DNA of 64,000 nt, taken from assembly GCF_002733835.1 (NCBI RefSeq), contig NZ_NVWY01000002.1, positions 114,632-178,631 of the forward strand. The letters are read 5' to 3'. Positions 1 through 64,000 of the stretch are shown here, piece after piece. The number at the start of each line of letters is the position of its first letter. The first letter of the stretch is position 1. Both the position numbers and the translations under genes were made by a program. The DNA is from Alcanivorax sp. (GTDB lineage: Bacteria > Pseudomonadota > Gammaproteobacteria > Pseudomonadales > Alcanivoracaceae). Below the pieces are notes generated by a model. That model searched no databases. It worked only from the letters and a program-made list of their open reading frames with translations, and was not told the DNA's origin.

Positions 1-1
1 A

Positions 2-412
2 GGCCCTGCCGGCCCGCAAGGTCCCACCGGTGCTGATGGCGCCACCGGACCCAAAGGGGATACCGGCACCCAGGGGCCTGCGGGTCCTATCGGCGACACT
101 GGCCCCCAAGGCCCCATAGGCACTCCGGGTATGATGGGCCCCCCTGGCCCAATGGGTCCCACCGGCATGACCGGCCCTGCCGGCACTTTCAGCACCAGCA
201 ATGTTGCTCAAAAGGCCTGTACCAGTGCGACAAGCTGTCAATGTGACAGTGGCGTAGTACTCGCCGGCGGCGTTCAGTGCGCCAGCAATAGCTACATTAC
301 TAACAGCTACCCCAGTGCCGCCGGCACTTGGAGCGGCAGTTGCGAAACCTGGCAGACTGGCGCAGCCGCTACGCCCAGCGCCATCACCATCACTTGCGCG
401 GTAGCCAACTAA
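2..412 (+). CDS. Collagen-like repeat protein, 5' truncated
   Basis: Only the C-terminal part is in the window; the frame is open from base 2 and stops with TAA at 410-412. The visible protein begins with about 21 uninterrupted Gly-X-Y triplets (for example [18 protein letters not shown]), the hallmark of a bacterial collagen-like triple helix. It ends in a globular domain of about 75 residues with six cysteines, which could form disulfides outside the cytoplasm. The stop overlaps the ATG of the next gene by one base (TAATG), so the two are probably translated together. With the tail-collar proteins downstream it suggests a surface fibre or adhesin. The missing 5' end prevents checking for a signal peptide. 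A phage tail fibre is the alternative, but no other phage genes are nearby. Confidence 0.8.
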
Positions 413-1185
413 TGGCTATCACGCGACGGCAGTTTATCGCGGCAGGCGGCGCGGCCGGAATACTGCTCAGCACCCCTCTGGTCGCTGGCACCACGGCAAC
501 CCGCGTGGAATTGGTCAGTGCGGCGCGAGCGATTGCCCTGGGGAAGAACCAGCGCCTGCAGATCAGCGACCATGGCCGGCAAGCCCTGTGGTATCGCCAT
601 GGCAGTACCATCAACCTGACCACCGGTGCAGCCAACGAAACCCGCATCGTGGCCGCGGCCCTGGACGGTGATAACGCCGTCTTGCTGGACCGCAGTCAGC
701 GCCGGCTAAGCTGGTTCCGGCCCGACGGCACCCTGGCCCGCCACATCAATCTGACCGATCTGCTGGAACCTGCCGATTTTGTCCTCAATGGTGATCATGC
801 CGTGATCGCGGATGTACATGGCCATCGTCTGATGCGACTGGATATCCGCAATGAAACCAGAACCTGGCTGGAGAGCGACCTGCCCCTGAATGGTCCCGCC
901 TCACTGGCCAAAACCCGAGAGCGTATCACCCTGCTCACCCTCGGTGATCGACGGCTGCACCACTTCACCCTGGCGGGCCACAGCCTGGGCAGTGAGGTCA
1001 GCACACTAACCATGCCCGGCGGCCTGGCCGCGGTAAACGGCCAGCTGTTGATCATGGACCGTTGCCAGAAGCAGCTCTGCTGGGCAGATCGTTCCAGCCC
1101 GCTACTGACACTCCCCCAAACCGGCGCTCAGCAGCTGGCTCACTTGAGCTGGCAACCGGGCAGTAACTTGCTGATCAGCGTATGA
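412..1185 (+). CDS. Exported beta-propeller-like protein with twin-arginine leader
   Basis: 257 residues from the ATG at 412, which overlaps the stop of the collagen-like gene; this start puts a leader right at the N-terminus. The leader reads ITRRQFIAAGGAAGILLSTP, a twin-arginine pattern followed by a hydrophobic stretch, so Tat export is likely. The rest is a run of short beta-strand-like repeats with turns such as LDRSQRRLSWF, VHGHRLMRLD and LGDRRLHHFTL, as in NHL or WD-type propellers. No catalytic motif is seen. It sits between the collagen-like gene and three tail-collar genes, 7 bp before the first, so it is probably part of the same operon and may help assemble or anchor the fibre proteins. 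That role is inferred from position only. Confidence 0.65.
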   Translation: MAITRRQFIAAGGAAGILLSTPLVAGTTATRVELVSAARAIALGKNQRLQISDHGRQALWYRHGSTINLTTGAANETRIVAAALDGDNAVLLDRSQRRLSWFRPDGTLARHINLTDLLEPADFVLNGDHAVIADVHGHRLMRLDIRNETRTWLESDLPLNGPASLAKTRERITLLTLGDRRLHHFTLAGHSLGSEVSTLTMPGGLAAVNGQLLIMDRCQKQLCWADRSSPLLTLPQTGAQQLAHLSWQPGSNLLISV

Positions 1186-1192
1186 GGTCACT

Positions 1193-1606
1193 ATGAGCGA
1201 ACCCTTTCTCGCCGAAATCCGCATCTTTGCGAGTAACTTTGCCCCACGCGGCTGGGCTTTTTGTAATGGGCAACTGCTGCCGATCAGCCAGAACACCGCG
1301 TTGTTCAGCCTGATTGGCACCACTTACGGAGGAGATGGCCGCTCGACCACCGCCCTGCCCAACCTGCAAGGCCGGGCACCCGCACATCCCGGCAGAGGCC
1401 CCGGACTGCCAAACTATCGCCTTGGTCAGGTGGCCGCAAACAACCCGGTAGACGTGGTACAGAGCGTCGTGCCTGACCGTAACCTGGGCAATAGTCAGAC
1501 CACCCGCAGCGTGGCCGCCAAAATACCTGCGGGCGATCAGCGCCACCCTTATCTGGGGCTGAATTTCATTATTGCCCTGCAAGGGCTCTACCCATCCAGA
1601 GGCTAG
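1193..1606 (+). CDS. Tail-collar domain protein, copy 1 of 3
   Basis: 137 residues. Begins MSEPFLAEIRIFASNFAPRG, followed by the collar core WAFCNGQLLPISQN...LFSLIGTTYGGDGR and the LP-NLQGR-PAH segment, as in the phage Tail Collar / microcystin-dependent protein (MdpB) family. It ends with the family pattern FIIALQGLYPSRG. No signal peptide is visible, so if it reaches the surface the route is unclear. It is the first of three tandem paralogues with almost identical ends and divergent centres. The start is fixed by a GAGG-type ribosome site 5-8 bp upstream. Copies 1 and 2 are separated by 13 bp. Confidence 0.85.
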   Translation: MSEPFLAEIRIFASNFAPRGWAFCNGQLLPISQNTALFSLIGTTYGGDGRSTTALPNLQGRAPAHPGRGPGLPNYRLGQVAANNPVDVVQSVVPDRNLGNSQTTRSVAAKIPAGDQRHPYLGLNFIIALQGLYPSRG

Positions 1607-1619
1607 GAGTCATTTACTG

Positions 1620-2030
1620 ATGAGCGAACCCTTTCTCGCTGAAATCCGCATTTACGGCTTCAACTTTGCGCCCCGAGGCTGGGCGTTTTGTGATGGCCAG
1701 ATTCTGCCCATCAACCAGAATCAATCCCTTTATTCTCTGCTGGGTACCACCTACGGCGGCGACGGCAGAACCAGTTTTGCGCTTCCGGACCTGCGTGGCC
1801 GCACGCCCATGCATATTGAAACAAGTAACATCAATCTCGGCGCTAAAGGGGGAACGACGAACACAACCGGCCCTGCCGGCGACGGAGACACCCTGGACAG
1901 CCTGACCCTGGATCGCAACCTGGGCAGCACGCTGAACACCACCACCGTTGCCACCCGGGGCGCGCAGATGGACTCCATCGCGCTGAACTTTGCCATCGCC
2001 CTGCAAGGGCTTTTCCCCAGCAGAACCTAG
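1620..2030 (+). CDS. Tail-collar domain protein, copy 2 of 3
   Basis: 136 residues from the ATG at 1620; the ribosome site TAGGAG overlaps the stop of copy 1. It shares the N-terminal block MSEPFLAEIRIYGFNFAPRG and the core WAFCDGQILPINQN, YSLLGTTYGGDGR and LPDLRGRTPMH, then a Gly/Thr-rich variable centre and the C-terminal FAIALQGLFPSRT. The centre (residues about 70-115) differs most from its neighbours, as expected for surface-exposed or partner-specific loops. An upstream in-frame ATG at 1572 lies inside copy 1 and is rejected because the homologous N-terminus starts at 1620. Function unknown; proposed fibre subunit. Confidence 0.85.
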   Translation: MSEPFLAEIRIYGFNFAPRGWAFCDGQILPINQNQSLYSLLGTTYGGDGRTSFALPDLRGRTPMHIETSNINLGAKGGTTNTTGPAGDGDTLDSLTLDRNLGSTLNTTTVATRGAQMDSIALNFAIALQGLFPSRT

Positions 2031-2038
2031 AGGCTCCT

Positions 2039-2455
2039 ATGTCTGAACCCTTTATCGGCGAGATTCGCATGTATGCCGGCAATTTTGCGCCGCGAGGCTG
2101 GGCATTCTGCGATGGCCAGATATTGGCCGTATCACAGAACGATGCGCTGTTTTCCCTGTTCGGCACCATTTATGGTGGCGACGGCAGAACCACTTTCGGT
2201 TTGCCGGATTGCCGTGGGCGCTCCCCGGTGCACGCGGGCACGGGCCCGGGGCTTGCGCCGGTTCGTCTGGGCGCCAAAAGTGGCAGCAATGCCAGTGGTT
2301 CGGTTGCAGCCACCACCAGCGTCAACATTGATCGCGGCCTGGGGAAAACACAACAGACCTGGGAGGCACTTCCTGTTAACGCAGAGTCGCTAACCCCACA
2401 ATTGTTTGTGCATTTCATTGTGGCCCTGGTCGGCATTTACCCTTCCCGCTCGTAA
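2039..2455 (+). CDS. Tail-collar domain protein, copy 3 of 3
   Basis: 138 residues. It has the same design as copies 1 and 2: MSEPFIGEIRMYAGNFAPRG, WAFCDGQILAVSQN, FSLFGTIYGGDGR, LPDCRGRSPVHAG, then a variable region and the end FIVALVGIYPSRS. It begins 8 bp after copy 2. Its TAA overlaps the ATG of the acetyltransferase gene by one base. Tandem duplication followed by divergence of the middle third is the simplest reading. Such triplets are also known in other bacteria next to acetyltransferase genes (recollection, not checked here). Confidence 0.85.
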   Translation: MSEPFIGEIRMYAGNFAPRGWAFCDGQILAVSQNDALFSLFGTIYGGDGRTTFGLPDCRGRSPVHAGTGPGLAPVRLGAKSGSNASGSVAATTSVNIDRGLGKTQQTWEALPVNAESLTPQLFVHFIVALVGIYPSRS

Positions 2456-2928
2456 TGCACAGCTACCGTTTACGCCCGGTCAGTGCCAGCGACACGCCGA
2501 TGTTACTGGCCATCTACACCAGCACCCGCCAGGAAGAAGTGGCGCAGACCGGCTGGCCCCAGGCGCAGCAGGATGCCTTTCTGGCCCTGCAGGCCAAGGC
2601 GCAGCACGAACACTACCTCAAGCATTACCCGGAAGCGGAACGGCACCTGATCGAATTAAACGGGGAGACCGCCGGGCGGATGTATGTCTCGGACTGGGAA
2701 CAGGAAATTCGCATTGTGGACATCGCCCTGCTACCCGCCTTTCGCGGTACCGGGCTGGGGTCACAGATTCTCTCCACCCTGCAATCACGGGCTCGCCAGG
2801 CCGGCAAACCCCTGACTATTCACGTGGAAACCAATAACCCGGCGCGGCGACTCTATCTTCGGCTGGGCTTTGAGGAGCAGGAAGACAAGGGCGTCTACCT
2901 GCTTATGCGCTGGCAAGCTGACGATTGA
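2455..2928 (+). CDS. GNAT-family N-acetyltransferase
   Basis: 157 residues with a complete GNAT fold: N-terminal YRLRPVSASD, the acetyl-CoA pyrophosphate loop FRGTGLGSQIL (about residues 98-108) and the C-terminal ETNNPARRLYLRLGFEEQ block. It is translationally coupled to the third collar gene through a TAATG overlap, which suggests it modifies an amine on a product of this locus, perhaps an N-terminus. The substrate cannot be read from the sequence. Its 3' end overlaps the convergent DUF6916-like gene by 26 bp. Confidence 0.85.
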   Translation: MHSYRLRPVSASDTPMLLAIYTSTRQEEVAQTGWPQAQQDAFLALQAKAQHEHYLKHYPEAERHLIELNGETAGRMYVSDWEQEIRIVDIALLPAFRGTGLGSQILSTLQSRARQAGKPLTIHVETNNPARRLYLRLGFEEQEDKGVYLLMRWQADD

Positions 2929-3190
2929 ACACCGCCTCGAAATGGCAGGTGCCATCGCTGGCGCCCAGCGGCCCCACCGGCACCAGAAACACGGACGCCT
3001 CACCCAGCATCTCGTTGCGCATAACCACCGCGCCTTGCTCCAGTTGTAACCGGCCCGCGAACAGCAGGGAAAAGCACTCCCACCCCTCGGGAGACACCGG
3101 CACATTCACTTCTGCCAGCGTCAAACTATCGCCATTTTCCAGCGCGAAAGTCTGCCCTTCACAATCTTTCCATTGTTGTAATGTGATCAT
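2903..3190 (-). CDS. Small DUF6916-like protein
   Basis: 95 residues on the opposite strand, start fixed by the strong ribosome site GGGGAGGTGG just before the ATG. The sequence begins MITLQQWKDCEGQTFAL and contains a GWECFSLLFAGR segment and the C-terminal MLGEASVFLVPVGP. It resembles the small family I know as DUF6916, which tends to accompany tail-collar genes; this family name is from memory and is the least certain part of the call. It converges on and overlaps the acetyltransferase gene by 26 bp, so antisense interference between the two ends is possible. Confidence 0.6.
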   Translation of the reverse strand: MITLQQWKDCEGQTFALENGDSLTLAEVNVPVSPEGWECFSLLFAGRLQLEQGAVVMRNEMLGEASVFLVPVGPLGASDGTCHFEAVFNRQLASA

Positions 3191-3298
3191 GCCACCTCCC
3201 CAAATGATGCCCGCAGTGTAGACGGCGCTGACGGCACCGTCACCCTTGGCTACAATACGCCGCCTGATATCTCACCGAATGCGCAGGAACGGGTCTCG

Positions 3299-6200
3299 AT
3301 GAAGCTACTCCCCGACAGCAACCTCTTTCCCAGCGGGCGAGAGCACTACAAGGACTGGGCCGGCCTCAATGCCGGCAGCATGGCCGCCGTACTGGCCGAG
3401 CTGGCCCGCAGCGAAGACCACCTGTTCGTGATCCTGGCGCCCAACAGCAGCCGCGCCCAGCAGCTCACCGACTCCCTGAGCTTCTATCTGGCCGGCAGCG
3501 ACACGCCGGTGATGCTGTTCCCGGACTGGGAAACCCTGCCCTACGACCTGTTCAGCCCCCACCAGGACATCATCAGCGACCGCATTCAGGTACTGCACCA
3601 GTTGCCCACCACCCACAAGGGCATTCTGGTGGTGCCGGTCAATACGCTAATGCAGCGCCTGGCGCCGCCGATCCACATCACCGGCAACAGCTTCCTGCTC
3701 AAGGTGGGCGATCGCTTCGACATGGAAGCCACCCGCAGCCGGCTGGTCGCCAGCGGCTACCGGCAGCGCGACAACGTGTACGAGCACGGCGAGTTTGCCG
3801 TACGCGGCGCGATCATGGATATCTACCCCATGGGCGCCGAGCAGCCATTCCGTATCGAACTGTTCGATGATGAAATCGAATCCCTTCGCCTGTTTGAAGC
3901 GGAAAGCCAGCGCTCCACCGGCAAAGTGGACGACATCACCTTGCTGCCTGCGGCGGAATTCCCCCTCAGTGCCGAAGGCATCGCCCGCTTCCGCAGCAAC
4001 TTCCGAGATGTTTTCGATGTGGATACCCGTCACGTTCCCCTCTATCAAGACGTGACGGACGGCCTGGCAGCCCCCGGCCTGGAATATTATCTGCCGCTGT
4101 TTTTCGAACAGATGGCCACCCTGTTCGATTACCTGCCCGACGATGTGCGGCTGATAGAACTGGCCGACTGCCAAAACGCCATCGAACACTTCTGGCAGGA
4201 TGTGGAACAACGCCACGAATCCCGCCGCCACGATATTCACCGCCCGATTCTGGCTCCCTGGCAACTGTTCCTGCGCCCGGACGAACTGAACGCGGCCCTG
4301 AAACAGCACCCGCGCGCGCGTCAGGCCCATAGCGAGGCGCCCGGCACGGACCAGGCCATTCACTTTGATGTGGCGCCCATGCCCGCACTCACCGCCGATG
4401 TGCGCGCCAATAATCCGCTTGCCCTGCTGCATACCTTCTCCGACGCGCGCCCGGAAACCCATATCCTGATCTGTGCGGAAACCGCCGGGCGACGGGAAGC
4501 GCTGCTGGAGCTGATGCAGAAAATTCAGATCCAGCCGGCCATGAAAGACAACTGGCCGGACTTCATCGCCAACCCGGCGCGCTGGAGCCTGACCCGGGGC
4601 GAGCTGGACGCCGGTTTCTACGCCCCGGAACACGCCTTGTTAGTGGTCACCGAAAACGACCTGTACGGCGAACGGGTGCTGCAACGCCGGCGCCGTAAAT
4701 CCAGCAGCGACGATGGCGCCGCCGAACAGGCCTTCCGCTCTTTGGGGGAAATGACCGTGGGCTCCCCCGTGGTCCATCTGGAACACGGCGTGGGCCGCTA
4801 TCTCGGCCTCACCCACATGGAAGTGCACCGCCAGCAACACGAATTCCTGCTGCTGGAATACGCCGGCGGCGACAAGCTCTATGTGCCGGTTTCCTCTCTG
4901 CACCTGATCAGCCGTTACGGTGGCGGCGACACCGCGCCACTGAACCGCCTGGGCACCGAGCAATGGACCAAGGCCCGCCAGAAAGCCGCCGAAAAAATCC
5001 ATGACGTGGCCGCCGAACTGCTTAACACCTACGCCCGCCGCGAGGCCCGTGAAGGCCGCCAGTTCGATGTGGACCTGAACGACTACGATCGCTTCAGCGC
5101 CGGCTTTCCCTTCGAGGAGACCCCGGATCAGCAGGCCGCCATTGCGTCTGTGGTTGCGGACATGCAATCCAGCCAGCCCATGGACCGGCTGGTCTGCGGC
5201 GACGTGGGCTTCGGCAAGACCGAGGTGGCCATGCGCGCCGCCTTCGTGGCCGTGGAAAACCAGACCCAGGTGGCCGTACTGGTCCCCACCACCCTGCTCG
5301 CCCAACAGCATTACGAATCCTTCACTGACCGTTTTGCCGACTGGCCGGTGAATATCGAAGTGCTGTCCCGTTTCCGCAGTGCCAAGGAAAAGACCCAAGT
5401 GCTGCAACGGCTGAAGGAAGGCAAGGTGGATATTCTGGTGGGCACCCACCAGCTGCTCCAGGAAACCGTGGCCTTCGACAATCTGGGCCTGATTATTGTC
5501 GACGAAGAACACCGCTTCGGGGTGCGCCACAAGGAACGCTTGAAACAGATGCGTGCCGAGTGTGACATTCTCACCCTTACCGCCACCCCGATTCCGCGCA
5601 CCCTGAACATGGCCATGAGCGGCATGCGCGATATTTCCATCATCGCCACACCGCCGCAAAAACGCCTCTCCGTGAAGACCTTTGTGCAGCAGCACAACGA
5701 TACCGCCATCAAGGAAGCGCTGCTGCGTGAACTGCTGCGGGGCGGGCAGGTGTATTACCTGCACAACGATATCGACACCATGGAGAAAACCGCCGCGGAC
5801 ATCCGCAAGCTGGTCCCTGATGCCCGTGTGGGTATTGCCCACGGTCAGATGCGCGAGCGGGAACTGGAAGCGGTAATGAGCGACTTCTACCACCGTCGTT
5901 TCAACGTGTTGGTGAGCACCACCATCATCGAAACCGGTATCGACGTGCCCAGCGCCAACACCATCATCATCGATCGCGCCGACAAGCTTGGCCTGGCCCA
6001 GCTCCATCAGCTCCGTGGTCGGGTGGGCCGCAGTCACCACCAGGCCTACGCCTACCTGATTACCCCCAGCCCCAAGGTGATGACCAAGGACGCCATCAAA
6101 CGGCTGGAAGCCATCGAGCAAGCCACCGACCTGGGTGCCGGCTTTATGCTCGCCAGCCAGGACATGGAAATCCGCGGTGCTGGCGAGCTACTCGGCGAAG

Positions 6201-6778
6201 AGCAGCACGGCAATATCGAAACCATCGGTTTCAGCCTCTACATGGAAATGCTTGAGCAAGCAGTGGAAGCGCTGAAACGCGGCGAGCAACCGGACGTGGA
6301 AAAGCCGCTCAGCGGTGGCCCGGAGCTGAACCTGCGCATTCCCGCACTGATCCCGGAAGACTACCTGCCGGATGTGTTCGGCCGCCTCACGCTCTACAAG
6401 CGCATCGCCGGCTGCAAAACCCGTGCGGGTTTGAAAGAACTACAAGTAGAAATGATCGACCGCTTTGGCCTGCTGCCAGAGCCGGTGAAAAACCTGTTTG
6501 CCGTTACCGAGCTACGCCAGCAGGCAGAGCGGCTGGGCATTATCCGCCTGGACGCCCACGCCACCGGCGGCAAACTGGAATTCGGCGAGCGCACCCCGGT
6601 GGACCCGCTCACCATTGTCAAACTGGTCCAGTCCGGCCCCAACCGCTTCAAGCTGGAAGGTGCCAACGCCCTGCGCTTTGTGGAAGACAGCGAGACAGCG
6701 GAAGAACGTATTCAGGTGGTGCAGGAACTGCTCACGCGCCTCGCGGCCCAAAGCATCCAGACAGGCGCCGCTGGCTGA
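3299..6778 (+). CDS. mfd: Transcription-repair coupling factor Mfd
   Basis: 1159 residues, the usual full length. Mfd recognises RNA polymerase stalled at DNA lesions, pushes it off with an ATP-driven translocase and recruits UvrA for nucleotide excision repair. Visible domains: a UvrB-like N-terminal region (about 1-340), the CarD-like RNA-polymerase interaction domain (HLEHGVGRYLG near residue 496), a superfamily 2 helicase with Walker A GDVGFGKTE near 634 and the DEEH box in VDEEHRFG near 734, motif VI in QLRGRVGRS, and the C-terminal TRCF domain (about 1000-1159). It is monocistronic: the gap to csiV holds an inverted heptamer repeat. Confidence 0.98.
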   Translation: MKLLPDSNLFPSGREHYKDWAGLNAGSMAAVLAELARSEDHLFVILAPNSSRAQQLTDSLSFYLAGSDTPVMLFPDWETLPYDLFSPHQDIISDRIQVLHQLPTTHKGILVVPVNTLMQRLAPPIHITGNSFLLKVGDRFDMEATRSRLVASGYRQRDNVYEHGEFAVRGAIMDIYPMGAEQPFRIELFDDEIESLRLFEAESQRSTGKVDDITLLPAAEFPLSAEGIARFRSNFRDVFDVDTRHVPLYQDVTDGLAAPGLEYYLPLFFEQMATLFDYLPDDVRLIELADCQNAIEHFWQDVEQRHESRRHDIHRPILAPWQLFLRPDELNAALKQHPRARQAHSEAPGTDQAIHFDVAPMPALTADVRANNPLALLHTFSDARPETHILICAETAGRREALLELMQKIQIQPAMKDNWPDFIANPARWSLTRGELDAGFYAPEHALLVVTENDLYGERVLQRRRRKSSSDDGAAEQAFRSLGEMTVGSPVVHLEHGVGRYLGLTHMEVHRQQHEFLLLEYAGGDKLYVPVSSLHLISRYGGGDTAPLNRLGTEQWTKARQKAAEKIHDVAAELLNTYARREAREGRQFDVDLNDYDRFSAGFPFEETPDQQAAIASVVADMQSSQPMDRLVCGDVGFGKTEVAMRAAFVAVENQTQVAVLVPTTLLAQQHYESFTDRFADWPVNIEVLSRFRSAKEKTQVLQRLKEGKVDILVGTHQLLQETVAFDNLGLIIVDEEHRFGVRHKERLKQMRAECDILTLTATPIPRTLNMAMSGMRDISIIATPPQKRLSVKTFVQQHNDTAIKEALLRELLRGGQVYYLHNDIDTMEKTAADIRKLVPDARVGIAHGQMRERELEAVMSDFYHRRFNVLVSTTIIETGIDVPSANTIIIDRADKLGLAQLHQLRGRVGRSHHQAYAYLITPSPKVMTKDAIKRLEAIEQATDLGAGFMLASQDMEIRGAGELLGEEQHGNIETIGFSLYMEMLEQAVEALKRGEQPDVEKPLSGGPELNLRIPALIPEDYLPDVFGRLTLYKRIAGCKTRAGLKELQVEMIDRFGLLPEPVKNLFAVTELRQQAERLGIIRLDAHATGGKLEFGERTPVDPLTIVKLVQSGPNRFKLEGANALRFVEDSETAEERIQVVQELLTRLAAQSIQTGAAG

Positions 6779-6905
6779 ATACACATTCAACCAGCACGTC
6801 GGAGAGCGGCTCAAATCGCACTCTTGTCACAAAATCCGTGCCGATCGCCCCATCGCCCGTGAGCAATCCTGGCTGATTGGGGTATAGTCGGCCCCCATAT
6901 TAAAC

Positions 6906-7006
6906 GCCAGACACATGACGCCAGATGCAATAAAACCGGAAAACAGGGTTTTGATCTTGGGGTCAGGGTTTAGGCATCCGGCGTCGTGCGTTATGCATTC
7001 GGCGTT
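6906..7006. repeat. Inverted heptamer-repeat arms, GCCNGAY type (locus A)
   Basis: Left arm 6906-6926 holds three 7-bp units (GCCAGAC, ACATGAC, GCCAGAT). The right arm 6969-7006 is the inverse, five units plus a partial (TTTAGGC, ATCCGGC, GTCGTGC, GTTATGC, ATTCGGC). Between them is a 42-bp centre with AAAACC near the left arm and GGTTT runs near the right. The right arm ends 12 bp before the ribosome site of csiV, so a folded transcript would place a hairpin in the csiV leader. Confidence 0.75.
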
Positions 7007-7030
7007 ATAAGGCGAAACAAGGAGTGTTCA

Positions 7031-7627
7031 ATGCATCGCGCTTTACTGTTGGTTGTTCTGGTCCTGTTTGGCAACACCGCCATCGCACAAAGCTGGTACA
7101 AAGTGGAAGTGCTGGTGTTTGCTCAAAACAACGCCAGCAGTGAAGAAATCTGGGCCACCGGCCTGCAGCCTCACTACGCCTCACAGGCCGTGCCCATTGG
7201 CCAACCAGAAGCCAGCGAGATGGCCGACCCGGATGCCATTGCCCGGGGCGCCTGGCAACCGTTGTCCCAGGATGACGAAGTGCTTCGCTATATGCTGGAA
7301 CGCATGGAAGGCACCGGCGACTACCGCGAGCTGTATCATGCCGCCTGGGAGCAGCCCATCGGCAGCAAGGCGGAAACCTTGCCGGTCTATGTGCGCGGCG
7401 GGCAGACACTGCCCACGGCAGACGGTGAAATACCGGAACTGGAAGGCACCCTGCAGTTCAGCAAATCCCGCTACCTCCATGTGACACCACAGATCTGGTT
7501 TAACACGGAAAGTAACGGCGAGCGCCTGTACGTGGACATTGACGAGAAGCGACGCCTTGCGGGCCACCAGGTGTACTATTTCGACCATGCCCTGTTCGGC
7601 ATGCTGGTCCGCATTACGCGGGCCTGA
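7031..7627 (+). CDS. csiV: CsiV-family periplasmic protein
   Basis: 198 residues from the ATG at 7031, chosen because AAGGAG lies 6 bp upstream and a clean signal peptide (MHRALLLVVLVLFGNTAIAQ, cleaved near AQS) follows. The mature part starts WYKVEVLVFAQ and ends with YFDHALFGMLVRI, the pattern of the CsiV family (PF10972) usually found beside mfd. In Vibrio cholerae CsiV is a periplasmic peptidoglycan-binding protein needed for D-amino-acid tolerance and works with the synthase regulator LpoA. A longer in-frame start at 6986 lies in the repeat region and would bury the signal peptide. The gene ends 5 bp from the convergent LuxR-hydrolase gene. Confidence 0.8.
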   Translation: MHRALLLVVLVLFGNTAIAQSWYKVEVLVFAQNNASSEEIWATGLQPHYASQAVPIGQPEASEMADPDAIARGAWQPLSQDDEVLRYMLERMEGTGDYRELYHAAWEQPIGSKAETLPVYVRGGQTLPTADGEIPELEGTLQFSKSRYLHVTPQIWFNTESNGERLYVDIDEKRRLAGHQVYYFDHALFGMLVRITRA

Positions 7628-7632
7628 ACACC

Positions 7633-9354
7633 TCAGGCCGACGCAGGAGCATCCAGTTCCAGCAGCTCGGTCAAAAAATCCTGCCACAGTTCGTAGATCA
7701 TAAAGTGCCCCTGTTCGGGGAAACTGCGAAACTGCACGTTCGGTAAATCTGCGGCAAGGTGACGCGCCCCATCAATGGAAATAATGCCATCGGTTTCACC
7801 GTGCCACTGCAGGATCGGCACGGTAATCTGCTTGAGATCCACCCCCAGGGGTTTGAGATGATTCAGGTACTCTTCCATCATGATGCGCGCGCCCTGAAAA
7901 TGGCCTCGACGAGTCCGCTTGATGGTCCGCGCCAGCAGATCAGGATTGTTGAACACCGCCTGGTCCGACGCTGACATGCCCCGCGCCAGCATCTTGTAGA
8001 AGCGTTCCGGGGCCTTCTGTACCCCACGCACCCCCAGCCGTCCCACCAACATGAACAGGCGAGGATCGCGGCGGGAAATCTGCAGGCTCATCCGATGAAT
8101 GGGTTCCAGCTTGTCCAGCTCCAGGTGATCTCCCGCCAGCGTCGTGCTCAGCAGGCCTAACCGGTCGAACAGCTCCGGATAGAGCGCCGCTGCACACAGT
8201 GCATAAGGGCCACCGCCACAGTACGCCGCCATGGGCGGTTTGCGGATATGCAGGTGCTCACACAAAAACTGGATATCCCGGCCAAGATCCTTGAACTGGT
8301 AATTACGCTTGTAGGTGGAAATGCCATAGCCGGGCCGGACGATCAAAATCATTCGCAGGCCGCGCTCACGGTACCAGTCTTCAAACACGGTATGGTCGGG
8401 CATTGACGCCCCCTGATTCTCCAGCGTCAGTACCGGCCTGCCCTTGGGGTCACCATACTCATACCAGCTCAACACCCGCCCATCTGCAAGGGTGACGGTG
8501 TGCTCTTCGTCTTCGTCCTGCAATCGGGGCAAGCGGGCAGCCTGCACCAGCGCATGCCCCATGGCATGGCTAACCAGCTGCACCTGGCTGGTGATGTTGA
8601 GCTTTCCCATAACCGATTTCAGCTGGCTGCGGGCAGTGCTAATCTTGATGTTCAGCAATTGCGAGCTCTGTTGGAGATTTCCAACCTTGCACAGAAGGTG
8701 TAACAACCGGGATTCTGCTTCCGTGATACTGAACACGGAGCGCAGCATTTCTGGCGACGGTGTCACTACGCTGTGCCCCGCCAGCACCCAGACGATGGTG
8801 CGCACCTGGGCGATCGACCCGGGCGCATCCGATTTTTGCACCGGCAGGCACAATAAAGAAATGCCGTCCTGAGGCGAGGTGAGCAGCTGCGTATCTCGTC
8901 CTTCCGCGAGCCGGTTTACCCGCTCCAGAGCCTGTTTCAGCTCCCTGTCCGCAATACTCAAGGTGCCGTTTGCGCGCAGCTGGACAGGTCCATCCGCCAG
9001 CACCTGCTGCGCCACCGGATTGGATTCCAGCACCTGCAATTGCTCACCCAGCATCAGCATGGGCCAGGGCATCTGGTTGTACATGGCATTGAGCACGGTG
9101 GTGCGGTCTTCCAGCGCATGCATATAGGAGCTGGAGCGTACAGCTCGCTCAAGGTGCGAAATCAGGCCTTCCACTTCTGCACGACGCGGTGCCGGGCCAG
9201 GCACCAGAGCCGATTCTGCAGCCCCCTGCTCGATGAGGGAGCCCTCTTCTACCTCCGTCCAACCGGCAATGGTATCCAGCAGTTCGACCCAGTCGCCCGG
9301 GGATAACGCGGTTTCATAGATCTTGCCGATCAATGCATCATTGTCGTTTTTCAA
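7633..9354 (-). CDS. LuxR-type HTH / alpha-beta hydrolase fusion regulator, copy 1
   Basis: 573 residues from a TTG at 9354 preceded by GGGGAC; homology to the second copy starts here (NDNDALIGKIYETALSPGDW). An upstream TTG at 9417 would add 21 residues. Domains: a PAS-like N-terminal region, a LuxR-type helix-turn-helix at about 209-270 (ITEAESRLLHLLCKVGN...TARSQLKSVMGKLN), and a C-terminal alpha/beta hydrolase. The nucleophile elbow is AAYCGGGPYAL, so cysteine (residue 379, codon 8218-8220) stands where serine is normal. Asp in WHGETDG and His in EQGHFMIY complete a possible triad. It may be a regulator that senses or processes an ester or acyl ligand. An SDR and a thioesterase lie between the two copies. 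Confidence 0.8.
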   Translation of the reverse strand: MKNDNDALIGKIYETALSPGDWVELLDTIAGWTEVEEGSLIEQGAAESALVPGPAPRRAEVEGLISHLERAVRSSSYMHALEDRTTVLNAMYNQMPWPMLMLGEQLQVLESNPVAQQVLADGPVQLRANGTLSIADRELKQALERVNRLAEGRDTQLLTSPQDGISLLCLPVQKSDAPGSIAQVRTIVWVLAGHSVVTPSPEMLRSVFSITEAESRLLHLLCKVGNLQQSSQLLNIKISTARSQLKSVMGKLNITSQVQLVSHAMGHALVQAARLPRLQDEDEEHTVTLADGRVLSWYEYGDPKGRPVLTLENQGASMPDHTVFEDWYRERGLRMILIVRPGYGISTYKRNYQFKDLGRDIQFLCEHLHIRKPPMAAYCGGGPYALCAAALYPELFDRLGLLSTTLAGDHLELDKLEPIHRMSLQISRRDPRLFMLVGRLGVRGVQKAPERFYKMLARGMSASDQAVFNNPDLLARTIKRTRRGHFQGARIMMEEYLNHLKPLGVDLKQITVPILQWHGETDGIISIDGARHLAADLPNVQFRSFPEQGHFMIYELWQDFLTELLELDAPASA

Positions 9355-9515
9355 AACCGTCCCCGATTCGGTTAGCCATGAAATAGCATAGGCAGGGACC
9401 TGGTAAGCGGCAACCAAAAGGAGATGAAAAGGGAATCCTGAAGCGTGGGAGGGACTGGCAACGTGCCAGCATCTTCGACCACATAGCTGCCGGCACGCCT
9501 TTCAAACATCACGGC

Positions 9516-10442
9516 TTATGCTTCGTCCTCTCCTTGTGTATTCAGGTAGCGAACGCCCGTGAGCCGTTCGGACTCGTCCCATAACCGTTGCGCCAGGCCT
9601 TCGTTATCCGTGATTTTTCGGGCAAAGGCCTGTGCCGGGTAGCCTCGCAGCTCGAGAATTTTTCCATCCGGGCCGTAATAACCTCCGGAAATCACATCAT
9701 CGCTGGTGGCCGCCATCACCCCCGGCAGGCAGCCCATCTCTGCCGGCTGGGCCATAAATTTGTTGAACAGCCCGCCGCCGGGAATGGTGTCCTGCAGATG
9801 GGTCGCCGAGTAGCCAGGATGGGCTGCCATTACCTGAATGTTTGAGCCGCGTTTGCGCAAACGGCGGTGCACATCCTTGGCAAAAATCAGATTGGCCAGC
9901 TTGCTCTGGCAATAGAACGGCCAGCGGGAATAACGCTTCTCCGCATTGAGATTCCCCCACATGATCTTTCCGCTACGGTGCGCCAAGCTGGAGATCTGCA
10001 CGATACGCGGGGCCGGCGCCGCGTCCAGCAGATCAAGCAAGGGACCGGTAAGCGCGAAGTGCCCGAGATGATTGGTCCCAAACTGTATTTCAAAGCCATC
10101 CTTGGTGCGCTGTAGCGGCGGCGCCATCAAACCCGCGTTGTTGAGCAGAATATCCAGCGTGCTGATACGTTCTTTCAGCGCCACAACAAACGCCTTTACC
10201 GATGCCAGATCCGCCAGATCCAGCGACATGACAATCAACCTGGCATCTGGAGTCCGTTCTCTGACCTGCTCCACCGCTGCTTCCGCCTTGGCCGTATTTC
10301 GGCATGCCAGGATCACCTCTGCGCCGTTGGCGGCAAACAGCTTCACCGCTTCCAGGCCAATACCACTGTTGGCACCGGTGACCACTATGGTCTTGCCGGT
10401 AAGGTCAGGAATATGTGCTGGGCGCCAGCTGGATTTAGCCAT
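9516..10442 (-). CDS. Short-chain dehydrogenase/reductase, retinol-dehydrogenase-like
   Basis: 308 residues from the ATG at 10442, which follows AAGGAC; the frame is open further upstream but runs through a heptamer-repeat region. Classical SDR features: NAD(P)-binding TGANSGIG near residue 18, the LNNAGLM motif, catalytic Ser in QISSLAHR and YCQSK with Tyr and Lys. The wide-substrate retinol dehydrogenase / WW-oxidoreductase branch fits best. It probably acts on a hydrophobic alcohol or ketone. It lies between the two LuxR-hydrolase genes and may be under their control, which is inference from position. Confidence 0.85.
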   Translation of the reverse strand: MAKSSWRPAHIPDLTGKTIVVTGANSGIGLEAVKLFAANGAEVILACRNTAKAEAAVEQVRERTPDARLIVMSLDLADLASVKAFVVALKERISTLDILLNNAGLMAPPLQRTKDGFEIQFGTNHLGHFALTGPLLDLLDAAPAPRIVQISSLAHRSGKIMWGNLNAEKRYSRWPFYCQSKLANLIFAKDVHRRLRKRGSNIQVMAAHPGYSATHLQDTIPGGGLFNKFMAQPAEMGCLPGVMAATSDDVISGGYYGPDGKILELRGYPAQAFARKITDNEGLAQRLWDESERLTGVRYLNTQGEDEA

Positions 10443-10543
10443 GGCTCGTCCTTGGTTTATGGATGTTGGCAGTATTGTTCGCCGTCGCCAGAACGGTAGC
10501 ACGTTCCTGTTGGGCCAATTAGTCAGATCGCTGCCAGGCAACC

Positions 10544-10754
10544 GCTGGACGCCGGATGCCCTACGGCGGACGCTTGCCTTCAAAACCTAAAAACCTTGGC
10601 CGCCATGCTCTCTGCGCAAAATGCCTTACTCACAATTGCCTGAATCATGACCCTGGCCCTTCTTCAAAGTGCCCCTCAAAGCAGGATGTCGCAATAACGA
10701 CAACCTCTCAGGCCATGGGGTTTTACGTCAGACATCCGGCGTCGAGCGTTCGGC
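10544..10754. repeat. Inverted heptamer-repeat arms, GCCNGAY type (locus B), in a 426-bp gene-free gap
   Basis: The gap 10443-10868 holds no convincing gene. It carries a left arm at 10544-10578 (GCTGGAC, GCCGGAT, GCCCTAC, GGCGGAC, GCTTGCC) and an inverted right arm at 10727-10754 (GTCAGAC, ATCCGGC, GTCGAGC, GTTCGGC). The reverse complement of the right arm matches the left over CGCT-GACGCCGGATG with one difference. CAAAACC follows the left arm and GGGGTTTT precedes the right one, the same inner arrangement as locus A. Confidence 0.75.
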
Positions 10755-10868
10755 AAAATGCCGGGTATTCGTGATAAACCCATCAAACGGCAAATAGCGT
10801 ATTCTTCACTCTAACCCGCGAAGAACCTAAAATAAGCCCCCACCCCCACTCCACCGGAGTCTCACCCC

Positions 10869-11285
10869 ATGGCACGCGTTACACTCGATTTGCCCGAACA
10901 GTTTCTTTACACCCACACTATCAACGTGCGCATGACCGACCTGAATACCGGTAAACATGTGGGCAATGATCAGATGATTTCGCTGCTTTCCGAAGCTCGC
11001 TACCGATTCTTCTGCGATATCGATTACAGCCAGGAGCGCATTGTGGTGACCGACCTGGTAGCCAGTTATCGTGCCGAGAGCTTTGCGCAGGACGATTTGC
11101 AGTTTGAAGTGGGGCTGATGGATTTCAACAAGTACGGAGCGGACCTGATTTTTCGGGTAACCAAACAACCCAGCGGGCAACTGGTGGTGCTAGCCAAACA
11201 GGGCTTCGTGTTTTTTGATCACCAGAACCACGGCGTGATGCCCGTGCCCGATGACTTCAAGGCAAAGTTCCCCGGTATTGTCTAA
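10869..11285 (+). CDS. Acyl-CoA thioesterase, hotdog fold
   Basis: 138 residues, start ATG at 10869 after CGGAG. The N-terminal TINVRMTDLNTGKHVGNDQM resembles 4HBT-type thioesterases, in which an Asp at this position and the following helix (SLLSEARYRFF) form the active site. The later part (ESFAQDDLQFEVGLMDFNKYGADLIFRV...GFVFFDHQNHGVMPVP) matches the strands of a single hotdog domain. It should hydrolyse an acyl-CoA or related thioester in the cytoplasm. It converges on the second LuxR-hydrolase gene with a gap of 28 bp. The exact substrate is unknown. Confidence 0.8.
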   Translation: MARVTLDLPEQFLYTHTINVRMTDLNTGKHVGNDQMISLLSEARYRFFCDIDYSQERIVVTDLVASYRAESFAQDDLQFEVGLMDFNKYGADLIFRVTKQPSGQLVVLAKQGFVFFDHQNHGVMPVPDDFKAKFPGIV

Positions 11286-11313
11286 GGCGCTACCGAATAC
11301 TCCCTGCGGACGG

Positions 11314-13026
11314 TTACCCGTTTTCCGTATCCGCCGGTAATTCCAGCAACTCGCTGAGAAAGTCCTCCCAGACGGCATAGATCATGAAACGCCCCAATCC
11401 TGAAAAGCTGCGAAATCTCACGCCGGGGATCTCGGACGCCAGACCACGGGCACTACCGATAGAGATAATCCGGTCGTCTTCACCGTGCCAGTGAAGCACA
11501 GGAATGGAGATATCCCCCAGATCCACTTTCCAGGGAAACTGCAGACGCAGGTATTCATCGATAAGAATTTTTGCGCCCTGGAAATGGCTCCGCCGCATAC
11601 ACTTGATTAAACGGCCCAGTAGATCCGGATTACCCAGCACGTCCTGATCATGCTGACAGAGCGATTTGGCCAGCTTGGCAAAATACTTTTCCGGCGCATG
11701 TTGCACGCCGCGCAAGCCGAGCCGGCCCATCAACACAAACAAACGTGGGTCGCGACGAAAAAGCCGGAGGAACATCTTGTGTAAGCGGTCCAGTTTATCC
11801 AGCTCAAAATGCTCAATGGGGACGGTGCTGGCAAGAATACCCAACCGCTCAAAAATTTCCGGATGCGTAGCTGCGGCGCAGAGGGCATAGGGACCACCCC
11901 CACAATACGCCGCCATCGGCGGCCGCTGAATTTTCAGGTGCTGACAGAGGGCCAGAATATCGTCAGCAAAATCCCGAAATTCAAAGTTCTTCTTGTAGGT
12001 AGAAATGCCATATCCGGGGCGCACGATCATGATCATGCGCAAACCTTTTTCCCGGTACCAGCCATCAAAAAACGTATGGTCGGGCACCGCAGCCCCCAGG
12101 TTATCCAGCGTCAGTACCGGGCGCCCACTCGGATCGCCATACTCGTACCAACTGAGTACCCGGCCGTCGGGTAACGACAGTGTAAATTCCCGTTCAGCCT
12201 GCACATGCGGCAACCGGGCTGCCTGCACCAGGGCATGCCCCATGGCCTGACTGACCAATTGCACCTGGCTGCTGGCGTTGAGCTTGCTCATGGTGGACTT
12301 GAGCTGGGTGCGGGCCGTGTGCACGCTGATATTGAGCAGCTCGGCACTTTGGTTCAGATTGCCCACTTTACACAGCAGGTGCAGTAGACGGGATTCGGCA
12401 TGGGTAATATGAAAGACGGACCGGAGCATCTCCGGCGAGGGCGTCACCATGCTCTGCCCGGCCAACACCCAGACAATGGTGCGTACCTGGGAAATGCTGC
12501 CTGGCGCATCGGACTTTTCCACCGGCAGGCAGAGTAAGGAAACCGAGTCCTGCCGGGAGTTGAGAAGCTGCGTTTCCCGCCCTGCTTCCAGTGAAATTAC
12601 CCGCTTCAGGGACTGGCGCAGTTCACGATCACTGAACTGCAAAGACCCGTCCGGCAGAATCTCCAACGGCCCACTGGACAAGGCCTGTTCCGCTACCGGG
12701 TTGCATTCGAGCACACACATTTGCTCATCGAGCATCAGCATGGGCCAGGGCATCTGGTTGTACATGTCGTTGAGGATACGGGTGCGGTCCTCTAGTGCAT
12801 GCATATACGCACTACTGCGCACGGCGCGATCCAGATGATTGATCAGTACTTCGACTTCGGCAGGCGTTCTTCTGTTATCAATAGCGATACTCACCGATTC
12901 CGGTGATGGGCCTGAGGGAACATCTGTCCAGCTGGTAATGGTATCGACCAGATCCACCCAGTCGCCCGGGGAAAGCGCCGTCTCGTAAATCTGACCAATC
13001 AGCTCGTCATTATCCGTGTCATTCAC
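11314..13026 (-). CDS. LuxR-type HTH / alpha-beta hydrolase fusion regulator, copy 2
   Basis: 570 residues from a GTG at 13026 with AGGTGGGG upstream; an ATG at 13065 would add 13 residues but has no ribosome site. Closely similar to copy 1 along its length: ELIGQIYETALSPGDWVDL, a LuxR helix-turn-helix (THAESRLLHLLCKVGN...TARTQLKSTMSKLN) and the hydrolase domain with the same cysteine elbow AAYCGGGPYAL. The histidine of copy 1 is replaced by arginine here (GLGRFMIY, codon CGT), so the triad is broken. It may therefore bind a ligand without hydrolysing it. Both copies flank an SDR and a thioesterase, suggesting a duplicated sensor for a lipid-related signal. Confidence 0.8.
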   Translation of the reverse strand: MNDTDNDELIGQIYETALSPGDWVDLVDTITSWTDVPSGPSPESVSIAIDNRRTPAEVEVLINHLDRAVRSSAYMHALEDRTRILNDMYNQMPWPMLMLDEQMCVLECNPVAEQALSSGPLEILPDGSLQFSDRELRQSLKRVISLEAGRETQLLNSRQDSVSLLCLPVEKSDAPGSISQVRTIVWVLAGQSMVTPSPEMLRSVFHITHAESRLLHLLCKVGNLNQSAELLNISVHTARTQLKSTMSKLNASSQVQLVSQAMGHALVQAARLPHVQAEREFTLSLPDGRVLSWYEYGDPSGRPVLTLDNLGAAVPDHTFFDGWYREKGLRMIMIVRPGYGISTYKKNFEFRDFADDILALCQHLKIQRPPMAAYCGGGPYALCAAATHPEIFERLGILASTVPIEHFELDKLDRLHKMFLRLFRRDPRLFVLMGRLGLRGVQHAPEKYFAKLAKSLCQHDQDVLGNPDLLGRLIKCMRRSHFQGAKILIDEYLRLQFPWKVDLGDISIPVLHWHGEDDRIISIGSARGLASEIPGVRFRSFSGLGRFMIYAVWEDFLSELLELPADTENG

Positions 13027-13141
13027 CACCACCCCACCTACCCGACCACGCCTCGTCATCACCATAATAGGAAGGGGGTATCAGAGGGGCAAGCGATTCA
13101 GTCCACCGTTCGCCTCATTCAATCGCCCACCAAGGCATGAC

Positions 13142-14347
13142 TTACAGCGCCATCCCCGTACACCAGCCATTGGCCCACGCCCACTGGAAGTTGAACCCGC
13201 CCAGCTGCCCGGTCACATCCAGCACCTCACCAATGAAATGCAGCCCGGGTACCGTTTTGACTTCAAAGGTTTTTGAGGAAATCGCATCGGTGTCCACCCC
13301 GCCCAGGGTCACTTCCGCCGTGCGATAGCCTTCCGTGCCCGAGGGTTTGAACGCCCAGCCTTTCAGCGTCGCAGCAACACTTGCCAGCCGTTCATTGCTG
13401 AACTGCTGAAGATTGCCCTGCCAGCCGAATTGATCGGCCAGTGCAGCGGCCAGACGCTGGGAGAAATACTGGCGCAGCCAACGCTCCAGGCCACGATTAG
13501 GGTGCTCTCGCCGCTCCTCCACCAACTGCGCAAACGGGTCCGCCACCTGGGGTAACCAATCTACCGTCACTGGCTGTCCCGGCGTCCAGAAGCTGGATAC
13601 CTGCAACATGGCAGGCCCGGACAGGCCACGGTGGGTAATCAGCATGGGCTCGGCAAAGGATGCACCTGCGGTTTGCGCCACCACATCGGTGCTGATGCCA
13701 GACAGGGCGGCCAGCCAGGCCTTGTCATCCGGTTGCAGGGTAAACGGTACCAGCCCGGCACGGGTGGGCAAAACGTCCAGCCCGAACTGTTCCGCCAGTT
13801 GGTACCCGAAGCCGGTGGCACCCATGGTGGGGATCGACAGGCCGCCGCAGGCCACCACCAGTTTTGTACACTGAACGCTGCCCCCACTGGCGCTCAACGC
13901 AAAGCCTGATGCCGTTTGTCTGACGCGCCGAATATCAGTCTTTAAGCGGATCTCGGCTCCGGCCCACTCACATTCCGTCAGCAGAATGCCAAGAATATCT
14001 TTGGAGGAGTCCGCACAGAACAATTGCCCCGGCGCTTTTTCCACGTGTTCGATGCCGTGACGTTCCACCAGCTCCACAAAGTGCCAGGGACTGTAACGCT
14101 TGAGAGCCGATTTGCAGAAATGCGGGTTAGCGGAGACAAAATGCTCCGGTGTGGTATTCAGGTTGGTGAAGTTGCAGCGACCACCACCGGACATGAGGAT
14201 TTTCTTGCCAGCCTTGTTGGCATGGTCCAGCACCAACACCCGATGGCCCTGATACGCTGCCGTGGCCGCACACATCAGCCCGGCTGCGCCAGCACCGATC
14301 ACGACCACATCTACCTCGGTTGTGCCTGCCCCTGTTTTACCTGACAT
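13142..14347 (-). CDS. NAD(P)/FAD-dependent oxidoreductase, HI0933/BaiN family
   Basis: 401 residues. The N-terminal DVVVIGAGAAGLMCAATAA is a dinucleotide-binding Rossmann motif, followed by KKILMSGGGRCNFTNLN, the signature of the HI0933/YhiN family. The C-terminal block HFIGEVLDVTGQLGGFNFQWAW is the second FAD-contacting segment. Members are soluble flavoproteins; BaiN of gut clostridia reduces bile-acid intermediates, but for most proteobacterial members the physiological substrate is unknown. The gene stands alone, upstream of a small lipoprotein on the same strand after a 103-bp gap. Confidence 0.88.
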   Translation of the reverse strand: MSGKTGAGTTEVDVVVIGAGAAGLMCAATAAYQGHRVLVLDHANKAGKKILMSGGGRCNFTNLNTTPEHFVSANPHFCKSALKRYSPWHFVELVERHGIEHVEKAPGQLFCADSSKDILGILLTECEWAGAEIRLKTDIRRVRQTASGFALSASGGSVQCTKLVVACGGLSIPTMGATGFGYQLAEQFGLDVLPTRAGLVPFTLQPDDKAWLAALSGISTDVVAQTAGASFAEPMLITHRGLSGPAMLQVSSFWTPGQPVTVDWLPQVADPFAQLVEERREHPNRGLERWLRQYFSQRLAAALADQFGWQGNLQQFSNERLASVAATLKGWAFKPSGTEGYRTAEVTLGGVDTDAISSKTFEVKTVPGLHFIGEVLDVTGQLGGFNFQWAWANGWCTGMAL

Positions 14348-14450
14348 GAAACCACCAGCCTGAATCCGGCCGGCAAGGATAACGGGGATGCACCGCCGGT
14401 GCCATCGGTGTGGCTTGTACGGCAGGCAGGTTTACGGCCCAGGCCGGCGA

Positions 14451-14729
14451 TTACTGAATAACGGAGATTTCGGCGGTGGTGCTGTAATGTTCGCTGCTCG
14501 CCTTGATCGCGGCAGCGCCGTTGGCCACCTGAATGTCGTTACGGTGGCGACCGCTGCTCATGACCTGCTCGCCCGGCACCACGCGTGTACCTTGCGGCGC
14601 ATCATTGTTCACGATAGGAAGTGGCTCCTGCCGGTCACTGCTGCTGATGTCATCTTCTTCAAAATAACAACCGTTGAGCAATGTGGCACCGCAGAGCATG
14701 ACTGCGAGGTATTTCAGGGTGCTCTTCAT
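14451..14729 (-). CDS. Small predicted lipoprotein
   Basis: 92 residues with a strong ribosome site (GGGGGAAC) before the ATG. The N-terminus MKSTLKYLAVMLCGATLLNG is a type II signal peptide with lipobox LLNGC, so Cys21 should be lipidated. The mature chain starts YFEEDD, acidic residues at +2 to +5, then a low-complexity region and a predicted beta-rich end (SSEHYSTTAEISVIQ). I do not recognise a family. No partner gene is evident from position. Confidence 0.7.
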   Translation of the reverse strand: MKSTLKYLAVMLCGATLLNGCYFEEDDISSSDRQEPLPIVNNDAPQGTRVVPGEQVMSSGRHRNDIQVANGAAAIKASSEHYSTTAEISVIQ

Positions 14730-14878
14730 GGTGTTCCCCCAATAGCCCGCCTCAAGGCGGAAAACTAACTGCCCGTTTCGGGCTTATCGTGCCTTTATAC
14801 CCTGCCTGCCCCTGGCAGTACAGCACGTCGCCCGGGTTAACCCGCAAGGGATACCCGGGCACGCAGCGACACCCGGCG

Positions 14879-15847
14879 CTACTGGCCGAGCTCCTGTTCG
14901 GTAAAGGTATCGGCAAACAGGGGGGAGCTGAGGTAACGTTCGCCGGAATCCGGCAGCACCACCACAATGGTCTTGCCGGCAAACTCCGGCTGCTGGCTGA
15001 GGCGATCCGCCACACACATGGCCGCCCCACAGGAAATACCGGCCAGAATACCTTCTTCCTGCATCAGCTTGTGGGCCCATTCCATGGCATCTTCGTTGCT
15101 GACCTGCTCCGCCCGGTCCACCACTGCCATATCCAGATTCTTCGGCACAAAACCAGCACCAATGCCCTGAATCTTGTGGGGGCCATGGGTGGGCTCTTCC
15201 CCTTTCAGGGCAGCAGAGATCATGGTCGAGGAGTCTGGCTCCACCGCCACGGCAGTGATCGCCTTGCCCTTCTCGTTTTTGATGAAACGGGAGACACCGG
15301 TAATCGTACCTCCGGTGCCAACGCCACAAACCAGCACGTCAATATCACCACCGGTGGCGTCCCAGATTTCAGGGCCGGTGGTTTTTTCATGGATGTCAGG
15401 GTTGGCCGGATTATTGAACTGCTGCAGCATCAAATGGCTGTCCGGGTTTTCCTGTACCAGCTCTTCCGCCCTGGCAATCGCACCGGGCATGCCTTTCGGG
15501 CCAGGCGTCAGTACCAGTTTGGCGCCCAGCGCCTTGAGGATCTTGCGGCGCTCCAGGCTCATGGAGTCCGGCATGGTCAGCACCAGATCGTAGCCCCGGG
15601 CCGCCGCCACATAGGCCAAAGCAATACCGGTATTACCGCTGGTGGGCTCCACCAGGGTCATACCCGGCTTCAGTTTGCCGCTCTTCTCTGCGTCCCAGAT
15701 CATGGACGCGCCAATCCGGCACTTCACACTGCCGGCCGGGTTACGGGATTCGATCTTGGCGAGAATATTGCCCTGACTGATGCGATTGATCTTCACCAGG
15801 GGGGTGTTACCGATGGTTTCGCTATTGTCTTGGTAAATGCCGGTCAT
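14879..15847 (-). CDS. cysK: Cysteine synthase A
   Basis: 322 residues from the ATG at 15847, preceded by GGAGGAG. O-acetylserine sulfhydrylase: O-acetyl-L-serine plus sulfide gives L-cysteine and acetate in the cytoplasm, with pyridoxal phosphate. Seen: the Schiff-base lysine in [11 protein letters not shown] (Lys42), the substrate loop TSGNTG (69-74) and the phosphate-binding VGTGGTITG. The Cys after the PLP lysine (SVKCR) is typical of CysK-type enzymes. Small hairpins around 14760-14785 follow the gene. An upstream ATG at 15862 is disfavoured by spacing. Confidence 0.95.
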
Positions 15848-15886
15848 AATGCTCTCCTCCATTCTCGGCGCGCGTTGCGCAATGCC

Positions 15887-16912
15887 TTACTGTGGTTTGT
15901 CCTGCTTTTTCAGCCGCCGGTTCCAGCGTTGGCGCGCATACAGGCGCAGGTCGGCCACGTTATCGGTTTCATCCATGATTTCACGGCCCAGGATGCTTTC
16001 CAGAATATCTTCCAGGGTGATCAGGCCCACCCAGGTGCCGTGGTCATCATAAACCACCGCCATATGCTGACGTTGGGTCAACATGGCGCTAAACAAGTCT
16101 TCAATATTCAGCGTGGTATGCACCATGGATACTTCACGGGCCAGCGTCTGCATGGTCTGGTCCGGGCCACTATCCAGTAAATCGGATTTATGGATATACC
16201 CTTTCGCTTCACCGCTGGCGCTCATCACCGGGTAACGGGAAAACGGCTGCCCCTTTTCACGTTCCTTGAATTCGCGGACGGTCAGGCCTGGCTCGACCAC
16301 CCGGCAAACCGTGCTCGGGGTCATGATGGCGCCCACCCGGATATCGTGCAGGCGCAGGATGTTATGAATCACCCGGTGTTCATCGTCATCCAGGGCGCCC
16401 TGGTCCTCACCCATGTCTGCCAGGGCGCGAATTTCAGCCCGCACATCCACATCATGCTCGTTGCCACCAATACGACTGGTAATCAGCTTGGACAGCCAGA
16501 CAAAAGGCAACAGCGACACCATGATGACCTTGAGCGTGGGCGGCAGCATCGGTGCCAGTGAACGCCAGTATTTCGCGCCAATGGTTTTCGGAATGATCTC
16601 GGAGAACACCAGAATCGCCAGCGTCATGATTCCCGACGCGGCCCCCAGCCAGGCTTCCCCGAACACCACTGCCACCTGGGCACCGACGCCGGTGGCGCCG
16701 ACCGTATGCGCCACGGTGTTAAGAGTCAGAATGGCAGACAGGGGCTTGTCGATATCATCCTTGAACGCACGCAGGCTCTTGTAAAGCTTCGGGTTGCTGT
16801 CGCGCAGGCCGGCAATAAAACTGGGCGTAATGGATAGCAGTGCCGCTTCCAGCACGGAGCACACAAAGGAAAAACCGATAGAAATGGTGGCGAATATAAT
16901 CAGCAACGTCAC
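15887..16912 (-). CDS. CNNM/CorC-type membrane protein with CBS pair
   Basis: 341 residues from a GTG at 16912, chosen because AAGGAG lies 9 bp upstream. An N-terminal DUF21 domain with about four membrane helices (LLIIFATISIGFSFVCSVLE and IMTLAILVFSEIIPKTIGAK) is followed by two CBS domains (about 195-320: HDIRVGAIMTPSTVCRV and GLITLEDILESILG). No C-terminal transporter-associated (CorC_HlyC) domain is left; the protein ends in a basic tail RQRWNRRLKKQ. CNNM-type proteins export Mg2+ or other divalent cations with adenine nucleotide sensing by the CBS pair. The ion here is not known. Confidence 0.88.
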   Translation of the reverse strand: MTLLIIFATISIGFSFVCSVLEAALLSITPSFIAGLRDSNPKLYKSLRAFKDDIDKPLSAILTLNTVAHTVGATGVGAQVAVVFGEAWLGAASGIMTLAILVFSEIIPKTIGAKYWRSLAPMLPPTLKVIMVSLLPFVWLSKLITSRIGGNEHDVDVRAEIRALADMGEDQGALDDDEHRVIHNILRLHDIRVGAIMTPSTVCRVVEPGLTVREFKEREKGQPFSRYPVMSASGEAKGYIHKSDLLDSGPDQTMQTLAREVSMVHTTLNIEDLFSAMLTQRQHMAVVYDDHGTWVGLITLEDILESILGREIMDETDNVADLRLYARQRWNRRLKKQDKPQ

Positions 16913-16969
16913 CGATGCATGCTCCTTATGACAGCAAGCAACCGGATAAACCGGCTGCTTGAATTGAGG

Positions 16970-18271
<1,302 letters not shown>

Positions 18272-18285
<14 letters not shown>

Positions 18286-19429
18286 GCTGTGCCTCCTCCG
18301 GGTTGTTATCTTCCAGGCCCGTCGCCGGGGCATCATCGTTCTGGCTGATCAGGTGCAGTGTACGCGTGGGGAACGCAAACTCGGCACCGTGCTCGTGGAC
18401 AATATTCATGATTTTCATGAGCACGTCCTGCTTGATCTCATGGTACTGCACCCATTGGGTGGTTTTGGTGAACGTATAGATAAAGAATTCCAGGTGAGAG
18501 GCCCCGTAGCTATCGAAGTTCACGATCAGGGTACGGTTTTCCGTTTCCAAATCTTCGTGTTCAACCAGCATGGTGCGCACATCAGCCACAATCCCCGGCA
18601 TCTTCTGCCAGTCATCATAGCGGATGCCGATTTTTTCATTGATACGCCGGTTGTACATCCGCGACGGGTTTTCCAGCACGATGGAGGTAAACATGGCATT
18701 GGGAATATACAGCGGGCGCTGATCAAAGGTGCGGATGCGGGTCAGGCGCCAACCGATATCTTCCACGCTCCCTTCGATGGAGCGGTCCGGTGAGCGCACC
18801 CAATCTCCGACCCGAAACGGCTTGTCCAAATAAACCATCATGCCGCCGAAGAAGTTGGCCAACAGATCTTTGGCGGCAAACGCCACCGCCATGCCGCCAA
18901 TACCACCAAAGGCCAACACACCGGATATGCTGTAACCCATCGTCTGCAAAATAATCAACAGAGACGTAATAACGACGGATACCCGTAGCAACTTTGCAAT
19001 TGCCGCTGCAGTGGACTGATCCATGGGTTTACGCATACGGCCCGGATCAATCAGGTTCTTTTCCGTATAGGAAATAAACCGGCTCAGAAACATGGCAATG
19101 ATGATAATAAAAGCGATACGGCGTGCCTGAGGCACAAACTCAAACAGGGCATTTTCCTCTGCGGACACCGCCTGCAGCAGCTCCATGGACACCGACAAGC
19201 CGATCACCCAGAACACCAGACGAACCGGGATACGTGCGGCTTCCAGCAAGGCGTCATCCCACAGGGTCTCGGTCTTGCCAATCAACCGTTCGGCCACATC
19301 GATAATGCGCATCAGAATAAAGTTGATGGATACCGTGCACAGCACGATGATAAATAGCTGAGTCAGCCAGATATCCATTGGCGTCTCGACTGTTGGCCAC
19401 TGCAGCAGTTGATTCCAGTCCCAGTTCAT
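18272..19429 (-). CDS. MscS-family mechanosensitive ion channel
   Basis: 385 residues. Hydrophobic helices near the N-terminus (LTQLFIIVLCTVSINFILM, IPVRLVFWVIGLSVSMELL, RIAFIIIIAMFLSRFI and VSVVITSLLIILQTMG) precede the pore helix segment VLAFGGIGGMAVAFAAKDLLANFFGG and the cytoplasmic beta domain beginning DKPFRVGDWVRSPDRSIEGSVEDIGWR. This is the MscS signature; such channels open under membrane tension during osmotic downshock. It is longer than E. coli MscS and has an extra N-terminal helix pair. Its 3' end overlaps hpt by 14 bp. Confidence 0.9.
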
Positions 19430-19499
19430 TAATGTCTTCCTTTGCTTTTACTGTTCAGTTAGAGCCTGTTTCTTTCGTTAGTTTTCACGCAGGCCTGTT

Positions 19500-20546
19500 T
19501 TACGTAATGCCCTGCTCACGCAGGGCCACAGCCAACTCGGTCGCAACCGCCCTGCGCTCCGCCACCATAGGCAAGCGTGGTCGCGCACGCAGCCCGGCTG
19601 CCGGGACCTGGCCCTGGAACCGGTGCGTCCCCAGGAAGTCGAGTACCTGCTCTGCCCCTTCGCGGCAATTGCAGGCCAGTACCATGTCGCAACCGGCTTC
19701 CAAGGCCGCCTGTGCCCGCTGCGGATAACCTCCCACACCGTGAGCACCGGCCATGGACAGGTCATCGGAAAAAATCACCCCTCGGAAACCCAGCCGCTCG
19801 CGCAGCTGTGTTTGCAACCAGAAACGGGAAAAGCCGGCAGTCTGCTGCTCCACCGCGCTATAAATCACATGGGCAGGCATAATGCCGTCCAGTTTCGCGG
19901 CCAGCGCCATGAAGGGGCGCATGTCGGCAGCCTCCAGCTCGGCCAGCGGGCGCGGGTCCACCGGCAATTCCAGATGGGAATCGGCCACCACATGGCCATG
20001 GCCGGGGAAATGTTTGCCCGTGGCGGCCATACCCGCGGCACTCATGCCATCGATAAAAGCCCCGGCCAGGGCGATCATGGCATCAGCATCACCATGAAAG
20101 CTGCGATCACCAATCACCGAGCTGTTGCCGTAATCCAGATCCAACACCGGCGCAAAACTGATATCGATATCCAGCTCGGTCAGCTCCGACGCCATCAACT
20201 CGCCCAGCAGCGCCGCTTCACGCACGGCCTCTGCAGGAGACTGGTCATAACGCTGCCCCAGCGCGGCCATGGGCGGCAGGCGAACAAATCCGTCGCGAAA
20301 GCGTTGCACTCGCCCACCTTCCTGGTCCACGGCGATCAGCATGTCCGGACGTACAGCCCGAACCTGGCGTACCAGCTCAGCCAGCTGTTCGCGGTTGGCA
20401 TAATTACGGGTAAACAGAATCAGACCACCGGCACCGGGGTGTGCCAGCATGTCTTTTTCCGTGGCGCTGACCTCAAGCCCTTCCAGGTCGAGCATTAATA
20501 ACGGGGAGGCGGATGCAGACATGGCAACCTTGTAGGCAGAAGACAT
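19500..20546 (-). CDS. nagZ: Beta-N-acetylhexosaminidase NagZ
   Basis: 348 residues, glycoside hydrolase family 3. NagZ cuts N-acetylglucosamine from anhydro-muropeptides in the cytoplasm during peptidoglycan recycling. Seen: DQEGGRVQR (74-82), the mobile loop KHFPGHG (178-184) with DSH (189-191), and the nucleophile region VIFSDDLSMAG. Its ATG shares a base with the stop of the L,D-transpeptidase gene (TAATG in the minus sense), so the two wall genes are coupled. An internal ATG at 20522 is possible. Placement next to psrA is as in Pseudomonas. Confidence 0.95.
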   Translation of the reverse strand: MSSAYKVAMSASASPLLMLDLEGLEVSATEKDMLAHPGAGGLILFTRNYANREQLAELVRQVRAVRPDMLIAVDQEGGRVQRFRDGFVRLPPMAALGQRYDQSPAEAVREAALLGELMASELTELDIDISFAPVLDLDYGNSSVIGDRSFHGDADAMIALAGAFIDGMSAAGMAATGKHFPGHGHVVADSHLELPVDPRPLAELEAADMRPFMALAAKLDGIMPAHVIYSAVEQQTAGFSRFWLQTQLRERLGFRGVIFSDDLSMAGAHGVGGYPQRAQAALEAGCDMVLACNCREGAEQVLDFLGTHRFQGQVPAAGLRARPRLPMVAERRAVATELAVALREQGIT

Positions 20547-21016
20547 TAATCGATGATCGTCACCCGGGTGCCCACCGGCACCTGGTCAAACAAACGGATC
20601 ACCGCATCATTTCGCATCCGGATACAGCCATGGGAGGCAGGAGTGCCCATGGGCTCACTGTCCGGTGTGCCGTGAATATAAATAAAGCGCCGGAAACTAT
20701 CCACGTCGGCACCCAGATTCCGCCCCGGTTCCAGGCCACCAAGCCACAAAATGCGACTCAGCACCCAGTCACGTTCGGGGAAGCGGGCGCCCAGATCGGC
20801 GTCGAATACTTCGCCGGAAAACTTCCGCCCCAGTAGTACCGCCCCAGGCGGCAACCCTGCACCAAAGCGGGCCCGAACCACATGGCTACCACGGGGCGTA
20901 GCACCACTCCCCATGGCTTCACCGGCACCGTTAGCAGCGGAGGAAATCGCAAAGCGCTCGGTCCGCGTGCCACGCAGCTCCAGCCATTGTTCAGACAAGT
21001 TGATAATCAGTTCCAT
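20546..21016 (-). CDS. L,D-transpeptidase (YkuD domain)
   Basis: 156 residues, almost only a YkuD catalytic domain. The active-site motif is HGTPDSEPMGTPASHGCIRM: His115, SHGC at 128-131 with Cys131 the nucleophile, and Arg133. The family forms 3-3 peptide crosslinks or attaches proteins to peptidoglycan. No signal peptide is visible; the chain starts MELIINLSEQWLELRG, so either a cytoplasmic role beside NagZ or an unusual export route applies. The start codon abuts a heptamer-repeat array (21024-21051) and no ribosome-binding purine tract is seen before it. Confidence 0.85.
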   Translation of the reverse strand: MELIINLSEQWLELRGTRTERFAISSAANGAGEAMGSGATPRGSHVVRARFGAGLPPGAVLLGRKFSGEVFDADLGARFPERDWVLSRILWLGGLEPGRNLGADVDSFRRFIYIHGTPDSEPMGTPASHGCIRMRNDAVIRLFDQVPVGTRVTIID

Positions 21017-21023
21017 GGGGATA

Positions 21024-21051
21024 GTTTCAAGTTGAAAGTGCGAAGTTGCAA
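21024..21051. repeat. Heptamer array, GTTGCAA type (locus H)
   Basis: Four consecutive 7-bp units on the plus strand (GTTTCAA, GTTGAAA, GTGCGAA, GTTGCAA), perhaps preceded by GGGGATA at 21017-21023. The array lies directly upstream of the L,D-transpeptidase start codon (21014-21016), where a ribosome-binding site is expected. No inverted partner arm was found in the 95-bp gap to psrA. Confidence 0.6.
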
Positions 21052-21110
21052 CGCGAACCCTTACCTCATCACCGGGCCAGGCAACCGGCCAGCCTCACGC
21101 GTTGCCGCCT

Positions 21111-21767
21111 TTACTTGCCCATATGCAACGGCTGATCCGGCACTTCCGCCTGAATGCCACCAACCAGAAACGGCAGCAAGCGTTTGGTGATATCCGCCGT
21201 GCTGGCGTCCATATTGAAATCGGCTTTGCTGATGCTTTGCAGCGATTGCATGCCCGACAGGGTGAAAATGACCGCCCCGAGGCTGAACTGCACGCGCCAG
21301 AACAGTTCCATGGGCGGCACATCCGGTACCGCCTGTTGCAGATGGCGCTGCAAACGGGCAAAGACGGCGCTGTAGTGCTGGTGGAGATATTCGCGCAAGT
21401 GGCTCTGTGGCTGACTGTACGCCTGCCCGGAAAGGCGGAAGAAGATGGCAGCTCGCTGGGGGTCCTCGGGATGTGTACCCAGCGCCAGGCGGAACACAAT
21501 ACCCAAGACATTTTCGGGGGTATCGGGAATGCCGGAGGCTTCCATCTCGTCGAGCTTGGCATCCAGCGCCAGGCTAAACGGTGTCAGAAACCGTTCAAAA
21601 ACAGCCTGAATCAGCGCTTCCTTGGAGCCGAAATGGTAATTCACCGCTGCCAGGTTCACCCCGGCCTTGCTGGTAATGGCACGCAGACTGGTTTCCGCGA
21701 AGCCCTTCTGGGCAAACAATACCTCTGCGGTATCAAGAATCCGGTCTACTGTCCCCGCCTGTGCCAT
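21111..21767 (-). CDS. psrA: TetR-family fatty-acid regulator PsrA
   Basis: 218 residues. The N-terminal part reads ILDTAEVLFAQKGFAETSLR then AITSKAGVNLAAVNYHFGSK, a TetR helix-turn-helix (about 25-46) nearly matching Pseudomonas PsrA. PsrA binds operators of the form (G/C)AAAC-N2-4-GTTT(G/C), represses itself and beta-oxidation genes and is released by long-chain fatty acids. Two such operators lie 19-45 bp upstream of its start (21786-21812). The neighbours nagZ and the methylthioinosine phosphorylase are the same as in Pseudomonas aeruginosa, but lexA, adjacent there, is 7.5 kb away here. The C-terminal ligand-binding domain is complete. Confidence 0.92.
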   Translation of the reverse strand: MAQAGTVDRILDTAEVLFAQKGFAETSLRAITSKAGVNLAAVNYHFGSKEALIQAVFERFLTPFSLALDAKLDEMEASGIPDTPENVLGIVFRLALGTHPEDPQRAAIFFRLSGQAYSQPQSHLREYLHQHYSAVFARLQRHLQQAVPDVPPMELFWRVQFSLGAVIFTLSGMQSLQSISKADFNMDASTADITKRLLPFLVGGIQAEVPDQPLHMGK

Positions 21768-21785
21768 ACCCTGCCCTGTGCGTTC

Positions 21786-21812
21786 AAAACATACGTTTCA
21801 AACATACGTTTG
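21786..21812. promoter_or_regulatory. Two abutting PsrA-type operators
   Basis: Site 1 is AAAACATACGTTTC (21786-21799) and site 2 is CAAACATACGTTTG (21799-21812), sharing one base. Both fit the known PsrA motif (G/C)AAAC-N4-GTTT(G/C); site 1 has A in place of the first G/C. They are 19-45 bp upstream of the psrA start codon, so autorepression is expected. Site 2 has perfect 5-bp arms. Confidence 0.75.
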
Positions 21813-21849
21813 GCTGATAGGAGGGTCAAGAAGAAAGGGGACAGCTCCC

Positions 21850-21877
21850 GTCAGGCTTTCGGCGTCCAGCGTCAAGC
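21850..21877. repeat. Heptamer array, GCCNGAY type, single arm (locus C)
   Basis: Four units on the plus strand in the inverse orientation (GTCAGGC, TTTCGGC, GTCCAGC, GTCAAGC). About 24 of 29 bases match the right arm of locus F at 60216-60243. It lies between psrA and the stop codon of the outer-membrane protein gene (21884). No opposing arm is visible, so it is either a half element or a remnant. Confidence 0.65.
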
Positions 21878-21883
21878 ACGGCT

Positions 21884-23167
21884 CTAGAAGTAATACACCA
21901 ATTCCGCCTGGATAAAGTCAGAACGACTGATCGGCCCCAGCCCAGGGTTGGTATTCACATTGCGCAGCGCATCCCGGTACAGTTGTGAGGCGCTTTGCGG
22001 CTTCCTGGTATCGGTATAAAAACGGGCCTCCAGGCTGGCTTTCAGGCTGTTGCCGAAACGACGGCTGGACTCGAGGCTGATCGCTTTTTCCTCGTCCTCG
22101 GTGTCATAGATGATGCCGGCAAGTATCTCGGTGGAAGCGACGTCGTTGAAGGTAAACCGGGTTCCCAGCAACACATCACTGGCCAGAGGAGACGCCAGAC
22201 TGTCATCCCGGTCTTCCCAGATGTACTCCACAATCCAGCCCAGATCCGTGGCCGTATCGAGCAGCCCGACCTGGGTATATTCAAAACCGCCATCCACGGC
22301 ATTAAAGCGCTCGCCCTGCCCGGATCGGCTGATCGCCTCCAGCTTCCATAACCAGCCGCTGTTCAAGTATTGCAGCTCCAGGCCGGTCTGATCGATGACG
22401 TTGTACAGCGGGGTAAATTCCGGGTCGCTACCCGACGGCAATTGCCCGGTAGCAATCAGTGCCTGCAGCTCGGCCAGCGTCAGCGAATCCGGAATCAGTA
22501 GCGGGTCCCGGCTGGTACCGGAAAAATGCGACACGGCCAGCTCCAGCCCGTTGTCGAAGTACTGCTGGTAGCGGATGGCAAAATCCACACGCTGGTTTTC
22601 TTTCGAGGATTCGTACTGCGCGTTATCGGACACCGGCAAAGGTGTACGCGGACGCCCCTCTTCACCCGCGTAGGTACGCTCACGGAAACCCGGCAGAACG
22701 AACACATCAACGATCCCCCAGTCCCGTACCGTGGACAGGTTAATCATGGGCTGGCCGAGTTTTTCCTCGCCATCAACCTGATCCACCTGATCGGTCTGGT
22801 TGATGATATCCACCAGGTGGCGGCCTTCGGTAACGCCCCAGAAAACCTTGCGAATGCCCACCCGGGATTCCCAGCCATCGCCCACATGAATCCAGGACAG
22901 CTCGCGAATATCCCAATGGGTTCGCTCTGTATCGTGTTCGTCCACCCGGGCATAGGGGATAAAGGTGAACAGGTCATCACGATTGTTCCACTCATGGAAA
23001 ACTTCCGGCTTGATGTAGCCGGAACCATTGGTGGAATAATCCGCCCGGGGATAGGGAGAGTCCTGAGTAAAATAACGCCCTTCCAGCGCCACTTCACCGC
23101 GAAATTCCCACGCAGAGGAGACGAGTGGCACTGCCAGCAGCGATGCCGTAACCAGCCAGTTCTTCAT
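21884..23167 (-). CDS. Predicted outer-membrane beta-barrel protein
   Basis: 427 residues from the ATG at 23167; a TTG at 23188 is an alternative and neither has an obvious ribosome site. A signal peptide (MKNWLVTASLLAVPLVSSA) is followed by alternating hydrophobic strands and the terminal FIQAELVYYF, ending in Phe as outer-membrane barrels do. The chain carries WIHVGDGWESRVGIRKVFWG, found in DUF1302-like or porin-like proteins linked to lipid export. It is coupled to the LolA-like gene upstream (stop at 23185, 17 bp before the ATG). The two probably act together on a lipid or lipoprotein. No specific substrate can be stated. Confidence 0.7.
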   Translation of the reverse strand: MKNWLVTASLLAVPLVSSAWEFRGEVALEGRYFTQDSPYPRADYSTNGSGYIKPEVFHEWNNRDDLFTFIPYARVDEHDTERTHWDIRELSWIHVGDGWESRVGIRKVFWGVTEGRHLVDIINQTDQVDQVDGEEKLGQPMINLSTVRDWGIVDVFVLPGFRERTYAGEEGRPRTPLPVSDNAQYESSKENQRVDFAIRYQQYFDNGLELAVSHFSGTSRDPLLIPDSLTLAELQALIATGQLPSGSDPEFTPLYNVIDQTGLELQYLNSGWLWKLEAISRSGQGERFNAVDGGFEYTQVGLLDTATDLGWIVEYIWEDRDDSLASPLASDVLLGTRFTFNDVASTEILAGIIYDTEDEEKAISLESSRRFGNSLKASLEARFYTDTRKPQSASQLYRDALRNVNTNPGLGPISRSDFIQAELVYYF

Positions 23168-23184
23168 GTTTTTGGCGGAAGAAA

Positions 23185-23976
23185 TCAACGGGCGCGTTTC
23201 AGGCTGTTCTTGTTAAAATCTGACTCACTCAGGCCAGTACCATAACGGTAGTTGCTCCAGAACAGGTCTGTGGATTTTCCTGTCTGGTGATTGACCATGG
23301 ACATTTTGCCGGGCTGCCAGTACTTGTCCTGGTACTGTGAAAAATCACTGGCGGTGAGCGTCTTGAGCAGGCTTTTCTTGCGGTCGTAATAGTCCACTTT
23401 CCAGGTCCGGTATTCCTGCTGGTCGATCCAGGAAACCTGCCGGGTGTAGCCCGAATCCTCATCTTGCGGGTAACGCTCGACCACGAAACAGGTCAGTTCG
23501 CCGCAGGGTTCATCGCGCAGGTACTTGTAGGTGTACTTTTCCACCTCCTGCCCGCGCATGTCTTCAAAACTGAATTCACTGCCCATGAAAGGGCCGGATT
23601 TGTTCCGTGAGGCAATGGTTTTCACCCGGCGCAGCGCGGGCAGGTACAGCCATTGGTCGTCGTCACGGGTCTTGTAGCTGAACGTAAGCATGGCGGTGCC
23701 GCGCACGTCACGGGGGGTATCGAAGATGGTCAGGCTCTTGTCGCCCTCTTCCTCACCGGTTCCTTCCAGCGTCTTGACGCGCAGCTCGCGCTCCGAGGTC
23801 TGGCCACTCTTGCTGATCAGAACCATCTTCATGTCGGCCTGAAAGTCCCCAAAGCCCTCGCCACGGCTATCCGCCTCCCGGGCGATCTCCAGGCCTTTCT
23901 CTTCCGGGGTCTGGGCCAATACGACGGGCGCGGCCAGGGCCATTAGCAAAGCGGCGGGCAGTAAACGGACGTTCAT
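23185..23976 (-). CDS. Outer-membrane lipoprotein-sorting protein, LolA-like fold
   Basis: 263 residues from the ATG at 23976 with GAGGAG upstream; frames further upstream lack a signal peptide. The signal peptide is MNVRLLPAALLMALAAPVVLA. The mature region (DFQADMKMVLISKSGQTSER, DDDQWLYLPALRRVKTIASR, NKSGPFMGSEFSFEDM, and near the end GKSTDLFWSNYRYGTGLSES) matches the COG2834-like family whose fold resembles LolA. These proteins typically pair with an RND/MMPL transporter and an outer-membrane partner. Here the outer-membrane protein follows directly but the transporter is missing; an MMPL gene stands 12 kb away at 35526. Confidence 0.82.
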   Translation of the reverse strand: MNVRLLPAALLMALAAPVVLAQTPEEKGLEIAREADSRGEGFGDFQADMKMVLISKSGQTSERELRVKTLEGTGEEEGDKSLTIFDTPRDVRGTAMLTFSYKTRDDDQWLYLPALRRVKTIASRNKSGPFMGSEFSFEDMRGQEVEKYTYKYLRDEPCGELTCFVVERYPQDEDSGYTRQVSWIDQQEYRTWKVDYYDRKKSLLKTLTASDFSQYQDKYWQPGKMSMVNHQTGKSTDLFWSNYRYGTGLSESDFNKNSLKRAR

Positions 23977-24089
23977 GGAGCTCCTCGCGGTATACATGTC
24001 TGGGGCTGCACCGGCAAAGCGGGCAACAGCATGTTTACCATGATAGCGATCCAGACAAAAACGGCGATGCCCAAAGAGGCCAAAAAATA

Positions 24090-24250
24090 GTTGGAAGTGG
24101 ATAGTCGACAGTTGACAGCTACGCGCCCCTACGATGCTTCTGGTTTCCAACATAAGAGGCCGCACCCGTTTTCCGGGCGCGGCCTCTTACGTTGGAGCGA
24201 ATGAAAGTGTTCAGTCGCGCACTGCCAACTGTCCATTATCAACTGTCACC
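24090..24250. repeat. Heptamer arms of GTTGACA type around a 22-bp hairpin (locus G)
   Basis: The left arm 24090-24117 has four units (GTTGGAA, GTGGATA, GTCGACA, GTTGACA). The right arm 24223-24250 is inverted (TGCCAAC, TGTCCAT, TATCAAC, TGTCACC). Between them lies a near-perfect stem, 24147-24168 against 24174-24195, 22 bp with two mismatches and a TTTTC loop, containing AAGAGGCCGC / GCGGCCTCTT. There is no T-run after the stem on either strand, so a classical terminator is doubtful. It occupies the gap 23977-24263, which holds no gene. Confidence 0.7.
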
Positions 24251-24263
24251 TGACCTTTGACCT

Positions 24264-24794
24264 TCACCACTCTTCCAGATAGCCCATGCAATGCTCCACC
24301 AGCTCTCCCACCCGGGTCACACTGTCGGCAAGGCGCTGGAGATCCCCTTCGGCCAAAGGCGCGTAACCGTCCTCGGCCATCAGGTTGAGAGCATTCTCTT
24401 CGCTGGGCGGCGCCGGACGGCGAGCCAGGCCTGCTGCGCCCAGTGCGGTCTGCATTTCCCCGTCCAGCCAGGCGATTAAATCCCCCCGATCGGCACGGGC
24501 GCGGGCCAGAATAGCGATCTCCGGGGCTTCAACCCCCGCATCCCGAAAGGCCTGCTCCAGCGCCGCCAGGCTGAACAAGGTGTCCGCACCGTCTACCTGA
24601 AAGGTCTTGCCGGATTGTCGCGCCAGCCCCACCAGCACCGAATACAGATGAAACACCACCGCACCGCGTAACGCCAGGCGCACGGTGGGCGCGGCCTCGA
24701 CCTGCTCGTGGGTCAGTTGGCGTAACAGGGCGTTGGCAAAGTAGATCCGCTCGCGTAAACCGCTAACAGTATTGTCTCGAACCATTCTGGACAT
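24264..24794 (-). CDS. DUF6586-family protein
   Basis: 176 residues, start ATG at 24794. Mostly helical: MSRMVRDNTVSGLRERIYFA is followed by LLRQLTHEQVEAAPTVRLAL, helices AVVFHLYSVLVGLARQ and a C-terminal helix VGELVEHCMGYLEEW. I recognise it as the DUF6586 type that sits beside topA in pseudomonads (recollection). No catalytic motif is seen and the function is unknown. It lies 73 bp downstream of topA on the same strand, so co-transcription is likely. Confidence 0.7.
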   Translation of the reverse strand: MSRMVRDNTVSGLRERIYFANALLRQLTHEQVEAAPTVRLALRGAVVFHLYSVLVGLARQSGKTFQVDGADTLFSLAALEQAFRDAGVEAPEIAILARARADRGDLIAWLDGEMQTALGAAGLARRPAPPSEENALNLMAEDGYAPLAEGDLQRLADSVTRVGELVEHCMGYLEEW

Positions 24795-24867
24795 AAATCA
24801 CTCCGCTGCACGCACCACGCGACACGCAGGCTATCGCCTGCATGCGTGAAGCGTGATGCTTGCTGGA

Positions 24868-27612
24868 TTACTTCTTGGCGGCGGCTTTTTTGGCCGGAGC
24901 TTTCTTTTTCGCTGCTTTTTTCTTGGCGGCCGCCTTCTTCTTCGCGGGGGCTTTTTTCTTGGTCTGCTCTTCGACCCATTTGCCATCGCGGTAGAAGGCC
25001 ATCCAGCCAGTGGCCTTGCCGTCAATTTCGCTCATCACATACTGCTCTTTGGCCTTGCGGCTGTAGCGCAGCACCCCTTTGTTGCCGTCAGGATCCTCAG
25101 CAGGGGCCTCGGCCAGATAAGCGTGTTTCGGGTCCAGCTGCTTGGCCACGCTCTGAATTTCTTCGATCAGCGGCGGGCGCGTTTCCCGGTTTTTCGGGAA
25201 CTTGCTGGCGGCCAGGAACAGGCCGGAGGCTCCATCGCGCAGTAAGTAATGATCATCCACTTTCTGGCATTGCAAGTGCGGCATGGGAATCGGGTCAGCC
25301 CGCGGCGGAGCCGGTTCGCCACTCTTGAGCAGCTTGCGGGTGTTGCCGCACTCGTCATTGGTGCACTTGAAGAACTTGCCAAACCGGCCGGTGCGCAGCT
25401 GCATCTCATTAGCGCACTTCTCACATTCCAGTACCGGGCCATCGTAACCCTTGATACGGAATTCGCCCTTCTCGACCACATAACCATCACAATCCGGGTT
25501 GTTACCACAGATATGCAGCTTGCGCTTTTCGTCGATCAGGTAATTTTCCATGGCGGTGCCACACTTCTGGCACCGTTTTTTGCTGCGCAGTTCGTTGGTT
25601 TCCGCTTCGTCATCGTCATCCGCTTTTACCGCTTCGGCTTCTTCACCGGGCAGCAGATTCATGGTGGCGGTGCAGCGCTCTTTCGGCGGTAGCCCGTAGC
25701 CGGAACAGCCCAGGAACACGCCGGTGGAGCCGGTGCGAATCTGCATTGGGCGGCCACAGGTGGGACATTCAATATCCGTGTCGGTAGGCAGGTTGGCGCG
25801 CATCCCCCCCACTGCCTGCTTGCCAGTGCCTTCCCCCTGGGCGGCATCCAGCTTGCTGACGAAATCCTTGTAGAATTCGTTGAGCACGTCCTGCCAGTTT
25901 CGCTGCCCTTCAGCAACTTCATCCAGGGTTTCTTCCATGCTGGCGGTGAAGCCGTAATCCATCAGGTTGGGGAAATTTTCCACCAGACGGTCGGTAACGA
26001 TGTCACCCATCTTTTCTGCATAGAAGCGCCGGTTGTCCTGACGCACGTAGCCGCGATCCTGGATCGTGGAAATGATCGCTGCGTAGGTAGACGGGCGGCC
26101 AATGCCGCGCTTTTCCAGTTCCTTGACCAGGCTCGCCTCGGTAAAACGGGCTGGCGGTTTGGTGAAGTGCTGGTTGGCATCCACATTGTCGATGGTCAGC
26201 ACATCGCCTTCTTTCACATCCGGCAGCAAGGTATCTTCCTGCCCCTTACGTGACGCCGGTGGCTGAATGCGGGTCCAGCCATCAAACTTCATGATGCGCC
26301 CTTTCGCTTTCAGCTCGTAACCGTTGCCGGTGGCCGTCAGGGTGGAGCTCAGATATTCCGCCGGGGGCATCTGGCAGGCGATGAACTGTCGACGAATCAG
26401 CTCGTACAGGCGCTGGGCGTCGCGCTCCATATCTTTCAGGGAATCCGAGGTGCGCCGCACATCCGAAGGACGAATGGCTTCGTGTGCTTCCTGGGCCCCT
26501 TCCTTGCTGCTGTAGGACAGCGGCGCATCAGGCAGGTACTTGTCACCCAGTTTTTCACCAATCCACTCCCGGCAGGCCGCCACGGCGTCTGAACTCAGGT
26601 TGGTGGAATCGGTACGCATGTAGGTAATGTGGCCGGCTTCATAAAGCCGCTGCGCCATCATCATGGTCTTTTTCACCCCGAAGCCCAGGCGGGTGCTCGC
26701 GGCCTGCTGCAGGGTAGAGGTAATAAAAGGCGCAGACGGCTTGGAGCGGGTGGGCCGCTGCTCACGCTGGCTGATGGTCAGGGTGCCAGCGTTTTCCAGT
26801 GCCTGCTTGTGGGCGCCGGCGTCGTCACCGTTATTGGGCCGGAACGCCTGGCCGTTATGCTTGGCCACTTGCAGGCGCAGGGCTTCGCCGTCACCGCTGT
26901 GGGTGTCGCTGTACAGCTCCCAGAATTCTTCAGGGATAAAGGCGCGAATTTCACGCTCGCGCTCCACCACCAGCTCCACGGCCACCGATTGCACCCGGCC
27001 GGCGGACAGGCCACGGGCAATTTTTTCCCACAGCAGCGGGGAAATCATGAAACCCACTACCCGATCCAGAAAACGTCGGGCCTGCTGGGCTTCCACCCGG
27101 TGCAGGTCCAGCTTGCCGGGTTCTTCGAACGCCGCCTGAATCGCTTTCTTGGTAATTTCGTTGAATACCACCCGGTCGAACCGGTCATCGTCTCCGCCAA
27201 TGACTTCCCGCAGGTGCCAGGCAATCGCCTCCCCTTCGCGGTCCAAATCCGTTGCCAGATAGATACGGTCGGCTTTCGCAGCCAGGCGCTTGAGTTCGTC
27301 GACCACCTTGTCCTTGCCGGGGAGCACCTCATAGTGAGCCGCCCAGCCTTTTTCCGGGTCGATCCCCATGCGGTTAACCAGCTGTTTCTTGGCCTTCTTC
27401 TTTTTATAGGCGTCCCGCTCTTCTTTGGGCAGGGAGCGGGTATACGCCGCCTCCTTGGCCCGCTCCTGAGGGGTGCTCTTTTTGGAGCCGCCACTGACCG
27501 GCAGATCCCGCACATGGCCGACACTGGACTTCACGATGAAGTCGTCGCCCAGGTAGCGGTTAATGGTCTTGGCCTTGGCAGGCGACTCCACAATTACTAG
27601 CGATTTTCCCAT
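24868..27612 (-). CDS. topA: DNA topoisomerase I
   Basis: 914 residues. Type IA topoisomerase that relaxes negative supercoils. Seen: the TOPRIM start [20 protein letters not shown], the acidic [13 protein letters not shown], and the catalytic tyrosine in [14 protein letters not shown] near residue 328. Three C-terminal zinc ribbons follow ([19 protein letters not shown]...[18 protein letters not shown]...CTNDECGN). The chain ends in a lysine/alanine tail of roughly 30 residues with KKKAPAKK and [10 protein letters not shown] repeats. Such basic tails bind DNA or RNA polymerase and make the 3' end low in complexity. Transcribed toward the DUF6586 gene. Confidence 0.97.
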
Positions 27613-27766
27613 TCTCAGGTACTCAACATCCGGTCTAAGGCTCGTGATGGGCGCTATTTAGACAGCGCCGGTATAGGCGGGTCAAGCAGGAAGTGCCCCC
27701 GGTTTCCTTTTTTAGTAGTAGTACAGGCAGGCCTGCCAGGGCAACCCTCATCTGTGAAACAGCCCG

Positions 27767-27795
27767 CTGGCAACCCTGGCAAAGCGCGCTATACT
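27767..27795 (+). promoter_or_regulatory. Possible sigma-70 promoter of uspA
   Basis: A -35-like CTGGCA (27767-27772) is 17 bp from a -10 box TATACT (27790-27795), about 33 bp before the GTG start of the universal stress protein gene. The spacing is ideal but the -35 box is weak. No other candidate is seen in the 215-bp gap from topA. Confidence 0.4.
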
Positions 27796-27827
27796 GCAGG
27801 AAACCTCACGTTTTCAGGGAGAGAGCC

Positions 27828-28265
27828 GTGCCCAGTCCCTATCGTAAAATCCTGGTTGCCATTGATGGCAGCGACGAATCCGCACAGGTGCTGTCCCGCG
27901 CTGCGGGCGTACTGTCGGGCAATGACGGCGAGCTCCATCTGATCCATGTCATCGAACCGCTAGCTCTGGCTTACGGCGCGGATGTGCCCATGGATGTGAC
28001 GGACTTGCAAAGCGGCCTGATGAAACAGGCCCGTGAAATGGCAGACAAATACGCAGGGCAATACAAGATTCCCGAGGCCAACGTTTACGTGGACATGGGA
28101 TCCATCGAAAAGACCATTCTCGACAAGGCAGACAAGCTAGGGGCGGATTTGATCGTGGTGGGCAGCCATACTCGCAGCGGCCTGGCCCTGCTGCTGGGCT
28201 CAACCGCACGCGGGCTGGTGCCTGGCGCCCACTGCGACGTACTGGCCGTGAAAGTCGACCAGTAA
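27828..28265 (+). CDS. Universal stress protein, UspA family
   Basis: 145 residues from a GTG at 27828, preceded by GGGAGAGAG; homology to UspA starts here (PSPYRKILVAIDGSDESAQV). The ATP-binding pattern GADLIVVGSHTRSGLALLLGSTA (about 112-134) is the G-2x-G-9x-G(S/T) loop of ATP-binding Usp proteins. Soluble stress proteins of this kind help in starvation, oxidative and redox stress. It stands alone between topA and a convergent cyclic-nucleotide-binding gene, with a gap of 63 bp. Confidence 0.9.
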   Translation: MPSPYRKILVAIDGSDESAQVLSRAAGVLSGNDGELHLIHVIEPLALAYGADVPMDVTDLQSGLMKQAREMADKYAGQYKIPEANVYVDMGSIEKTILDKADKLGADLIVVGSHTRSGLALLLGSTARGLVPGAHCDVLAVKVDQ

Positions 28266-28328
28266 CAGAAAGCCCGGATGTCCCGCACCGGGGGGAGCGC
28301 CCCACACGGGAACTGACGCAAACGCGAA

Positions 28329-28979
28329 TCAGGTAAGCTGCAGCGCCCCGGTACTGGCCTGGCTTTCTCCGTTCCAACGACACAACAATTCAGCCAGCCC
28401 CTGAGCCTGCACTTTCAGTGCAGCCAGCTCTTCCTGGCTGTTTTTCTCACCATGAAAAACCGGCAGCTTGCGCATGGAATGGACCAGCTCGTGGGTCGGC
28501 GCCTGCATCCGCTTTACTTCCAGGGTCCAGCGGATATGGTGAACAATCATATGGAAGAAGGCCAGACGAGTAGCCAACGAATAGGCACTGTCATCGTCGT
28601 TGAATTCATTGAAGTCCAGGCTTGCCAATACCGCCTCCCGAGCATTGTCCGCCACCTTTATGGTCGCGCTGCGGGGCGTTCCCAGAAGCATGGACAAGGT
28701 GCCAAATACTTCACCGGGTGAGACATAGTAAAGCGGAGCTTCCTCTGGGTTATCCGAGAGGACTTCAAGCTGCCCCCGGAGCAAAAAATACAGGGTGGAA
28801 TCCACATCACCAGCACGGATGACACTTTCCCCGGAAGCGGCTACCCAAAGGCGGGTCGTCTTTTCAAGCTGCGCAAATTCGTCCTGATCATCACGGGCGA
28901 TTTCATTAAAAAACGGCACACCGGCTAACAGCTGGCGCCGCCGTTGCTGGCCGAAATCATTATTATTGGCCTGCTCCAT
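28329..28979 (-). CDS. Cyclic-nucleotide-binding domain protein without HTH
   Basis: 216 residues. The N-terminal LLAGVPFFNEIARDDQDEFA and the cNMP barrel TLYFLLRGQLEVLSDNPEEA, YYVSPGEVFGTLSMLLGTPR, SATIKVADNAREAVLASLDF match the Crp ligand-binding domain. The usual winged helix is missing; instead there is a helical C-terminal region of about 90 residues. Near the phosphate cassette the sequence GEVFGTLSMLLGTPRSATIK keeps the Gly and the Arg-Ser needed for cyclic nucleotide binding. It may regulate by protein contact. It is divergent from lexA across a 300-bp gap. Confidence 0.8.
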   Translation of the reverse strand: MEQANNNDFGQQRRRQLLAGVPFFNEIARDDQDEFAQLEKTTRLWVAASGESVIRAGDVDSTLYFLLRGQLEVLSDNPEEAPLYYVSPGEVFGTLSMLLGTPRSATIKVADNAREAVLASLDFNEFNDDDSAYSLATRLAFFHMIVHHIRWTLEVKRMQAPTHELVHSMRKLPVFHGEKNSQEELAALKVQAQGLAELLCRWNGESQASTGALQLT

Positions 28980-29098
28980 CTACTATCCCCACTGTTATGA
29001 TGGAATTATTGTCATATGCTAGTGCCCGCGTCGCAGCAGGGCAACGACGGGGACGTAAAAGCAGTATAAAAACTTCGCCAACAACTGCTCAAATAGCA

Positions 29099-29114
29099 CT
29101 GTTCATATAGTCAG
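29099..29114. promoter_or_regulatory. LexA-type SOS box upstream of lexA
   Basis: CTGT-TCATATAG-TCAG, 16 bp, matches the proteobacterial consensus CTGT-N8-ACAG except for T in place of A at the first base of the right arm. It lies 166 bp upstream of the lexA ATG. Autoregulation of lexA through such a box is general in gammaproteobacteria. No second copy was found in the gap. Confidence 0.5.
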
Positions 29115-29184
29115 CATCCATGCTAGCATCCTGAATGTAGCACCGCCTGTCAGCCAAGACTTACAAGCTCAGGCAAACAACCAT

Positions 29185-29283
29185 ATGAATGCCTACACGA
29201 ATCGCGCAGCTAGCACCGAACAAGAGCGCCCCGGCAAGATTGACAAGCGCTCCACTCTGCGGGAAACAGGGAGAAGGTTATGA
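29185..29283 (+). CDS. Possible 32-residue leader ORF overlapping lexA
   Basis: ATG at 29185, TGA at 29281-29283, encoding MNAYTNRAASTEQ and 19 further residues, rich in Arg and Glu. The stop overlaps the ATG of lexA (ATGA), which would couple translation of the two. No ribosome site is obvious before 29185, and the coding look is weak. It could be chance. Reported because the overlap geometry is typical of coupled genes. Confidence 0.2.
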   Translation: MNAYTNRAASTEQERPGKIDKRSTLRETGRRL

Positions 29284-29894
29284 GCAGCAAACTTACCGAC
29301 CGGCAACAACAGGTTCTCGATTGCATCCGTGAATGTCTCTCGGACAGCGGCATGGCCCCGACCCGCGCAGAGATCGCCGACATCATGGGGTTCCAGTCAA
29401 AGAATGCGGCGTCCGACCATCTCCGCGCCCTGGAGCGTAAGGGCTACATAAAACTGCACAGCGATCGTTCTCGCGGCATCCAGTTGCTGGATCATGCCTA
29501 TTGGGGCGAAGAGGAACTGCCCATCGTCGGCAAAGTTGCCGCTGGCGTTCCCATTGAAGCCATTGAGAACGTTGAGCGCACGGTACCGGTCCCCCAGGGG
29601 CTGTTCAAGCAACGTCCTACCTATCTGTTGAAGGTTCAGGGCGACAGTATGGTGGATGCGGGTATCTTCGATGGGGACCTGATTGCGGTGCGCAAATCCA
29701 ATGTGGCACGATCCGGGGAAATCGTTGTGGCTCGCATTGACGAAGAAGTCACGGTGAAGACCTTAAAGTTGAATAAATCCAGCGCCACCCTGTTGCCGGC
29801 CAACGAAGCTTATGAGCCCATCAAGGTGCCCGCTGATCAACTTATCATCGAAGGCATATTTGTGGGGCTGATTCGTGACCCGAATTCTTATTAA
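29280..29894 (+). CDS. lexA: SOS repressor LexA
   Basis: 204 residues. The winged-helix domain covers about 1-70 (TDRQQQVLDCIRECL, APTRAEIADIMGFQSKNAAS). Self-cleavage features are all present: the Ala88-Gly89 bond in GKVAAGVPIE, Ser123 in VQGDSMVD and Lys160 in VTVKTLKL. LexA represses DNA-damage genes and is inactivated by RecA-stimulated autocleavage. A LexA-like box lies at 29099-29114. In Pseudomonas lexA follows psrA and is followed by sulA; here psrA is 7.5 kb away and no sulA is seen downstream. The next gene overlaps by 20 bp. Confidence 0.97.
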   Translation: MSSKLTDRQQQVLDCIRECLSDSGMAPTRAEIADIMGFQSKNAASDHLRALERKGYIKLHSDRSRGIQLLDHAYWGEEELPIVGKVAAGVPIEAIENVERTVPVPQGLFKQRPTYLLKVQGDSMVDAGIFDGDLIAVRKSNVARSGEIVVARIDEEVTVKTLKLNKSSATLLPANEAYEPIKVPADQLIIEGIFVGLIRDPNSY

Positions 29895-30366
29895 AGCCTG
29901 TATCCACACGGGTATAGGTATCTGCCTGATTGTATGGAGTGCGTTTGCCATGGCTGAAACCCATCTTCTTGCGCCCTGCCCCGATTCTCCGAACTGTGTG
30001 TCCAGCCTGGCCACACAGAGCGATAAGCGCGTAGCCCCTCTGCAGGCTGGCGCCGATCGGGGAAGCAGCCTGAAAAAGCTGGAAAGCCTGCTTGGCAGCC
30101 TGCCCCGCGTGGAATATGACGTGGTCGGCCAATCACGCATCCAGGCCCGCTTCACCAGCCGAATCTTGCGGTTTGTGGACGATGTGACTTTCTATGTTCG
30201 CGATAATGGCGTGGTGGAAGTGCGCTCGGCCTCGCGGGCGGGGTATTGGGATTTAGGTGCCAACCGTCGTCGGGTAGAATCTCTGCGCGAGCAGCTATCT
30301 GAACAGGACACCGATGACCGCACCTCACAGCAACACACCTTCGAAAACGCACAACACCGGGCCTGA
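29875..30366 (+). CDS. DUF1499-family exported protein
   Basis: 163 residues from a GTG at 29875 that overlaps lexA by 20 bp; this start is preferred because it gives a signal-like N-terminus ([15 protein letters not shown], then [13 protein letters not shown]). An ATG at 29950 would remove it. The mature part has the DUF1499 pattern [20 protein letters not shown], then [24 protein letters not shown] and [12 protein letters not shown]. The role is unknown; a periplasmic or surface location is likely. The 3' end overlaps tatD by 53 bp, so lexA, this gene and tatD are one transcript by layout. Confidence 0.8.
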
Positions 30367-31147
30367 GCAATGGGCCGATATCGGCGTTAACCTGACCGAT
30401 CGGCAATTCAACGACGATCGCGACACGGTGATTGAACGGGCGGCCTCGGCCGGGGTTGCCTGGCAATTGATTACCGGCACCAGTATCGACGAGTCACGCG
30501 CCGCCATTGCCCTGGCCGGCGAATATCCCACCCTGTTCGCCACCGCTGGTCTGCACCCGCACAGCGCCCGCTTTTACTCGCCTGCCCTGGAAAAAGAACT
30601 GCGAGAATTGCTCGCCCATGAGCAGACGAAAGCTGCAGGTGAGATGGGGCTGGATTTCAATAGGGACTTCTCTCCCCGCCCGGACCAGGAACGCGCCTTC
30701 GAAGCGCAACTGACACTGGCGGCAGAGCTGAAGCTGCCTGTGTTCCTCCATGAGCGCGACGCCCACGAGCGTTTTCTACCCATCCTGAAAGCGTTTCGCG
30801 ATGACTTGCCCGGCGCGGTCGTACATTGCTTCACCGGGTCACGTCAGGCGCTGTTTGACTATCTGGATCTGGATTGCCATATCGGCATTACCGGCTGGGT
30901 TTGCGACGAGCGCCGCGGCAAGCCACTGGCAGAACTGGTGCCCAATATTCCGGATCAGCGTCTGCTGCTGGAAACCGACGCCCCCTACCTGCTGCCCCGG
31001 GACCTGCCGGAAGCCCCCCCAAAAAAACGCCGTAACGAACCAGCGCTACTCCCCTGGATTGGCCAGCGGGTCGCACAGTTACGTGGTCAGCAGACACCGG
31101 ACGTGGCCGCCATGACCTATCACAATGCGTTAGCGTTATTTCGCTAA
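30314..31147 (+). CDS. tatD: TatD-family hydrolase
   Basis: 277 residues. The N-terminal [13 protein letters not shown] carries the TatD-type start, followed by [25 protein letters not shown] and the metal ligands [29 protein letters not shown] and [14 protein letters not shown]. Proteins like E. coli TatD are metal-dependent 3'-5' exonucleases taking part in DNA repair and RNA quality control. Despite its name it is not a Tat translocation component. The start overlaps the DUF1499 gene by 53 bp. Confidence 0.93.
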
Positions 31148-31243
31148 CCGGGACGCTGTTTCATCACGAAACCGCGGAGGCTGCGGGTCGGGTTTAGCCA
31201 AGGGCACAGAAAGCCTGGAAGGTATAACCCGGCAACCACAACT

Positions 31244-31465
31244 TCAGGAAAGGAACTGCTGCACGTCGAGCACGCCAAATGGCCAGGCCAGCTCTTTGCC
31301 CTCACGCACCAACACCGGAATCCGCTCACCATACTGTTCGATCAAGGCATCATCCTCGGCGATATCCACCGGGGTAAGCACCAGCCCCGGATTCACCATG
31401 GCCACCAGCTCCCTGGCCTGGTCACAAAGGTGACAACCCAGGGTGGTATAGAGCACAACCGTCAT
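31244..31465 (-). CDS. Glutaredoxin-like protein (DUF836)
   Basis: 73 residues with a thioredoxin-like fold: VVLYTTLGCHLCDQARELV contains the CxxC active site (Cys10 and Cys13), then PVDIAEDDALIEQYGERIPVLV with the cis-proline. It is a small redox protein of unknown partner. The start overlaps the stop of rlmL by four bases (ATGA), so the two are translated together, as in many gammaproteobacteria. Confidence 0.88.
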   Translation of the reverse strand: MTVVLYTTLGCHLCDQARELVAMVNPGLVLTPVDIAEDDALIEQYGERIPVLVREGKELAWPFGVLDVQQFLS

Positions 31466-33576
31466 GCGTCCTCCACATGACGAATCGCGTAGCAGTAATG
31501 GATTTTTTCATTTCGCCGGAAATCCTCCGGAATACTCCAGCGAGAAATATCTTCCACGTCGAACCACTTACTGATGCTTTCATCCATCTGAAAACGGCGG
31601 TAATTACAGGAGAAATACAACACCCCACCCGGCTCCAGGCAACGCATGATTTTGCGAATCAAATCGCCATGATGCTCTTCCACCACGAAGTCACTGCGTG
31701 ATTTGTTGTTGGAAAAAGTGGGCGGATCGCAGAACACCAGATCGAACTGCTCTTTGCACTCATCCAGCCAGCGCATGGCATCCATACGGGCCAGCTCGTG
31801 CTGATCGGTGGAGAAGCCGTTGGCCGCCAGGTTACAGGCCGTCCAGTCCAGATAGCGTTTCGACGAATCAACGGTCACCGTGCGTTTGGCGCCGCCGACG
31901 GCAGCGTGCACCGTGGCAGAACCGGTGTAGGCAAACAGATTCAGGAAGCGTTTCCCGCTGGCCTGCTCTGCAATGCGTAGTCGCGTGGGACGGTGATCCA
32001 GAAACAAACCGGTATCCAGGTAATCCTGCAGGTTAATCAGCAACTGCGCCTGACCTTCACGCACTACGCGGTAGTGCCCCTGGGTATCCAGCTTTTGGTA
32101 TTGCTGGTTCCCCTTCTGTTTCTCGCGCGTACGCAGGTGCACTTGCTCACGGTGCACGCCAAGAGCCGCCCGCACCGCCGTTACCGCCCAGTCACGCCGC
32201 GCCTTGGCTTTTTCAGGGTCAATCGTTTTCGGTGCCTTGAATTCCTGCACCAGCACCTGGTCGCCATAGATATCCACCGCCACATTGAATTCCGGTAGAT
32301 CGCGATCATAGAGGCGATAACACTGGATATCTTCCCGCTCCAGCCAGCGGCGCAGATGCTTGCCATTTTTACGCAAACGGTTGAGCAAAGGCTGCGCGCC
32401 TTCCGGCACATTAAAAGCGCCCTCATCAGCGACTTGCGCCACCGCAGGCGGCGTTTGCTTGCGCGGGGAATACAGGCGAATAAAGTTATTGAAAGGCCCG
32501 TTCTTCAAGCGCCATTGCTGTTCCAGGTTCATCCCGGAACGATCCATCACATCCACATCGGCGCCTAACAACAACGCTTGATAACCCGGCGCGCGTACCG
32601 CAAGAATCCGGCCGATGGAATAGTGTAGCCAGCCCGCCTGCTGTTTCTCGTCAAGACGCTCGCCCCAGGGAGGATTACCCACCACAATGCCGTTGGCGAC
32701 AAAGTCGCGTGGCCGCAGCGCCCCCAGCTCCCGGCGCTCAAAATGAATCGCATTACGCACCCCGGCGCGCTCGGCATTCTGCAAGGCCAATGGCAGGGTT
32801 TTGCTATCGGCATCAAAGCCTTTCAATGACAACGCCGGCACTGGGCGATTCGCGCTCTCACCGGCTTCCTGCTGAGCATCCAGCCACAACTGGCGACGAC
32901 AACCGCGCCAGTGCTGAAAACCATAGTGCTGGCGCTGGGCCCCTGCGGCCCGGCCTGCGGCCATTAGCGCCGCTTCGATCACCAAGGTGCCACTGCCACA
33001 GAACGGATCCAGCAAGGCCGGAGGGCGATCCTGCTTACCCCAACCAATGGCCCATAACATAGCCGCTGCCAGCGTTTCACGCAGCGGTGCGCGGCCCCCG
33101 GCGAGACGGTAGCCACGACGATGAAGTGGCTCGCCAGCCAGATCCAGCCACAAATGCGCTTCGTTCAAGTCCAGACGGGCACGGATACAGCAACTGCCCT
33201 TCGGTTCCCGCGAAATCGCAAACTGCTCTGGTAGAGCCTGGATAAAACGTTTGGCGCTGATCCGGTTATCACCCCGTACCTCTGCGCCGTGCTCAATGTG
33301 CACGTGTACCGGCGCATTGTTGCCCACCAAAGACAGCCAATCCTGGCTGGCAGCCAGCTTTTCCGGGGCAATATCAGGGGTGACCCCCAACGTGGCCAGA
33401 TGCAACAGAACCCGCTCGGACAGGCGCGACCACAGGCACACCTTAAGGGCATCCGCAGAGCCCCCAGTGAAGCTCACGTGGGCGCGCCCGGTTTCTGTTA
33501 CGGATATGCCCAATGAAGACAATTCATCACTGAGCAAATCTGCCAGGCCTGGCATGCAGGTGGCCACAAATTCCAT
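31462..33576 (-). CDS. rlmL: Bifunctional 23S rRNA methyltransferase RlmKL
   Basis: 704 residues from the ATG at 33576, preceded by AAGAGGA; an in-frame TTG two codons earlier is rejected. It methylates G2445 (N2) and G2069 (N7) of 23S rRNA. The THUMP domain lies at about 40-155 and the RlmL half has LLDPFCGSGTLVIEAAL and the catalytic VVGNPPWGERLDE. The RlmK half (about 390-704) has LNLFAYTGSATVHAA and FCDPPTFSNNKSR. It overlaps the glutaredoxin-like gene by four bases. rlmL, rmf and pyrD are adjacent here as in Pseudomonas. Confidence 0.96.
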   Translation of the reverse strand: MEFVATCMPGLADLLSDELSSLGISVTETGRAHVSFTGGSADALKVCLWSRLSERVLLHLATLGVTPDIAPEKLAASQDWLSLVGNNAPVHVHIEHGAEVRGDNRISAKRFIQALPEQFAISREPKGSCCIRARLDLNEAHLWLDLAGEPLHRRGYRLAGGRAPLRETLAAAMLWAIGWGKQDRPPALLDPFCGSGTLVIEAALMAAGRAAGAQRQHYGFQHWRGCRRQLWLDAQQEAGESANRPVPALSLKGFDADSKTLPLALQNAERAGVRNAIHFERRELGALRPRDFVANGIVVGNPPWGERLDEKQQAGWLHYSIGRILAVRAPGYQALLLGADVDVMDRSGMNLEQQWRLKNGPFNNFIRLYSPRKQTPPAVAQVADEGAFNVPEGAQPLLNRLRKNGKHLRRWLEREDIQCYRLYDRDLPEFNVAVDIYGDQVLVQEFKAPKTIDPEKAKARRDWAVTAVRAALGVHREQVHLRTREKQKGNQQYQKLDTQGHYRVVREGQAQLLINLQDYLDTGLFLDHRPTRLRIAEQASGKRFLNLFAYTGSATVHAAVGGAKRTVTVDSSKRYLDWTACNLAANGFSTDQHELARMDAMRWLDECKEQFDLVFCDPPTFSNNKSRSDFVVEEHHGDLIRKIMRCLEPGGVLYFSCNYRRFQMDESISKWFDVEDISRWSIPEDFRRNEKIHYCYAIRHVEDA

Positions 33577-33831
33577 TACCAAATCCTCTTAAGTGACTGA
33601 TTCATGCCCCACCCGAAAAACTAACTGCTTGTTTTTCATGGCATTACACAAACGGTCATCAACCTGTCCTTTATACGTCATATGCTTAACCAGCACTGAC
33701 CATATTGCTACATGGTATTCGACACCACCTTACCGCTTTCACATACTGAATGTGTCGGCCCCGCTACTTGGCTACATATTCAGCCGAGGGGCCATTTTTC
33801 GGTACCGCTATCTGTGAAAGGGAAAGCGTTT

Positions 33832-34038
33832 ATGAAGCGACAAAAACGTAGTAAAGACGACCGCGCTTACAACCGGGGATACAACGCCGGCCTGGATGGA
33901 AAATCCCGCGAAGACTGCCCGTTTGGCACGCTCCAGGCACGCACCAACTGGATGGGGGGATGGCGCGAAGGTCGCACTGACTTTGCTCACGGAATGCTCG
34001 GCGTCGCCAGCATCCAGAATCTGAAAAATATCGGTTAA
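33832..34038 (+). CDS. rmf: Ribosome modulation factor
   Basis: 68 residues from the ATG at 33832, since upstream codons lack homology. RMF pairs 70S ribosomes into inactive 100S dimers in stationary phase. Seen: MKRQKRSKDDRAYNRGYNAG, then CPFGTLQARTNWMGGWREGR, the conserved basic core. AGGGAAAG lies before the start. A hairpin at 34084-34102 with five T's follows. Confidence 0.95.
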   Translation: MKRQKRSKDDRAYNRGYNAGLDGKSREDCPFGTLQARTNWMGGWREGRTDFAHGMLGVASIQNLKNIG

Positions 34039-34083
34039 TATCTTCCAGTTTCACAACGCCGACGCGTTCACGCGCCGACCCAC

Positions 34084-34106
34084 AGGGCCCCACCCGGGCC
34101 CTTTTT
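34084..34106 (+). terminator. Intrinsic terminator of rmf
   Basis: Stem AGGGCCC (34084-34090) and GGGCCCT (34096-34102), loop CACCC, followed by TTTTT on the plus strand, 45 bp after the rmf stop. Confidence 0.75.
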
Positions 34107-34186
34107 AATATCCGTCTTTAATGTCCATCTCAATACGCAACCAGGATGAAAACCTTTTGACCACTGAGAACGCCCTCGCTGCACGA

Positions 34187-34226
34187 GGTTCGTCCCCTGG
34201 AAGGGAACGCCTACAGCGGCTTCGTA
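34187..34226. repeat. Degenerate REP-like remnant
   Basis: The segment keeps the ends of the REP found at 54290-54327: GGTTCG on the left, then CCTACAGCGGCTTCGTA (34210-34226), a 17-base identity with 54311-54327. The palindromic core between them (CCCCTGGAAGGG) differs. It lies in the gap between rmf and pyrD. Confidence 0.4.
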
Positions 34227-34268
34227 TAAAGCGCTAGCAGGCGGCTGAAAACCCGTTGCGCCTTTAGC

Positions 34269-35279
34269 TCAAATGCCTTTCGGCCAGGCACGGGCAATAT
34301 CACCGATCAGACCCGGCCCCTGGTAGATCAAGCCACTGTAAATCTGTACCAGGTCCGCACCCTGGCGCTGTTTTTCCAGCGCATCATCAGCACTATTGAT
34401 GCCCCCCACGCCGATAATCGGGATACGACCATTAAGCGCATGGCGCATGGCAGCCAGCGCCCGGTTGGCAATGGGGGTTAACGGCGCACCACTGAGCCCA
34501 CCCTGCTCCTCTCCATGCTTCAGGCCCTGCACGCCCTCGCGGGACAAGGTGGTATTGCCCACGCACACACCGTCGATTCCGTGCTGCACAAAGGCTTCTG
34601 CCATCCCCTGCAGCTCTTCTTCGCTGTTATCCGGGGCAATCTTGATCACCAGCGGCACCCGGCGACGGTGCTCCTGGTCCAGGCGCGTCTGGGCTTCGCG
34701 CAACGTACCCAGCAGCTCATCCAGAGCCGCACCGTGCTGCAGGGTGCGCAAACCCGGCGTATTGGGCGAGGACACATTGACCACCAGGTAGCTGGCATAG
34801 GCATGCACTTTCTGCTGGCAAATCAGGTAGTCCTGAACCGCATCTTCCACCGGGGTATCCTTGTTCTTGCCAATGTTGATCCCCAGCACTCCTTTATAGC
34901 GGCTACGTTTCACCGCCCCTACCAGGTATTCCACGCCAAGATTATTGAACCCCATCCGGTTGATCAGCGCCTGGGCCTGGGGAAGGCGGAACAGGCGCGG
35001 CTGAGGATTACCCAGTTGCGGACGTGGCGTGACAGTCCCCACTTCAATAAAGCCAAAACCCAGATCAGCCAGACCATCGATACAGTCACCGTTCTTGTCC
35101 AGCCCGGCAGCCAGGCCCACCGGGTTGGCAAACTCGATGCCCATGACTTCTTTCGGTGCCGCCGGCACCGCACCAGGCCACAGCTTGCCTGCTCGCTTGC
35201 GCAGCAATGCCAGCGTCAGCTCGTGAGAATGCTCTTCAGAGAGAGAGAACAGTAAAGGTCGTGCCAGGGAGTACAGCAT
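34269..35279 (-). CDS. pyrD: Dihydroorotate dehydrogenase (quinone)
   Basis: 336 residues from the ATG at 35279 ([20 protein letters not shown]); a longer open frame upstream shows no homology. Class 2, membrane-associated, FMN-dependent; it oxidises dihydroorotate to orotate with ubiquinone in pyrimidine synthesis. Seen: [61 protein letters not shown] with the active-site serine, and [15 protein letters not shown]. The amphipathic N-terminal helices expected for membrane contact are there. Confidence 0.95.
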
Positions 35280-35468
35280 GAAAGAGCCCGATCGGTGGTA
35301 ATCGGCGGCATTATAGCCAACGGCTCCGGTGACTTCGATGTTTTGTGTCCGACAGTGAAGCGAACGGTGAACCCATTGGAAAACCGGTCCACGCGCTATC
35401 CCCTCCCAACATCCGCTACGCGGGGCATGTTGCCTGCAGCGTGAACCGTGTTGCAGCCGCAAAGCGGC

Positions 35469-35496
35469 ACAAAAAAAGCCCGGCAGAGCCGGGCTT
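35469..35496 (-). terminator. Intrinsic terminator after the MMPL gene
   Basis: On the minus strand AAGCCCGGC, loop TCT, GCCGGGCTT and a T-run. On plus coordinates the stem is 35476-35484 with 35488-35496 and the A-run 35471-35477. It lies 30 bp after the MMPL gene stop and should end the transcript of the 35526-42582 cluster. Confidence 0.85.
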
Positions 35497-35525
35497 GAAC
35501 ATAACTAACGAAATCAGCGCGCCAG

Positions 35526-37907
35526 TTAACTGCGTAGTTTGGCGCGGGCCGGGTCCGGCTTGAGCAGGAAGCGAGCCAGAGCCGGCAGAAGCCACAGGGC
35601 ACCGATCATGTTCCACAGGAACATAAAGGTCAGCAGGATGCCCATGTCCGCCTGGAACTTGATGGAACTGAAGACCCAGAAGACAACACCCACCGCCAGG
35701 GTAATCCCGGTGAACGCCACCGCTTTACCTGTAGTTTTCAGGGTCTGCTTGTAGGCATCTTCCAGTTCCATACCCTGCTTCAGGTATTCAGACAGCTTGC
35801 TGTAGATATAAATGCCGTAATCCACACCGATACCTACACCCAAAGCGATCACCGGCAGAGTCGCGACTTTTACGCCGATACCCAGGTGAGCCATCAGTGC
35901 CTGACAGAGAATGGAGGTAAGCCCCAGCGGTACAATGATACAAATCACCGCACGGAAAGAGCGGAAAGCGATCAGGATCAGTACCGACACCACCGCATAA
36001 ACCAGAGCCAGCATCGGGTACTGGCTGGCGGCGATGGTTTGGTTGGTGGCCGCTTCCACGCCGGCGTTACCGGAGGCCAGCTTCAGCTCCATCACATCCT
36101 TGTTGTTACGAGCCTCGGCAAAGTCAGCCACTGCACCGGTAACACGCTCCAACGTTTCAGCCTTGTGATCGTCCAGGAACACATAAACCGGTGTCAGCGA
36201 GCAATCCAGGTTGTACAGGCTGTCCGGCATGAAACTCATGACGTTATTCAGCGCATACTGGTCCCGGGAAATGGTCGCCCACTTCATGGACCCTTCATTC
36301 ATGTTGGTCGAGATCAGCTTCGTCGCAGACGCGATGGTCGTCACGTCTTGCACCCCTTCCACATTGCGCAGGTTCCACGCCAGGTCATCCACGATTTGCA
36401 TGGCCGCATAGGTGTTACAGGATTCCACCGGGGTCTTGCCCATAACCACCAGTACGTCCGCACTCACTGAGTAATTGGATACCAGGAAGTTGACGTCATG
36501 GTTGTAGCGGTAGCGAGGTTTGGGCTCATAACCACGGGGGCAATCCATGTCTTCACACGGGTCCGGCCACAATTCGGGCGCCCCTTTGTCCAGATCACCA
36601 ATTTTCAGGTCCTGGCTCAGATAAATACCGGCACCGTAACCCGCCACTGCCACAGCGATGGACAGCGCGGCCAGTGGGGTGCGAGTAAAGCGGGCAAACA
36701 ATCCTGCCAACGGATGATCTTTTTTCTCCCCTGCCTGAATCTTGCGAACGGAAGCTCCGCTCACGCCCAGATAAGACAGTACCAGCGGCACCACCACCAG
36801 GTTGGAAATAATAATCACCGCCACACCAATACTGGCTGCCATGGCCAGCTCACGGATCACACCCACATCAATCATGTAGAGAGTGAGGAAGCCGATGGCA
36901 TCCGACACCAGTGCCACCATGCCCGGCACACACAGCGCCTGGAAGGTAGAGCGTGCCGAATCCAGCGAGCTACGCCCTTCTGCGGCGTAGTTGGCCAGGG
37001 TGTTAACGATCTGAACACCGTGGGATACCGCAATGGCAAACACCAGGAACGGCACCAGCATGGAATAGGGATCGATGGTGAAGCCCAGGCTGCTGACAAT
37101 GCCCAGCTGCCAGATAACGGCCACAAAGGAGCAGGCCGTCACGGTCAGTGCACTGCGCAGGCAGCGGGTATCGATTAACAGCAGAAGCGCGATCAGCCCC
37201 AGGGTGAAGAAGAAGAACATGGCCACTTCTTCCGCTGCCGCCATCACGTCACCAGCTTTTTTTGCCAGGCCGACAATGTGAATGCGAACGTTCGGGTATT
37301 TATCCTGATACTTGCCGCGGATCTCTTCCAGCCGGGCGGACAGAACCGGAATATCGACACCGTCATCGCCCAGCGCATCCAGCAAATAGGCGTGTACTAC
37401 GCTGGACTGGAAGTTATCGGCGACCAGACGGCCCACCTGCCCGGAACGCAGCACGTTGGTGCGCAGTTGTTCCAGCGAATCTTGCGAGCCATCGTAGCCT
37501 GCAGGAATCACTTCCCCGCCCTGAAAGCCCTGTTCGGTCACTTCGTTCCAGCGTACATTGCTGGTCCACAGTGAACGGATTTTGCTCGGATCAACGCCTT
37601 CCAGCGCGAACACTTCGTCAGTGATTTCTTTCAACGCATTGACATAGTCTTCGTTGAAAATGTCATCGCCTTGAGTTTCCGCAACAATCACGCGGACATC
37701 ATTACCCAAGCTCAAGTCATTTTGGTGTTCGAGGAAGTTCTGAATATAAGGATGATCCAGCGGAACCATCTTGCGGATATCGGTGTTCAGTTGGATCTTG
37801 CTAGCCTGGAACCCCAACAGCACGGTGGCTGCGATAAAGGCCAGCAGAATCAGGGGCCGAACAGCAAACAGCCCACTGGCAATACTTTTGGAAATACGAC
37901 CTGACAT
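35526..37907 (-). CDS. RND/MMPL-family lipid exporter
   Basis: 793 residues. About twelve membrane helices in two halves, each preceded by a large periplasmic loop. Helices include PLILLAFIAATVLLGF, EVAMFFFFTLGLIALLLLI, TVTACSFVAVIWQLGIVSSL, and in the second half LALVYAVVSVLILIAF and IIVPLGLTSILCQALMAHLG. GVGIGVDYGIYIYSKL is the helix segment with acidic residue typical of proton-coupled RND proteins. Family members move lipids or hydrophobic molecules (MmpL, HpnN). It is the last gene of the cluster with YCF48, DUF1329 and DUF1302 genes, 11 bp after the YCF48 gene. Cargo unknown. Confidence 0.88.
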   Translation of the reverse strand: MSGRISKSIASGLFAVRPLILLAFIAATVLLGFQASKIQLNTDIRKMVPLDHPYIQNFLEHQNDLSLGNDVRVIVAETQGDDIFNEDYVNALKEITDEVFALEGVDPSKIRSLWTSNVRWNEVTEQGFQGGEVIPAGYDGSQDSLEQLRTNVLRSGQVGRLVADNFQSSVVHAYLLDALGDDGVDIPVLSARLEEIRGKYQDKYPNVRIHIVGLAKKAGDVMAAAEEVAMFFFFTLGLIALLLLIDTRCLRSALTVTACSFVAVIWQLGIVSSLGFTIDPYSMLVPFLVFAIAVSHGVQIVNTLANYAAEGRSSLDSARSTFQALCVPGMVALVSDAIGFLTLYMIDVGVIRELAMAASIGVAVIIISNLVVVPLVLSYLGVSGASVRKIQAGEKKDHPLAGLFARFTRTPLAALSIAVAVAGYGAGIYLSQDLKIGDLDKGAPELWPDPCEDMDCPRGYEPKPRYRYNHDVNFLVSNYSVSADVLVVMGKTPVESCNTYAAMQIVDDLAWNLRNVEGVQDVTTIASATKLISTNMNEGSMKWATISRDQYALNNVMSFMPDSLYNLDCSLTPVYVFLDDHKAETLERVTGAVADFAEARNNKDVMELKLASGNAGVEAATNQTIAASQYPMLALVYAVVSVLILIAFRSFRAVICIIVPLGLTSILCQALMAHLGIGVKVATLPVIALGVGIGVDYGIYIYSKLSEYLKQGMELEDAYKQTLKTTGKAVAFTGITLAVGVVFWVFSSIKFQADMGILLTFMFLWNMIGALWLLPALARFLLKPDPARAKLRS

Positions 37908-37918
37908 TGCTGAGCCCC

Positions 37919-39010
37919 TTATTTAACGTCTTCAATCACGCGCAATCCACCCTGCCCGGCGACAAGAATGCCACCTGCATCACGGGGAAGAACTGCGGAG
38001 ATAGAATCGCGATCCGGCAAGAACCGCAGGGAGAAAGATTGACCGCCATCATGGCTGGTAAGGATGCCACCGGCGTTAGTGACCAGTACCACGGTGCCAT
38101 CCGCCAGTACCGTGCCATCGTTAACACCACGGCTCAGCTTTGAGGGGATTTTCACCCAACTGCGACCCCGATTGGCCGTCAACCACACATTGCCCTGCAG
38201 GCCGTAAGTGAGCGCTTTATAATCAGAGATCGCCGTCACCCCGAACAGGGTGCCGCTGTAAGGGCTTTGCAGTTTTTCCCAGCTCATGCCTTTATCAGCT
38301 GAGTGGAACATCACGCCTTTTTCGCCCACCACGTAACGATCGTTTCCACCTTTGGCAGCGGCATAGTCATACAAATGCCAGCCATCACGGTTATCCAGAC
38401 GATCCAGAGCTTTATTCCAGGTTTCACCACCATCGGTGGTTTGCAGGAAGTAGCCATATCCTCCCACAGCAACGGCACGATCACGGCTATCACAGAACAC
38501 ATCCAGCAACGGTGCACCGGAGGTATCTACCGGTGCCATGGCAGCACTATCGCCATAGAGATCGTCGCCTTCATCACCGTAGGCATCATCACCATAGGGG
38601 TCGCCATAGAGATCATCCATGGCGTAGTCATCCAGCTCCTCCTCAACCGGCGCCGCATCCTCCTCGCCGCTACCCAAGGGGTCACTGTACTGCACGGTCC
38701 AGGTTTCACCGCCATCATCACTGCCCAGTACCACCGCATCGTGGCCAACGGCCCAGCCATGGCGGGCATCAGCAAAACACACCGAGGTGAGCAGTACTTC
38801 AGATGGCGTTACCGCCTGCTTCCAGTGATCGCCTTGATCATCGGAATAGAGAATTTTACCCCGGTCACCCACAGCAACGACCCGGCTATCCGCATAAGCG
38901 ATATCCAGATAATTGTTAGCCGTGACCAGTGGAGCATCATTCGTAACGAAATCTGCCTGCAGGGGCGCAGACAGCATGGCCGACAGAGCCATTAACACTG
39001 TTTTTTTCAT
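37919..39010 (-). CDS. YCF48/Hcf136-like beta-propeller protein
   Basis: 363 residues with signal peptide MKKTVLMALSAMLSAPLQA. The mature protein is a BNR/YCF48 propeller with repeats such as DDGGETWTVQYS, TDGGETWNKAL, ADKGMSWEKLQ, ANRGRSWVKI and HDGGQSFSLRF. A strongly acidic insertion with repeated YGD(D/E) units (DDLYGDPYGDDAYGD) lies at about 133-155 between repeats. In plastids the homologue helps assemble photosystem II; in non-photosynthetic bacteria the role is unknown, and it travels with DUF1329/DUF1302 and MMPL genes. It starts after a hairpin at 39053-39093. Confidence 0.85.
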   Translation of the reverse strand: MKKTVLMALSAMLSAPLQADFVTNDAPLVTANNYLDIAYADSRVVAVGDRGKILYSDDQGDHWKQAVTPSEVLLTSVCFADARHGWAVGHDAVVLGSDDGGETWTVQYSDPLGSGEEDAAPVEEELDDYAMDDLYGDPYGDDAYGDEGDDLYGDSAAMAPVDTSGAPLLDVFCDSRDRAVAVGGYGYFLQTTDGGETWNKALDRLDNRDGWHLYDYAAAKGGNDRYVVGEKGVMFHSADKGMSWEKLQSPYSGTLFGVTAISDYKALTYGLQGNVWLTANRGRSWVKIPSKLSRGVNDGTVLADGTVVLVTNAGGILTSHDGGQSFSLRFLPDRDSISAVLPRDAGGILVAGQGGLRVIEDVK

Positions 39011-39052
39011 TGTCCCTTACTCTTCCCGAGGGCCCCGTTCCAGGGCCGAGCA

Positions 39053-39127
39053 CAAAACGACCGGGGGCCATGGGTGGCGTCCCGGTCGTTTTGCCTTGCC
39101 GGCTTCATTGAGCCGGCATTTTTTATA
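39053..39127 (-). terminator. Hairpin pair between DUF1329 and YCF48 genes
   Basis: A 13-bp stem CAAAACGACCGGG (39053-39065) pairs with CCCGGTCGTTTTG (39081-39093); on the minus strand it is followed by TTTTG. A second hairpin, GCCGGCT/AGCCGGC, lies at about 39099-39120 with T's on the plus side. It probably terminates part of the transcript, giving lower expression of the YCF48 and MMPL genes. Confidence 0.6.
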
Positions 39128-39128
39128 A

Positions 39129-40535
39129 TTAACGACCGCGGCGACGTAGCGCTGCCGGGTGGAAATAACGATCGCCCGGTACCGGCTGGCTGTAATCCAG
39201 GATGGAAGACTCTTCGTTATCCAGGAACTGCACGTGGTAACGCTGAGCACGCAGGTCGTGGAAGGTATCCAGAGCCGTCCACTGGGTCGGCACTTCGTAG
39301 TAGTTCTTGATGTAAGCCAAGCTCACGCGCCACAGCTCGCCACGACGGTCGTACTGGTCGATGGCGGCAATCTGCCAGGAATCCGCATCAATATAGAAAC
39401 GACGCTTCTGGTAGATGTGTCGCTCACCTTCTTTCAGGTTTGCTTCCACCACCCAGACGCGATGCAGTTCCCAACGCTGGTAATCCGCATTGACGTGCCC
39501 TGGCTGCAGCAAGGTCTCGTACTTCACATCCGGGCTATCCAGCTTGTAGTTGTTGTACGGGATGAACATTTCCACTGGTTTCTCGCTAACCAGCTTCCAG
39601 TTGTACTTGTCCGGCGCACCGTTATACATATCGGTGTCGTCTGCCGTACGCAGGCCATCGGCCGCCGCAATCGGCGTGTCGTAAGCCAGGTTGGGTGCAC
39701 GACGCACGCGACGCTGGCCGGCATTGTAGCCCCAAGCTTGGCGCGGCATTTTTTGTTGGTCCAGCATTTCGTGTACCAGTACCGCACCGCCAGCCAGACG
39801 TGCCGGCGCTTTGGTGAAGGACAGGTAGTAGAAAATGATGTTATCCAGGGAGTCAAAGTTGTACTTCGGATCGTAATAACGGAAATACACTTCCTGCTGT
39901 GAGGTAATCAGCGAGTAGGCACCGCTACGCTGAACGGCCACTTCTGACGCACGACGCACCACGTACAGACCACGCCAGCGCAGAATGTGATTCCAGATTG
40001 CCTGCTTGGCTTTCTGCTCGTTAGTACCGCTCAGAATCGGGAATGGAATGCCGCCGAATGCATTGTCCACGCCGGTTTCACCCAGCTTGGCCTTGGTGGC
40101 GTTGCTTTTGGTGTTGTCGTACACCCATTGCGGCGCAGACGTAGAGCGGTGGCTCGGGTACACATTCAGCTTGAAGGTATCCGGGTAGGTTTTCAGCATG
40201 GCCTGCACACCGTCCGGCACCTTGTCCGCATACTGGGACACGTTCTGGGCGTTGATGGTGAAGGCGATTTTGTCAGACTTGTACGGGTCCGGGTGATGCT
40301 GGCCCGGACGAGTGTACTCCTTGGGGATATCCTTGCGCTGGATGCCGCCGGTGTAATCCGGGATACCCAGACCTGTAGAGGTAGCTTTGCCGTTGCCCTT
40401 GATCTGTGCACCGAAAGGCGTCAGGGATGTACCCAGTTTCGCCGCTTCCTGGCTGGAAACACCAGCGTGCACATTGGCCGCTACGCTCAGAGACAGTGCC
40501 AGTGCACCACCCATTGCGGTCAATTTCTTCAACAT
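39129..40535 (-). CDS. DUF1329-family protein
   Basis: 468 residues with signal peptide MLKKLTAMGGALALSLSVAANVHA. The body matches DUF1329: SQEAAKLGTSLTPFGAQIKG, IPDYTGGIQRKDIP, YNAGQRRVRRAPNLAYDTP, LVSEKPVEMFIPYNNYKLD, HRVWVVEANLKEG and RRFYIDADSWQIAAID. The fold is related to LolA/LolB-type lipid binders, so a periplasmic role in lipid or lipoprotein movement is expected. It is usually followed by or preceded by a DUF1302 gene, as here. A hairpin separates it from each neighbour. Confidence 0.9.
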   Translation of the reverse strand: MLKKLTAMGGALALSLSVAANVHAGVSSQEAAKLGTSLTPFGAQIKGNGKATSTGLGIPDYTGGIQRKDIPKEYTRPGQHHPDPYKSDKIAFTINAQNVSQYADKVPDGVQAMLKTYPDTFKLNVYPSHRSTSAPQWVYDNTKSNATKAKLGETGVDNAFGGIPFPILSGTNEQKAKQAIWNHILRWRGLYVVRRASEVAVQRSGAYSLITSQQEVYFRYYDPKYNFDSLDNIIFYYLSFTKAPARLAGGAVLVHEMLDQQKMPRQAWGYNAGQRRVRRAPNLAYDTPIAAADGLRTADDTDMYNGAPDKYNWKLVSEKPVEMFIPYNNYKLDSPDVKYETLLQPGHVNADYQRWELHRVWVVEANLKEGERHIYQKRRFYIDADSWQIAAIDQYDRRGELWRVSLAYIKNYYEVPTQWTALDTFHDLRAQRYHVQFLDNEESSILDYSQPVPGDRYFHPAALRRRGR

Positions 40536-40554
40536 GATTGCTCTCCGTTAAAAA

Positions 40555-40574
40555 CAGGCCGGCACGCCGGCCTG
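40555..40574 (-). terminator. Intrinsic terminator between DUF1302 and DUF1329 genes
   Basis: CAGGCCGGC (40555-40563), loop of 2, GCCGGCCTG (40566-40574); on the minus strand it is followed by TTTTT. It lies 8 bp after the DUF1302 stop and before the DUF1329 ribosome site GGAGAG, so it acts as a partial stop inside the cluster. Confidence 0.75.
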
Positions 40575-40581
40575 GAACAAA

Positions 40582-42582
40582 TTAGAAAGAGTACTTAACA
40601 GAAACCGAAGCGTTGTTCCGGTCGGCCAGTTTGTTGGAATATTTGGCGCCCCAGAAGGTGGTACCAGACATGGCCACTTCCAGGTTGTTCAAGTACAGGA
40701 AACTCACACCCAGGGTGGCTGCTTTACGGTCTTCCATAAAGTTGCCGCCAATCGGAGAGTTACCTTCGACATCATGGGCAAAACGGATACTGGGGCTCAT
40801 CGAAATACCGGCCATGACATTGCTGTAATCTGCTTTCAAGACTGCACGGTAGCCCCAAGAGGTGGGGTCCAGACCATAATCATCAGTTTCATTCTTATCC
40901 GCAACACCATCACCATTGCCGTTCAAAATATCAGCTTCGCTACCCAGAATTGCAGCGGTAGAGTTGTAGTACTCACCAGATGTTTCAAGCCCTTCTACAT
41001 GCTCAATGCCCAATTCCAACAAGGCAATCAAACCATCGGAGCCGAAAGTGGGACCAAAGTTGAAGATGCTAACCAAAGAACCGTTATAGCTTTCCACTTC
41101 GTCATAAAAATAGTACAGCTGTCCTTCGTCGACGAGTGTAGAGCCTTTAAGGCAGCTACCCCCTATCTCCGCACGCACACAATGGTTTGTCAGAGAATCA
41201 ATTGTGGGTGCGGAATTTGCAGCAGCCCCTGCCAGGGCAGAAATCAGGTTATCCCCCACTTCGTTGATAATGGCTCTTTTCGGGCGGTAAGCCAGCTCGC
41301 CCGCCAGCGACATATTGCCAATGCTAGTGTTGAAGCTGGCACCAAACATGTCCTGATCTTCAACATAGGCCATTTGGTATTCAGTGGTATCAATAGTATT
41401 AGCAATCCCTACCGGATTGCCTGCCCCACCAGTATTAATGTTATTTAGCCGAGCGCCTACGATCGGCGTTTTTGCATGGGTTCGGGTGTAATACAGAGCA
41501 AACTCAGTCCCGTTGAGGCCTTCAGCAAAATACCGGTAGGCCAGACCGAATTGGCCACTATCGGAAGCTTCTTTATCACGAATGCGATCTACCGTTACCT
41601 GGGTCGCTTCATATTGATAGTCGCCGAATTGAGAGGTATAAGCAGCGAAAGCAGTCTCAAGACCAGGAGCACCAGCACTCAGAGCCACAACACGACCATC
41701 GATGATCACATTATCGGCACCCTTGCCCGGGAAGGCATCATGGGTGGAGAAGTAAGTACCCGTTGGCGCATCTTCCGAGTTCTTCCAGTCCAGCTGGTAG
41801 AACGCCTCAAGGGTGGAATTGAAAGTCAAGCCATAGGAGAAGTACAAGCTATTGAGGGGAAGCAAGGCCTCTTTGATTTCAGAACCCGGCAGACGCAAGG
41901 CATTCAGATCAAAATAGTTGGCAGTGTTAACACCATTCTGCATGAACAGCGCCTCACCCCAGTTAATCACCTGCTGACCAAGACGTACGTTCAGGGGGCG
42001 ATCGAACATATCGAAGTTACCCCACACATACGCATCCAGCAGACGCGCACGCTGGCCCGCATAGCGCTCGGCGTCACGGGTAAAATCATCACCCGTGCCA
42101 TTGTTCGCATAATCCGAATAGGTGGCGTAACGGCTAAAACCATTGCCTGGGAAATACGGAGCAGACGCATTCAGAACACCACCGTCATGATTGCCACCCA
42201 TGATCACCTGATCATAGAACGCCGTACCACGCAGGAACATGCCGTACTTGCCCTGCCAGCTCAGATCCAGCTCCGGGGTGATTTTATACACCAGAGAGGC
42301 CAGGCCCGTATCGTAGTTATTATTGGCATCGTTCTTGTTGATCTGAGAACCGTAACCGGCCTTGGTCATGTCCACCACATCACCGGTGGCTGCCAACATG
42401 GAGTCTTGCCCTTCGGTCCGGAACAAGGCACCTACAGACAAGGTCGTATCCAGTCGCCCGGACCAGTCCGGGTTTTCAAAATCCAGTTGAACCGCTGAAG
42501 CAGGAAGGGACAGCCCGGTAAGGGCAGTGATGCTGGCGACAGCCATCGCCAGCCTGGTTTTACGCAGGTGATTATTATTCAT
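40582..42582 (-). CDS. DUF1302-family outer-membrane protein
   Basis: 666 residues. Signal peptide about 1-30 ending PASAVQLDFENPDWSGRLDT. Long beta-strand-rich body with family blocks such as GSQINKNDANNNYDTGLASL, VRLGQQVINWGEALFMQNGV and RFAHDVEGNSPIGGNFMEDR, ending in a C-terminal strand ASVSVKYSF with terminal Phe typical of outer-membrane barrels. It is the first gene of a minus-strand cluster with DUF1329, YCF48 and MMPL, and should form the outer-membrane part of a lipid-handling or export system. Substrate unknown. Confidence 0.9.
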   Translation of the reverse strand: MNNNHLRKTRLAMAVASITALTGLSLPASAVQLDFENPDWSGRLDTTLSVGALFRTEGQDSMLAATGDVVDMTKAGYGSQINKNDANNNYDTGLASLVYKITPELDLSWQGKYGMFLRGTAFYDQVIMGGNHDGGVLNASAPYFPGNGFSRYATYSDYANNGTGDDFTRDAERYAGQRARLLDAYVWGNFDMFDRPLNVRLGQQVINWGEALFMQNGVNTANYFDLNALRLPGSEIKEALLPLNSLYFSYGLTFNSTLEAFYQLDWKNSEDAPTGTYFSTHDAFPGKGADNVIIDGRVVALSAGAPGLETAFAAYTSQFGDYQYEATQVTVDRIRDKEASDSGQFGLAYRYFAEGLNGTEFALYYTRTHAKTPIVGARLNNINTGGAGNPVGIANTIDTTEYQMAYVEDQDMFGASFNTSIGNMSLAGELAYRPKRAIINEVGDNLISALAGAAANSAPTIDSLTNHCVRAEIGGSCLKGSTLVDEGQLYYFYDEVESYNGSLVSIFNFGPTFGSDGLIALLELGIEHVEGLETSGEYYNSTAAILGSEADILNGNGDGVADKNETDDYGLDPTSWGYRAVLKADYSNVMAGISMSPSIRFAHDVEGNSPIGGNFMEDRKAATLGVSFLYLNNLEVAMSGTTFWGAKYSNKLADRNNASVSVKYSF

Positions 42583-42813
42583 GTAGCTCTCCGAATTGCC
42601 ATGCGCATGGCTTTATTGTTTTTTACTCGGGCAACAGCAGCTCCCATTTGCAACAGGTCCCATCATTCTTCCTGATACAAACCACCGCCCGAGCTAATGC
42701 ATAATTCTTACACATCACGAAAAAAAATAAATCCCCTGTGTACTCTATTATTAACGACTAGCCGGTCATCCCGTTATTCGCCCCGTACAGCTCCATCAGG
42801 CGACTCCCGGAAA

Positions 42814-45423
42814 TCAGGATGAAAGTATACGGCCCAGTACTTCTGCCACGTTACCAGATGCATTTTTTTGCACATTGGCAAGCACTTCTGCCAGCCGCTC
42901 CCGGCGCTGCGGTTCAAGCCGAGGCAAGCGCGCCGCACCATTGGCAAGGCGGGCCGCCACCTGCGGATTGATGGCATCCAGCCGGGACAGTGCCTGAGCA
43001 AACAACCGGTAGCCCTCCCCATTTTCCGCATGGAAGGCTGACGGGTTGCCATTGGTGAATGTACCCACCAGTGCCCTCACCCGATTTGGCGTTTTCCAGT
43101 CAAAGGCCGGGTGTTCGAGCAGGCCATTGACTCGCTCGACGGTCTGCTCGCCCGGCACCGTAGCCTGCACCGCAAACCACTGATCCATCACCAGCGCCTC
43201 TTCCTGCCAACGCTCGGCAAACTGTGCCAGTGCCTGATCAGCCCCCGGCAAGCCATGGTGCACCAGTACCTTCAGCGCGCCCAGCTCTTCGCTCATGCAC
43301 AGGGGAAGCTCGAACAGTTCCACCGCCAATCGCGCCGCTTCGTCGTGTCCGCCTGCTGCCAAAAAGTCCAGTGCCAGATTACGTAATTGCCGCCGCCCCA
43401 TGGCACGGCCATCCATGCTCAATTCCGTCGCCAGCAGGTTTTCTGCCAGCGACAGCCAGTACGGTTGCAGAGCCTTGCCCAGTGCCCGTTTCATGGCACG
43501 GTGAGCCCGGTGAATGGATGCCGGGCTCAAGGGTGTATGCCGGTCACCCAATGCCACTTCACTGGGCAAGGTGAGCAACAACGCGGCCTGAGCGGGATCT
43601 TCATCGCTGCGTGCAATGACCTGTTCCAGCACGGGCACCAGCGCCGCAGCTTCAGCATCCGCCTCCCCAGGCTCAACCACCAGCCGATCCAGGGCGGCAA
43701 AGTAAAGGCGCTGAGCCGCATTCCAGCGGCAATAGCCATCACTGTCATACGCCAGCAGTCGTGCCAGCTGCGCCTGCGTGTAGGCATAATCCAGCACCAC
43801 CGGGGCAGAGAATCCACGCAGTAACGAGGGCGTCACACCTTCAGGCACCGCGAAAGACACGGTTTGTTGCACCTGATCCACAATGATGACCTGCTCACCC
43901 TGCCCGTTCGCGCCCAGCGCACAGGGCGCACCCTGTTCATCCAGCAGGGCCAGACGGATCGGGATCACCAGAGGCTGCTTGTCCTCCTGACCGGGGGTGA
44001 CAGGAGTATGTTGCCGAAAAGTGAGGTGATATTGCCCGTCACGGTACGCGTCGGTAACGGTCAGCACCGGCGTGCCCGCCTGGCTGTACCAACGCTTGAA
44101 CTGGTCCAGATCACGGCCGGAAACGGCCTCCATGCTGGCTACGAAGTCATCACAGGTTACCGCCTTGCCATCATTTACCTCGAAATAATGGTCTGTCGCC
44201 CTGCGGAAATTCTCCGCCCCCAGCAGGTGATACTGCATGCGAACAATTTCCGCGCCCTTTTCATAAATGGTCAGGGTGTAGAAATTATCAATCTTCTGGT
44301 ATTCCTCCGGACGAACAGCGTGAGCCATGGGCCCCTGATCTTCCGGGAATTGGTGATTCACCAGGAAATCCACGTTCTCCACCCGCTGAACGGCAGCGGA
44401 ATTCATGTCCGCCGAAAACTGCTGATCGCGAAAGACCGTAAACCCTTCCTTGAGGCTTAGCTGGAACCAGTCGCGACAGGTAACCCGGTTACCGGACCAG
44501 TTATGGAAGTATTCGTGAGCCACCACGGATTCCACCCGCTGGAACCCTGCGTCTGTGGTAGTCGCGGGATGGGCCAGCACACAGGAGGTGTTGAAGATAT
44601 TCAGGCCCTTGTTTTCCATGGCCCCCATGTTGAAGTGGCTGACCGCCACGATCATGTAGATATCCAGATCGTATTCCCGGCCGTAAACCTGCTCATCCCA
44701 GCGCATGGCGTTTTTCAGCGACGCCATGGCATGGTCCAGCTTGTCCAGATCACGGTGCTCGGCATACAGGCGCAATGCCACCTTGCGCCCGGATACCGTC
44801 ACGAAAGTGTCCTCCAGACAAGCCAAGTCACCGGCCACCAGCGCAAACAGATAACAGGGTTTCGGAAACGGGTCTTCCCAGGTCACCCAGTGGCGATCCC
44901 CCTCTTCTCCCTGATCTATCGGATTGCCATTGGAGAGCAGTAGCGGATAGCGGGCCTTGTCGGCCCTTACCGTGGTAGTGAACCGGGCCAGCACATCCGG
45001 ACGATCCGGGAAAAACGTAATATGGCGAAAACCTTCCGCTTCGCACTGGGTGCAGTACATGCCATTGGACTGGTATAACCCTTCCAGCGCGGTATTTTTT
45101 TCCGGCTCAATATCCACCACAGAAGTGAGTGTGCAGACTTCAGGTAAACCCTCAACGGTTAACAAACCGTTTTCATAGTGGTAACGGTCGCTATTGAGCA
45201 CCACATCATCCAGCGCCAGAGTACGCAAGAGGAGGCCTTCACCATTGAAGGTCATTACTGTGGCGTCAGGAGAGGCAGGATTACGACGTAACGACAAGCT
45301 ACTGGTCACGGTGGTGACGCCATCGCGGATATCCACATCCAGCGCCACCCGGTCAACCAGATAGGCCGGCGGCTGGTAGTCCGCCAGACGGGTGGTTTTC
45401 ACTGCACTGTGCGCGGTTTCCAT
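42814..45423 (-). CDS. pepN: Aminopeptidase N
   Basis: 869 residues, M1 family. The exopeptidase motif GAMEN (in FNMGAMENKGLNIFN) and the zinc site HEYFHNWSGNR, with the third ligand Glu in WFQLSLKEG, are intact. It removes N-terminal residues from cytoplasmic peptides. The N-terminal domain begins around VKTTRLADYQPPAYLVDRVA. A UUCG-capped terminator at 45476-45507 separates it from the lipase gene upstream on the same strand. The length agrees with proteobacterial PepN. Confidence 0.96.
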   Translation of the reverse strand: METAHSAVKTTRLADYQPPAYLVDRVALDVDIRDGVTTVTSSLSLRRNPASPDATVMTFNGEGLLLRTLALDDVVLNSDRYHYENGLLTVEGLPEVCTLTSVVDIEPEKNTALEGLYQSNGMYCTQCEAEGFRHITFFPDRPDVLARFTTTVRADKARYPLLLSNGNPIDQGEEGDRHWVTWEDPFPKPCYLFALVAGDLACLEDTFVTVSGRKVALRLYAEHRDLDKLDHAMASLKNAMRWDEQVYGREYDLDIYMIVAVSHFNMGAMENKGLNIFNTSCVLAHPATTTDAGFQRVESVVAHEYFHNWSGNRVTCRDWFQLSLKEGFTVFRDQQFSADMNSAAVQRVENVDFLVNHQFPEDQGPMAHAVRPEEYQKIDNFYTLTIYEKGAEIVRMQYHLLGAENFRRATDHYFEVNDGKAVTCDDFVASMEAVSGRDLDQFKRWYSQAGTPVLTVTDAYRDGQYHLTFRQHTPVTPGQEDKQPLVIPIRLALLDEQGAPCALGANGQGEQVIIVDQVQQTVSFAVPEGVTPSLLRGFSAPVVLDYAYTQAQLARLLAYDSDGYCRWNAAQRLYFAALDRLVVEPGEADAEAAALVPVLEQVIARSDEDPAQAALLLTLPSEVALGDRHTPLSPASIHRAHRAMKRALGKALQPYWLSLAENLLATELSMDGRAMGRRQLRNLALDFLAAGGHDEAARLAVELFELPLCMSEELGALKVLVHHGLPGADQALAQFAERWQEEALVMDQWFAVQATVPGEQTVERVNGLLEHPAFDWKTPNRVRALVGTFTNGNPSAFHAENGEGYRLFAQALSRLDAINPQVAARLANGAARLPRLEPQRRERLAEVLANVQKNASGNVAEVLGRILSS

Positions 45424-45475
45424 TTACTGCTCCTGACAAATCACGGGAACCGCCATCATAATCGCTAGCCCAGAA

Positions 45476-45507
45476 CGACAACACCCCGCCGAAGCGGGGT
45501 GTTGTCG
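45476..45507 (-). terminator. UUCG-capped terminator after the lipase gene
   Basis: 14-bp perfect stem CGACAACACCCCGC (45476-45489) with GCGGGGTGTTGTCG (45494-45507). The loop reads TTCG on the minus strand, the very stable C(UUCG)G form. It lies 23 bp after the lipase stop (45530). The plus strand has TTTT after the stem, the minus strand TTCT. Confidence 0.8.
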
Positions 45508-45529
45508 TTTTAGCAGACTGACTTAGCTT

Positions 45530-48016
45530 TTACGGGGTTTCAACGAAGTTTGCAGCGGCGCCGCCTCCTGCCGTTCCTACTGATGTTGCAGCCCCCCCGG
45601 ACAGAATAAAGCTTACCACTTCGGTTTGCAGTTCACCTGTGGCCAAAAGCTCCAGATCAGTTGGAGCCACCCCGTCATCTCCACATTCATTAGGACGCAA
45701 CAGAGACGCATGGTGACCGATGGTCAAGTTCACCAACTCCGCTGCATCGCCCAGCAGCATCGCCAGCGGTGTTGTGCCCGCCAAAGGCGCACCTTCAGCC
45801 TCATTAGGTACAACTTTATCCGATGTATGCAAAGGTAATTGCCCTCCAGGAACGTCGCAGCTGACACTTTCATCTGCTCCGCCACCGACAATCTGTTGTA
45901 CCAGCACAGGGACATCCAGTGCGCCCAACGCCTGAGCAAAGTTCACCGGATCACCGGAATCCACAGTGCTTTGCGCAACATATAGGAACCGTTCGTAATT
46001 GGTAGTACCTTCTTCGACACCATTAGCAGCCAAGCCCGCCTTGATAGTCGGGCCCAAAGTCGAGGAATTATTAAGGATCTGACTTAACTGGCTGCCACCA
46101 GCCGAAACCACCAGCCCTTTAATGGGGTTCAAATTGGAATCCACCCCATCCAAGCCCCTCGCCTGCTCATTTACTGTGGCAAATACCGAACCGACAATGC
46201 TGCCCAAAGAATGCCCCACAACGTACAGCTTGCTCTTATCAAACAGCAAGGTCCCTGGGTCTGCATCATCATCAAGGTCCTGAGCCGCAATGGCATCCAG
46301 ACTTGCATTAACATTCAGCAGGTCCATTACAGCCTGACGGAGATTATCACGGGTATTCGTCAGGTTCCCCAGATTAACAAACCAGGCGCCAGAGCGATCC
46401 AGCTCGGTTGGGGCATCAAAATTCATTTCCACTGGCTGCGCAGTCTCACTTTGCGCGACGTTAAAGTGGCGCTCACGAGGAGCCGCATCACCATATAAAG
46501 CAGGATACAAAAGAGTACCGGCCCCAGGTGCCCCCTCAGGGATCAAAACCTTCTCAACATTTAACGCCGATACAAAAGGACTATTGGCGGCAATACCATG
46601 GACCGGCAAATCAATCGCCACCGTCGCCACGCACTGACTAGCCAGCGTATGCGCCAGCGCAACAACAGAGGCACGATCACTGGTAATACCATGGATGTAA
46701 AGCGCTACGGGATAGCCCCCCGAAATCGGATTATCAGGCACTGCCGTCAGCTGCGAACAAGTAGCCCCGCCCCCAAAGTCAGGCTGATAATCAGGTTCAG
46801 GCAACGTCACCTGCAACGGCACGGACTCTGTGGTCTTTTCTTCAGCGAACGGGTACCGGTAGGTCACATTTAAGCTACCGTCCTCGTCTTGCGGAACAGT
46901 TGCTCCAATATTGCCCGCCAAAGTGGTATCAGGGCGCCAGCTCTCTGCCAGATAGGAAGGATCAAAAGGCACTGCCTTGCTAGCGGCAGACTGATAGTAA
47001 GGCAGGGTAATCTGCCCGGTGAACAAAGAGCCAACTTCGCAAGGCAACTGGCCTGGCTGAGGTTGCGCACAATCAGTCCCAGTCAAACGCGCAATATCCA
47101 GTGACGTTTGAACGCTAACAGCCACATCACGAGACACAGGAGTACTATTATCAAGCGCGCCAGGAATTCCTTGAGCCCGCGGTGCCGCCATGGCCACTAG
47201 CGGCGCAATCGGGTTGGTGGTGGTGAAGGTAAAGGAAATAGCCAGCGAGTCTTTGGCTGCCTGAGACGTCGGGTCACCAGTCAACACCGCCGCAGCCAGC
47301 GATTCCCATCCCTTAACCGCGTCACCAAGAGAGCCTGTGACGGGGCCACCTAGCGCCTTATATTTAAGCGACCCGACCACCGGCTTGCCAGTGCTATCCT
47401 TGACACCATTAGTGATAAAAACCAAGTACTTCGTTGCGGGCAGTAGCGGCTTGAGTGGGGTAATACGCAGCGTGTTTTTCACACTGTCGTCTTCGACGTC
47501 GAGCGACACTGCACTGGCGCTAATCGCCGTCTCAGCCAGCGCATCCACATCAGGCATTGGTACCACACCCTCAGGCGGGGACAAGGCATCACCCTCGATG
47601 GCTAAAGGCACCAGGAAGACATTGGGGGAAACATCGGGTTCGCATTCGACGGCCAGCGTACAAAGGCTGAGAGGGTCCAGACTGCCACCGTCATCACCAC
47701 CGGCAAAGGCGATGTCAAAATACGCCGAGGTGGAAAATCCATCTAATTGATTCAGTGCCGCCGTCACTGGATTACTGGGAACGCCGGCATCGGCAGTGCC
47801 GTCGGTGCTGTCTGCGAAAACCAAATCTGTATTGAGCGGCAGATCCGAGGCCACGGGATTAAAACGGGCGTACGTGCCGTATTCAGCGGGGGGCGCGCCG
47901 TTTGCGTCAACGGGAATGCCCCCCTCACTCTGATCCGGTACGGTATCGTCGCTGCCGCCACAAGCAGCCAGCGCCATAGCTACTGCCAGAGGCAGTACCT
48001 TTTTATAAGTATTCAT
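45530..48016 (-). CDS. VolA/Pla-1-type extracellular lipase lipoprotein
   Basis: 828 residues from the ATG at 48016 after GGGAGAG. Signal peptide II with lipobox ALAACGGSDD (Cys near residue 19) indicates outer-membrane anchoring. The N-terminal region follows the VolA/Pla-1/cef pattern (GTYARFNPVASDLPLNTDLVF, then KNTLRITPLKPLLPATKYLVF). The C-terminal half is an alpha/beta hydrolase with GHSLGS (in KLYVVGHSLGSIVGSVFATV) and an ALYIHGITSDRASVVAL loop. VolA of Vibrio cholerae is a surface lysophospholipase that frees fatty acids for growth. A lipolytic, fatty-acid scavenging role fits here too. Confidence 0.88.
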   Translation of the reverse strand: MNTYKKVLPLAVAMALAACGGSDDTVPDQSEGGIPVDANGAPPAEYGTYARFNPVASDLPLNTDLVFADSTDGTADAGVPSNPVTAALNQLDGFSTSAYFDIAFAGGDDGGSLDPLSLCTLAVECEPDVSPNVFLVPLAIEGDALSPPEGVVPMPDVDALAETAISASAVSLDVEDDSVKNTLRITPLKPLLPATKYLVFITNGVKDSTGKPVVGSLKYKALGGPVTGSLGDAVKGWESLAAAVLTGDPTSQAAKDSLAISFTFTTTNPIAPLVAMAAPRAQGIPGALDNSTPVSRDVAVSVQTSLDIARLTGTDCAQPQPGQLPCEVGSLFTGQITLPYYQSAASKAVPFDPSYLAESWRPDTTLAGNIGATVPQDEDGSLNVTYRYPFAEEKTTESVPLQVTLPEPDYQPDFGGGATCSQLTAVPDNPISGGYPVALYIHGITSDRASVVALAHTLASQCVATVAIDLPVHGIAANSPFVSALNVEKVLIPEGAPGAGTLLYPALYGDAAPRERHFNVAQSETAQPVEMNFDAPTELDRSGAWFVNLGNLTNTRDNLRQAVMDLLNVNASLDAIAAQDLDDDADPGTLLFDKSKLYVVGHSLGSIVGSVFATVNEQARGLDGVDSNLNPIKGLVVSAGGSQLSQILNNSSTLGPTIKAGLAANGVEEGTTNYERFLYVAQSTVDSGDPVNFAQALGALDVPVLVQQIVGGGADESVSCDVPGGQLPLHTSDKVVPNEAEGAPLAGTTPLAMLLGDAAELVNLTIGHHASLLRPNECGDDGVAPTDLELLATGELQTEVVSFILSGGAATSVGTAGGGAAANFVETP

Positions 48017-48296
48017 GATCTCTCCCAAACCACTTTTTATTATCTAATTCCTGCCGTTGCCTGCACTTACACTCAGGGGGGCTTGATACAAGCAGCAGAA
48101 GGCTCTTTAGCCAAACGAATTATTTGTGCCTACGCTAACCCCACTACCGAAGCAGGGTTTCTAGGAAGAATACATTAATTCCGTTTTTCCACAAACGCGC
48201 GTAACAGAAAAATAATGGCGAGAAACGCCGGCAGGCGTTTTTTCAGGGACGACTCGCCGGTCACCGACGAAAAGTATTCAAATACTTAAAATATGT

Positions 48297-48569
48297 TTAC
48301 TGCAGCGTATCCGGGCCACGCAAGATTACCGGCTGCTCTTCCGGTTTTTCTTCACTGCTCTTGCAGGCCTGTTCCATATACCCGGTGCGCTGCTCTTCAG
48401 GCAGGTTTTTTTGCTCCCAGGCAATCACTGCCTGCAGGCAGAGCTCTTTTTGCTCGCGGGTTAAAACCCGGCCATCCGCCCACTTGCCGGTTTCCACTGC
48501 ACGGCGCATGTTGTCGCAGGCTTGCGGGGTCATGGACGCAATAAGATCTTCAAAGCTCTGGTAGTTCAT
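48297..48569 (-). CDS. DUF1315-family protein
   Basis: 90 residues. MNYQSFEDLIASMTPQACDN, MRRAVETGKWADGRVLT and REQKELCLQAVIAWEQKNLP are the conserved blocks of the YeaC-like DUF1315 family. The C-terminus is low-complexity and acidic. Function unknown; cytoplasmic by absence of signals. It stands between the lipase gene and nadK. Confidence 0.85.
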   Translation of the reverse strand: MNYQSFEDLIASMTPQACDNMRRAVETGKWADGRVLTREQKELCLQAVIAWEQKNLPEEQRTGYMEQACKSSEEKPEEQPVILRGPDTLQ

Positions 48570-48636
48570 ATCGATAACTCATTTTAAAACGGCAGCACGC
48601 CAAACGTCTGGCGCATCATGGGTGGTCGTTGCGGCT

Positions 48637-48688
48637 GCAGGAGCTTGCTTGCAAGCGAAAACGGTTCGGCTGCAAGCAGCTTCCTACA
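48637..48688. repeat. REP pair (REPIN-like), near nadK
   Basis: GCAGGAGCTTGCTTGCAAGC begins at 48637 and an inverted relative ends TTCCTACA at 48688, so two REP sequences face each other across 5 bp. The core GCTTGCTTGCAAGC is palindromic. It lies between the DUF1315 gene and the 3' end of nadK. Confidence 0.7.
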
Positions 48689-48697
48689 GACACACCA

Positions 48698-49603
48698 TCA
48701 ACTGCCATCACCAGGCCGGCTACTCCAGCCCAGCTTGGAGCGGCACGCCTGATAAAAATCATGCCCAGGAGGATGAATCAGCTGCAAGCGATGCGGTTTT
48801 TTGCGGATCGCGATCACATCATCCACCTGCAGACGAATCCCTTCTGTGCCATCGCAGCTGACCAGGGGCCGTACTTTTTCCGTGGTGATATGGATCTTGA
48901 TTTCACTGTCACCCGCCACCACCAGCGGACGGCTGGTCAAGGTGTGAGGATTCAGGGGCACCAGCACCATGGCATCCAGCTTGGGATGCATGATGGGGCC
49001 ACCACCGGACAGGGCGTAGGCGGTAGAGCCGGTGGGCGTAGAGATAATCAGGCCATCGGAGCGCTGTCCGTAGACAAAGTGCCCGTCGATCATCAATTCA
49101 AAATCGATCATGTGCACACTGTCACCCGACAGCAGCACAATGTCGTTCAGGGCGCTACCCCCACCCACCACCGTTTTGCCCCGCCGCACTTCCAGATCCA
49201 GCAGGAAACGCTTCTCCGTACTGTACTCGCCATCCAGCACCTGACCGACCCGGGATTCGATTTCAGAGGGAAGAATGTCGGTAAGAAAACCCAGGTGGCC
49301 GCGGTTCACACCCAGTACCGGCACGTTATAGCGGGACAACGTACGCGCTGCGCCCAGCAGGCTACCATCCCCGCCAACCACAATCACCAGATCACAGGAC
49401 TCCCCCATTTGTGAGGCACTGGCGGCCTGCAAGCCCATCTCCGGGAGATTGCCGATAATGTGTTTATCGAGGATGACGGTGCAATCACGGCCATGCAGGA
49501 AATGGATCAGCTGGCGCAACGAATAGAGCGCCTGCTCACTTTCAGACCGTGCGATTAAACCAATATTGCGAAATTTCTCTTGCGCCACAGGGGGGGATCT
49601 CAT
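48698..49603 (-). CDS. nadK: NAD kinase
   Basis: 301 residues. Phosphorylates NAD to NADP with ATP. The GGDGS motif (VVGGDGSLLGAARTL) with catalytic Asp, LGVNRGHLGFLTDI, ALNDIVLLSGDSVHMI and GLIISTPTGSTAYALSGGGP are the family motifs. It lies downstream of a REP pair and 65 bp from the convergently spaced cNMP/rhodanese gene on the same strand. Confidence 0.97.
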   Translation of the reverse strand: MRSPPVAQEKFRNIGLIARSESEQALYSLRQLIHFLHGRDCTVILDKHIIGNLPEMGLQAASASQMGESCDLVIVVGGDGSLLGAARTLSRYNVPVLGVNRGHLGFLTDILPSEIESRVGQVLDGEYSTEKRFLLDLEVRRGKTVVGGGSALNDIVLLSGDSVHMIDFELMIDGHFVYGQRSDGLIISTPTGSTAYALSGGGPIMHPKLDAMVLVPLNPHTLTSRPLVVAGDSEIKIHITTEKVRPLVSCDGTEGIRLQVDDVIAIRKKPHRLQLIHPPGHDFYQACRSKLGWSSRPGDGS

Positions 49604-49668
49604 TCAGGTAATGCTGCGTCGGGTGATGCGAAACCCGAAGGCCGGGCAGCCTCACCATCCGGCAAGCG

Positions 49669-50742
49669 CTACCCCTGAGTCAGGTACTCGTGCAGGGTAC
49701 CAGCATTGGCATTCAGGCCGCCATCCAACACGATCACATCCAGGCCGGCGTTTTTTAACAGAAAAGCGGCGGTGGCGCTACGTCGGCCGGTATCACAGTA
49801 GGCGATATAGGTCTTGCCCGGATCCAACAAACGGGATTTGAGGCGCAATACGTTAAGCGGCATATTGGTAGCCCCGACCAAATGCTCCTGGTCGAATTCG
49901 TCACTGGTACGCACATCCAGCCACCAGGCCCCCTTCTCTGCGGAAGACAACACCTGATCGCCGGGCATGGTATTAATGATGGGCTCGCGCAGTAGCGCAT
50001 CGAAGTCCTGCCGATCCAGCTTCATCAGCACACCGTCCGTGGCCATGGTCACCGTGGCGTTACGCGGCTTGCCGGACAACAGCGCCTCCTCACCAAACCA
50101 CTGCCCTTCTTCCAGCATGGCCACAGGCGTGGGCTCACTCTCGCCCATGCTGATCGACACCTCGCATACGCCTTCTTTCAGGATATAGCAGCAATCAGCG
50201 GCCTCTCCCTGACGAATAATCACCTCACCTTCTTTGTGGCGGGTGGCTTTGAGACGCCGAAAGATTTCCAGGATATTGGTCGGCGGCACCCGATGAAAAA
50301 GCTTGGACTTGAGCAACCGGATCATCCATTCCCGGTCGTTCTGGTAGGCAGAGTTGGCATTAATATCAAGAATGACGTAACCCGCCGACTGGTCCCATGA
50401 CAAAATGGTATCCAGCCGGAAGCTGTCAAAGCGCACCACACTCACCTCACCCACGGCTTTTGCGGTACTGCGCCGGGGCTGCACATGCTCCAGTGGGTGC
50501 CAGGATGCGGTATCCCCAGCACTGACTGTATGGCTATTGCCGTCTTCATCGGTTAGTTCAACCCGGCCGCTAAGCAGGTAAATCGTGGTGTTGTCCTGAT
50601 CTCCCAGCGAAAAAAGGGCATCACCTGACGCATAGCGGCACACTTCCTGCTGGTCGAGCAGCCAGTCCAGTTGATCCCCAGACAGCGCGTTAACCGGCAC
50701 AAACGTCTGTAACAGGCTTTTATCGATGGATTCCTGCGCCAT
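49669..50742 (-). CDS. Dual cyclic-nucleotide-binding and rhodanese fusion protein
   Basis: 357 residues. Two Crp-like cNMP domains lie at about 10-125 (YASGDALFSLGDQDNTTIYL) and 145-255 (HKEGEVIIRQGEAADCCYIL, then EGQWFGEEALLSGKPRNATV, which keeps the FGE and RNA elements of a phosphate cassette). A rhodanese domain follows (about 265-357): WWLDVRTSDEFDQEHLVGA and the active site YCDTGRRSATAAFLL with Cys. No DNA-binding domain. A sulfur-transfer activity controlled by a nucleotide is possible. A smaller protein of this cNMP type is at 28329. Confidence 0.85.
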   Translation of the reverse strand: MAQESIDKSLLQTFVPVNALSGDQLDWLLDQQEVCRYASGDALFSLGDQDNTTIYLLSGRVELTDEDGNSHTVSAGDTASWHPLEHVQPRRSTAKAVGEVSVVRFDSFRLDTILSWDQSAGYVILDINANSAYQNDREWMIRLLKSKLFHRVPPTNILEIFRRLKATRHKEGEVIIRQGEAADCCYILKEGVCEVSISMGESEPTPVAMLEEGQWFGEEALLSGKPRNATVTMATDGVLMKLDRQDFDALLREPIINTMPGDQVLSSAEKGAWWLDVRTSDEFDQEHLVGATNMPLNVLRLKSRLLDPGKTYIAYCDTGRRSATAAFLLKNAGLDVIVLDGGLNANAGTLHEYLTQG

Positions 50743-50875
50743 AACAGCGGCTCCCGATGTTCTTGTTGTTGCAATGGTGATTGCAATTCTGCCAGGCCAA
50801 AGCCCCTATCAGAAAAAAGTACTGCAAAAATCTTACCAATCAAGCACCTGGCGGACCCAGTTCACAATTGCTCGC

Positions 50876-52237
50876 TCAACGGAATCGCAGCACATTGTCG
50901 ATGGCAGAGTCATTGCGGCAGTTCGGGCAGCGGTTAGCATTGCAATCTGACACCCCGGGCTTGAACTGATTGGGCACCTCCACACGGATTACCCGCTTGC
51001 CACAGGGAGACTGGTCGGCCCCAACGGGAACCTGACAGGTGGGGCTTTCATAGTGCGCCAACCAGGCCCGGTAATGATCCTCGGTTACCAGGCATTTGCG
51101 TGCCGCAAAGGCGATCGGGTTTTCCATGTAGCTGGCCACCTGGTCCGCGGCAATGGAAATGTGCCCCGCTCCAGGGTGAAAGGCGATAAAGCTCAGCCCC
51201 AGTTCTTCCAGCTTCTCCAGGGTCTTCTGGGCCCCGCTGTTCGCATCTTTCGCCTTATTGCGTTTTTGTTCGGCAATTTCCCCACGGAGCTGGCCAATCA
51301 GGTCATCGCGGGTCAGTACATCCATTTCCAGTGCGTGCAGCTGCTCGGACATCTTCGCCCGCTCTTCCTCCAGCCGCTGCTCCAGCGCCAGTTTGTACTG
51401 TTCCGTCAGCACCTCCATTTCGCTTCCCTGGTGCTCACTGCGGCGGCTCTGCTCTTCCAAACTCTGATTCAGGGACAACAACTGCCCTTTCAGGGATTCA
51501 TTCTGCTCCCGCAAGGCGCCATTCTGGGATTTGATCGCCTTGAACTGGCCCATCACCTTTTCCAGCTGGGCATTGAGGATTTCTTCTTTCTGCTGAGCCG
51601 CATAGCGCACCTTGGCGGCATCTTCAGACTGGGTGTTTTCCAGGGTCTGCACCCGCAGGCGCAGCTCTTTGATAATGCGTGCCAGGCGAACACGCTCCTG
51701 ATCCGCTTTCTTTTGCGACTCATCGGCTTCCGGTGCGATTGTAGGAGCAGAGGATCCCACCACTGGCGGTGCAGCGGCATCCATCTCATCATCCATTTCC
51801 AGGCCCATTTTCGGGCCTCGCTCACGAATGGAATCACGGATCGCGATAAAATCATTGGCACCGGGCTTCATTCCCGGGTCCCACATCTGGTCCTGATGCC
51901 AGGCCACCGGGCACTGACTACGGCAGGCAAGACGAATCGGGCCTGCGCCCATGTCCGGGCCCTGGCCTGCGTGTTCCGCCAGATGACGCAACGGCACATT
52001 CCAGGTGGTATCGGCCATACCGTCTTCATCGAAATCAATGGTGAACAATACCAGCGAGCGCACTCGTAACTGGCCATTCACCAGGCAATAGGCCCCGCGC
52101 ACCTCTTTGTCTGCAAACTCCGGCACCCCCACCATCCCATCAAGAATGGCTTCGAAATCCGCGTAGAGCATGCTTTTGGAAATACCCCGATGATCAAAAA
52201 ACAGAATTGCTTCCGAGGTAACAGAGGATGCAGCCAT
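50876..52237 (-). CDS. Conserved coiled-coil protein with N- and C-terminal domains
   Basis: 453 residues. The N-terminal domain (about 1-150) has MLYADFEAILDGMVGVPEFADK, and CPVAWHQDQMWDPGMKPG-like segments. A long coiled coil runs from about 170 to 345 (VRLARIIKELRLRVQTLENT, QRLEEERAKMSEQLHALEM). The C-terminal domain (about 355-453) has FHPGAGHISIAADQVASYM and ENPIAFAARKCLVTEDHYRA, ending in a cysteine set (CQVPVG, SPCGKR and CNANRCPNC), a possible metal site. I do not recognise a family with certainty. No signal or membrane segment, so cytoplasmic. The gap to the next feature is 291 bp and shows nothing clear. Confidence 0.6.
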   Translation of the reverse strand: MAASSVTSEAILFFDHRGISKSMLYADFEAILDGMVGVPEFADKEVRGAYCLVNGQLRVRSLVLFTIDFDEDGMADTTWNVPLRHLAEHAGQGPDMGAGPIRLACRSQCPVAWHQDQMWDPGMKPGANDFIAIRDSIRERGPKMGLEMDDEMDAAAPPVVGSSAPTIAPEADESQKKADQERVRLARIIKELRLRVQTLENTQSEDAAKVRYAAQQKEEILNAQLEKVMGQFKAIKSQNGALREQNESLKGQLLSLNQSLEEQSRRSEHQGSEMEVLTEQYKLALEQRLEEERAKMSEQLHALEMDVLTRDDLIGQLRGEIAEQKRNKAKDANSGAQKTLEKLEELGLSFIAFHPGAGHISIAADQVASYMENPIAFAARKCLVTEDHYRAWLAHYESPTCQVPVGADQSPCGKRVIRVEVPNQFKPGVSDCNANRCPNCRNDSAIDNVLRFR

Positions 52238-52528
52238 GGTGCCGGTCCTTCCCTTGAAATTATTTTATAGGTGGCCGCCGCAGGCAGATGCGTCGCACAT
52301 CGCGTCACTCCCAAAAGTGACACCTACAGTCGCGGCGCTGCCAATTATAGTCAGGCCTTATGGAAAGAGTGTGACCTGAAAGGCAGTTAAACAAAAGTCA
52401 CGCCAATAGCTTGCGTCAGACAACGCCATCAGAACAGTACCGGGGTCACGTTGCGGCAGAAAAGGCAGACAGAAATGAGGCGGGATGGACGGAGGGGCAA
52501 CCAAAGAGGGGCAGAGAACGGCGAAGGA

Positions 52529-52633
52529 TTACAACTCCTCGCCGTCATCTGCCCAATCATCATCTTCCAGCCACTCTTCCAAGCTTTCCATCAGCAGCTT
52601 TTCTTCCAGACGCTCTTCCAGATAATCATCCAT
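52529..52633 (-). CDS. Small acidic protein, 34 residues
   Basis: ATG at 52633 with GAAGGA 8-9 bp upstream and TAA at 52529. The chain reads MDDYLEERLEEKLLMESLEE then WLEDDDWADDGEEL. It is strongly acidic and helical, with two Trp. Ribosome site, codon use and a clear open frame support it as a real gene too short for usual gene callers. Function unknown. Confidence 0.5.
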   Translation of the reverse strand: MDDYLEERLEEKLLMESLEEWLEDDDWADDGEEL

Positions 52634-52711
52634 TGTCTTTTTCCTTCTATCGTTTCACATGTTGTCCGTGAAATTAGACAGAAAGAAAGTGACAAGTTCA
52701 TGAAAGGTAAC

Positions 52712-52835
52712 GCCAGATGCCTGACGCTGGATGCCTGACAAAGAAAAACCGGGAGCACGCAAGGACAAAGGCAAGAACTAACAACGCAGGAACAGCGACC
52801 GTTTTGCGTCAAACATCAGGCATTTGGCATCAAGC
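52712..52835. repeat. Inverted heptamer-repeat arms, GCCNGAY type (locus E)
   Basis: Left arm 52712-52739: GCCAGAT, GCCTGAC, GCTGGAT, GCCTGAC. Right arm 52808-52835: GTCAAAC, ATCAGGC, ATTTGGC, ATCAAGC. The AAAAACC after the left arm and GTTTT before the right arm mirror loci A and B. It lies between the small acidic gene and the tRNA terminator. Confidence 0.75.
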
Positions 52836-52863
52836 GTGCCGTTTTCAGCGTTTTTCACACACA

Positions 52864-52893
52864 AAAAAGGCCCTCCCGAAGGAGAGCCTTTCT
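52864..52893 (-). terminator. Terminator of the tRNA operon
   Basis: On the minus strand AAAGGCTCTCC, TTCG loop, GGAGGGCCTTT (one G-U pair) followed by TTTTG, 11 bp downstream of tRNA-Asp. Confidence 0.8.
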
Positions 52894-52903
52894 TGCTGAA
52901 TAG

Positions 52904-52980
52904 TGGCGGAGCGGACGGGACTCGAACCCGCGACCCCCGGCGTGACAGGCCGGTATTCTAACCAACTGAACTACCGCTCC
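52904..52980 (-). tRNA. tRNA-Asp (GTC)
   Basis: 77 bases including an encoded CCA. The minus strand starts GGAGCGGTAGTTCAGTTGG and ends with CCGCTCC-G-CCA. The anticodon loop CTGTCAC has anticodon GTC. Acceptor and T stems pair fully. Confidence 0.97.
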
Positions 52981-53016
52981 ACTTATCCCTTTCGGAATTC
53001 TTTCACTTGCTAAATA

Positions 53017-53092
53017 TGGTGGGTGATGACGGGATCGAACCGCCGACCCTCTGCTTGTAAGGCAGATGCTCTCCCAGCTGAGCTAATCACCC
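53017..53092 (-). tRNA. tRNA-Val (TAC)
   Basis: 76 bases with encoded CCA on the minus strand: GGGTGATTAGCTCAGCTGGG at the 5' end, anticodon loop CTTACAA (TAC), acceptor end ATCACCC-A-CCA. It precedes tRNA-Asp by 36 bp in one transcript. Confidence 0.97.
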
Positions 53093-53266
53093 TTGTTCGC
53101 GCTGCGAAGTGGGCGCCATTTTAGGGATTGGGCCGGGGGTGTCAACGGCTTTTTTTCAGAAAGCCGTTCGTTTGCCTAGAAAATGGGCGATACGCCTAAA
53201 ACTTGGACAAAACAGCCACAAAACCGGCGAAAATGGCACCGATCCATGCAGAGCACCACAGACGAT

Positions 53267-53455
53267 CTACCCTGCCTCCAGCGCCTCAATTCTCGCTTTT
53301 GCCTCTTCCAGAGTGAATTTTCCCGGCAGAGACTGCCCATTCGGCCGGGCAATCAGATAATGATGCACATCCAGCGCCCAGGTCTGTCGGTTCAGCTCGC
53401 CCTCCTCGATGATGGAGTAACCGGTTTCTCCCCAGGCTATGGCATTACCAATCAT
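53267..53455 (-). CDS. Small hypothetical protein coupled to the TetR gene
   Basis: 62 residues, MIGNAIAWGETGYSIIEEGE, HHYLIARPNGQSLPGKF and a C-terminal helix TLEEAKARIEALEAG. The start overlaps the stop of the TetR gene by four bases (ATGA), which strongly suggests co-translation. No family recognised. Confidence 0.55.
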   Translation of the reverse strand: MIGNAIAWGETGYSIIEEGELNRQTWALDVHHYLIARPNGQSLPGKFTLEEAKARIEALEAG

Positions 53456-54048
53456 GGTGCGGACTCACCAATGACCCGGGCCAGCATGATATCGGCCAGG
53501 TCATCCAGGCTCAGCGGCCCTTCACGGTCAAACCAGTTTGGGGCCCAGCCAGTCATCCCCGTCAGCAGGCGACGCATAATGAAAGGGTCCGTGGTGAATT
53601 CGCCCTGATCGTGCAATTCCGACAATACATCCAGCCACAGCTGCTCATAAATACTGCGTAATTTGAGCGCTCGAGCCTGCTTGTCTGCACTCAGACAGCG
53701 CCATTCGGTGACCATCACGGTCATCGCCTCGGCCGTATCTCCCACAATGGATTGCAGCTCCGCCCGAATCAGTGCCCGCAACTTGTCCTTTCCGGTCGCA
53801 TGGGAGGCCACCGCCTGACGCAGCCGCTCGGTATTGAAGTGAATCACCTCCTCCATCACCGCATAGAGGATATCCTCCTTGGTCTTGAAGTGATGAAAGA
53901 TGGAACCACTTTGAATCCCCACCGACGCCGCAATATCACGGACCGTGGTGCGGTCGAACCCCTTATCCCGAAACAGGTGAGCCGCGGCACTGAGCAGACG
54001 CCCGCGGGGAGAATCATCGATTCCATTAATTGCCAGTGACTCAGCCAT
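53452..54048 (-). CDS. atuR: TetR-family regulator in AtuR position
   Basis: 198 residues from the ATG at 54048, since AAGAGG is 6 bp upstream; the ATG at 54054 is too close. The helix-turn-helix is at about 28-50 (TVRDIAASVGIQSGSIFHHF). The rest is the TetR ligand domain with VTEWRCLSADKQARALKLR. It is divergent from the atu genes across 372 bp, as AtuR is in Pseudomonas aeruginosa, where AtuR represses the cluster and binds inverted repeats before atuA. A perfect palindrome lies at 54363-54380. The name rests on position and operator, not on a sequence comparison. Confidence 0.65.
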   Translation of the reverse strand: MAESLAINGIDDSPRGRLLSAAAHLFRDKGFDRTTVRDIAASVGIQSGSIFHHFKTKEDILYAVMEEVIHFNTERLRQAVASHATGKDKLRALIRAELQSIVGDTAEAMTVMVTEWRCLSADKQARALKLRSIYEQLWLDVLSELHDQGEFTTDPFIMRRLLTGMTGWAPNWFDREGPLSLDDLADIMLARVIGESAP

Positions 54049-54135
54049 TGCCATCCTCTTTTTTGTATAGGGGCATTATCCCGACTCCGGTCTGCAAGCT
54101 GCAAGGGCAGCGCCACCACCCTGCTCCGATAAAAC

Positions 54136-54327
54136 TGTAGGAGCTTGCTTGCAAGCGAACCGAGCCCAAGCGAGGAAATCGGTGACGTTTCCTTTCATGC
54201 TTTCAAAAAAACGTCCAAGAAATCTGGAATGCCAGATTGCTCCGACGTCAAGCCCGGAGATATGCCTCGATTGAGGCTGTGCTGACGCACGGTTCGCTTG
54301 CAAGCAAGCTCCTACAGCGGCTTCGTA
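54136..54327. repeat. Inverted REP pair in the atuR-atuA gap
   Basis: TGTAGGAGCTTGCTTGCAAG starts at 54136 and continues GCGAACCG; the inverse copy runs 54290-54316 (CGGTTCGCTTGCAAG...CCTACA) and extends to GCGGCTTCGTA at 54327. The two arms are 127 bp apart. The gap 54049-54420 holds no gene besides this and the operator. Confidence 0.75.
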
Positions 54328-54362
54328 ATTAATGCTCCATCGACCCGCCAAGCCCTTTACAA

Positions 54363-54380
54363 ACCAAGCGCTTGCTTGGT
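54363..54380. promoter_or_regulatory. Palindromic operator before atuA
   Basis: Perfect ACCAAGC-N4-GCTTGGT, 18 bp, centred 49 bp before the atuA start. TetR repressors of acyl-CoA catabolism commonly bind sites of this kind. The divergent TetR gene next to it is the natural candidate. Only one copy was found. Confidence 0.6.
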
Positions 54381-54420
54381 AGCTTACGAGACCATGAACT
54401 CACACGCAAATGGAGCCACC

Positions 54421-56223
54421 ATGTCAGAGCCTGTTCGCATCGGTTGTGCCGCCGGATTCTGGGGCGATACCAACAGTGCTGCCTTCCAGCTGGTCCACCA
54501 GACCGAGCTGGATTACCTGGTGTTCGATTACCTGGCCGAAGTCACCCTGTCGATCATGGCCGGGGCGCGGATGAAAGACCCCAACGCCGGCTATGCCCAT
54601 GACTTTGTCACCAATGTGATGGCCCCTCTCGCCAAGGACATCAAGGCGAAAAACATCAAGGTGATCAGCAACGCCGGGGGCGTGAACCCCCGTGCCTGCC
54701 GCGATGCCCTGCAAAAAGCGTTTACGGCCGCCGGCGTGGAAATGAAGATTGCCCTGGTAGAAGGGGACGATCTGAATACACGCCGCAACGATTTTGCCGA
54801 TGTGACCGAACTGGACAGCGGCGCCCCCCTGCCCCCCATGACGGTCACCATGAACGCCTACCTGGGCGCCCTGCCCATCAAGGCAGCACTGGATGCCGGC
54901 GCCGACATCGTGCTGACCGGCCGCATAGCCGACTCTGCCGTGGTGCTGGGCCCGCTGATGCACGAGTTCGACTGGTCCGCCGAGGATTACGACAAGCTGG
55001 CCCAGGGGTCGCTGGCCGGGCACGTGATCGAATGCGGCGCCCAATGCACCGGCGGCAACTTCACCGACTGGCGCGACGTGCCGGACTTCCACAACATGGG
55101 TTTCCCGGTGGCCGAATGCCATGCGGATGGCCACTTTGTGATCACCAAGCCTGACAACACCGGTGGTTTGGTCACCTGCGCCACCGTGGGCGAGCAGATC
55201 GTGTACGAAATTGGCGACCCCCGAGCCTATTTGCTGCCGGACGTGGTGTGCGATTTTACCCAGGTGACACTGGAACAGGTCGGCGAGCATCGAGTCAGCG
55301 TCTCCGGCGCCCGGGGCCTGCCCCCCACGGACAGCTATAAAGTCTCCGCCACCTACCCGGACGGCAACCGGATTACCGCCTCCTTTTTGATGGGGGGCAT
55401 CGATGCACCCGCCAAAGGCCAGGTGGTCGCCGACGCCATACTCAAAAAAGTGGCCGGTCTCTTTCAGCAGCTCGGCATGGCCCCGTTCCGCGACACCAGT
55501 GTGGAAGTGCTCGGCAGCGAAAGTACCTATGGCGCTAATGCCCGCCGCGCGGACACCCGTGAAGTGGTGGTCAAAATCGCCGCCCTGCACGATGACAAGA
55601 AAGCGCTGGGCCTGTTTGCCCGGGAAATCGCCCAGGCCGCCACCGGCATGGCGCCGGGCCTTTCCGGCCTGGTCGGCGGCCGCCCCAAACCCTTCCCGCG
55701 CATCCGCCTGTTTTCTACCCTGGTAGAAAAAAGCGCAGTAACCGCCACTGTGGACCTGGATGGCAACACGCAATCCGTCGACATCCCCACCGGTCAGGTC
55801 TTTGATGCCAGCGCCCTGCCCCAGGACACGGACTACGGCACCGCCAACGACGATGCTGACACCGACACCACAGTGCCCCTGGTCAAACTGGCCTGGGCCC
55901 GCAGTGGCGACAAGGGCAATCATGCCAACATCGGCGTCATCGCTCGCAAGGCGGAATATTTGCCTTACCTGAATGCGGCGCTGACCGAGCAAAGTGTGGC
56001 CACATACATGCAGCACGTGCTGGACCCGGACGCAGGCAGCGTGCACCGCTGGTCCATGCCCGGCATGAATGCCTTCAACTTTCTGTTGAAAAACGCCCTG
56101 GGCGGCGGCGGCATCGCTTCGCTGCGCATTGACCCGCAAGGCAAGGCCTTTGCCCAGCAGTTACTGGATATGCCTGTAAAAGTAAGCAACGAAATCGCCA
56201 AAACACTCACAGAAAATGAATAA
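54421..56223 (+). CDS. atuA: AtuA-family protein (DUF1446)
   Basis: 600 residues from the ATG at 54421 with GGAG 6 bp upstream. The long N-terminal domain ([20 protein letters not shown], then [20 protein letters not shown]) is DUF1446; the C-terminal domain of about 110 residues begins [20 protein letters not shown]. AtuA is needed for growth on citronellol and related terpenes in Pseudomonas, but its reaction is unknown. It is the first gene of the cluster. The cluster runs with short gaps interrupted by repeats. Confidence 0.9.
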
Positions 56224-56224
56224 T

Positions 56225-56307
56225 TTTGTGGGAAGTCATGCTTGCATGACGAATCGACGCCCACCACGACCGAGCGCTATTCGCGATGCAAGCATCGCTT
56301 CCCACAA
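56225..56307. repeat. Second REP-type inverted pair between atuA and the SDR gene
   Basis: TTTGTGGGAAGTCATGCTTG from 56225 and the inverse ending GCTTCCCACAAA at 56307. The core TCATGCTTGCATGA / CGATGCAAGCATCG differs between arms but both are palindromic, and the flanks TTTGTGGGAAG are the same. It is a different REP class from the GTAGGAG type. Confidence 0.7.
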
Positions 56308-56332
56308 AGAAGGACAAACCAAGGACTAAAAC

Positions 56333-57202
56333 ATGTCATACCGTTCCGTCTTTAAAGAAAACCTGTTCGCCGGCCAGAATATCATTGTCACCGGCGGCGG
56401 CTCCGGCATCGGCCGCTGTACCGCCCATGAGCTGGCAGCACTGGGCGCCCGTGTTGTGCTCATCGGCCGCAAGCAGGAAAAACTTGATGCGGTGGCTGCA
56501 GAAATTGCCGAAGACGGCGGCCAGGCTCTGGGATTCGCTTGCGACATCCGCGATGAAGAAGCGGTGAAAGCCACCGTGGCCGATGTCTACAAGGCGGTCG
56601 AGGTTGTCCATGGGCTGGTCAACAACGCCGGCGGCCAGTTCCCTTCCCCGCTGGCCCTGATCAGCCAGAAAGGCTGGGAAACCGTGGTACGCACCAACCT
56701 GACCGGCGGCTTTCTGATGGCCCGGGAAGTGTTCCTGCAGGGCATGAACAAAAACGGCGGTGCCATCGTCAACATCGTTGCCGACATGTGGGGGGGCATG
56801 CCGGGCATGGGCCACTCCGGCGCGGCTCGCGCGGGCATGGTCAACTTCACCCAGACCTCGGCCTACGAATGGGGCAGCTGTGGTGTGCGCGTCAACGCAG
56901 TGGCCCCGGGCTGGATCATGTCCAGCGGCATGGACACCTACCCGGAAAGCTTCAAGCAAACCCTGAAAACCCTGCGCGCCGCCGTACCGCTACAACGCAT
57001 GGGCAATGAATCGGAAGTGTCCGGCGCAATCTGCTTCCTGCTCAGCGACGCGGCCGCCTTTATCAGTGGCGACACCCTGCGCATTGATGGTGCCGCCAGC
57101 CAGGGCAATGTGGCGATCTTCCCGCTGCCCGCCCACGACAAGAGCAAGCCGTTCGATGGCTTCCACCGTGCCACCACCCCGGACGTGTTCAAGGATCTCT
57201 AA
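56333..57202 (+). CDS. atuB: SDR-family oxidoreductase of the atu cluster, PECR-like
   Basis: 289 residues. NAD(P) motif IIVTGGGSGIGRCTAHELA, then VHGLVNNAGGQF. At the catalytic position the usual Tyr-x3-Lys is replaced by HSGAARAGM (His and Arg), as in peroxisomal trans-2-enoyl-CoA reductases (PECR) and 2,4-dienoyl-CoA reductase relatives. The C-terminal part EVSGAICFLLSDAAAFISGD is typical. By position it is AtuB; Pseudomonas also has AtuG in a later position, absent here up to 64000. It could act on the acyl-CoA double bond. The TAA overlaps the ATG of atuC. Confidence 0.8.
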   Translation: MSYRSVFKENLFAGQNIIVTGGGSGIGRCTAHELAALGARVVLIGRKQEKLDAVAAEIAEDGGQALGFACDIRDEEAVKATVADVYKAVEVVHGLVNNAGGQFPSPLALISQKGWETVVRTNLTGGFLMAREVFLQGMNKNGGAIVNIVADMWGGMPGMGHSGAARAGMVNFTQTSAYEWGSCGVRVNAVAPGWIMSSGMDTYPESFKQTLKTLRAAVPLQRMGNESEVSGAICFLLSDAAAFISGDTLRIDGAASQGNVAIFPLPAHDKSKPFDGFHRATTPDVFKDL

Positions 57203-58812
57203 TGGCGACTCTCGACAGCGCACTTGACCCCAACAGCGAAGAATACCGCCAGAACCGCGAGGCCTTGCTCGCGGCCGTGGAGGAATTCCGTGCCATCGAA
57301 CAGGCCGTCGTGGATACCGCGGAAAGCAAACGCGCCAAGTTTGAAAAGCGCGGCCAGCTGCTTCCCCACGAACGTATCTCCCGGCTGCTGGATGCAGGCT
57401 CCCCGTTTCTGAGTCTGATGAATCTGGCCGGCTATAAGATGCACGACGACAAGGACGGCACCGAAGCCGGCGGCAGCACCATTGCCGGCATTGGCTATGT
57501 GTCCGGCGTACGCTGTCTGGTCACCGCCTCTAACTCGGCCATCAAGGGCGGCACTATTTCCCCCTCCGGCCTGCACAAGACCCTGCGCCTGCAACGCATC
57601 GCCCTGGAAAACAAACTGCCGGTGGTCAGCCTGGTGGAATCCGGCGGTGCCAACCTGAACTACGCCGCAGAAGTATTCGTGGATGGCGCCCGCACCTTTG
57701 CCAACCAGGCACGCCTGTCCGCCGCAGGCATCCCTCAAATTACCGTGGTGCACGGTAACGCCACCGCCGGCGGGGCTTATCAGCCGGGCCTGTCTGATTA
57801 CGTCGTGGTGGTTCGCGAACGCGCCAAGATGTTTCTGGCCGGCCCGCCGCTGCTGAAAGCCGCCACCGGGGAAATCGCCACCGACGAAGAGCTGGGCGGC
57901 GCCGAAATGCATGCAGGTACCGCCGGCACCGCCGAGTACCTGGCGCAATCCGATGCAGACGGTATCAGCCAGGCTCGAGATCTGGTGAAGCTACTGGGCT
58001 GGCGCCGGGCGGCGGCAACCACTCCCGAGCATGAAGAACCGAAATTCCCGCCGGAAGAACTGCTCGGCGTGGTACCTGCTGACGCCAAGAAGCCCTACGA
58101 CGTGCGCGAAATCATCGCCCGTATCGTTGACGGTTCCGATTTTCTCGACTTCAAGAATGAGTGGGACAGCGCCACCGTCTGTGGCTGGAGCACCATCGAA
58201 GGCAAACCCGTGGGCATCATTGGCAATAATGGCCCGATTACCCCACGCGGCGCCGCCAAGGCGGCCCAGTTTATCCAGCTGTGCGACCAGACCCGTCGCC
58301 CCTTACTGTTCCTTCACAACACCACCGGTTTCATGGTCGGTACCGACGCGGAACAGAACGGCGTTATCAAGAACGGTTCGAAAATGCTGCAGGCGGTGGC
58401 CAACGCACGGGTGCCCAAAATCTCCATCGTGGTGGGCGGCTCCTACGGCGCCGGTAATTACGCCATGTGCGGGCGCGGCCTGGACCCGCGCTTCATCTTT
58501 GCCTGGCCCAATTCCAAAGTCGCCGTCATGGGTGGCCAGCAGGCCGGCATGGTGCTGCGAATCGTGGCCGAGGGAAAACAGCGGGCCAACGGTATCGAAC
58601 CGGACCCCAAAGTGCTCGACATGCTGCAACAGACCACCGCCCAGAAACTCGACAGCCAGTCCACTGCCCTCTACGGCACGGCGCGCTTGTGGGACGACGG
58701 CATTATCGACCCCCGCGACACACGCCAGGTGGTGGCCTACGCCCTGGATATCTGCGATGACGCAGAGCAACGCCAGCTACACCCGAATTCATTCGGGGTG
58801 GCGAGACTATAA
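57202..58812 (+). CDS. atuC: Acyl-CoA carboxylase beta subunit (geranyl-CoA type)
   Basis: 536 residues, carboxyltransferase of the biotin-dependent acyl-CoA carboxylases. Seen: LESGGANLNYAAEVFVDGAR, VVHGNATAGGAYQPGLSDYV, IIGNNGPITPRGAAKAAQFI, FLHNTTGFMVGTDAEQNGVI and SYGAGNYAMCGRGLDPRFIF. With AtuF it would carboxylate cis-geranyl-CoA to isohexenylglutaconyl-CoA. Methylcrotonyl-CoA carboxylase (LiuB) is the close alternative; the atuA and atuD neighbours favour the geranyl type. Start fused to the previous stop (TAATG). Followed by a heptamer element (58815-58892). Confidence 0.88.
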   Translation: MATLDSALDPNSEEYRQNREALLAAVEEFRAIEQAVVDTAESKRAKFEKRGQLLPHERISRLLDAGSPFLSLMNLAGYKMHDDKDGTEAGGSTIAGIGYVSGVRCLVTASNSAIKGGTISPSGLHKTLRLQRIALENKLPVVSLVESGGANLNYAAEVFVDGARTFANQARLSAAGIPQITVVHGNATAGGAYQPGLSDYVVVVRERAKMFLAGPPLLKAATGEIATDEELGGAEMHAGTAGTAEYLAQSDADGISQARDLVKLLGWRRAAATTPEHEEPKFPPEELLGVVPADAKKPYDVREIIARIVDGSDFLDFKNEWDSATVCGWSTIEGKPVGIIGNNGPITPRGAAKAAQFIQLCDQTRRPLLFLHNTTGFMVGTDAEQNGVIKNGSKMLQAVANARVPKISIVVGGSYGAGNYAMCGRGLDPRFIFAWPNSKVAVMGGQQAGMVLRIVAEGKQRANGIEPDPKVLDMLQQTTAQKLDSQSTALYGTARLWDDGIIDPRDTRQVVAYALDICDDAEQRQLHPNSFGVARL

Positions 58813-58814
58813 AA

Positions 58815-58892
58815 GCTACGAGCTTCTAGCTACGAGCAACCAGAAAACGCGGTCTTGTTTTTACTGGCAGCTAGAAGCTCGTGGCTAGCCGC
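58815..58892. repeat. Inverted heptamer-repeat arms, GCTACGA type (locus D)
   Basis: Left arm 58815-58842: GCTACGA, GCTTCTA, GCTACGA, GCAACCA. Right arm 58865-58892: TGGCAGC, TAGAAGC, TCGTGGC, TAGCCGC. The 22-bp centre contains GAAAACGCGG and a T-run. It starts 2 bp after the atuC stop. Confidence 0.75.
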
Positions 58893-58960
58893 TTTGGCAA
58901 CCCACATAGCCAAGAATGGCCGACACAACCGAACATAACGAACACAACAGGGAGCCTCCC

Positions 58961-60118
58961 ATGCAATTCACTCAGGAACACGAAGAACTTCGCCGTACCG
59001 TCCGTAATTTTGTCGACAAGGAACTGAACCCCCATGTGCGTGAATGGGAAGACGCTGGCCGTTTCCCCATTCACGAAGTGTTCAAGAAAATGGGCGATCT
59101 GGGTCTGCTCGGGGTCACCAAGCCGGAAGAGTTTGGCGGCATGGGGCTGGACTACTCCTACGGCATGGTTATGAGCGAAGAAATGGGCCGCGTCCATTGT
59201 GGCGGCGTGCCGTTGGCTGTGGGTGTACAAACCGACATGGCCACCCCAGCCATCGCCCGCTTCGGCTCCGATGAACTGCGTCGTGACTACCTGGCCCCCG
59301 CCATCGCCGGCGACATGGTGGCCTCCATTGCGGTTTCCGAACCCCATGCAGGCTCCGATGTGGCAGCCGTAAAAACCACTGCGGTCAAAGACGGCGATGA
59401 CTACGTGATCAACGGCACCAAGATGTGGATCACCAATTCGCCCAGCGCCGATTTTTTCTGCCTGTTGGCCAACACCTCCGACGCCAAACCCCACGTCAAT
59501 AAATCCCTGATCGTGGTGCCCAGGGATGCGGCTGGCATCACCGTGGACAAGCCTCTGAACAAGCTGGGCATGCGCTCTTCGGAAACCGCCCAGGTGTTCT
59601 TCGATAACGTGCGCGTGCCCCAGCGCAACCTGATCGGTCAGGAAGGCATGGGCTTCATGATGCAGATGATGCAGTTCCAGGAAGAGCGCTTGTTTGCCGC
59701 CGCCAACAGCCTCAAGGGCATGGAACATGTGATCGACGAAACCATCGCCTACGCCAAGGACCGCAAGGTATTCGGCATGTCGCTGATCGATAACCAGAGC
59801 GTGCATTTCCGCCTGGCCGAGCTGCAGACCGAAGTGGAAGCGCTACGCGCCCTCACCTACCAGGCCTGCGAACTGTATGTGAACGGCAAGGACGTCCTGC
59901 AGCTGGCCTCCATGGCCAAACTGAAAGTGGGCCGCCTGAGCCGCGAAGTGGCCGACAGCTGCCTGCAGTACTGGGGCGGCAATGGCTTCATGTGGGAAAA
60001 CCCCGCCGGCCAGCTCTACCGCGATGGTCGCCTGGGCTCCATCGGCGGCGGCGCCGACGAAGTCATGCTGGGCATTATCTGCAAGACCATGGACATTCTG
60101 CCGGGCAAGAAACGCTAG
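58961..60118 (+). CDS. atuD: Acyl-CoA dehydrogenase, citronellyl-CoA type
   Basis: 385 residues from the ATG at 58961 with GGGAG upstream, matching the length of P. aeruginosa AtuD. Acyl-CoA dehydrogenase signatures: ASIAVSEPHAGSDVAAVKTT, KMWITNSPSADFFCLLAN and QYWGGNGFMWENPAGQLYRD, then IGGGADEVMLGIICKTM. FAD-dependent, it would turn citronellyl-CoA into geranyl-CoA, the substrate of AtuC/AtuF. Electrons should go to ETF. It is followed by a perfect 70-bp heptamer array. Confidence 0.88.
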   Translation: MQFTQEHEELRRTVRNFVDKELNPHVREWEDAGRFPIHEVFKKMGDLGLLGVTKPEEFGGMGLDYSYGMVMSEEMGRVHCGGVPLAVGVQTDMATPAIARFGSDELRRDYLAPAIAGDMVASIAVSEPHAGSDVAAVKTTAVKDGDDYVINGTKMWITNSPSADFFCLLANTSDAKPHVNKSLIVVPRDAAGITVDKPLNKLGMRSSETAQVFFDNVRVPQRNLIGQEGMGFMMQMMQFQEERLFAAANSLKGMEHVIDETIAYAKDRKVFGMSLIDNQSVHFRLAELQTEVEALRALTYQACELYVNGKDVLQLASMAKLKVGRLSREVADSCLQYWGGNGFMWENPAGQLYRDGRLGSIGGGADEVMLGIICKTMDILPGKKR

Positions 60119-60120
60119 AT

Positions 60121-60243
60121 GCCGGACGCCGGACGCCGGACGCCGGACGCCGGACGCCGGACGCCGGACGCCGGACGCCGGACGCCGGACAAATTGTGTG
60201 TTTTGATTTTTTCGCGTCAAGCATCTGGCGTTCAGCGTCAGGC
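60121..60243. repeat. Perfect GCCGGAC x10 array with inverted degenerate arm (locus F)
   Basis: 60121-60190 is ten exact copies of GCCGGAC (70 bp), 2 bp after the atuD stop. After a T-rich spacer (60191-60215) comes the inverse arm 60216-60243: GTCAAGC, ATCTGGC, GTTCAGC, GTCAGGC. The right arm has four degenerate units while the left has ten identical ones, so the left probably expanded by slippage. It is 24 bp upstream of atuE. Confidence 0.9.
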
Positions 60244-60266
60244 CCGCATTTTCGAAGGACAAAGCA

Positions 60267-61079
60267 ATGAGCCTACCGCAAACCGAAACAATCACCCTTA
60301 ACCAGGACGGCCCGGTTCTGCATATCACGCTGAACCGGCCCGAAAGCCGCAATGCCATGAGCCTGACCATGGTGAACGAATTGATGGCGGTATTCGAAAG
60401 CGTGGCTGGCGACACCGGGGTTCGCGCCATTGTTTTGCGCGGCGCCGACGGTCATTTCTGTGCCGGCGGCGACATCAAGGATATGGCCGGGGCGCGACAG
60501 CAGGCCGCCGGCGGCGACGATAATGCCTTCCAGACATTGAACCGCCGCTTCGGGGAAATGATCACCGCAGCCAACCGTCAGCCACAGGTAATGATCACCG
60601 TGCTGGAAGGGGCTGTCCTTGGCGGCGGCTTTGGCTTGGCGTGTATTTCTGACGTGGCCATCGCCAGCGAAGACGCCACTTTCGGCCTGCCGGAAACCGG
60701 GCTGGGCGTAATCCCCGCACAAATTGCCCCCTTTGTGGTAGAGCGTATCGGCCTGACCCAGGCCCGCCGCCTGGCGTTGACTGGCATACGCTTCAAAGGA
60801 AACGAAGCCTTGCGGCTGGGTATCGTGCATGAGGTTGCTGACAACAGCGACGCCCTGGATACCGCCCTGGAAAACACCCTAAAGGCGGTGCGTCGCTGCG
60901 CGCCCCATGCTAACCGGGTTACCAAGGAGCTGGTGCTGAACGTGGGCCACATTCCCATGGACACCCTGTTGGACCAGGCCGCCACCGACTTTGCCGCGGC
61001 GGTTAACAGCGAGGAAGGCCAGGAAGGCACCATGGCGTTCGTACAAAAACGCCCGGCGTCCTGGAACACCCCAAGCTGA
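60267..61079 (+). CDS. atuE: Enoyl-CoA hydratase, isohexenylglutaconyl-CoA type
   Basis: 270 residues, start ATG at 60267 after GAAGGAC. Crotonase family: HITLNRPESRNAMSLTMVNE, the oxyanion-hole stretch RGADGHFCAGGDIKDMAGAR and LEGAVLGGGFGLACISDVAI. The catalytic region ATFGLPETGLGVIPAQIAPF is present. In the Atu pathway the enzyme hydrates isohexenylglutaconyl-CoA to 3-hydroxy-3-isohexenylglutaryl-CoA. LiuC is a related alternative. Confidence 0.87.
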   Translation: MSLPQTETITLNQDGPVLHITLNRPESRNAMSLTMVNELMAVFESVAGDTGVRAIVLRGADGHFCAGGDIKDMAGARQQAAGGDDNAFQTLNRRFGEMITAANRQPQVMITVLEGAVLGGGFGLACISDVAIASEDATFGLPETGLGVIPAQIAPFVVERIGLTQARRLALTGIRFKGNEALRLGIVHEVADNSDALDTALENTLKAVRRCAPHANRVTKELVLNVGHIPMDTLLDQAATDFAAAVNSEEGQEGTMAFVQKRPASWNTPS

Positions 61080-61090
61080 ACCGATACACC

Positions 61091-61165
61091 GTAGGAGGCT
61101 GCTTGCAGGCGAACCGATGTAGCAGATCCGTCGCCGATGGTTCGCTTGCAAGCAAGCTCCTACAG
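61091..61165. repeat. REP pair (REPIN-like) between atuE and atuF
   Basis: GTAGGAGGCTGCTTGCAGGC begins at 61091 (extends GAACC) and the inverse GGTTCGCTTGCAAGC...CTCCTACAG runs 61139-61165. The pair spans 75 bp. The right arm is the same as in the atuR-atuA gap. Confidence 0.8.
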
Positions 61166-61203
61166 GAAAGCATTTTCAACCGGAACACCGGTAAGGAATC
61201 ACA

Positions 61204-63162
61204 ATGAGCTTTGAAAAAATCCTGATTGCCAACCGTGGCGAGATTGCCTGCCGGGTCATCTCCACCGCCCAGTCCCTGGGCTACCGGACCGTGGCGGTCT
61301 ATTCCGAGCCGGATGCCGGTGCCCGTCATGTGCAACTGGCTGACGAAGCCGTCTGCATCGGCCCGGCCCTGGCCAGCGCCTCCTACCTGAACATGGACGC
61401 CCTGCTCGCCGCCTGCCAACAAACCGGCGCCGATGCGGTACATCCCGGTTACGGCTTCCTGTCCGAGAACGCCGCCTTCTCCAAGGCATGCAAAGAGGCG
61501 GGCATCACTTTTATCGGCCCTGATGAAGACGCCATTCAACTGATGGGTTCCAAACGGCTTTCCAAGATCGCCATGCAGGACGCTGGCGTGCCGTGTATCC
61601 CCGGCTATCAGGGTGAAGAGCAAAGTGATGAGCGCCTACAGCAGGAAGCAGAGCGCATTGGCCTGCCGTTGATGATCAAGGCCAGCGCCGGCGGTGGTGG
61701 CCGGGGCATGCGCGTGGTTACCGACGCCAGTGATATCAGCGCTCAGCTGAAAAGTGCCCGCCAGGAAGCGAAAAACGCGTTCGGCAGTGACGAGCTGATA
61801 CTGGAACGCGCTGTCCTGCAGCCCCGGCATGTGGAAATCCAGGTATTCGGTGATCGCCACGGTAACGTGATCCATCTGGGCGAGCGCGACTGCTCAGTGC
61901 AACGTCGCCACCAGAAAGTGGTAGAAGAAGCGCCCTCCCCGGCAGTGAACGAATCCCTGCGCCAGCGCATGGGCGAGGCCGCCGTACAGGCGGCCAGGGC
62001 CTGCCAATATGTGGGGGCCGGCACGGTGGAATTTCTGCTGGCGCCGGAAGGTGACTTTTTCTTCCTGGAAATGAACACCCGCCTGCAGGTAGAGCATCCG
62101 GTCACCGAGCTGGTCACCGGTCTGGATCTGGTCGCCTGGCAAATCAAGGTCGCTAGAGGCGAAGCCCTGCCGCTGACCCAGGACCAGGTACAGCTCACCG
62201 GCCATGCCATGGAAGTCCGTCTCTATGCCGAAGACCCGGCGCAGAACTACATGCCGCAAACCGGCCCGGTATTGCGCTGGCAACCGGCCAGTGGTGACGG
62301 AATTCGCATCGATCACGGTCTGGTGGAAGGCGCCGAGATTGGCAGCCATTACGACCCCATGCTGGCCAAGATCATCGCCGTGGGCGACAGCCGCGAAGAT
62401 GCACGCCGCCGGCTGATTCGTGCCGTGCAGGACACCACCCTGATGGGCGTAAACGACAACCGCCGGTTTCTGGCAGCGATCCTGGCCCACCCGGTATTCG
62501 CCAATGGCGATGCCACCACCGCCTTTATCGGCGAAGACTTTGCCGACGACAGCAGCCTGGCCGGCGACGCCCCTGACAACACCCTGTGGGCACTGGCCGC
62601 TTTGCATCACTGTCGACGCGAAACACCCAATGACACCCTGCGAGGCTGGCACTCCAGTACGCTAGGAGCCCAACCGGTGGCGTTACGCAGCGGTGAACAT
62701 AAACAGACGCTGTACATCCGCTATCAGGGCAACCAGGTCACCATCACTTTTGAGAACACCTCCGACACCCTCACGCTGACGCCGCTGAGCGGCGATCGCG
62801 TAGACGTGAACGGCGTGGAAGTAACCGCCAGCGTGATCCAGCATGGCAATCAATACTGGCTGCAGAGTCAAGGCCACACAGCTTGTTTCAGTGATGCTAC
62901 CCACACCGCTGCCGGCAGCAGTGACCAGGCCGGTTCCGGCCTGATCCGTGCCCCCATGGACGGCGCCGTCATCGATGTGAACGTCAAAGCCGGCGATACC
63001 GTCAGCAAAGGGCAGGTTCTGGTGGTGATGGAAGCCATGAAAATGGAACACAGCCTCAAAGCAGACTGCGACGGCACCATTGAAGTACTGGATCTCAGCG
63101 TGGGCAGCCAGGTAAAACGCCAGCAATTGCTGGTTACTGTCACCCCGGATGCAGCGGAGTAA
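61204..63162 (+). CDS. atuF: Acyl-CoA carboxylase alpha subunit (geranyl-CoA type)
   Basis: 652 residues. Biotin carboxylase domain (about 1-450) with KILIANRGEIACRVISTAQS, KASAGGGGRGMRVV and FLEMNTRLQVEHPVTELVTG. The biotin carrier domain is at the C-terminus with MEAMKMEHS, Lys613 being the biotinylation site. It supplies carboxybiotin to AtuC. The start follows GTAAGGAATCACA. The methylcrotonyl-CoA alpha subunit (LiuD) is the close alternative, as for AtuC. Confidence 0.9.
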   Translation: MSFEKILIANRGEIACRVISTAQSLGYRTVAVYSEPDAGARHVQLADEAVCIGPALASASYLNMDALLAACQQTGADAVHPGYGFLSENAAFSKACKEAGITFIGPDEDAIQLMGSKRLSKIAMQDAGVPCIPGYQGEEQSDERLQQEAERIGLPLMIKASAGGGGRGMRVVTDASDISAQLKSARQEAKNAFGSDELILERAVLQPRHVEIQVFGDRHGNVIHLGERDCSVQRRHQKVVEEAPSPAVNESLRQRMGEAAVQAARACQYVGAGTVEFLLAPEGDFFFLEMNTRLQVEHPVTELVTGLDLVAWQIKVARGEALPLTQDQVQLTGHAMEVRLYAEDPAQNYMPQTGPVLRWQPASGDGIRIDHGLVEGAEIGSHYDPMLAKIIAVGDSREDARRRLIRAVQDTTLMGVNDNRRFLAAILAHPVFANGDATTAFIGEDFADDSSLAGDAPDNTLWALAALHHCRRETPNDTLRGWHSSTLGAQPVALRSGEHKQTLYIRYQGNQVTITFENTSDTLTLTPLSGDRVDVNGVEVTASVIQHGNQYWLQSQGHTACFSDATHTAAGSSDQAGSGLIRAPMDGAVIDVNVKAGDTVSKGQVLVVMEAMKMEHSLKADCDGTIEVLDLSVGSQVKRQQLLVTVTPDAAE

Positions 63163-63396
63163 CCCCCGTCACATTCGGTCAGTGACAATTTTCCCACGGA
63201 GAAGGACACTCCGCTGTGATCCAATAATCCGCGCCGGGCAGATCGGGCCAAAACGGCCCCTCCGATTTCCCCGGGCACTGCCACCGGGCAGGGTGCTTGC
63301 CCTGCCCTGGTGCTACGGTTAAGGTAAGCGCCCGCTTGCCAACACTGGGCTACGGGCTTTTCCGAGCCTTCCAAGAACACAGACAATGGAGATCCT

Positions 63397-64000
63397 ATGA
63401 GCAACGCCGACATCATCACGTTGCCCAAGCTTCTGTCCAAGGTTCCAGAGGTAATCACCAATCTTCCCGGCCTGATCAAGGGCTCGAAGATGGCGAAAAT
63501 CACTGACACCAGCAAGCCATTGGGGCTGGGCGTTGCTATCGAGCGCGCCACCAGCATGAACCCGAATGGCGCTGCCGTGATCTACCAGGACACAGAACTT
63601 ACCTACAAGCAGTTCAACGCCTGGGCCAACCGCCTGGCAGACTACCTGGCCTCCATCGGCCTGAAAAAAGGCGATACCGTTGCCGTCAACGTGGAAAACC
63701 GTCCCGAGCTGCTGGCTGCGGTCCTCGCCTGCGCAAAACTCGGTGTGTGTGCGGCCCTGATCAACACATCCCAGCGCGGCAAGGTACTGATCCATAGTTT
63801 CAATCTGGTGAAACCCAAAGCTGCCATCGTTGGCGAAGAGCTGATCGATGCCGTGGAAGACATCCGCGGTGATCTGGATCTGAAAGACAACTTTTTCTTC
63901 TTTGCCGACCAGAACACCCTGGACGACCCCGGTGAAGCGCCGGCCGGCTACAAGAACCTGGCCAGCGAAAGCCGCGATTGCTCCAGCGAGAACCCGGCGT
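63397..64000 (+). CDS. atuH: Long-chain acyl-CoA synthetase (AtuH position), 3' truncated
   Basis: 201 complete codons are visible; the gene runs off the window. ATG at 63397 with GGAG at 63388-63391. The N-terminal part (LGVAIERATSMNPNGAAVIY, YKQFNAWANRLADYLASIGL, LLAAVLACAKLGVCAALINT) matches the FadD6-type very-long/long-chain acyl-CoA synthetases at the end of the atu cluster of Pseudomonas. The AMP-binding signature is beyond the window. It would activate the terpene acid with CoA and ATP. The gap of 234 bp from atuF shows no gene. Confidence 0.8.
   Translation, partial: MSNADIITLPKLLSKVPEVITNLPGLIKGSKMAKITDTSKPLGLGVAIERATSMNPNGAAVIYQDTELTYKQFNAWANRLADYLASIGLKKGDTVAVNVENRPELLAAVLACAKLGVCAALINTSQRGKVLIHSFNLVKPKAAIVGEELIDAVEDIRGDLDLKDNFFFFADQNTLDDPGEAPAGYKNLASESRDCSSENPA

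Follow-up and report, generated by a model that had tools for sequence, protein, structure and literature searches.

What is the role of two proteins that join the DNA-binding domain of a LuxR-type regulator to an alpha/beta-hydrolase domain, when one carries a complete set of catalytic residues and the other does not? This question is raised by genes A and B, both located on the minus strand of a 64,000-nucleotide stretch (hereafter, the window) of an Alcanivorax-type genome (3.6 Mb in 64 contigs), the closest named relative of which in our scan is Alcanivorax sp. DG881 (94% for A). The two products share 66% identity (375 of 568 aligned residues).

7633 to 9354, minus strand: gene A, PAS-like, LuxR-type helix-turn-helix (HTH) and alpha/beta-hydrolase fusion, Cys-Asp-His (longest open frame 7633 to 9417)
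11314 to 13026, minus strand: gene B, paralogous fusion, Cys-Asp-Arg (open frame 11314 to 13065, from ATG 13065)

The likely start of A is TTG 9354, since several orthologues begin there and it is preceded by GGGGA. That of B is likely GTG 13026, which matches the end given in the earlier note, rather than ATG 13065, because the latter is overlapped by a TTGCCC-17-TATTAT box. The stretch holds only two such promoter boxes, where chance alone would give 2.6, but a TATGAT-type word recurs in seven of ten upstream regions of the B set. Residue numbers for both proteins are counted from the long open frames.

The domains of the two proteins were delineated as follows.

8773 to 9075, minus strand: A, tentative PAS-like domain, about residues 115 to 215 (low-confidence model, Foldseek match to VqmA, weak profile hits to sensor kinases)
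8530 to 8757, minus strand: A, LuxR-type HTH, residues 221 to 296 (alignment and profile search)
7654 to 8508, minus strand: A, alpha/beta-hydrolase domain, residues 304 to 588 (Pfam, alignment to 9wlv, domain model)
12211 to 12438, minus strand: B, LuxR-type HTH, residues 210 to 285 (Pfam below cut-off, profile search)
11338 to 12192, minus strand: B, alpha/beta-hydrolase domain, residues 292 to 576 (Pfam, alignment to A)

The hydrolase domains of A and B belong to the alpha/beta-hydrolase fold. Both exceed the Pfam Abhydrolase_1 (PF00561) cut-off of 25.8 bits (A, 50.9; B, 46.1), and the model of the A domain, of moderate quality (mean pLDDT 58.7, pTM 0.62), superimposes on solved hydrolases with a best Z of 16.7 over 192 residues. 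For the HTH, the Pfam GerE scores lie below the 23.5-bit cut-off (A, 14.2; B, 17.4); a profile of the N-terminal half built with eight LuxR-type relatives matches the solved LuxR-type HTHs of RcsB (7.1e-7) and GerE (1.1e-5), as well as NarL structures, and on this profile evidence both proteins are assigned a LuxR-type HTH. The N-terminal autoinducer-binding domain of LuxR quorum-sensing receptors is absent from the Pfam matches of A and B up to E = 1. The N-terminal part of each is tentatively regarded as PAS-like from its predicted fold and weak profile hits, the full-length model of A being poor (mean pLDDT 47), too much so for contacts between domains to be read from it. These assignments bear out the earlier proposal of a pair of LuxR/alpha-beta-hydrolase fusions and confirm that the HTH lies upstream of the hydrolase domain; the PAS-like part, the width of the family and the frequent loss of the triad, described below, had been overlooked.

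Both proteins contain the motif AAYCGGGPYAL, followed downstream by EQGHFMIY in A and GLGRFMIY in B. The residues at the three catalytic positions are:

8218 to 8220, minus strand: A, Cys400 (TGT), nucleophile position (alignment to 9wlv, model)
7789 to 7791, minus strand: A, Asp543 (GAT), acid position (alignment to 9wlv)
7705 to 7707, minus strand: A, His571 (CAC), base position (alignment to 9wlv)
11902 to 11904, minus strand: B, Cys388 (TGT), nucleophile position (alignment)
11473 to 11475, minus strand: B, Asp531, acid position (alignment)
11389 to 11391, minus strand: B, Arg559 (CGT), base position (alignment)

Against 9wlv, a hydrolase of solved structure, Cys400 of A falls opposite the Ser, and Asp543 and His571 fall opposite their counterparts (E 5.6e-13); the Cys and Asp also align with the Ser and Asp of 34 stand-alone relatives possessing Ser-Asp-His. 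In the model of the A domain (pTM 0.62), Cys400 is the first helix residue after a strand, as expected for a nucleophile elbow. The earlier claim that a Cys occupies the Ser position of alpha/beta hydrolases is thus upheld, and its reading of His in the first copy and Arg in the second was confirmed in the open frames. The catalytic His of a working enzyme is present in A (His571), but not in B (Arg559).

Are these residues fixed? An alignment of the family, suggested earlier as a check on the conservation of the Cys and His, reveals that all 30 distinct Cys-bearing fusions possess the Asp, with His at the base position in eight and Arg in 22. The eight Cys-Asp-His fusions constitute a single clade with A (support 100/99), so that His and Arg sort by clade; among the Cys-Asp-Arg fusions are six of approximately 45% identity, found at another locus. 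Thirteen alignment columns separate all eight A-type from 17 near B-type rows, including (A/B order) 571 (His/Arg), 544 (Gly/Arg), 258 (Lys/Ser) and 260 (Ser/His). The last two lie in the HTH, in what we take to be the recognition-helix region: Lys258 and Ser260 of A differ from all B-type proteins compared, the corresponding residues of B being Ser247 and His249.

The hydrolase domain of B is under strong purifying selection, the ratio dN/dS (NG86) being 0.028-0.102 in all ten pairs, with dS saturated in many. Of seven pairs for the A domain, five gave 0.058-0.128, a very close one (dS 0.04) gave 0.263 and the last was not computable; all these values are rough, since most of the wider pairs have a dS above 1. 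Mere decay as the source of the Arg in B was ruled out by its fixation together with the low dN/dS. The order of the His/Arg change depends on the tree. When outgroup fusions are included, the 45%-identity Arg clade falls outside A plus B, and two losses of His cost the same as one loss followed by a regain; in a smaller tree, the same clade joins A on a long branch. A constraint grouping the 17 near B sequences together is not rejected (p-AU 0.331).

The A/B pair is part of a wider PAS-LuxR-hydrolase architecture that sequence comparison traces through the Pseudomonadota. Of 46 genomes of the family, eight contained no match to A at E <= 0.001; the other 38 contained one of some kind, many of these matches covering the PAS-HTH half only. 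With a single-protein query (E <= 1e-12), 54 of 390 genomes sampled from the order yielded matches of any kind; with a nine-row profile (E <= 1e-25), the class and phylum samples yielded 57 of 369 and 74 of 398, many through stand-alone hydrolases or PAS-LuxR proteins. Among 18 plasmid records with a match, one covers at least 80% of the query. Plasmid examples are Maritalea myrionectae WP_117397120.1 (whole query covered, 23.9%; annotated as alpha/beta hydrolase), Aliiroseovarius sp. M344 WP_260519347.1 (71% covered; annotated as LuxR C-terminal-related regulator) and Agrobacterium sp. RAC06 WP_069044247.1 (62% covered; annotated as alpha/beta hydrolase). Public annotation divides the fusions between "alpha/beta hydrolase" and "LuxR C-terminal-related transcriptional regulator." In three genomes (G371, G537 and G104), a PAS-LuxR frame and a stand-alone hydrolase match lie within 60 bases of each other on one strand, which counts in favour of the sensor reading given below; the hydrolase match in G104 contains one TGA.

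The fusions retrieved are the best matches of each search rather than a random sample: 119 full-length frames represent 78 different sequences, or 77 once a near-duplicate had been dropped. A 57-residue remnant (71% identity) in genome G040 was left out of all alignments. The triad is Cys-Asp-Arg in 22 of the 77, Ser-Asp-His in 16, Cys-Asp-His in eight and of other composition in 31. If a complete triad is taken as Ser, Cys or Asp as nucleophile plus acid and His, 25 of 77 fusions have one (16 with Ser, eight with Cys and one with Asp), compared with 35 of 37 stand-alone relatives (Fisher p 7e-11, only a guide as the sequences are related); the latter comprise 34 Ser-Asp-His and one each of Ser-Asp-Phe, Ala-Asp-His and Asp-Asp-His. 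Outside the Cys clade the proportion is 17 of 47 fusions. Clustering at 50% identity, with L155 left out, gave 10 of 35 fusions against 27 of 28 stand-alone proteins; L155, the Ser-Asp-Phe row, is a contig-edge fragment that groups with a fusion. Two alignments gave equal tallies, differing only in the base residue read for L069 and L075, both of which are broken either way; identity falls to about 22-25% for some fusions, and single residues may be misplaced there. A quick tree, many branches of which are weak, indicates at least eight changes between complete and broken triads among the fusions and a single origin of the Cys.

The complete triads in 25 fusions could indicate that A and its like are enzyme-regulators, in which a working esterase or thioesterase passes its product to the PAS-like domain, as is thought for RsbQ-RsbP. 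In that system the input module combines an alpha/beta hydrolase with a PAS domain, and signalling needs the RsbQ triad, according to the part of the source consulted (PMC3183031). The likeness to A and B, whose PAS-like part is tentative, lies in a hydrolase plus PAS input unit coupled to an output domain. The systems differ in that RsbQ-RsbP consists of two proteins, with Ser-Asp-His and a PPM phosphatase, histidine kinase or diguanylate cyclase as output in the portion of that source consulted, whereas A and B are single chains with a LuxR-type HTH as output and belong to fusions with varied triads. No molecule named RsbQ occurs among the 60 listed of 222 matched PDB sequences. As 52 of the 77 fusions, B included, lack a complete triad yet keep the whole architecture, we consider this explanation unlikely.

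The 52 broken domains retain their scaffold: a Gly is found three residues before the acid position in 52 of 52 and a Gly before the base in 49 of 52. Repeated loss of catalytic residues from a retained scaffold is what might be seen if the domain bound no ligand and served simply for dimerisation or protein binding. Within the Cys clade, however, the three site residues are fixed in each subclade, which a scaffold would not need, and we judge such a role rather improbable. The Cys itself invites another explanation, namely that it responds to redox state or to electrophiles, with the hydrolase fold as a mere holder. It is retained in the 22 fusions that have lost the His, and its single origin on the tree is congruent with this idea; it is, however, limited to one clade of the 77 fusions, other residues (Ser, Gly, Val, Ala, Asp, Thr or Glu) occupying the nucleophile column elsewhere, and the Asp is retained along with it. 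A thiol switch of this type therefore seems very improbable.

The fused hydrolase domain is best read, from the distribution of its residues, as a sensor that has repeatedly lost catalytic residues, since a fold that is kept while the catalytic residues vary is the pattern expected of enzymes turned into sensors. Our preferred reading, to which we assign a probability of roughly 60%, is that A and B are one-component regulators in which a hydrolase-derived sensor of small molecules acts together with the PAS-like domain upon the LuxR-type HTH situated between them. With its complete Cys-Asp-His triad, A may attack its ligand and hold it as a thioester or cleave it slowly. B has a fixed Arg where the general base would be, and its pocket therefore probably binds its ligand without turnover; we would guess that this ligand is a carboxylate or other anion. 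A and B may also read different DNA sites, to judge from the two HTH residues at which they consistently differ. Counted against this explanation is the retention of the Asp in 45 and of the Ser in 11 of the 52 broken domains, which could mean residual activity. The earlier suggestion of one catalytic and one binding-only sensor fits the residue pattern, in which His and Arg sort by clade.

The closest precedents are offered by the RsbQ-RsbP hydrolase-PAS module and, as regards the lost His, by the plant gibberellin receptor GID1, a hydrolase fold that acts as a receptor without the catalytic His, as described in the portions consulted of two articles (PMC5709395, PMC3531792). From the same portions, GID1 resembles B in keeping the nucleophile and acid positions, losing the His and binding its ligand without catalysis; it differs in its derivation from hormone-sensitive lipases, in having no DNA-binding domain and in the replacement of His by Val or Ile rather than Arg. 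It serves here as an analogy for the lost His only. By such analogies, A fits the RsbQ kind or a covalent receptor, and B fits the GID1 kind. Receptors of the VqmA type share with A and B a LuxR-type HTH preceded by a PAS-like domain, the latter being tentative in A and B, but end with the HTH. VqmA (6kju) ranked second in Foldseek for the full-length model of A (E 1.2e-5; TM-score 0.30 by target length; low-confidence model), and by sequence (6ugl, E 0.0012) the match lies in the HTH only. The nearest solved relatives of the C-terminal domain are 9wlv and PhaZ, stand-alone hydrolases that differ in being unfused and in having a Ser nucleophile (for PhaZ, from the title of an S102A entry); with 43 and 41 of 300 bits, the curated PHA depolymerase cut-off is far from reached. 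A search of open-access literature by literal terms, covering titles and the starts of abstracts, found no description of the PAS-LuxR-hydrolase architecture. In the portions consulted, PMC3466318 contains no word beginning with "hydrolase," PMC11878206 makes no mention of LuxR, and PMC2447327 and PMC8770471 deal with other subjects than the fusion architecture.

Between A and B lie two genes that the earlier note had considered possible targets or signal-makers, and which are possible functional neighbours.

9516 to 10442, minus strand (as A and B): short-chain dehydrogenase/reductase (SDR), adh_short (Pfam)
10869 to 11285, plus strand: thioesterase, 4HBT_2 (Pfam), divergent from the SDR (head to head) and convergent with B (tail to tail)

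An orthologue of the SDR (67-96%) is found near a fusion in eight of 27 neighbourhoods, and, counting the window, within approximately 7 kb of one in nine of the 11 genus genomes having A or near B. Of the exceptions, G005 has no match at E <= 1e-70 and G011 carries its copy on another contig. Its placement varies. In DG881 it lies between the two fusions, in G010 and G012 it is found upstream of A and on the strand of A, and elsewhere it is downstream of B, two genes away in G006 and G009 and about 6 kb away in G003, G015 and G016. The thioesterase is present in 11 of the 46 family genomes, all within the genus, and was not found outside it in this set. It adjoins B in eight of nine genus genomes with near B (G005 being the exception); the arrangement is tail to tail in six of these, whereas in G006 and G009 the two genes are head to head. 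It is missing from both A-only genus genomes, G010 and G012. The SDR and thioesterase genes also occur together in two genomes lacking both A and near B: G001, where they adjoin each other in the head-to-head arrangement of the window, and G013, where 2.3 kb separates them. Since A and B are separated by about 40 kb in G009 and G006, their short distance in the window is not general. The link of SDR and thioesterase to the fusions may reflect shared gene order or shared function, and their recurrence is weaker support than a conserved operon. The recurrence of the SDR leaves the odds of the sensor explanation unchanged, as that explanation does not rest on it.

Upstream regions were compared for shared operators. 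In the A set, which also held the B gene of DG881, 8-mers common to eight regions stayed at the level of shuffled sequences; L082, L086, L087, L091 and L092 yielded no upstream region. In the B set, the most widely shared words, present in seven of ten regions, were rejected as operator candidates because they represent the promoter -10 region.

The family-wide loss of the triad in fusions is a stronger result than the interpretation of the A/B pair. More tentatively, and at slightly less than even odds, the PAS-LuxR-hydrolase proteins would constitute a wide family of hydrolase-derived bacterial receptors coupled directly to DNA binding, enzymes having turned into receptors on many occasions; the Alcanivorax pair would then be a duplicated receptor whose Cys-Asp-His copy became a covalent or catalytic sensor and whose Cys-Asp-Arg copy became a binding-only one, the His of A perhaps having been regained from an Arg ancestor. 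The family is hidden by its divided public annotation. If the explanation is true, hydrolase-type signal perception, as in plant hormone receptors and RsbQ, would be linked to one-component control of transcription in bacteria, and A and B, as a natural pair differing at the base position, would make the change from enzyme to receptor testable in a marine bacterium that is non-pathogenic.

In three further fusions of the LuxR-type HTH and alpha/beta-hydrolase domains from the same bacterial family, nucleophile, acid and base (in this order in the triads below) are each altered:

L060:1933-3651, all-changed fusion, triad DNL
L062:1894-3630, all-changed fusion, triad DNL
L061:1233-2999, all-changed fusion, triad ENL

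Other side observations concern the following loci, where A is the Cys-Asp-His fusion gene and B the Cys-Asp-Arg one:

L091:5669-8061, B, methyladenine glycosylase and SDR
L092:6105-8491, the same three genes
L038:7314-7853, haem-NO-binding (HNOB) protein gene, genome G039
L032:1501-1656, short match, genome G040
L093:6638-10167, two-fusion locus, genome G004
L097:6481-9941, two-fusion locus, genome G016

The methyladenine glycosylase gene directly follows B with a 4-base overlap, and is followed by the SDR gene; the three possibly constitute an operon. In G039, A adjoins the HNOB gene. The G040 match (52 residues, 71% identity) lies within a 57-residue open frame, which is perhaps what remains of a lost copy. 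The two-fusion loci of G004 and G016 each pair a Cys-Asp-Arg fusion (~45% identical), tail to tail, with a Ser-Asp-His fusion (~26% identical), so that a complete and a broken sensor again share one locus.
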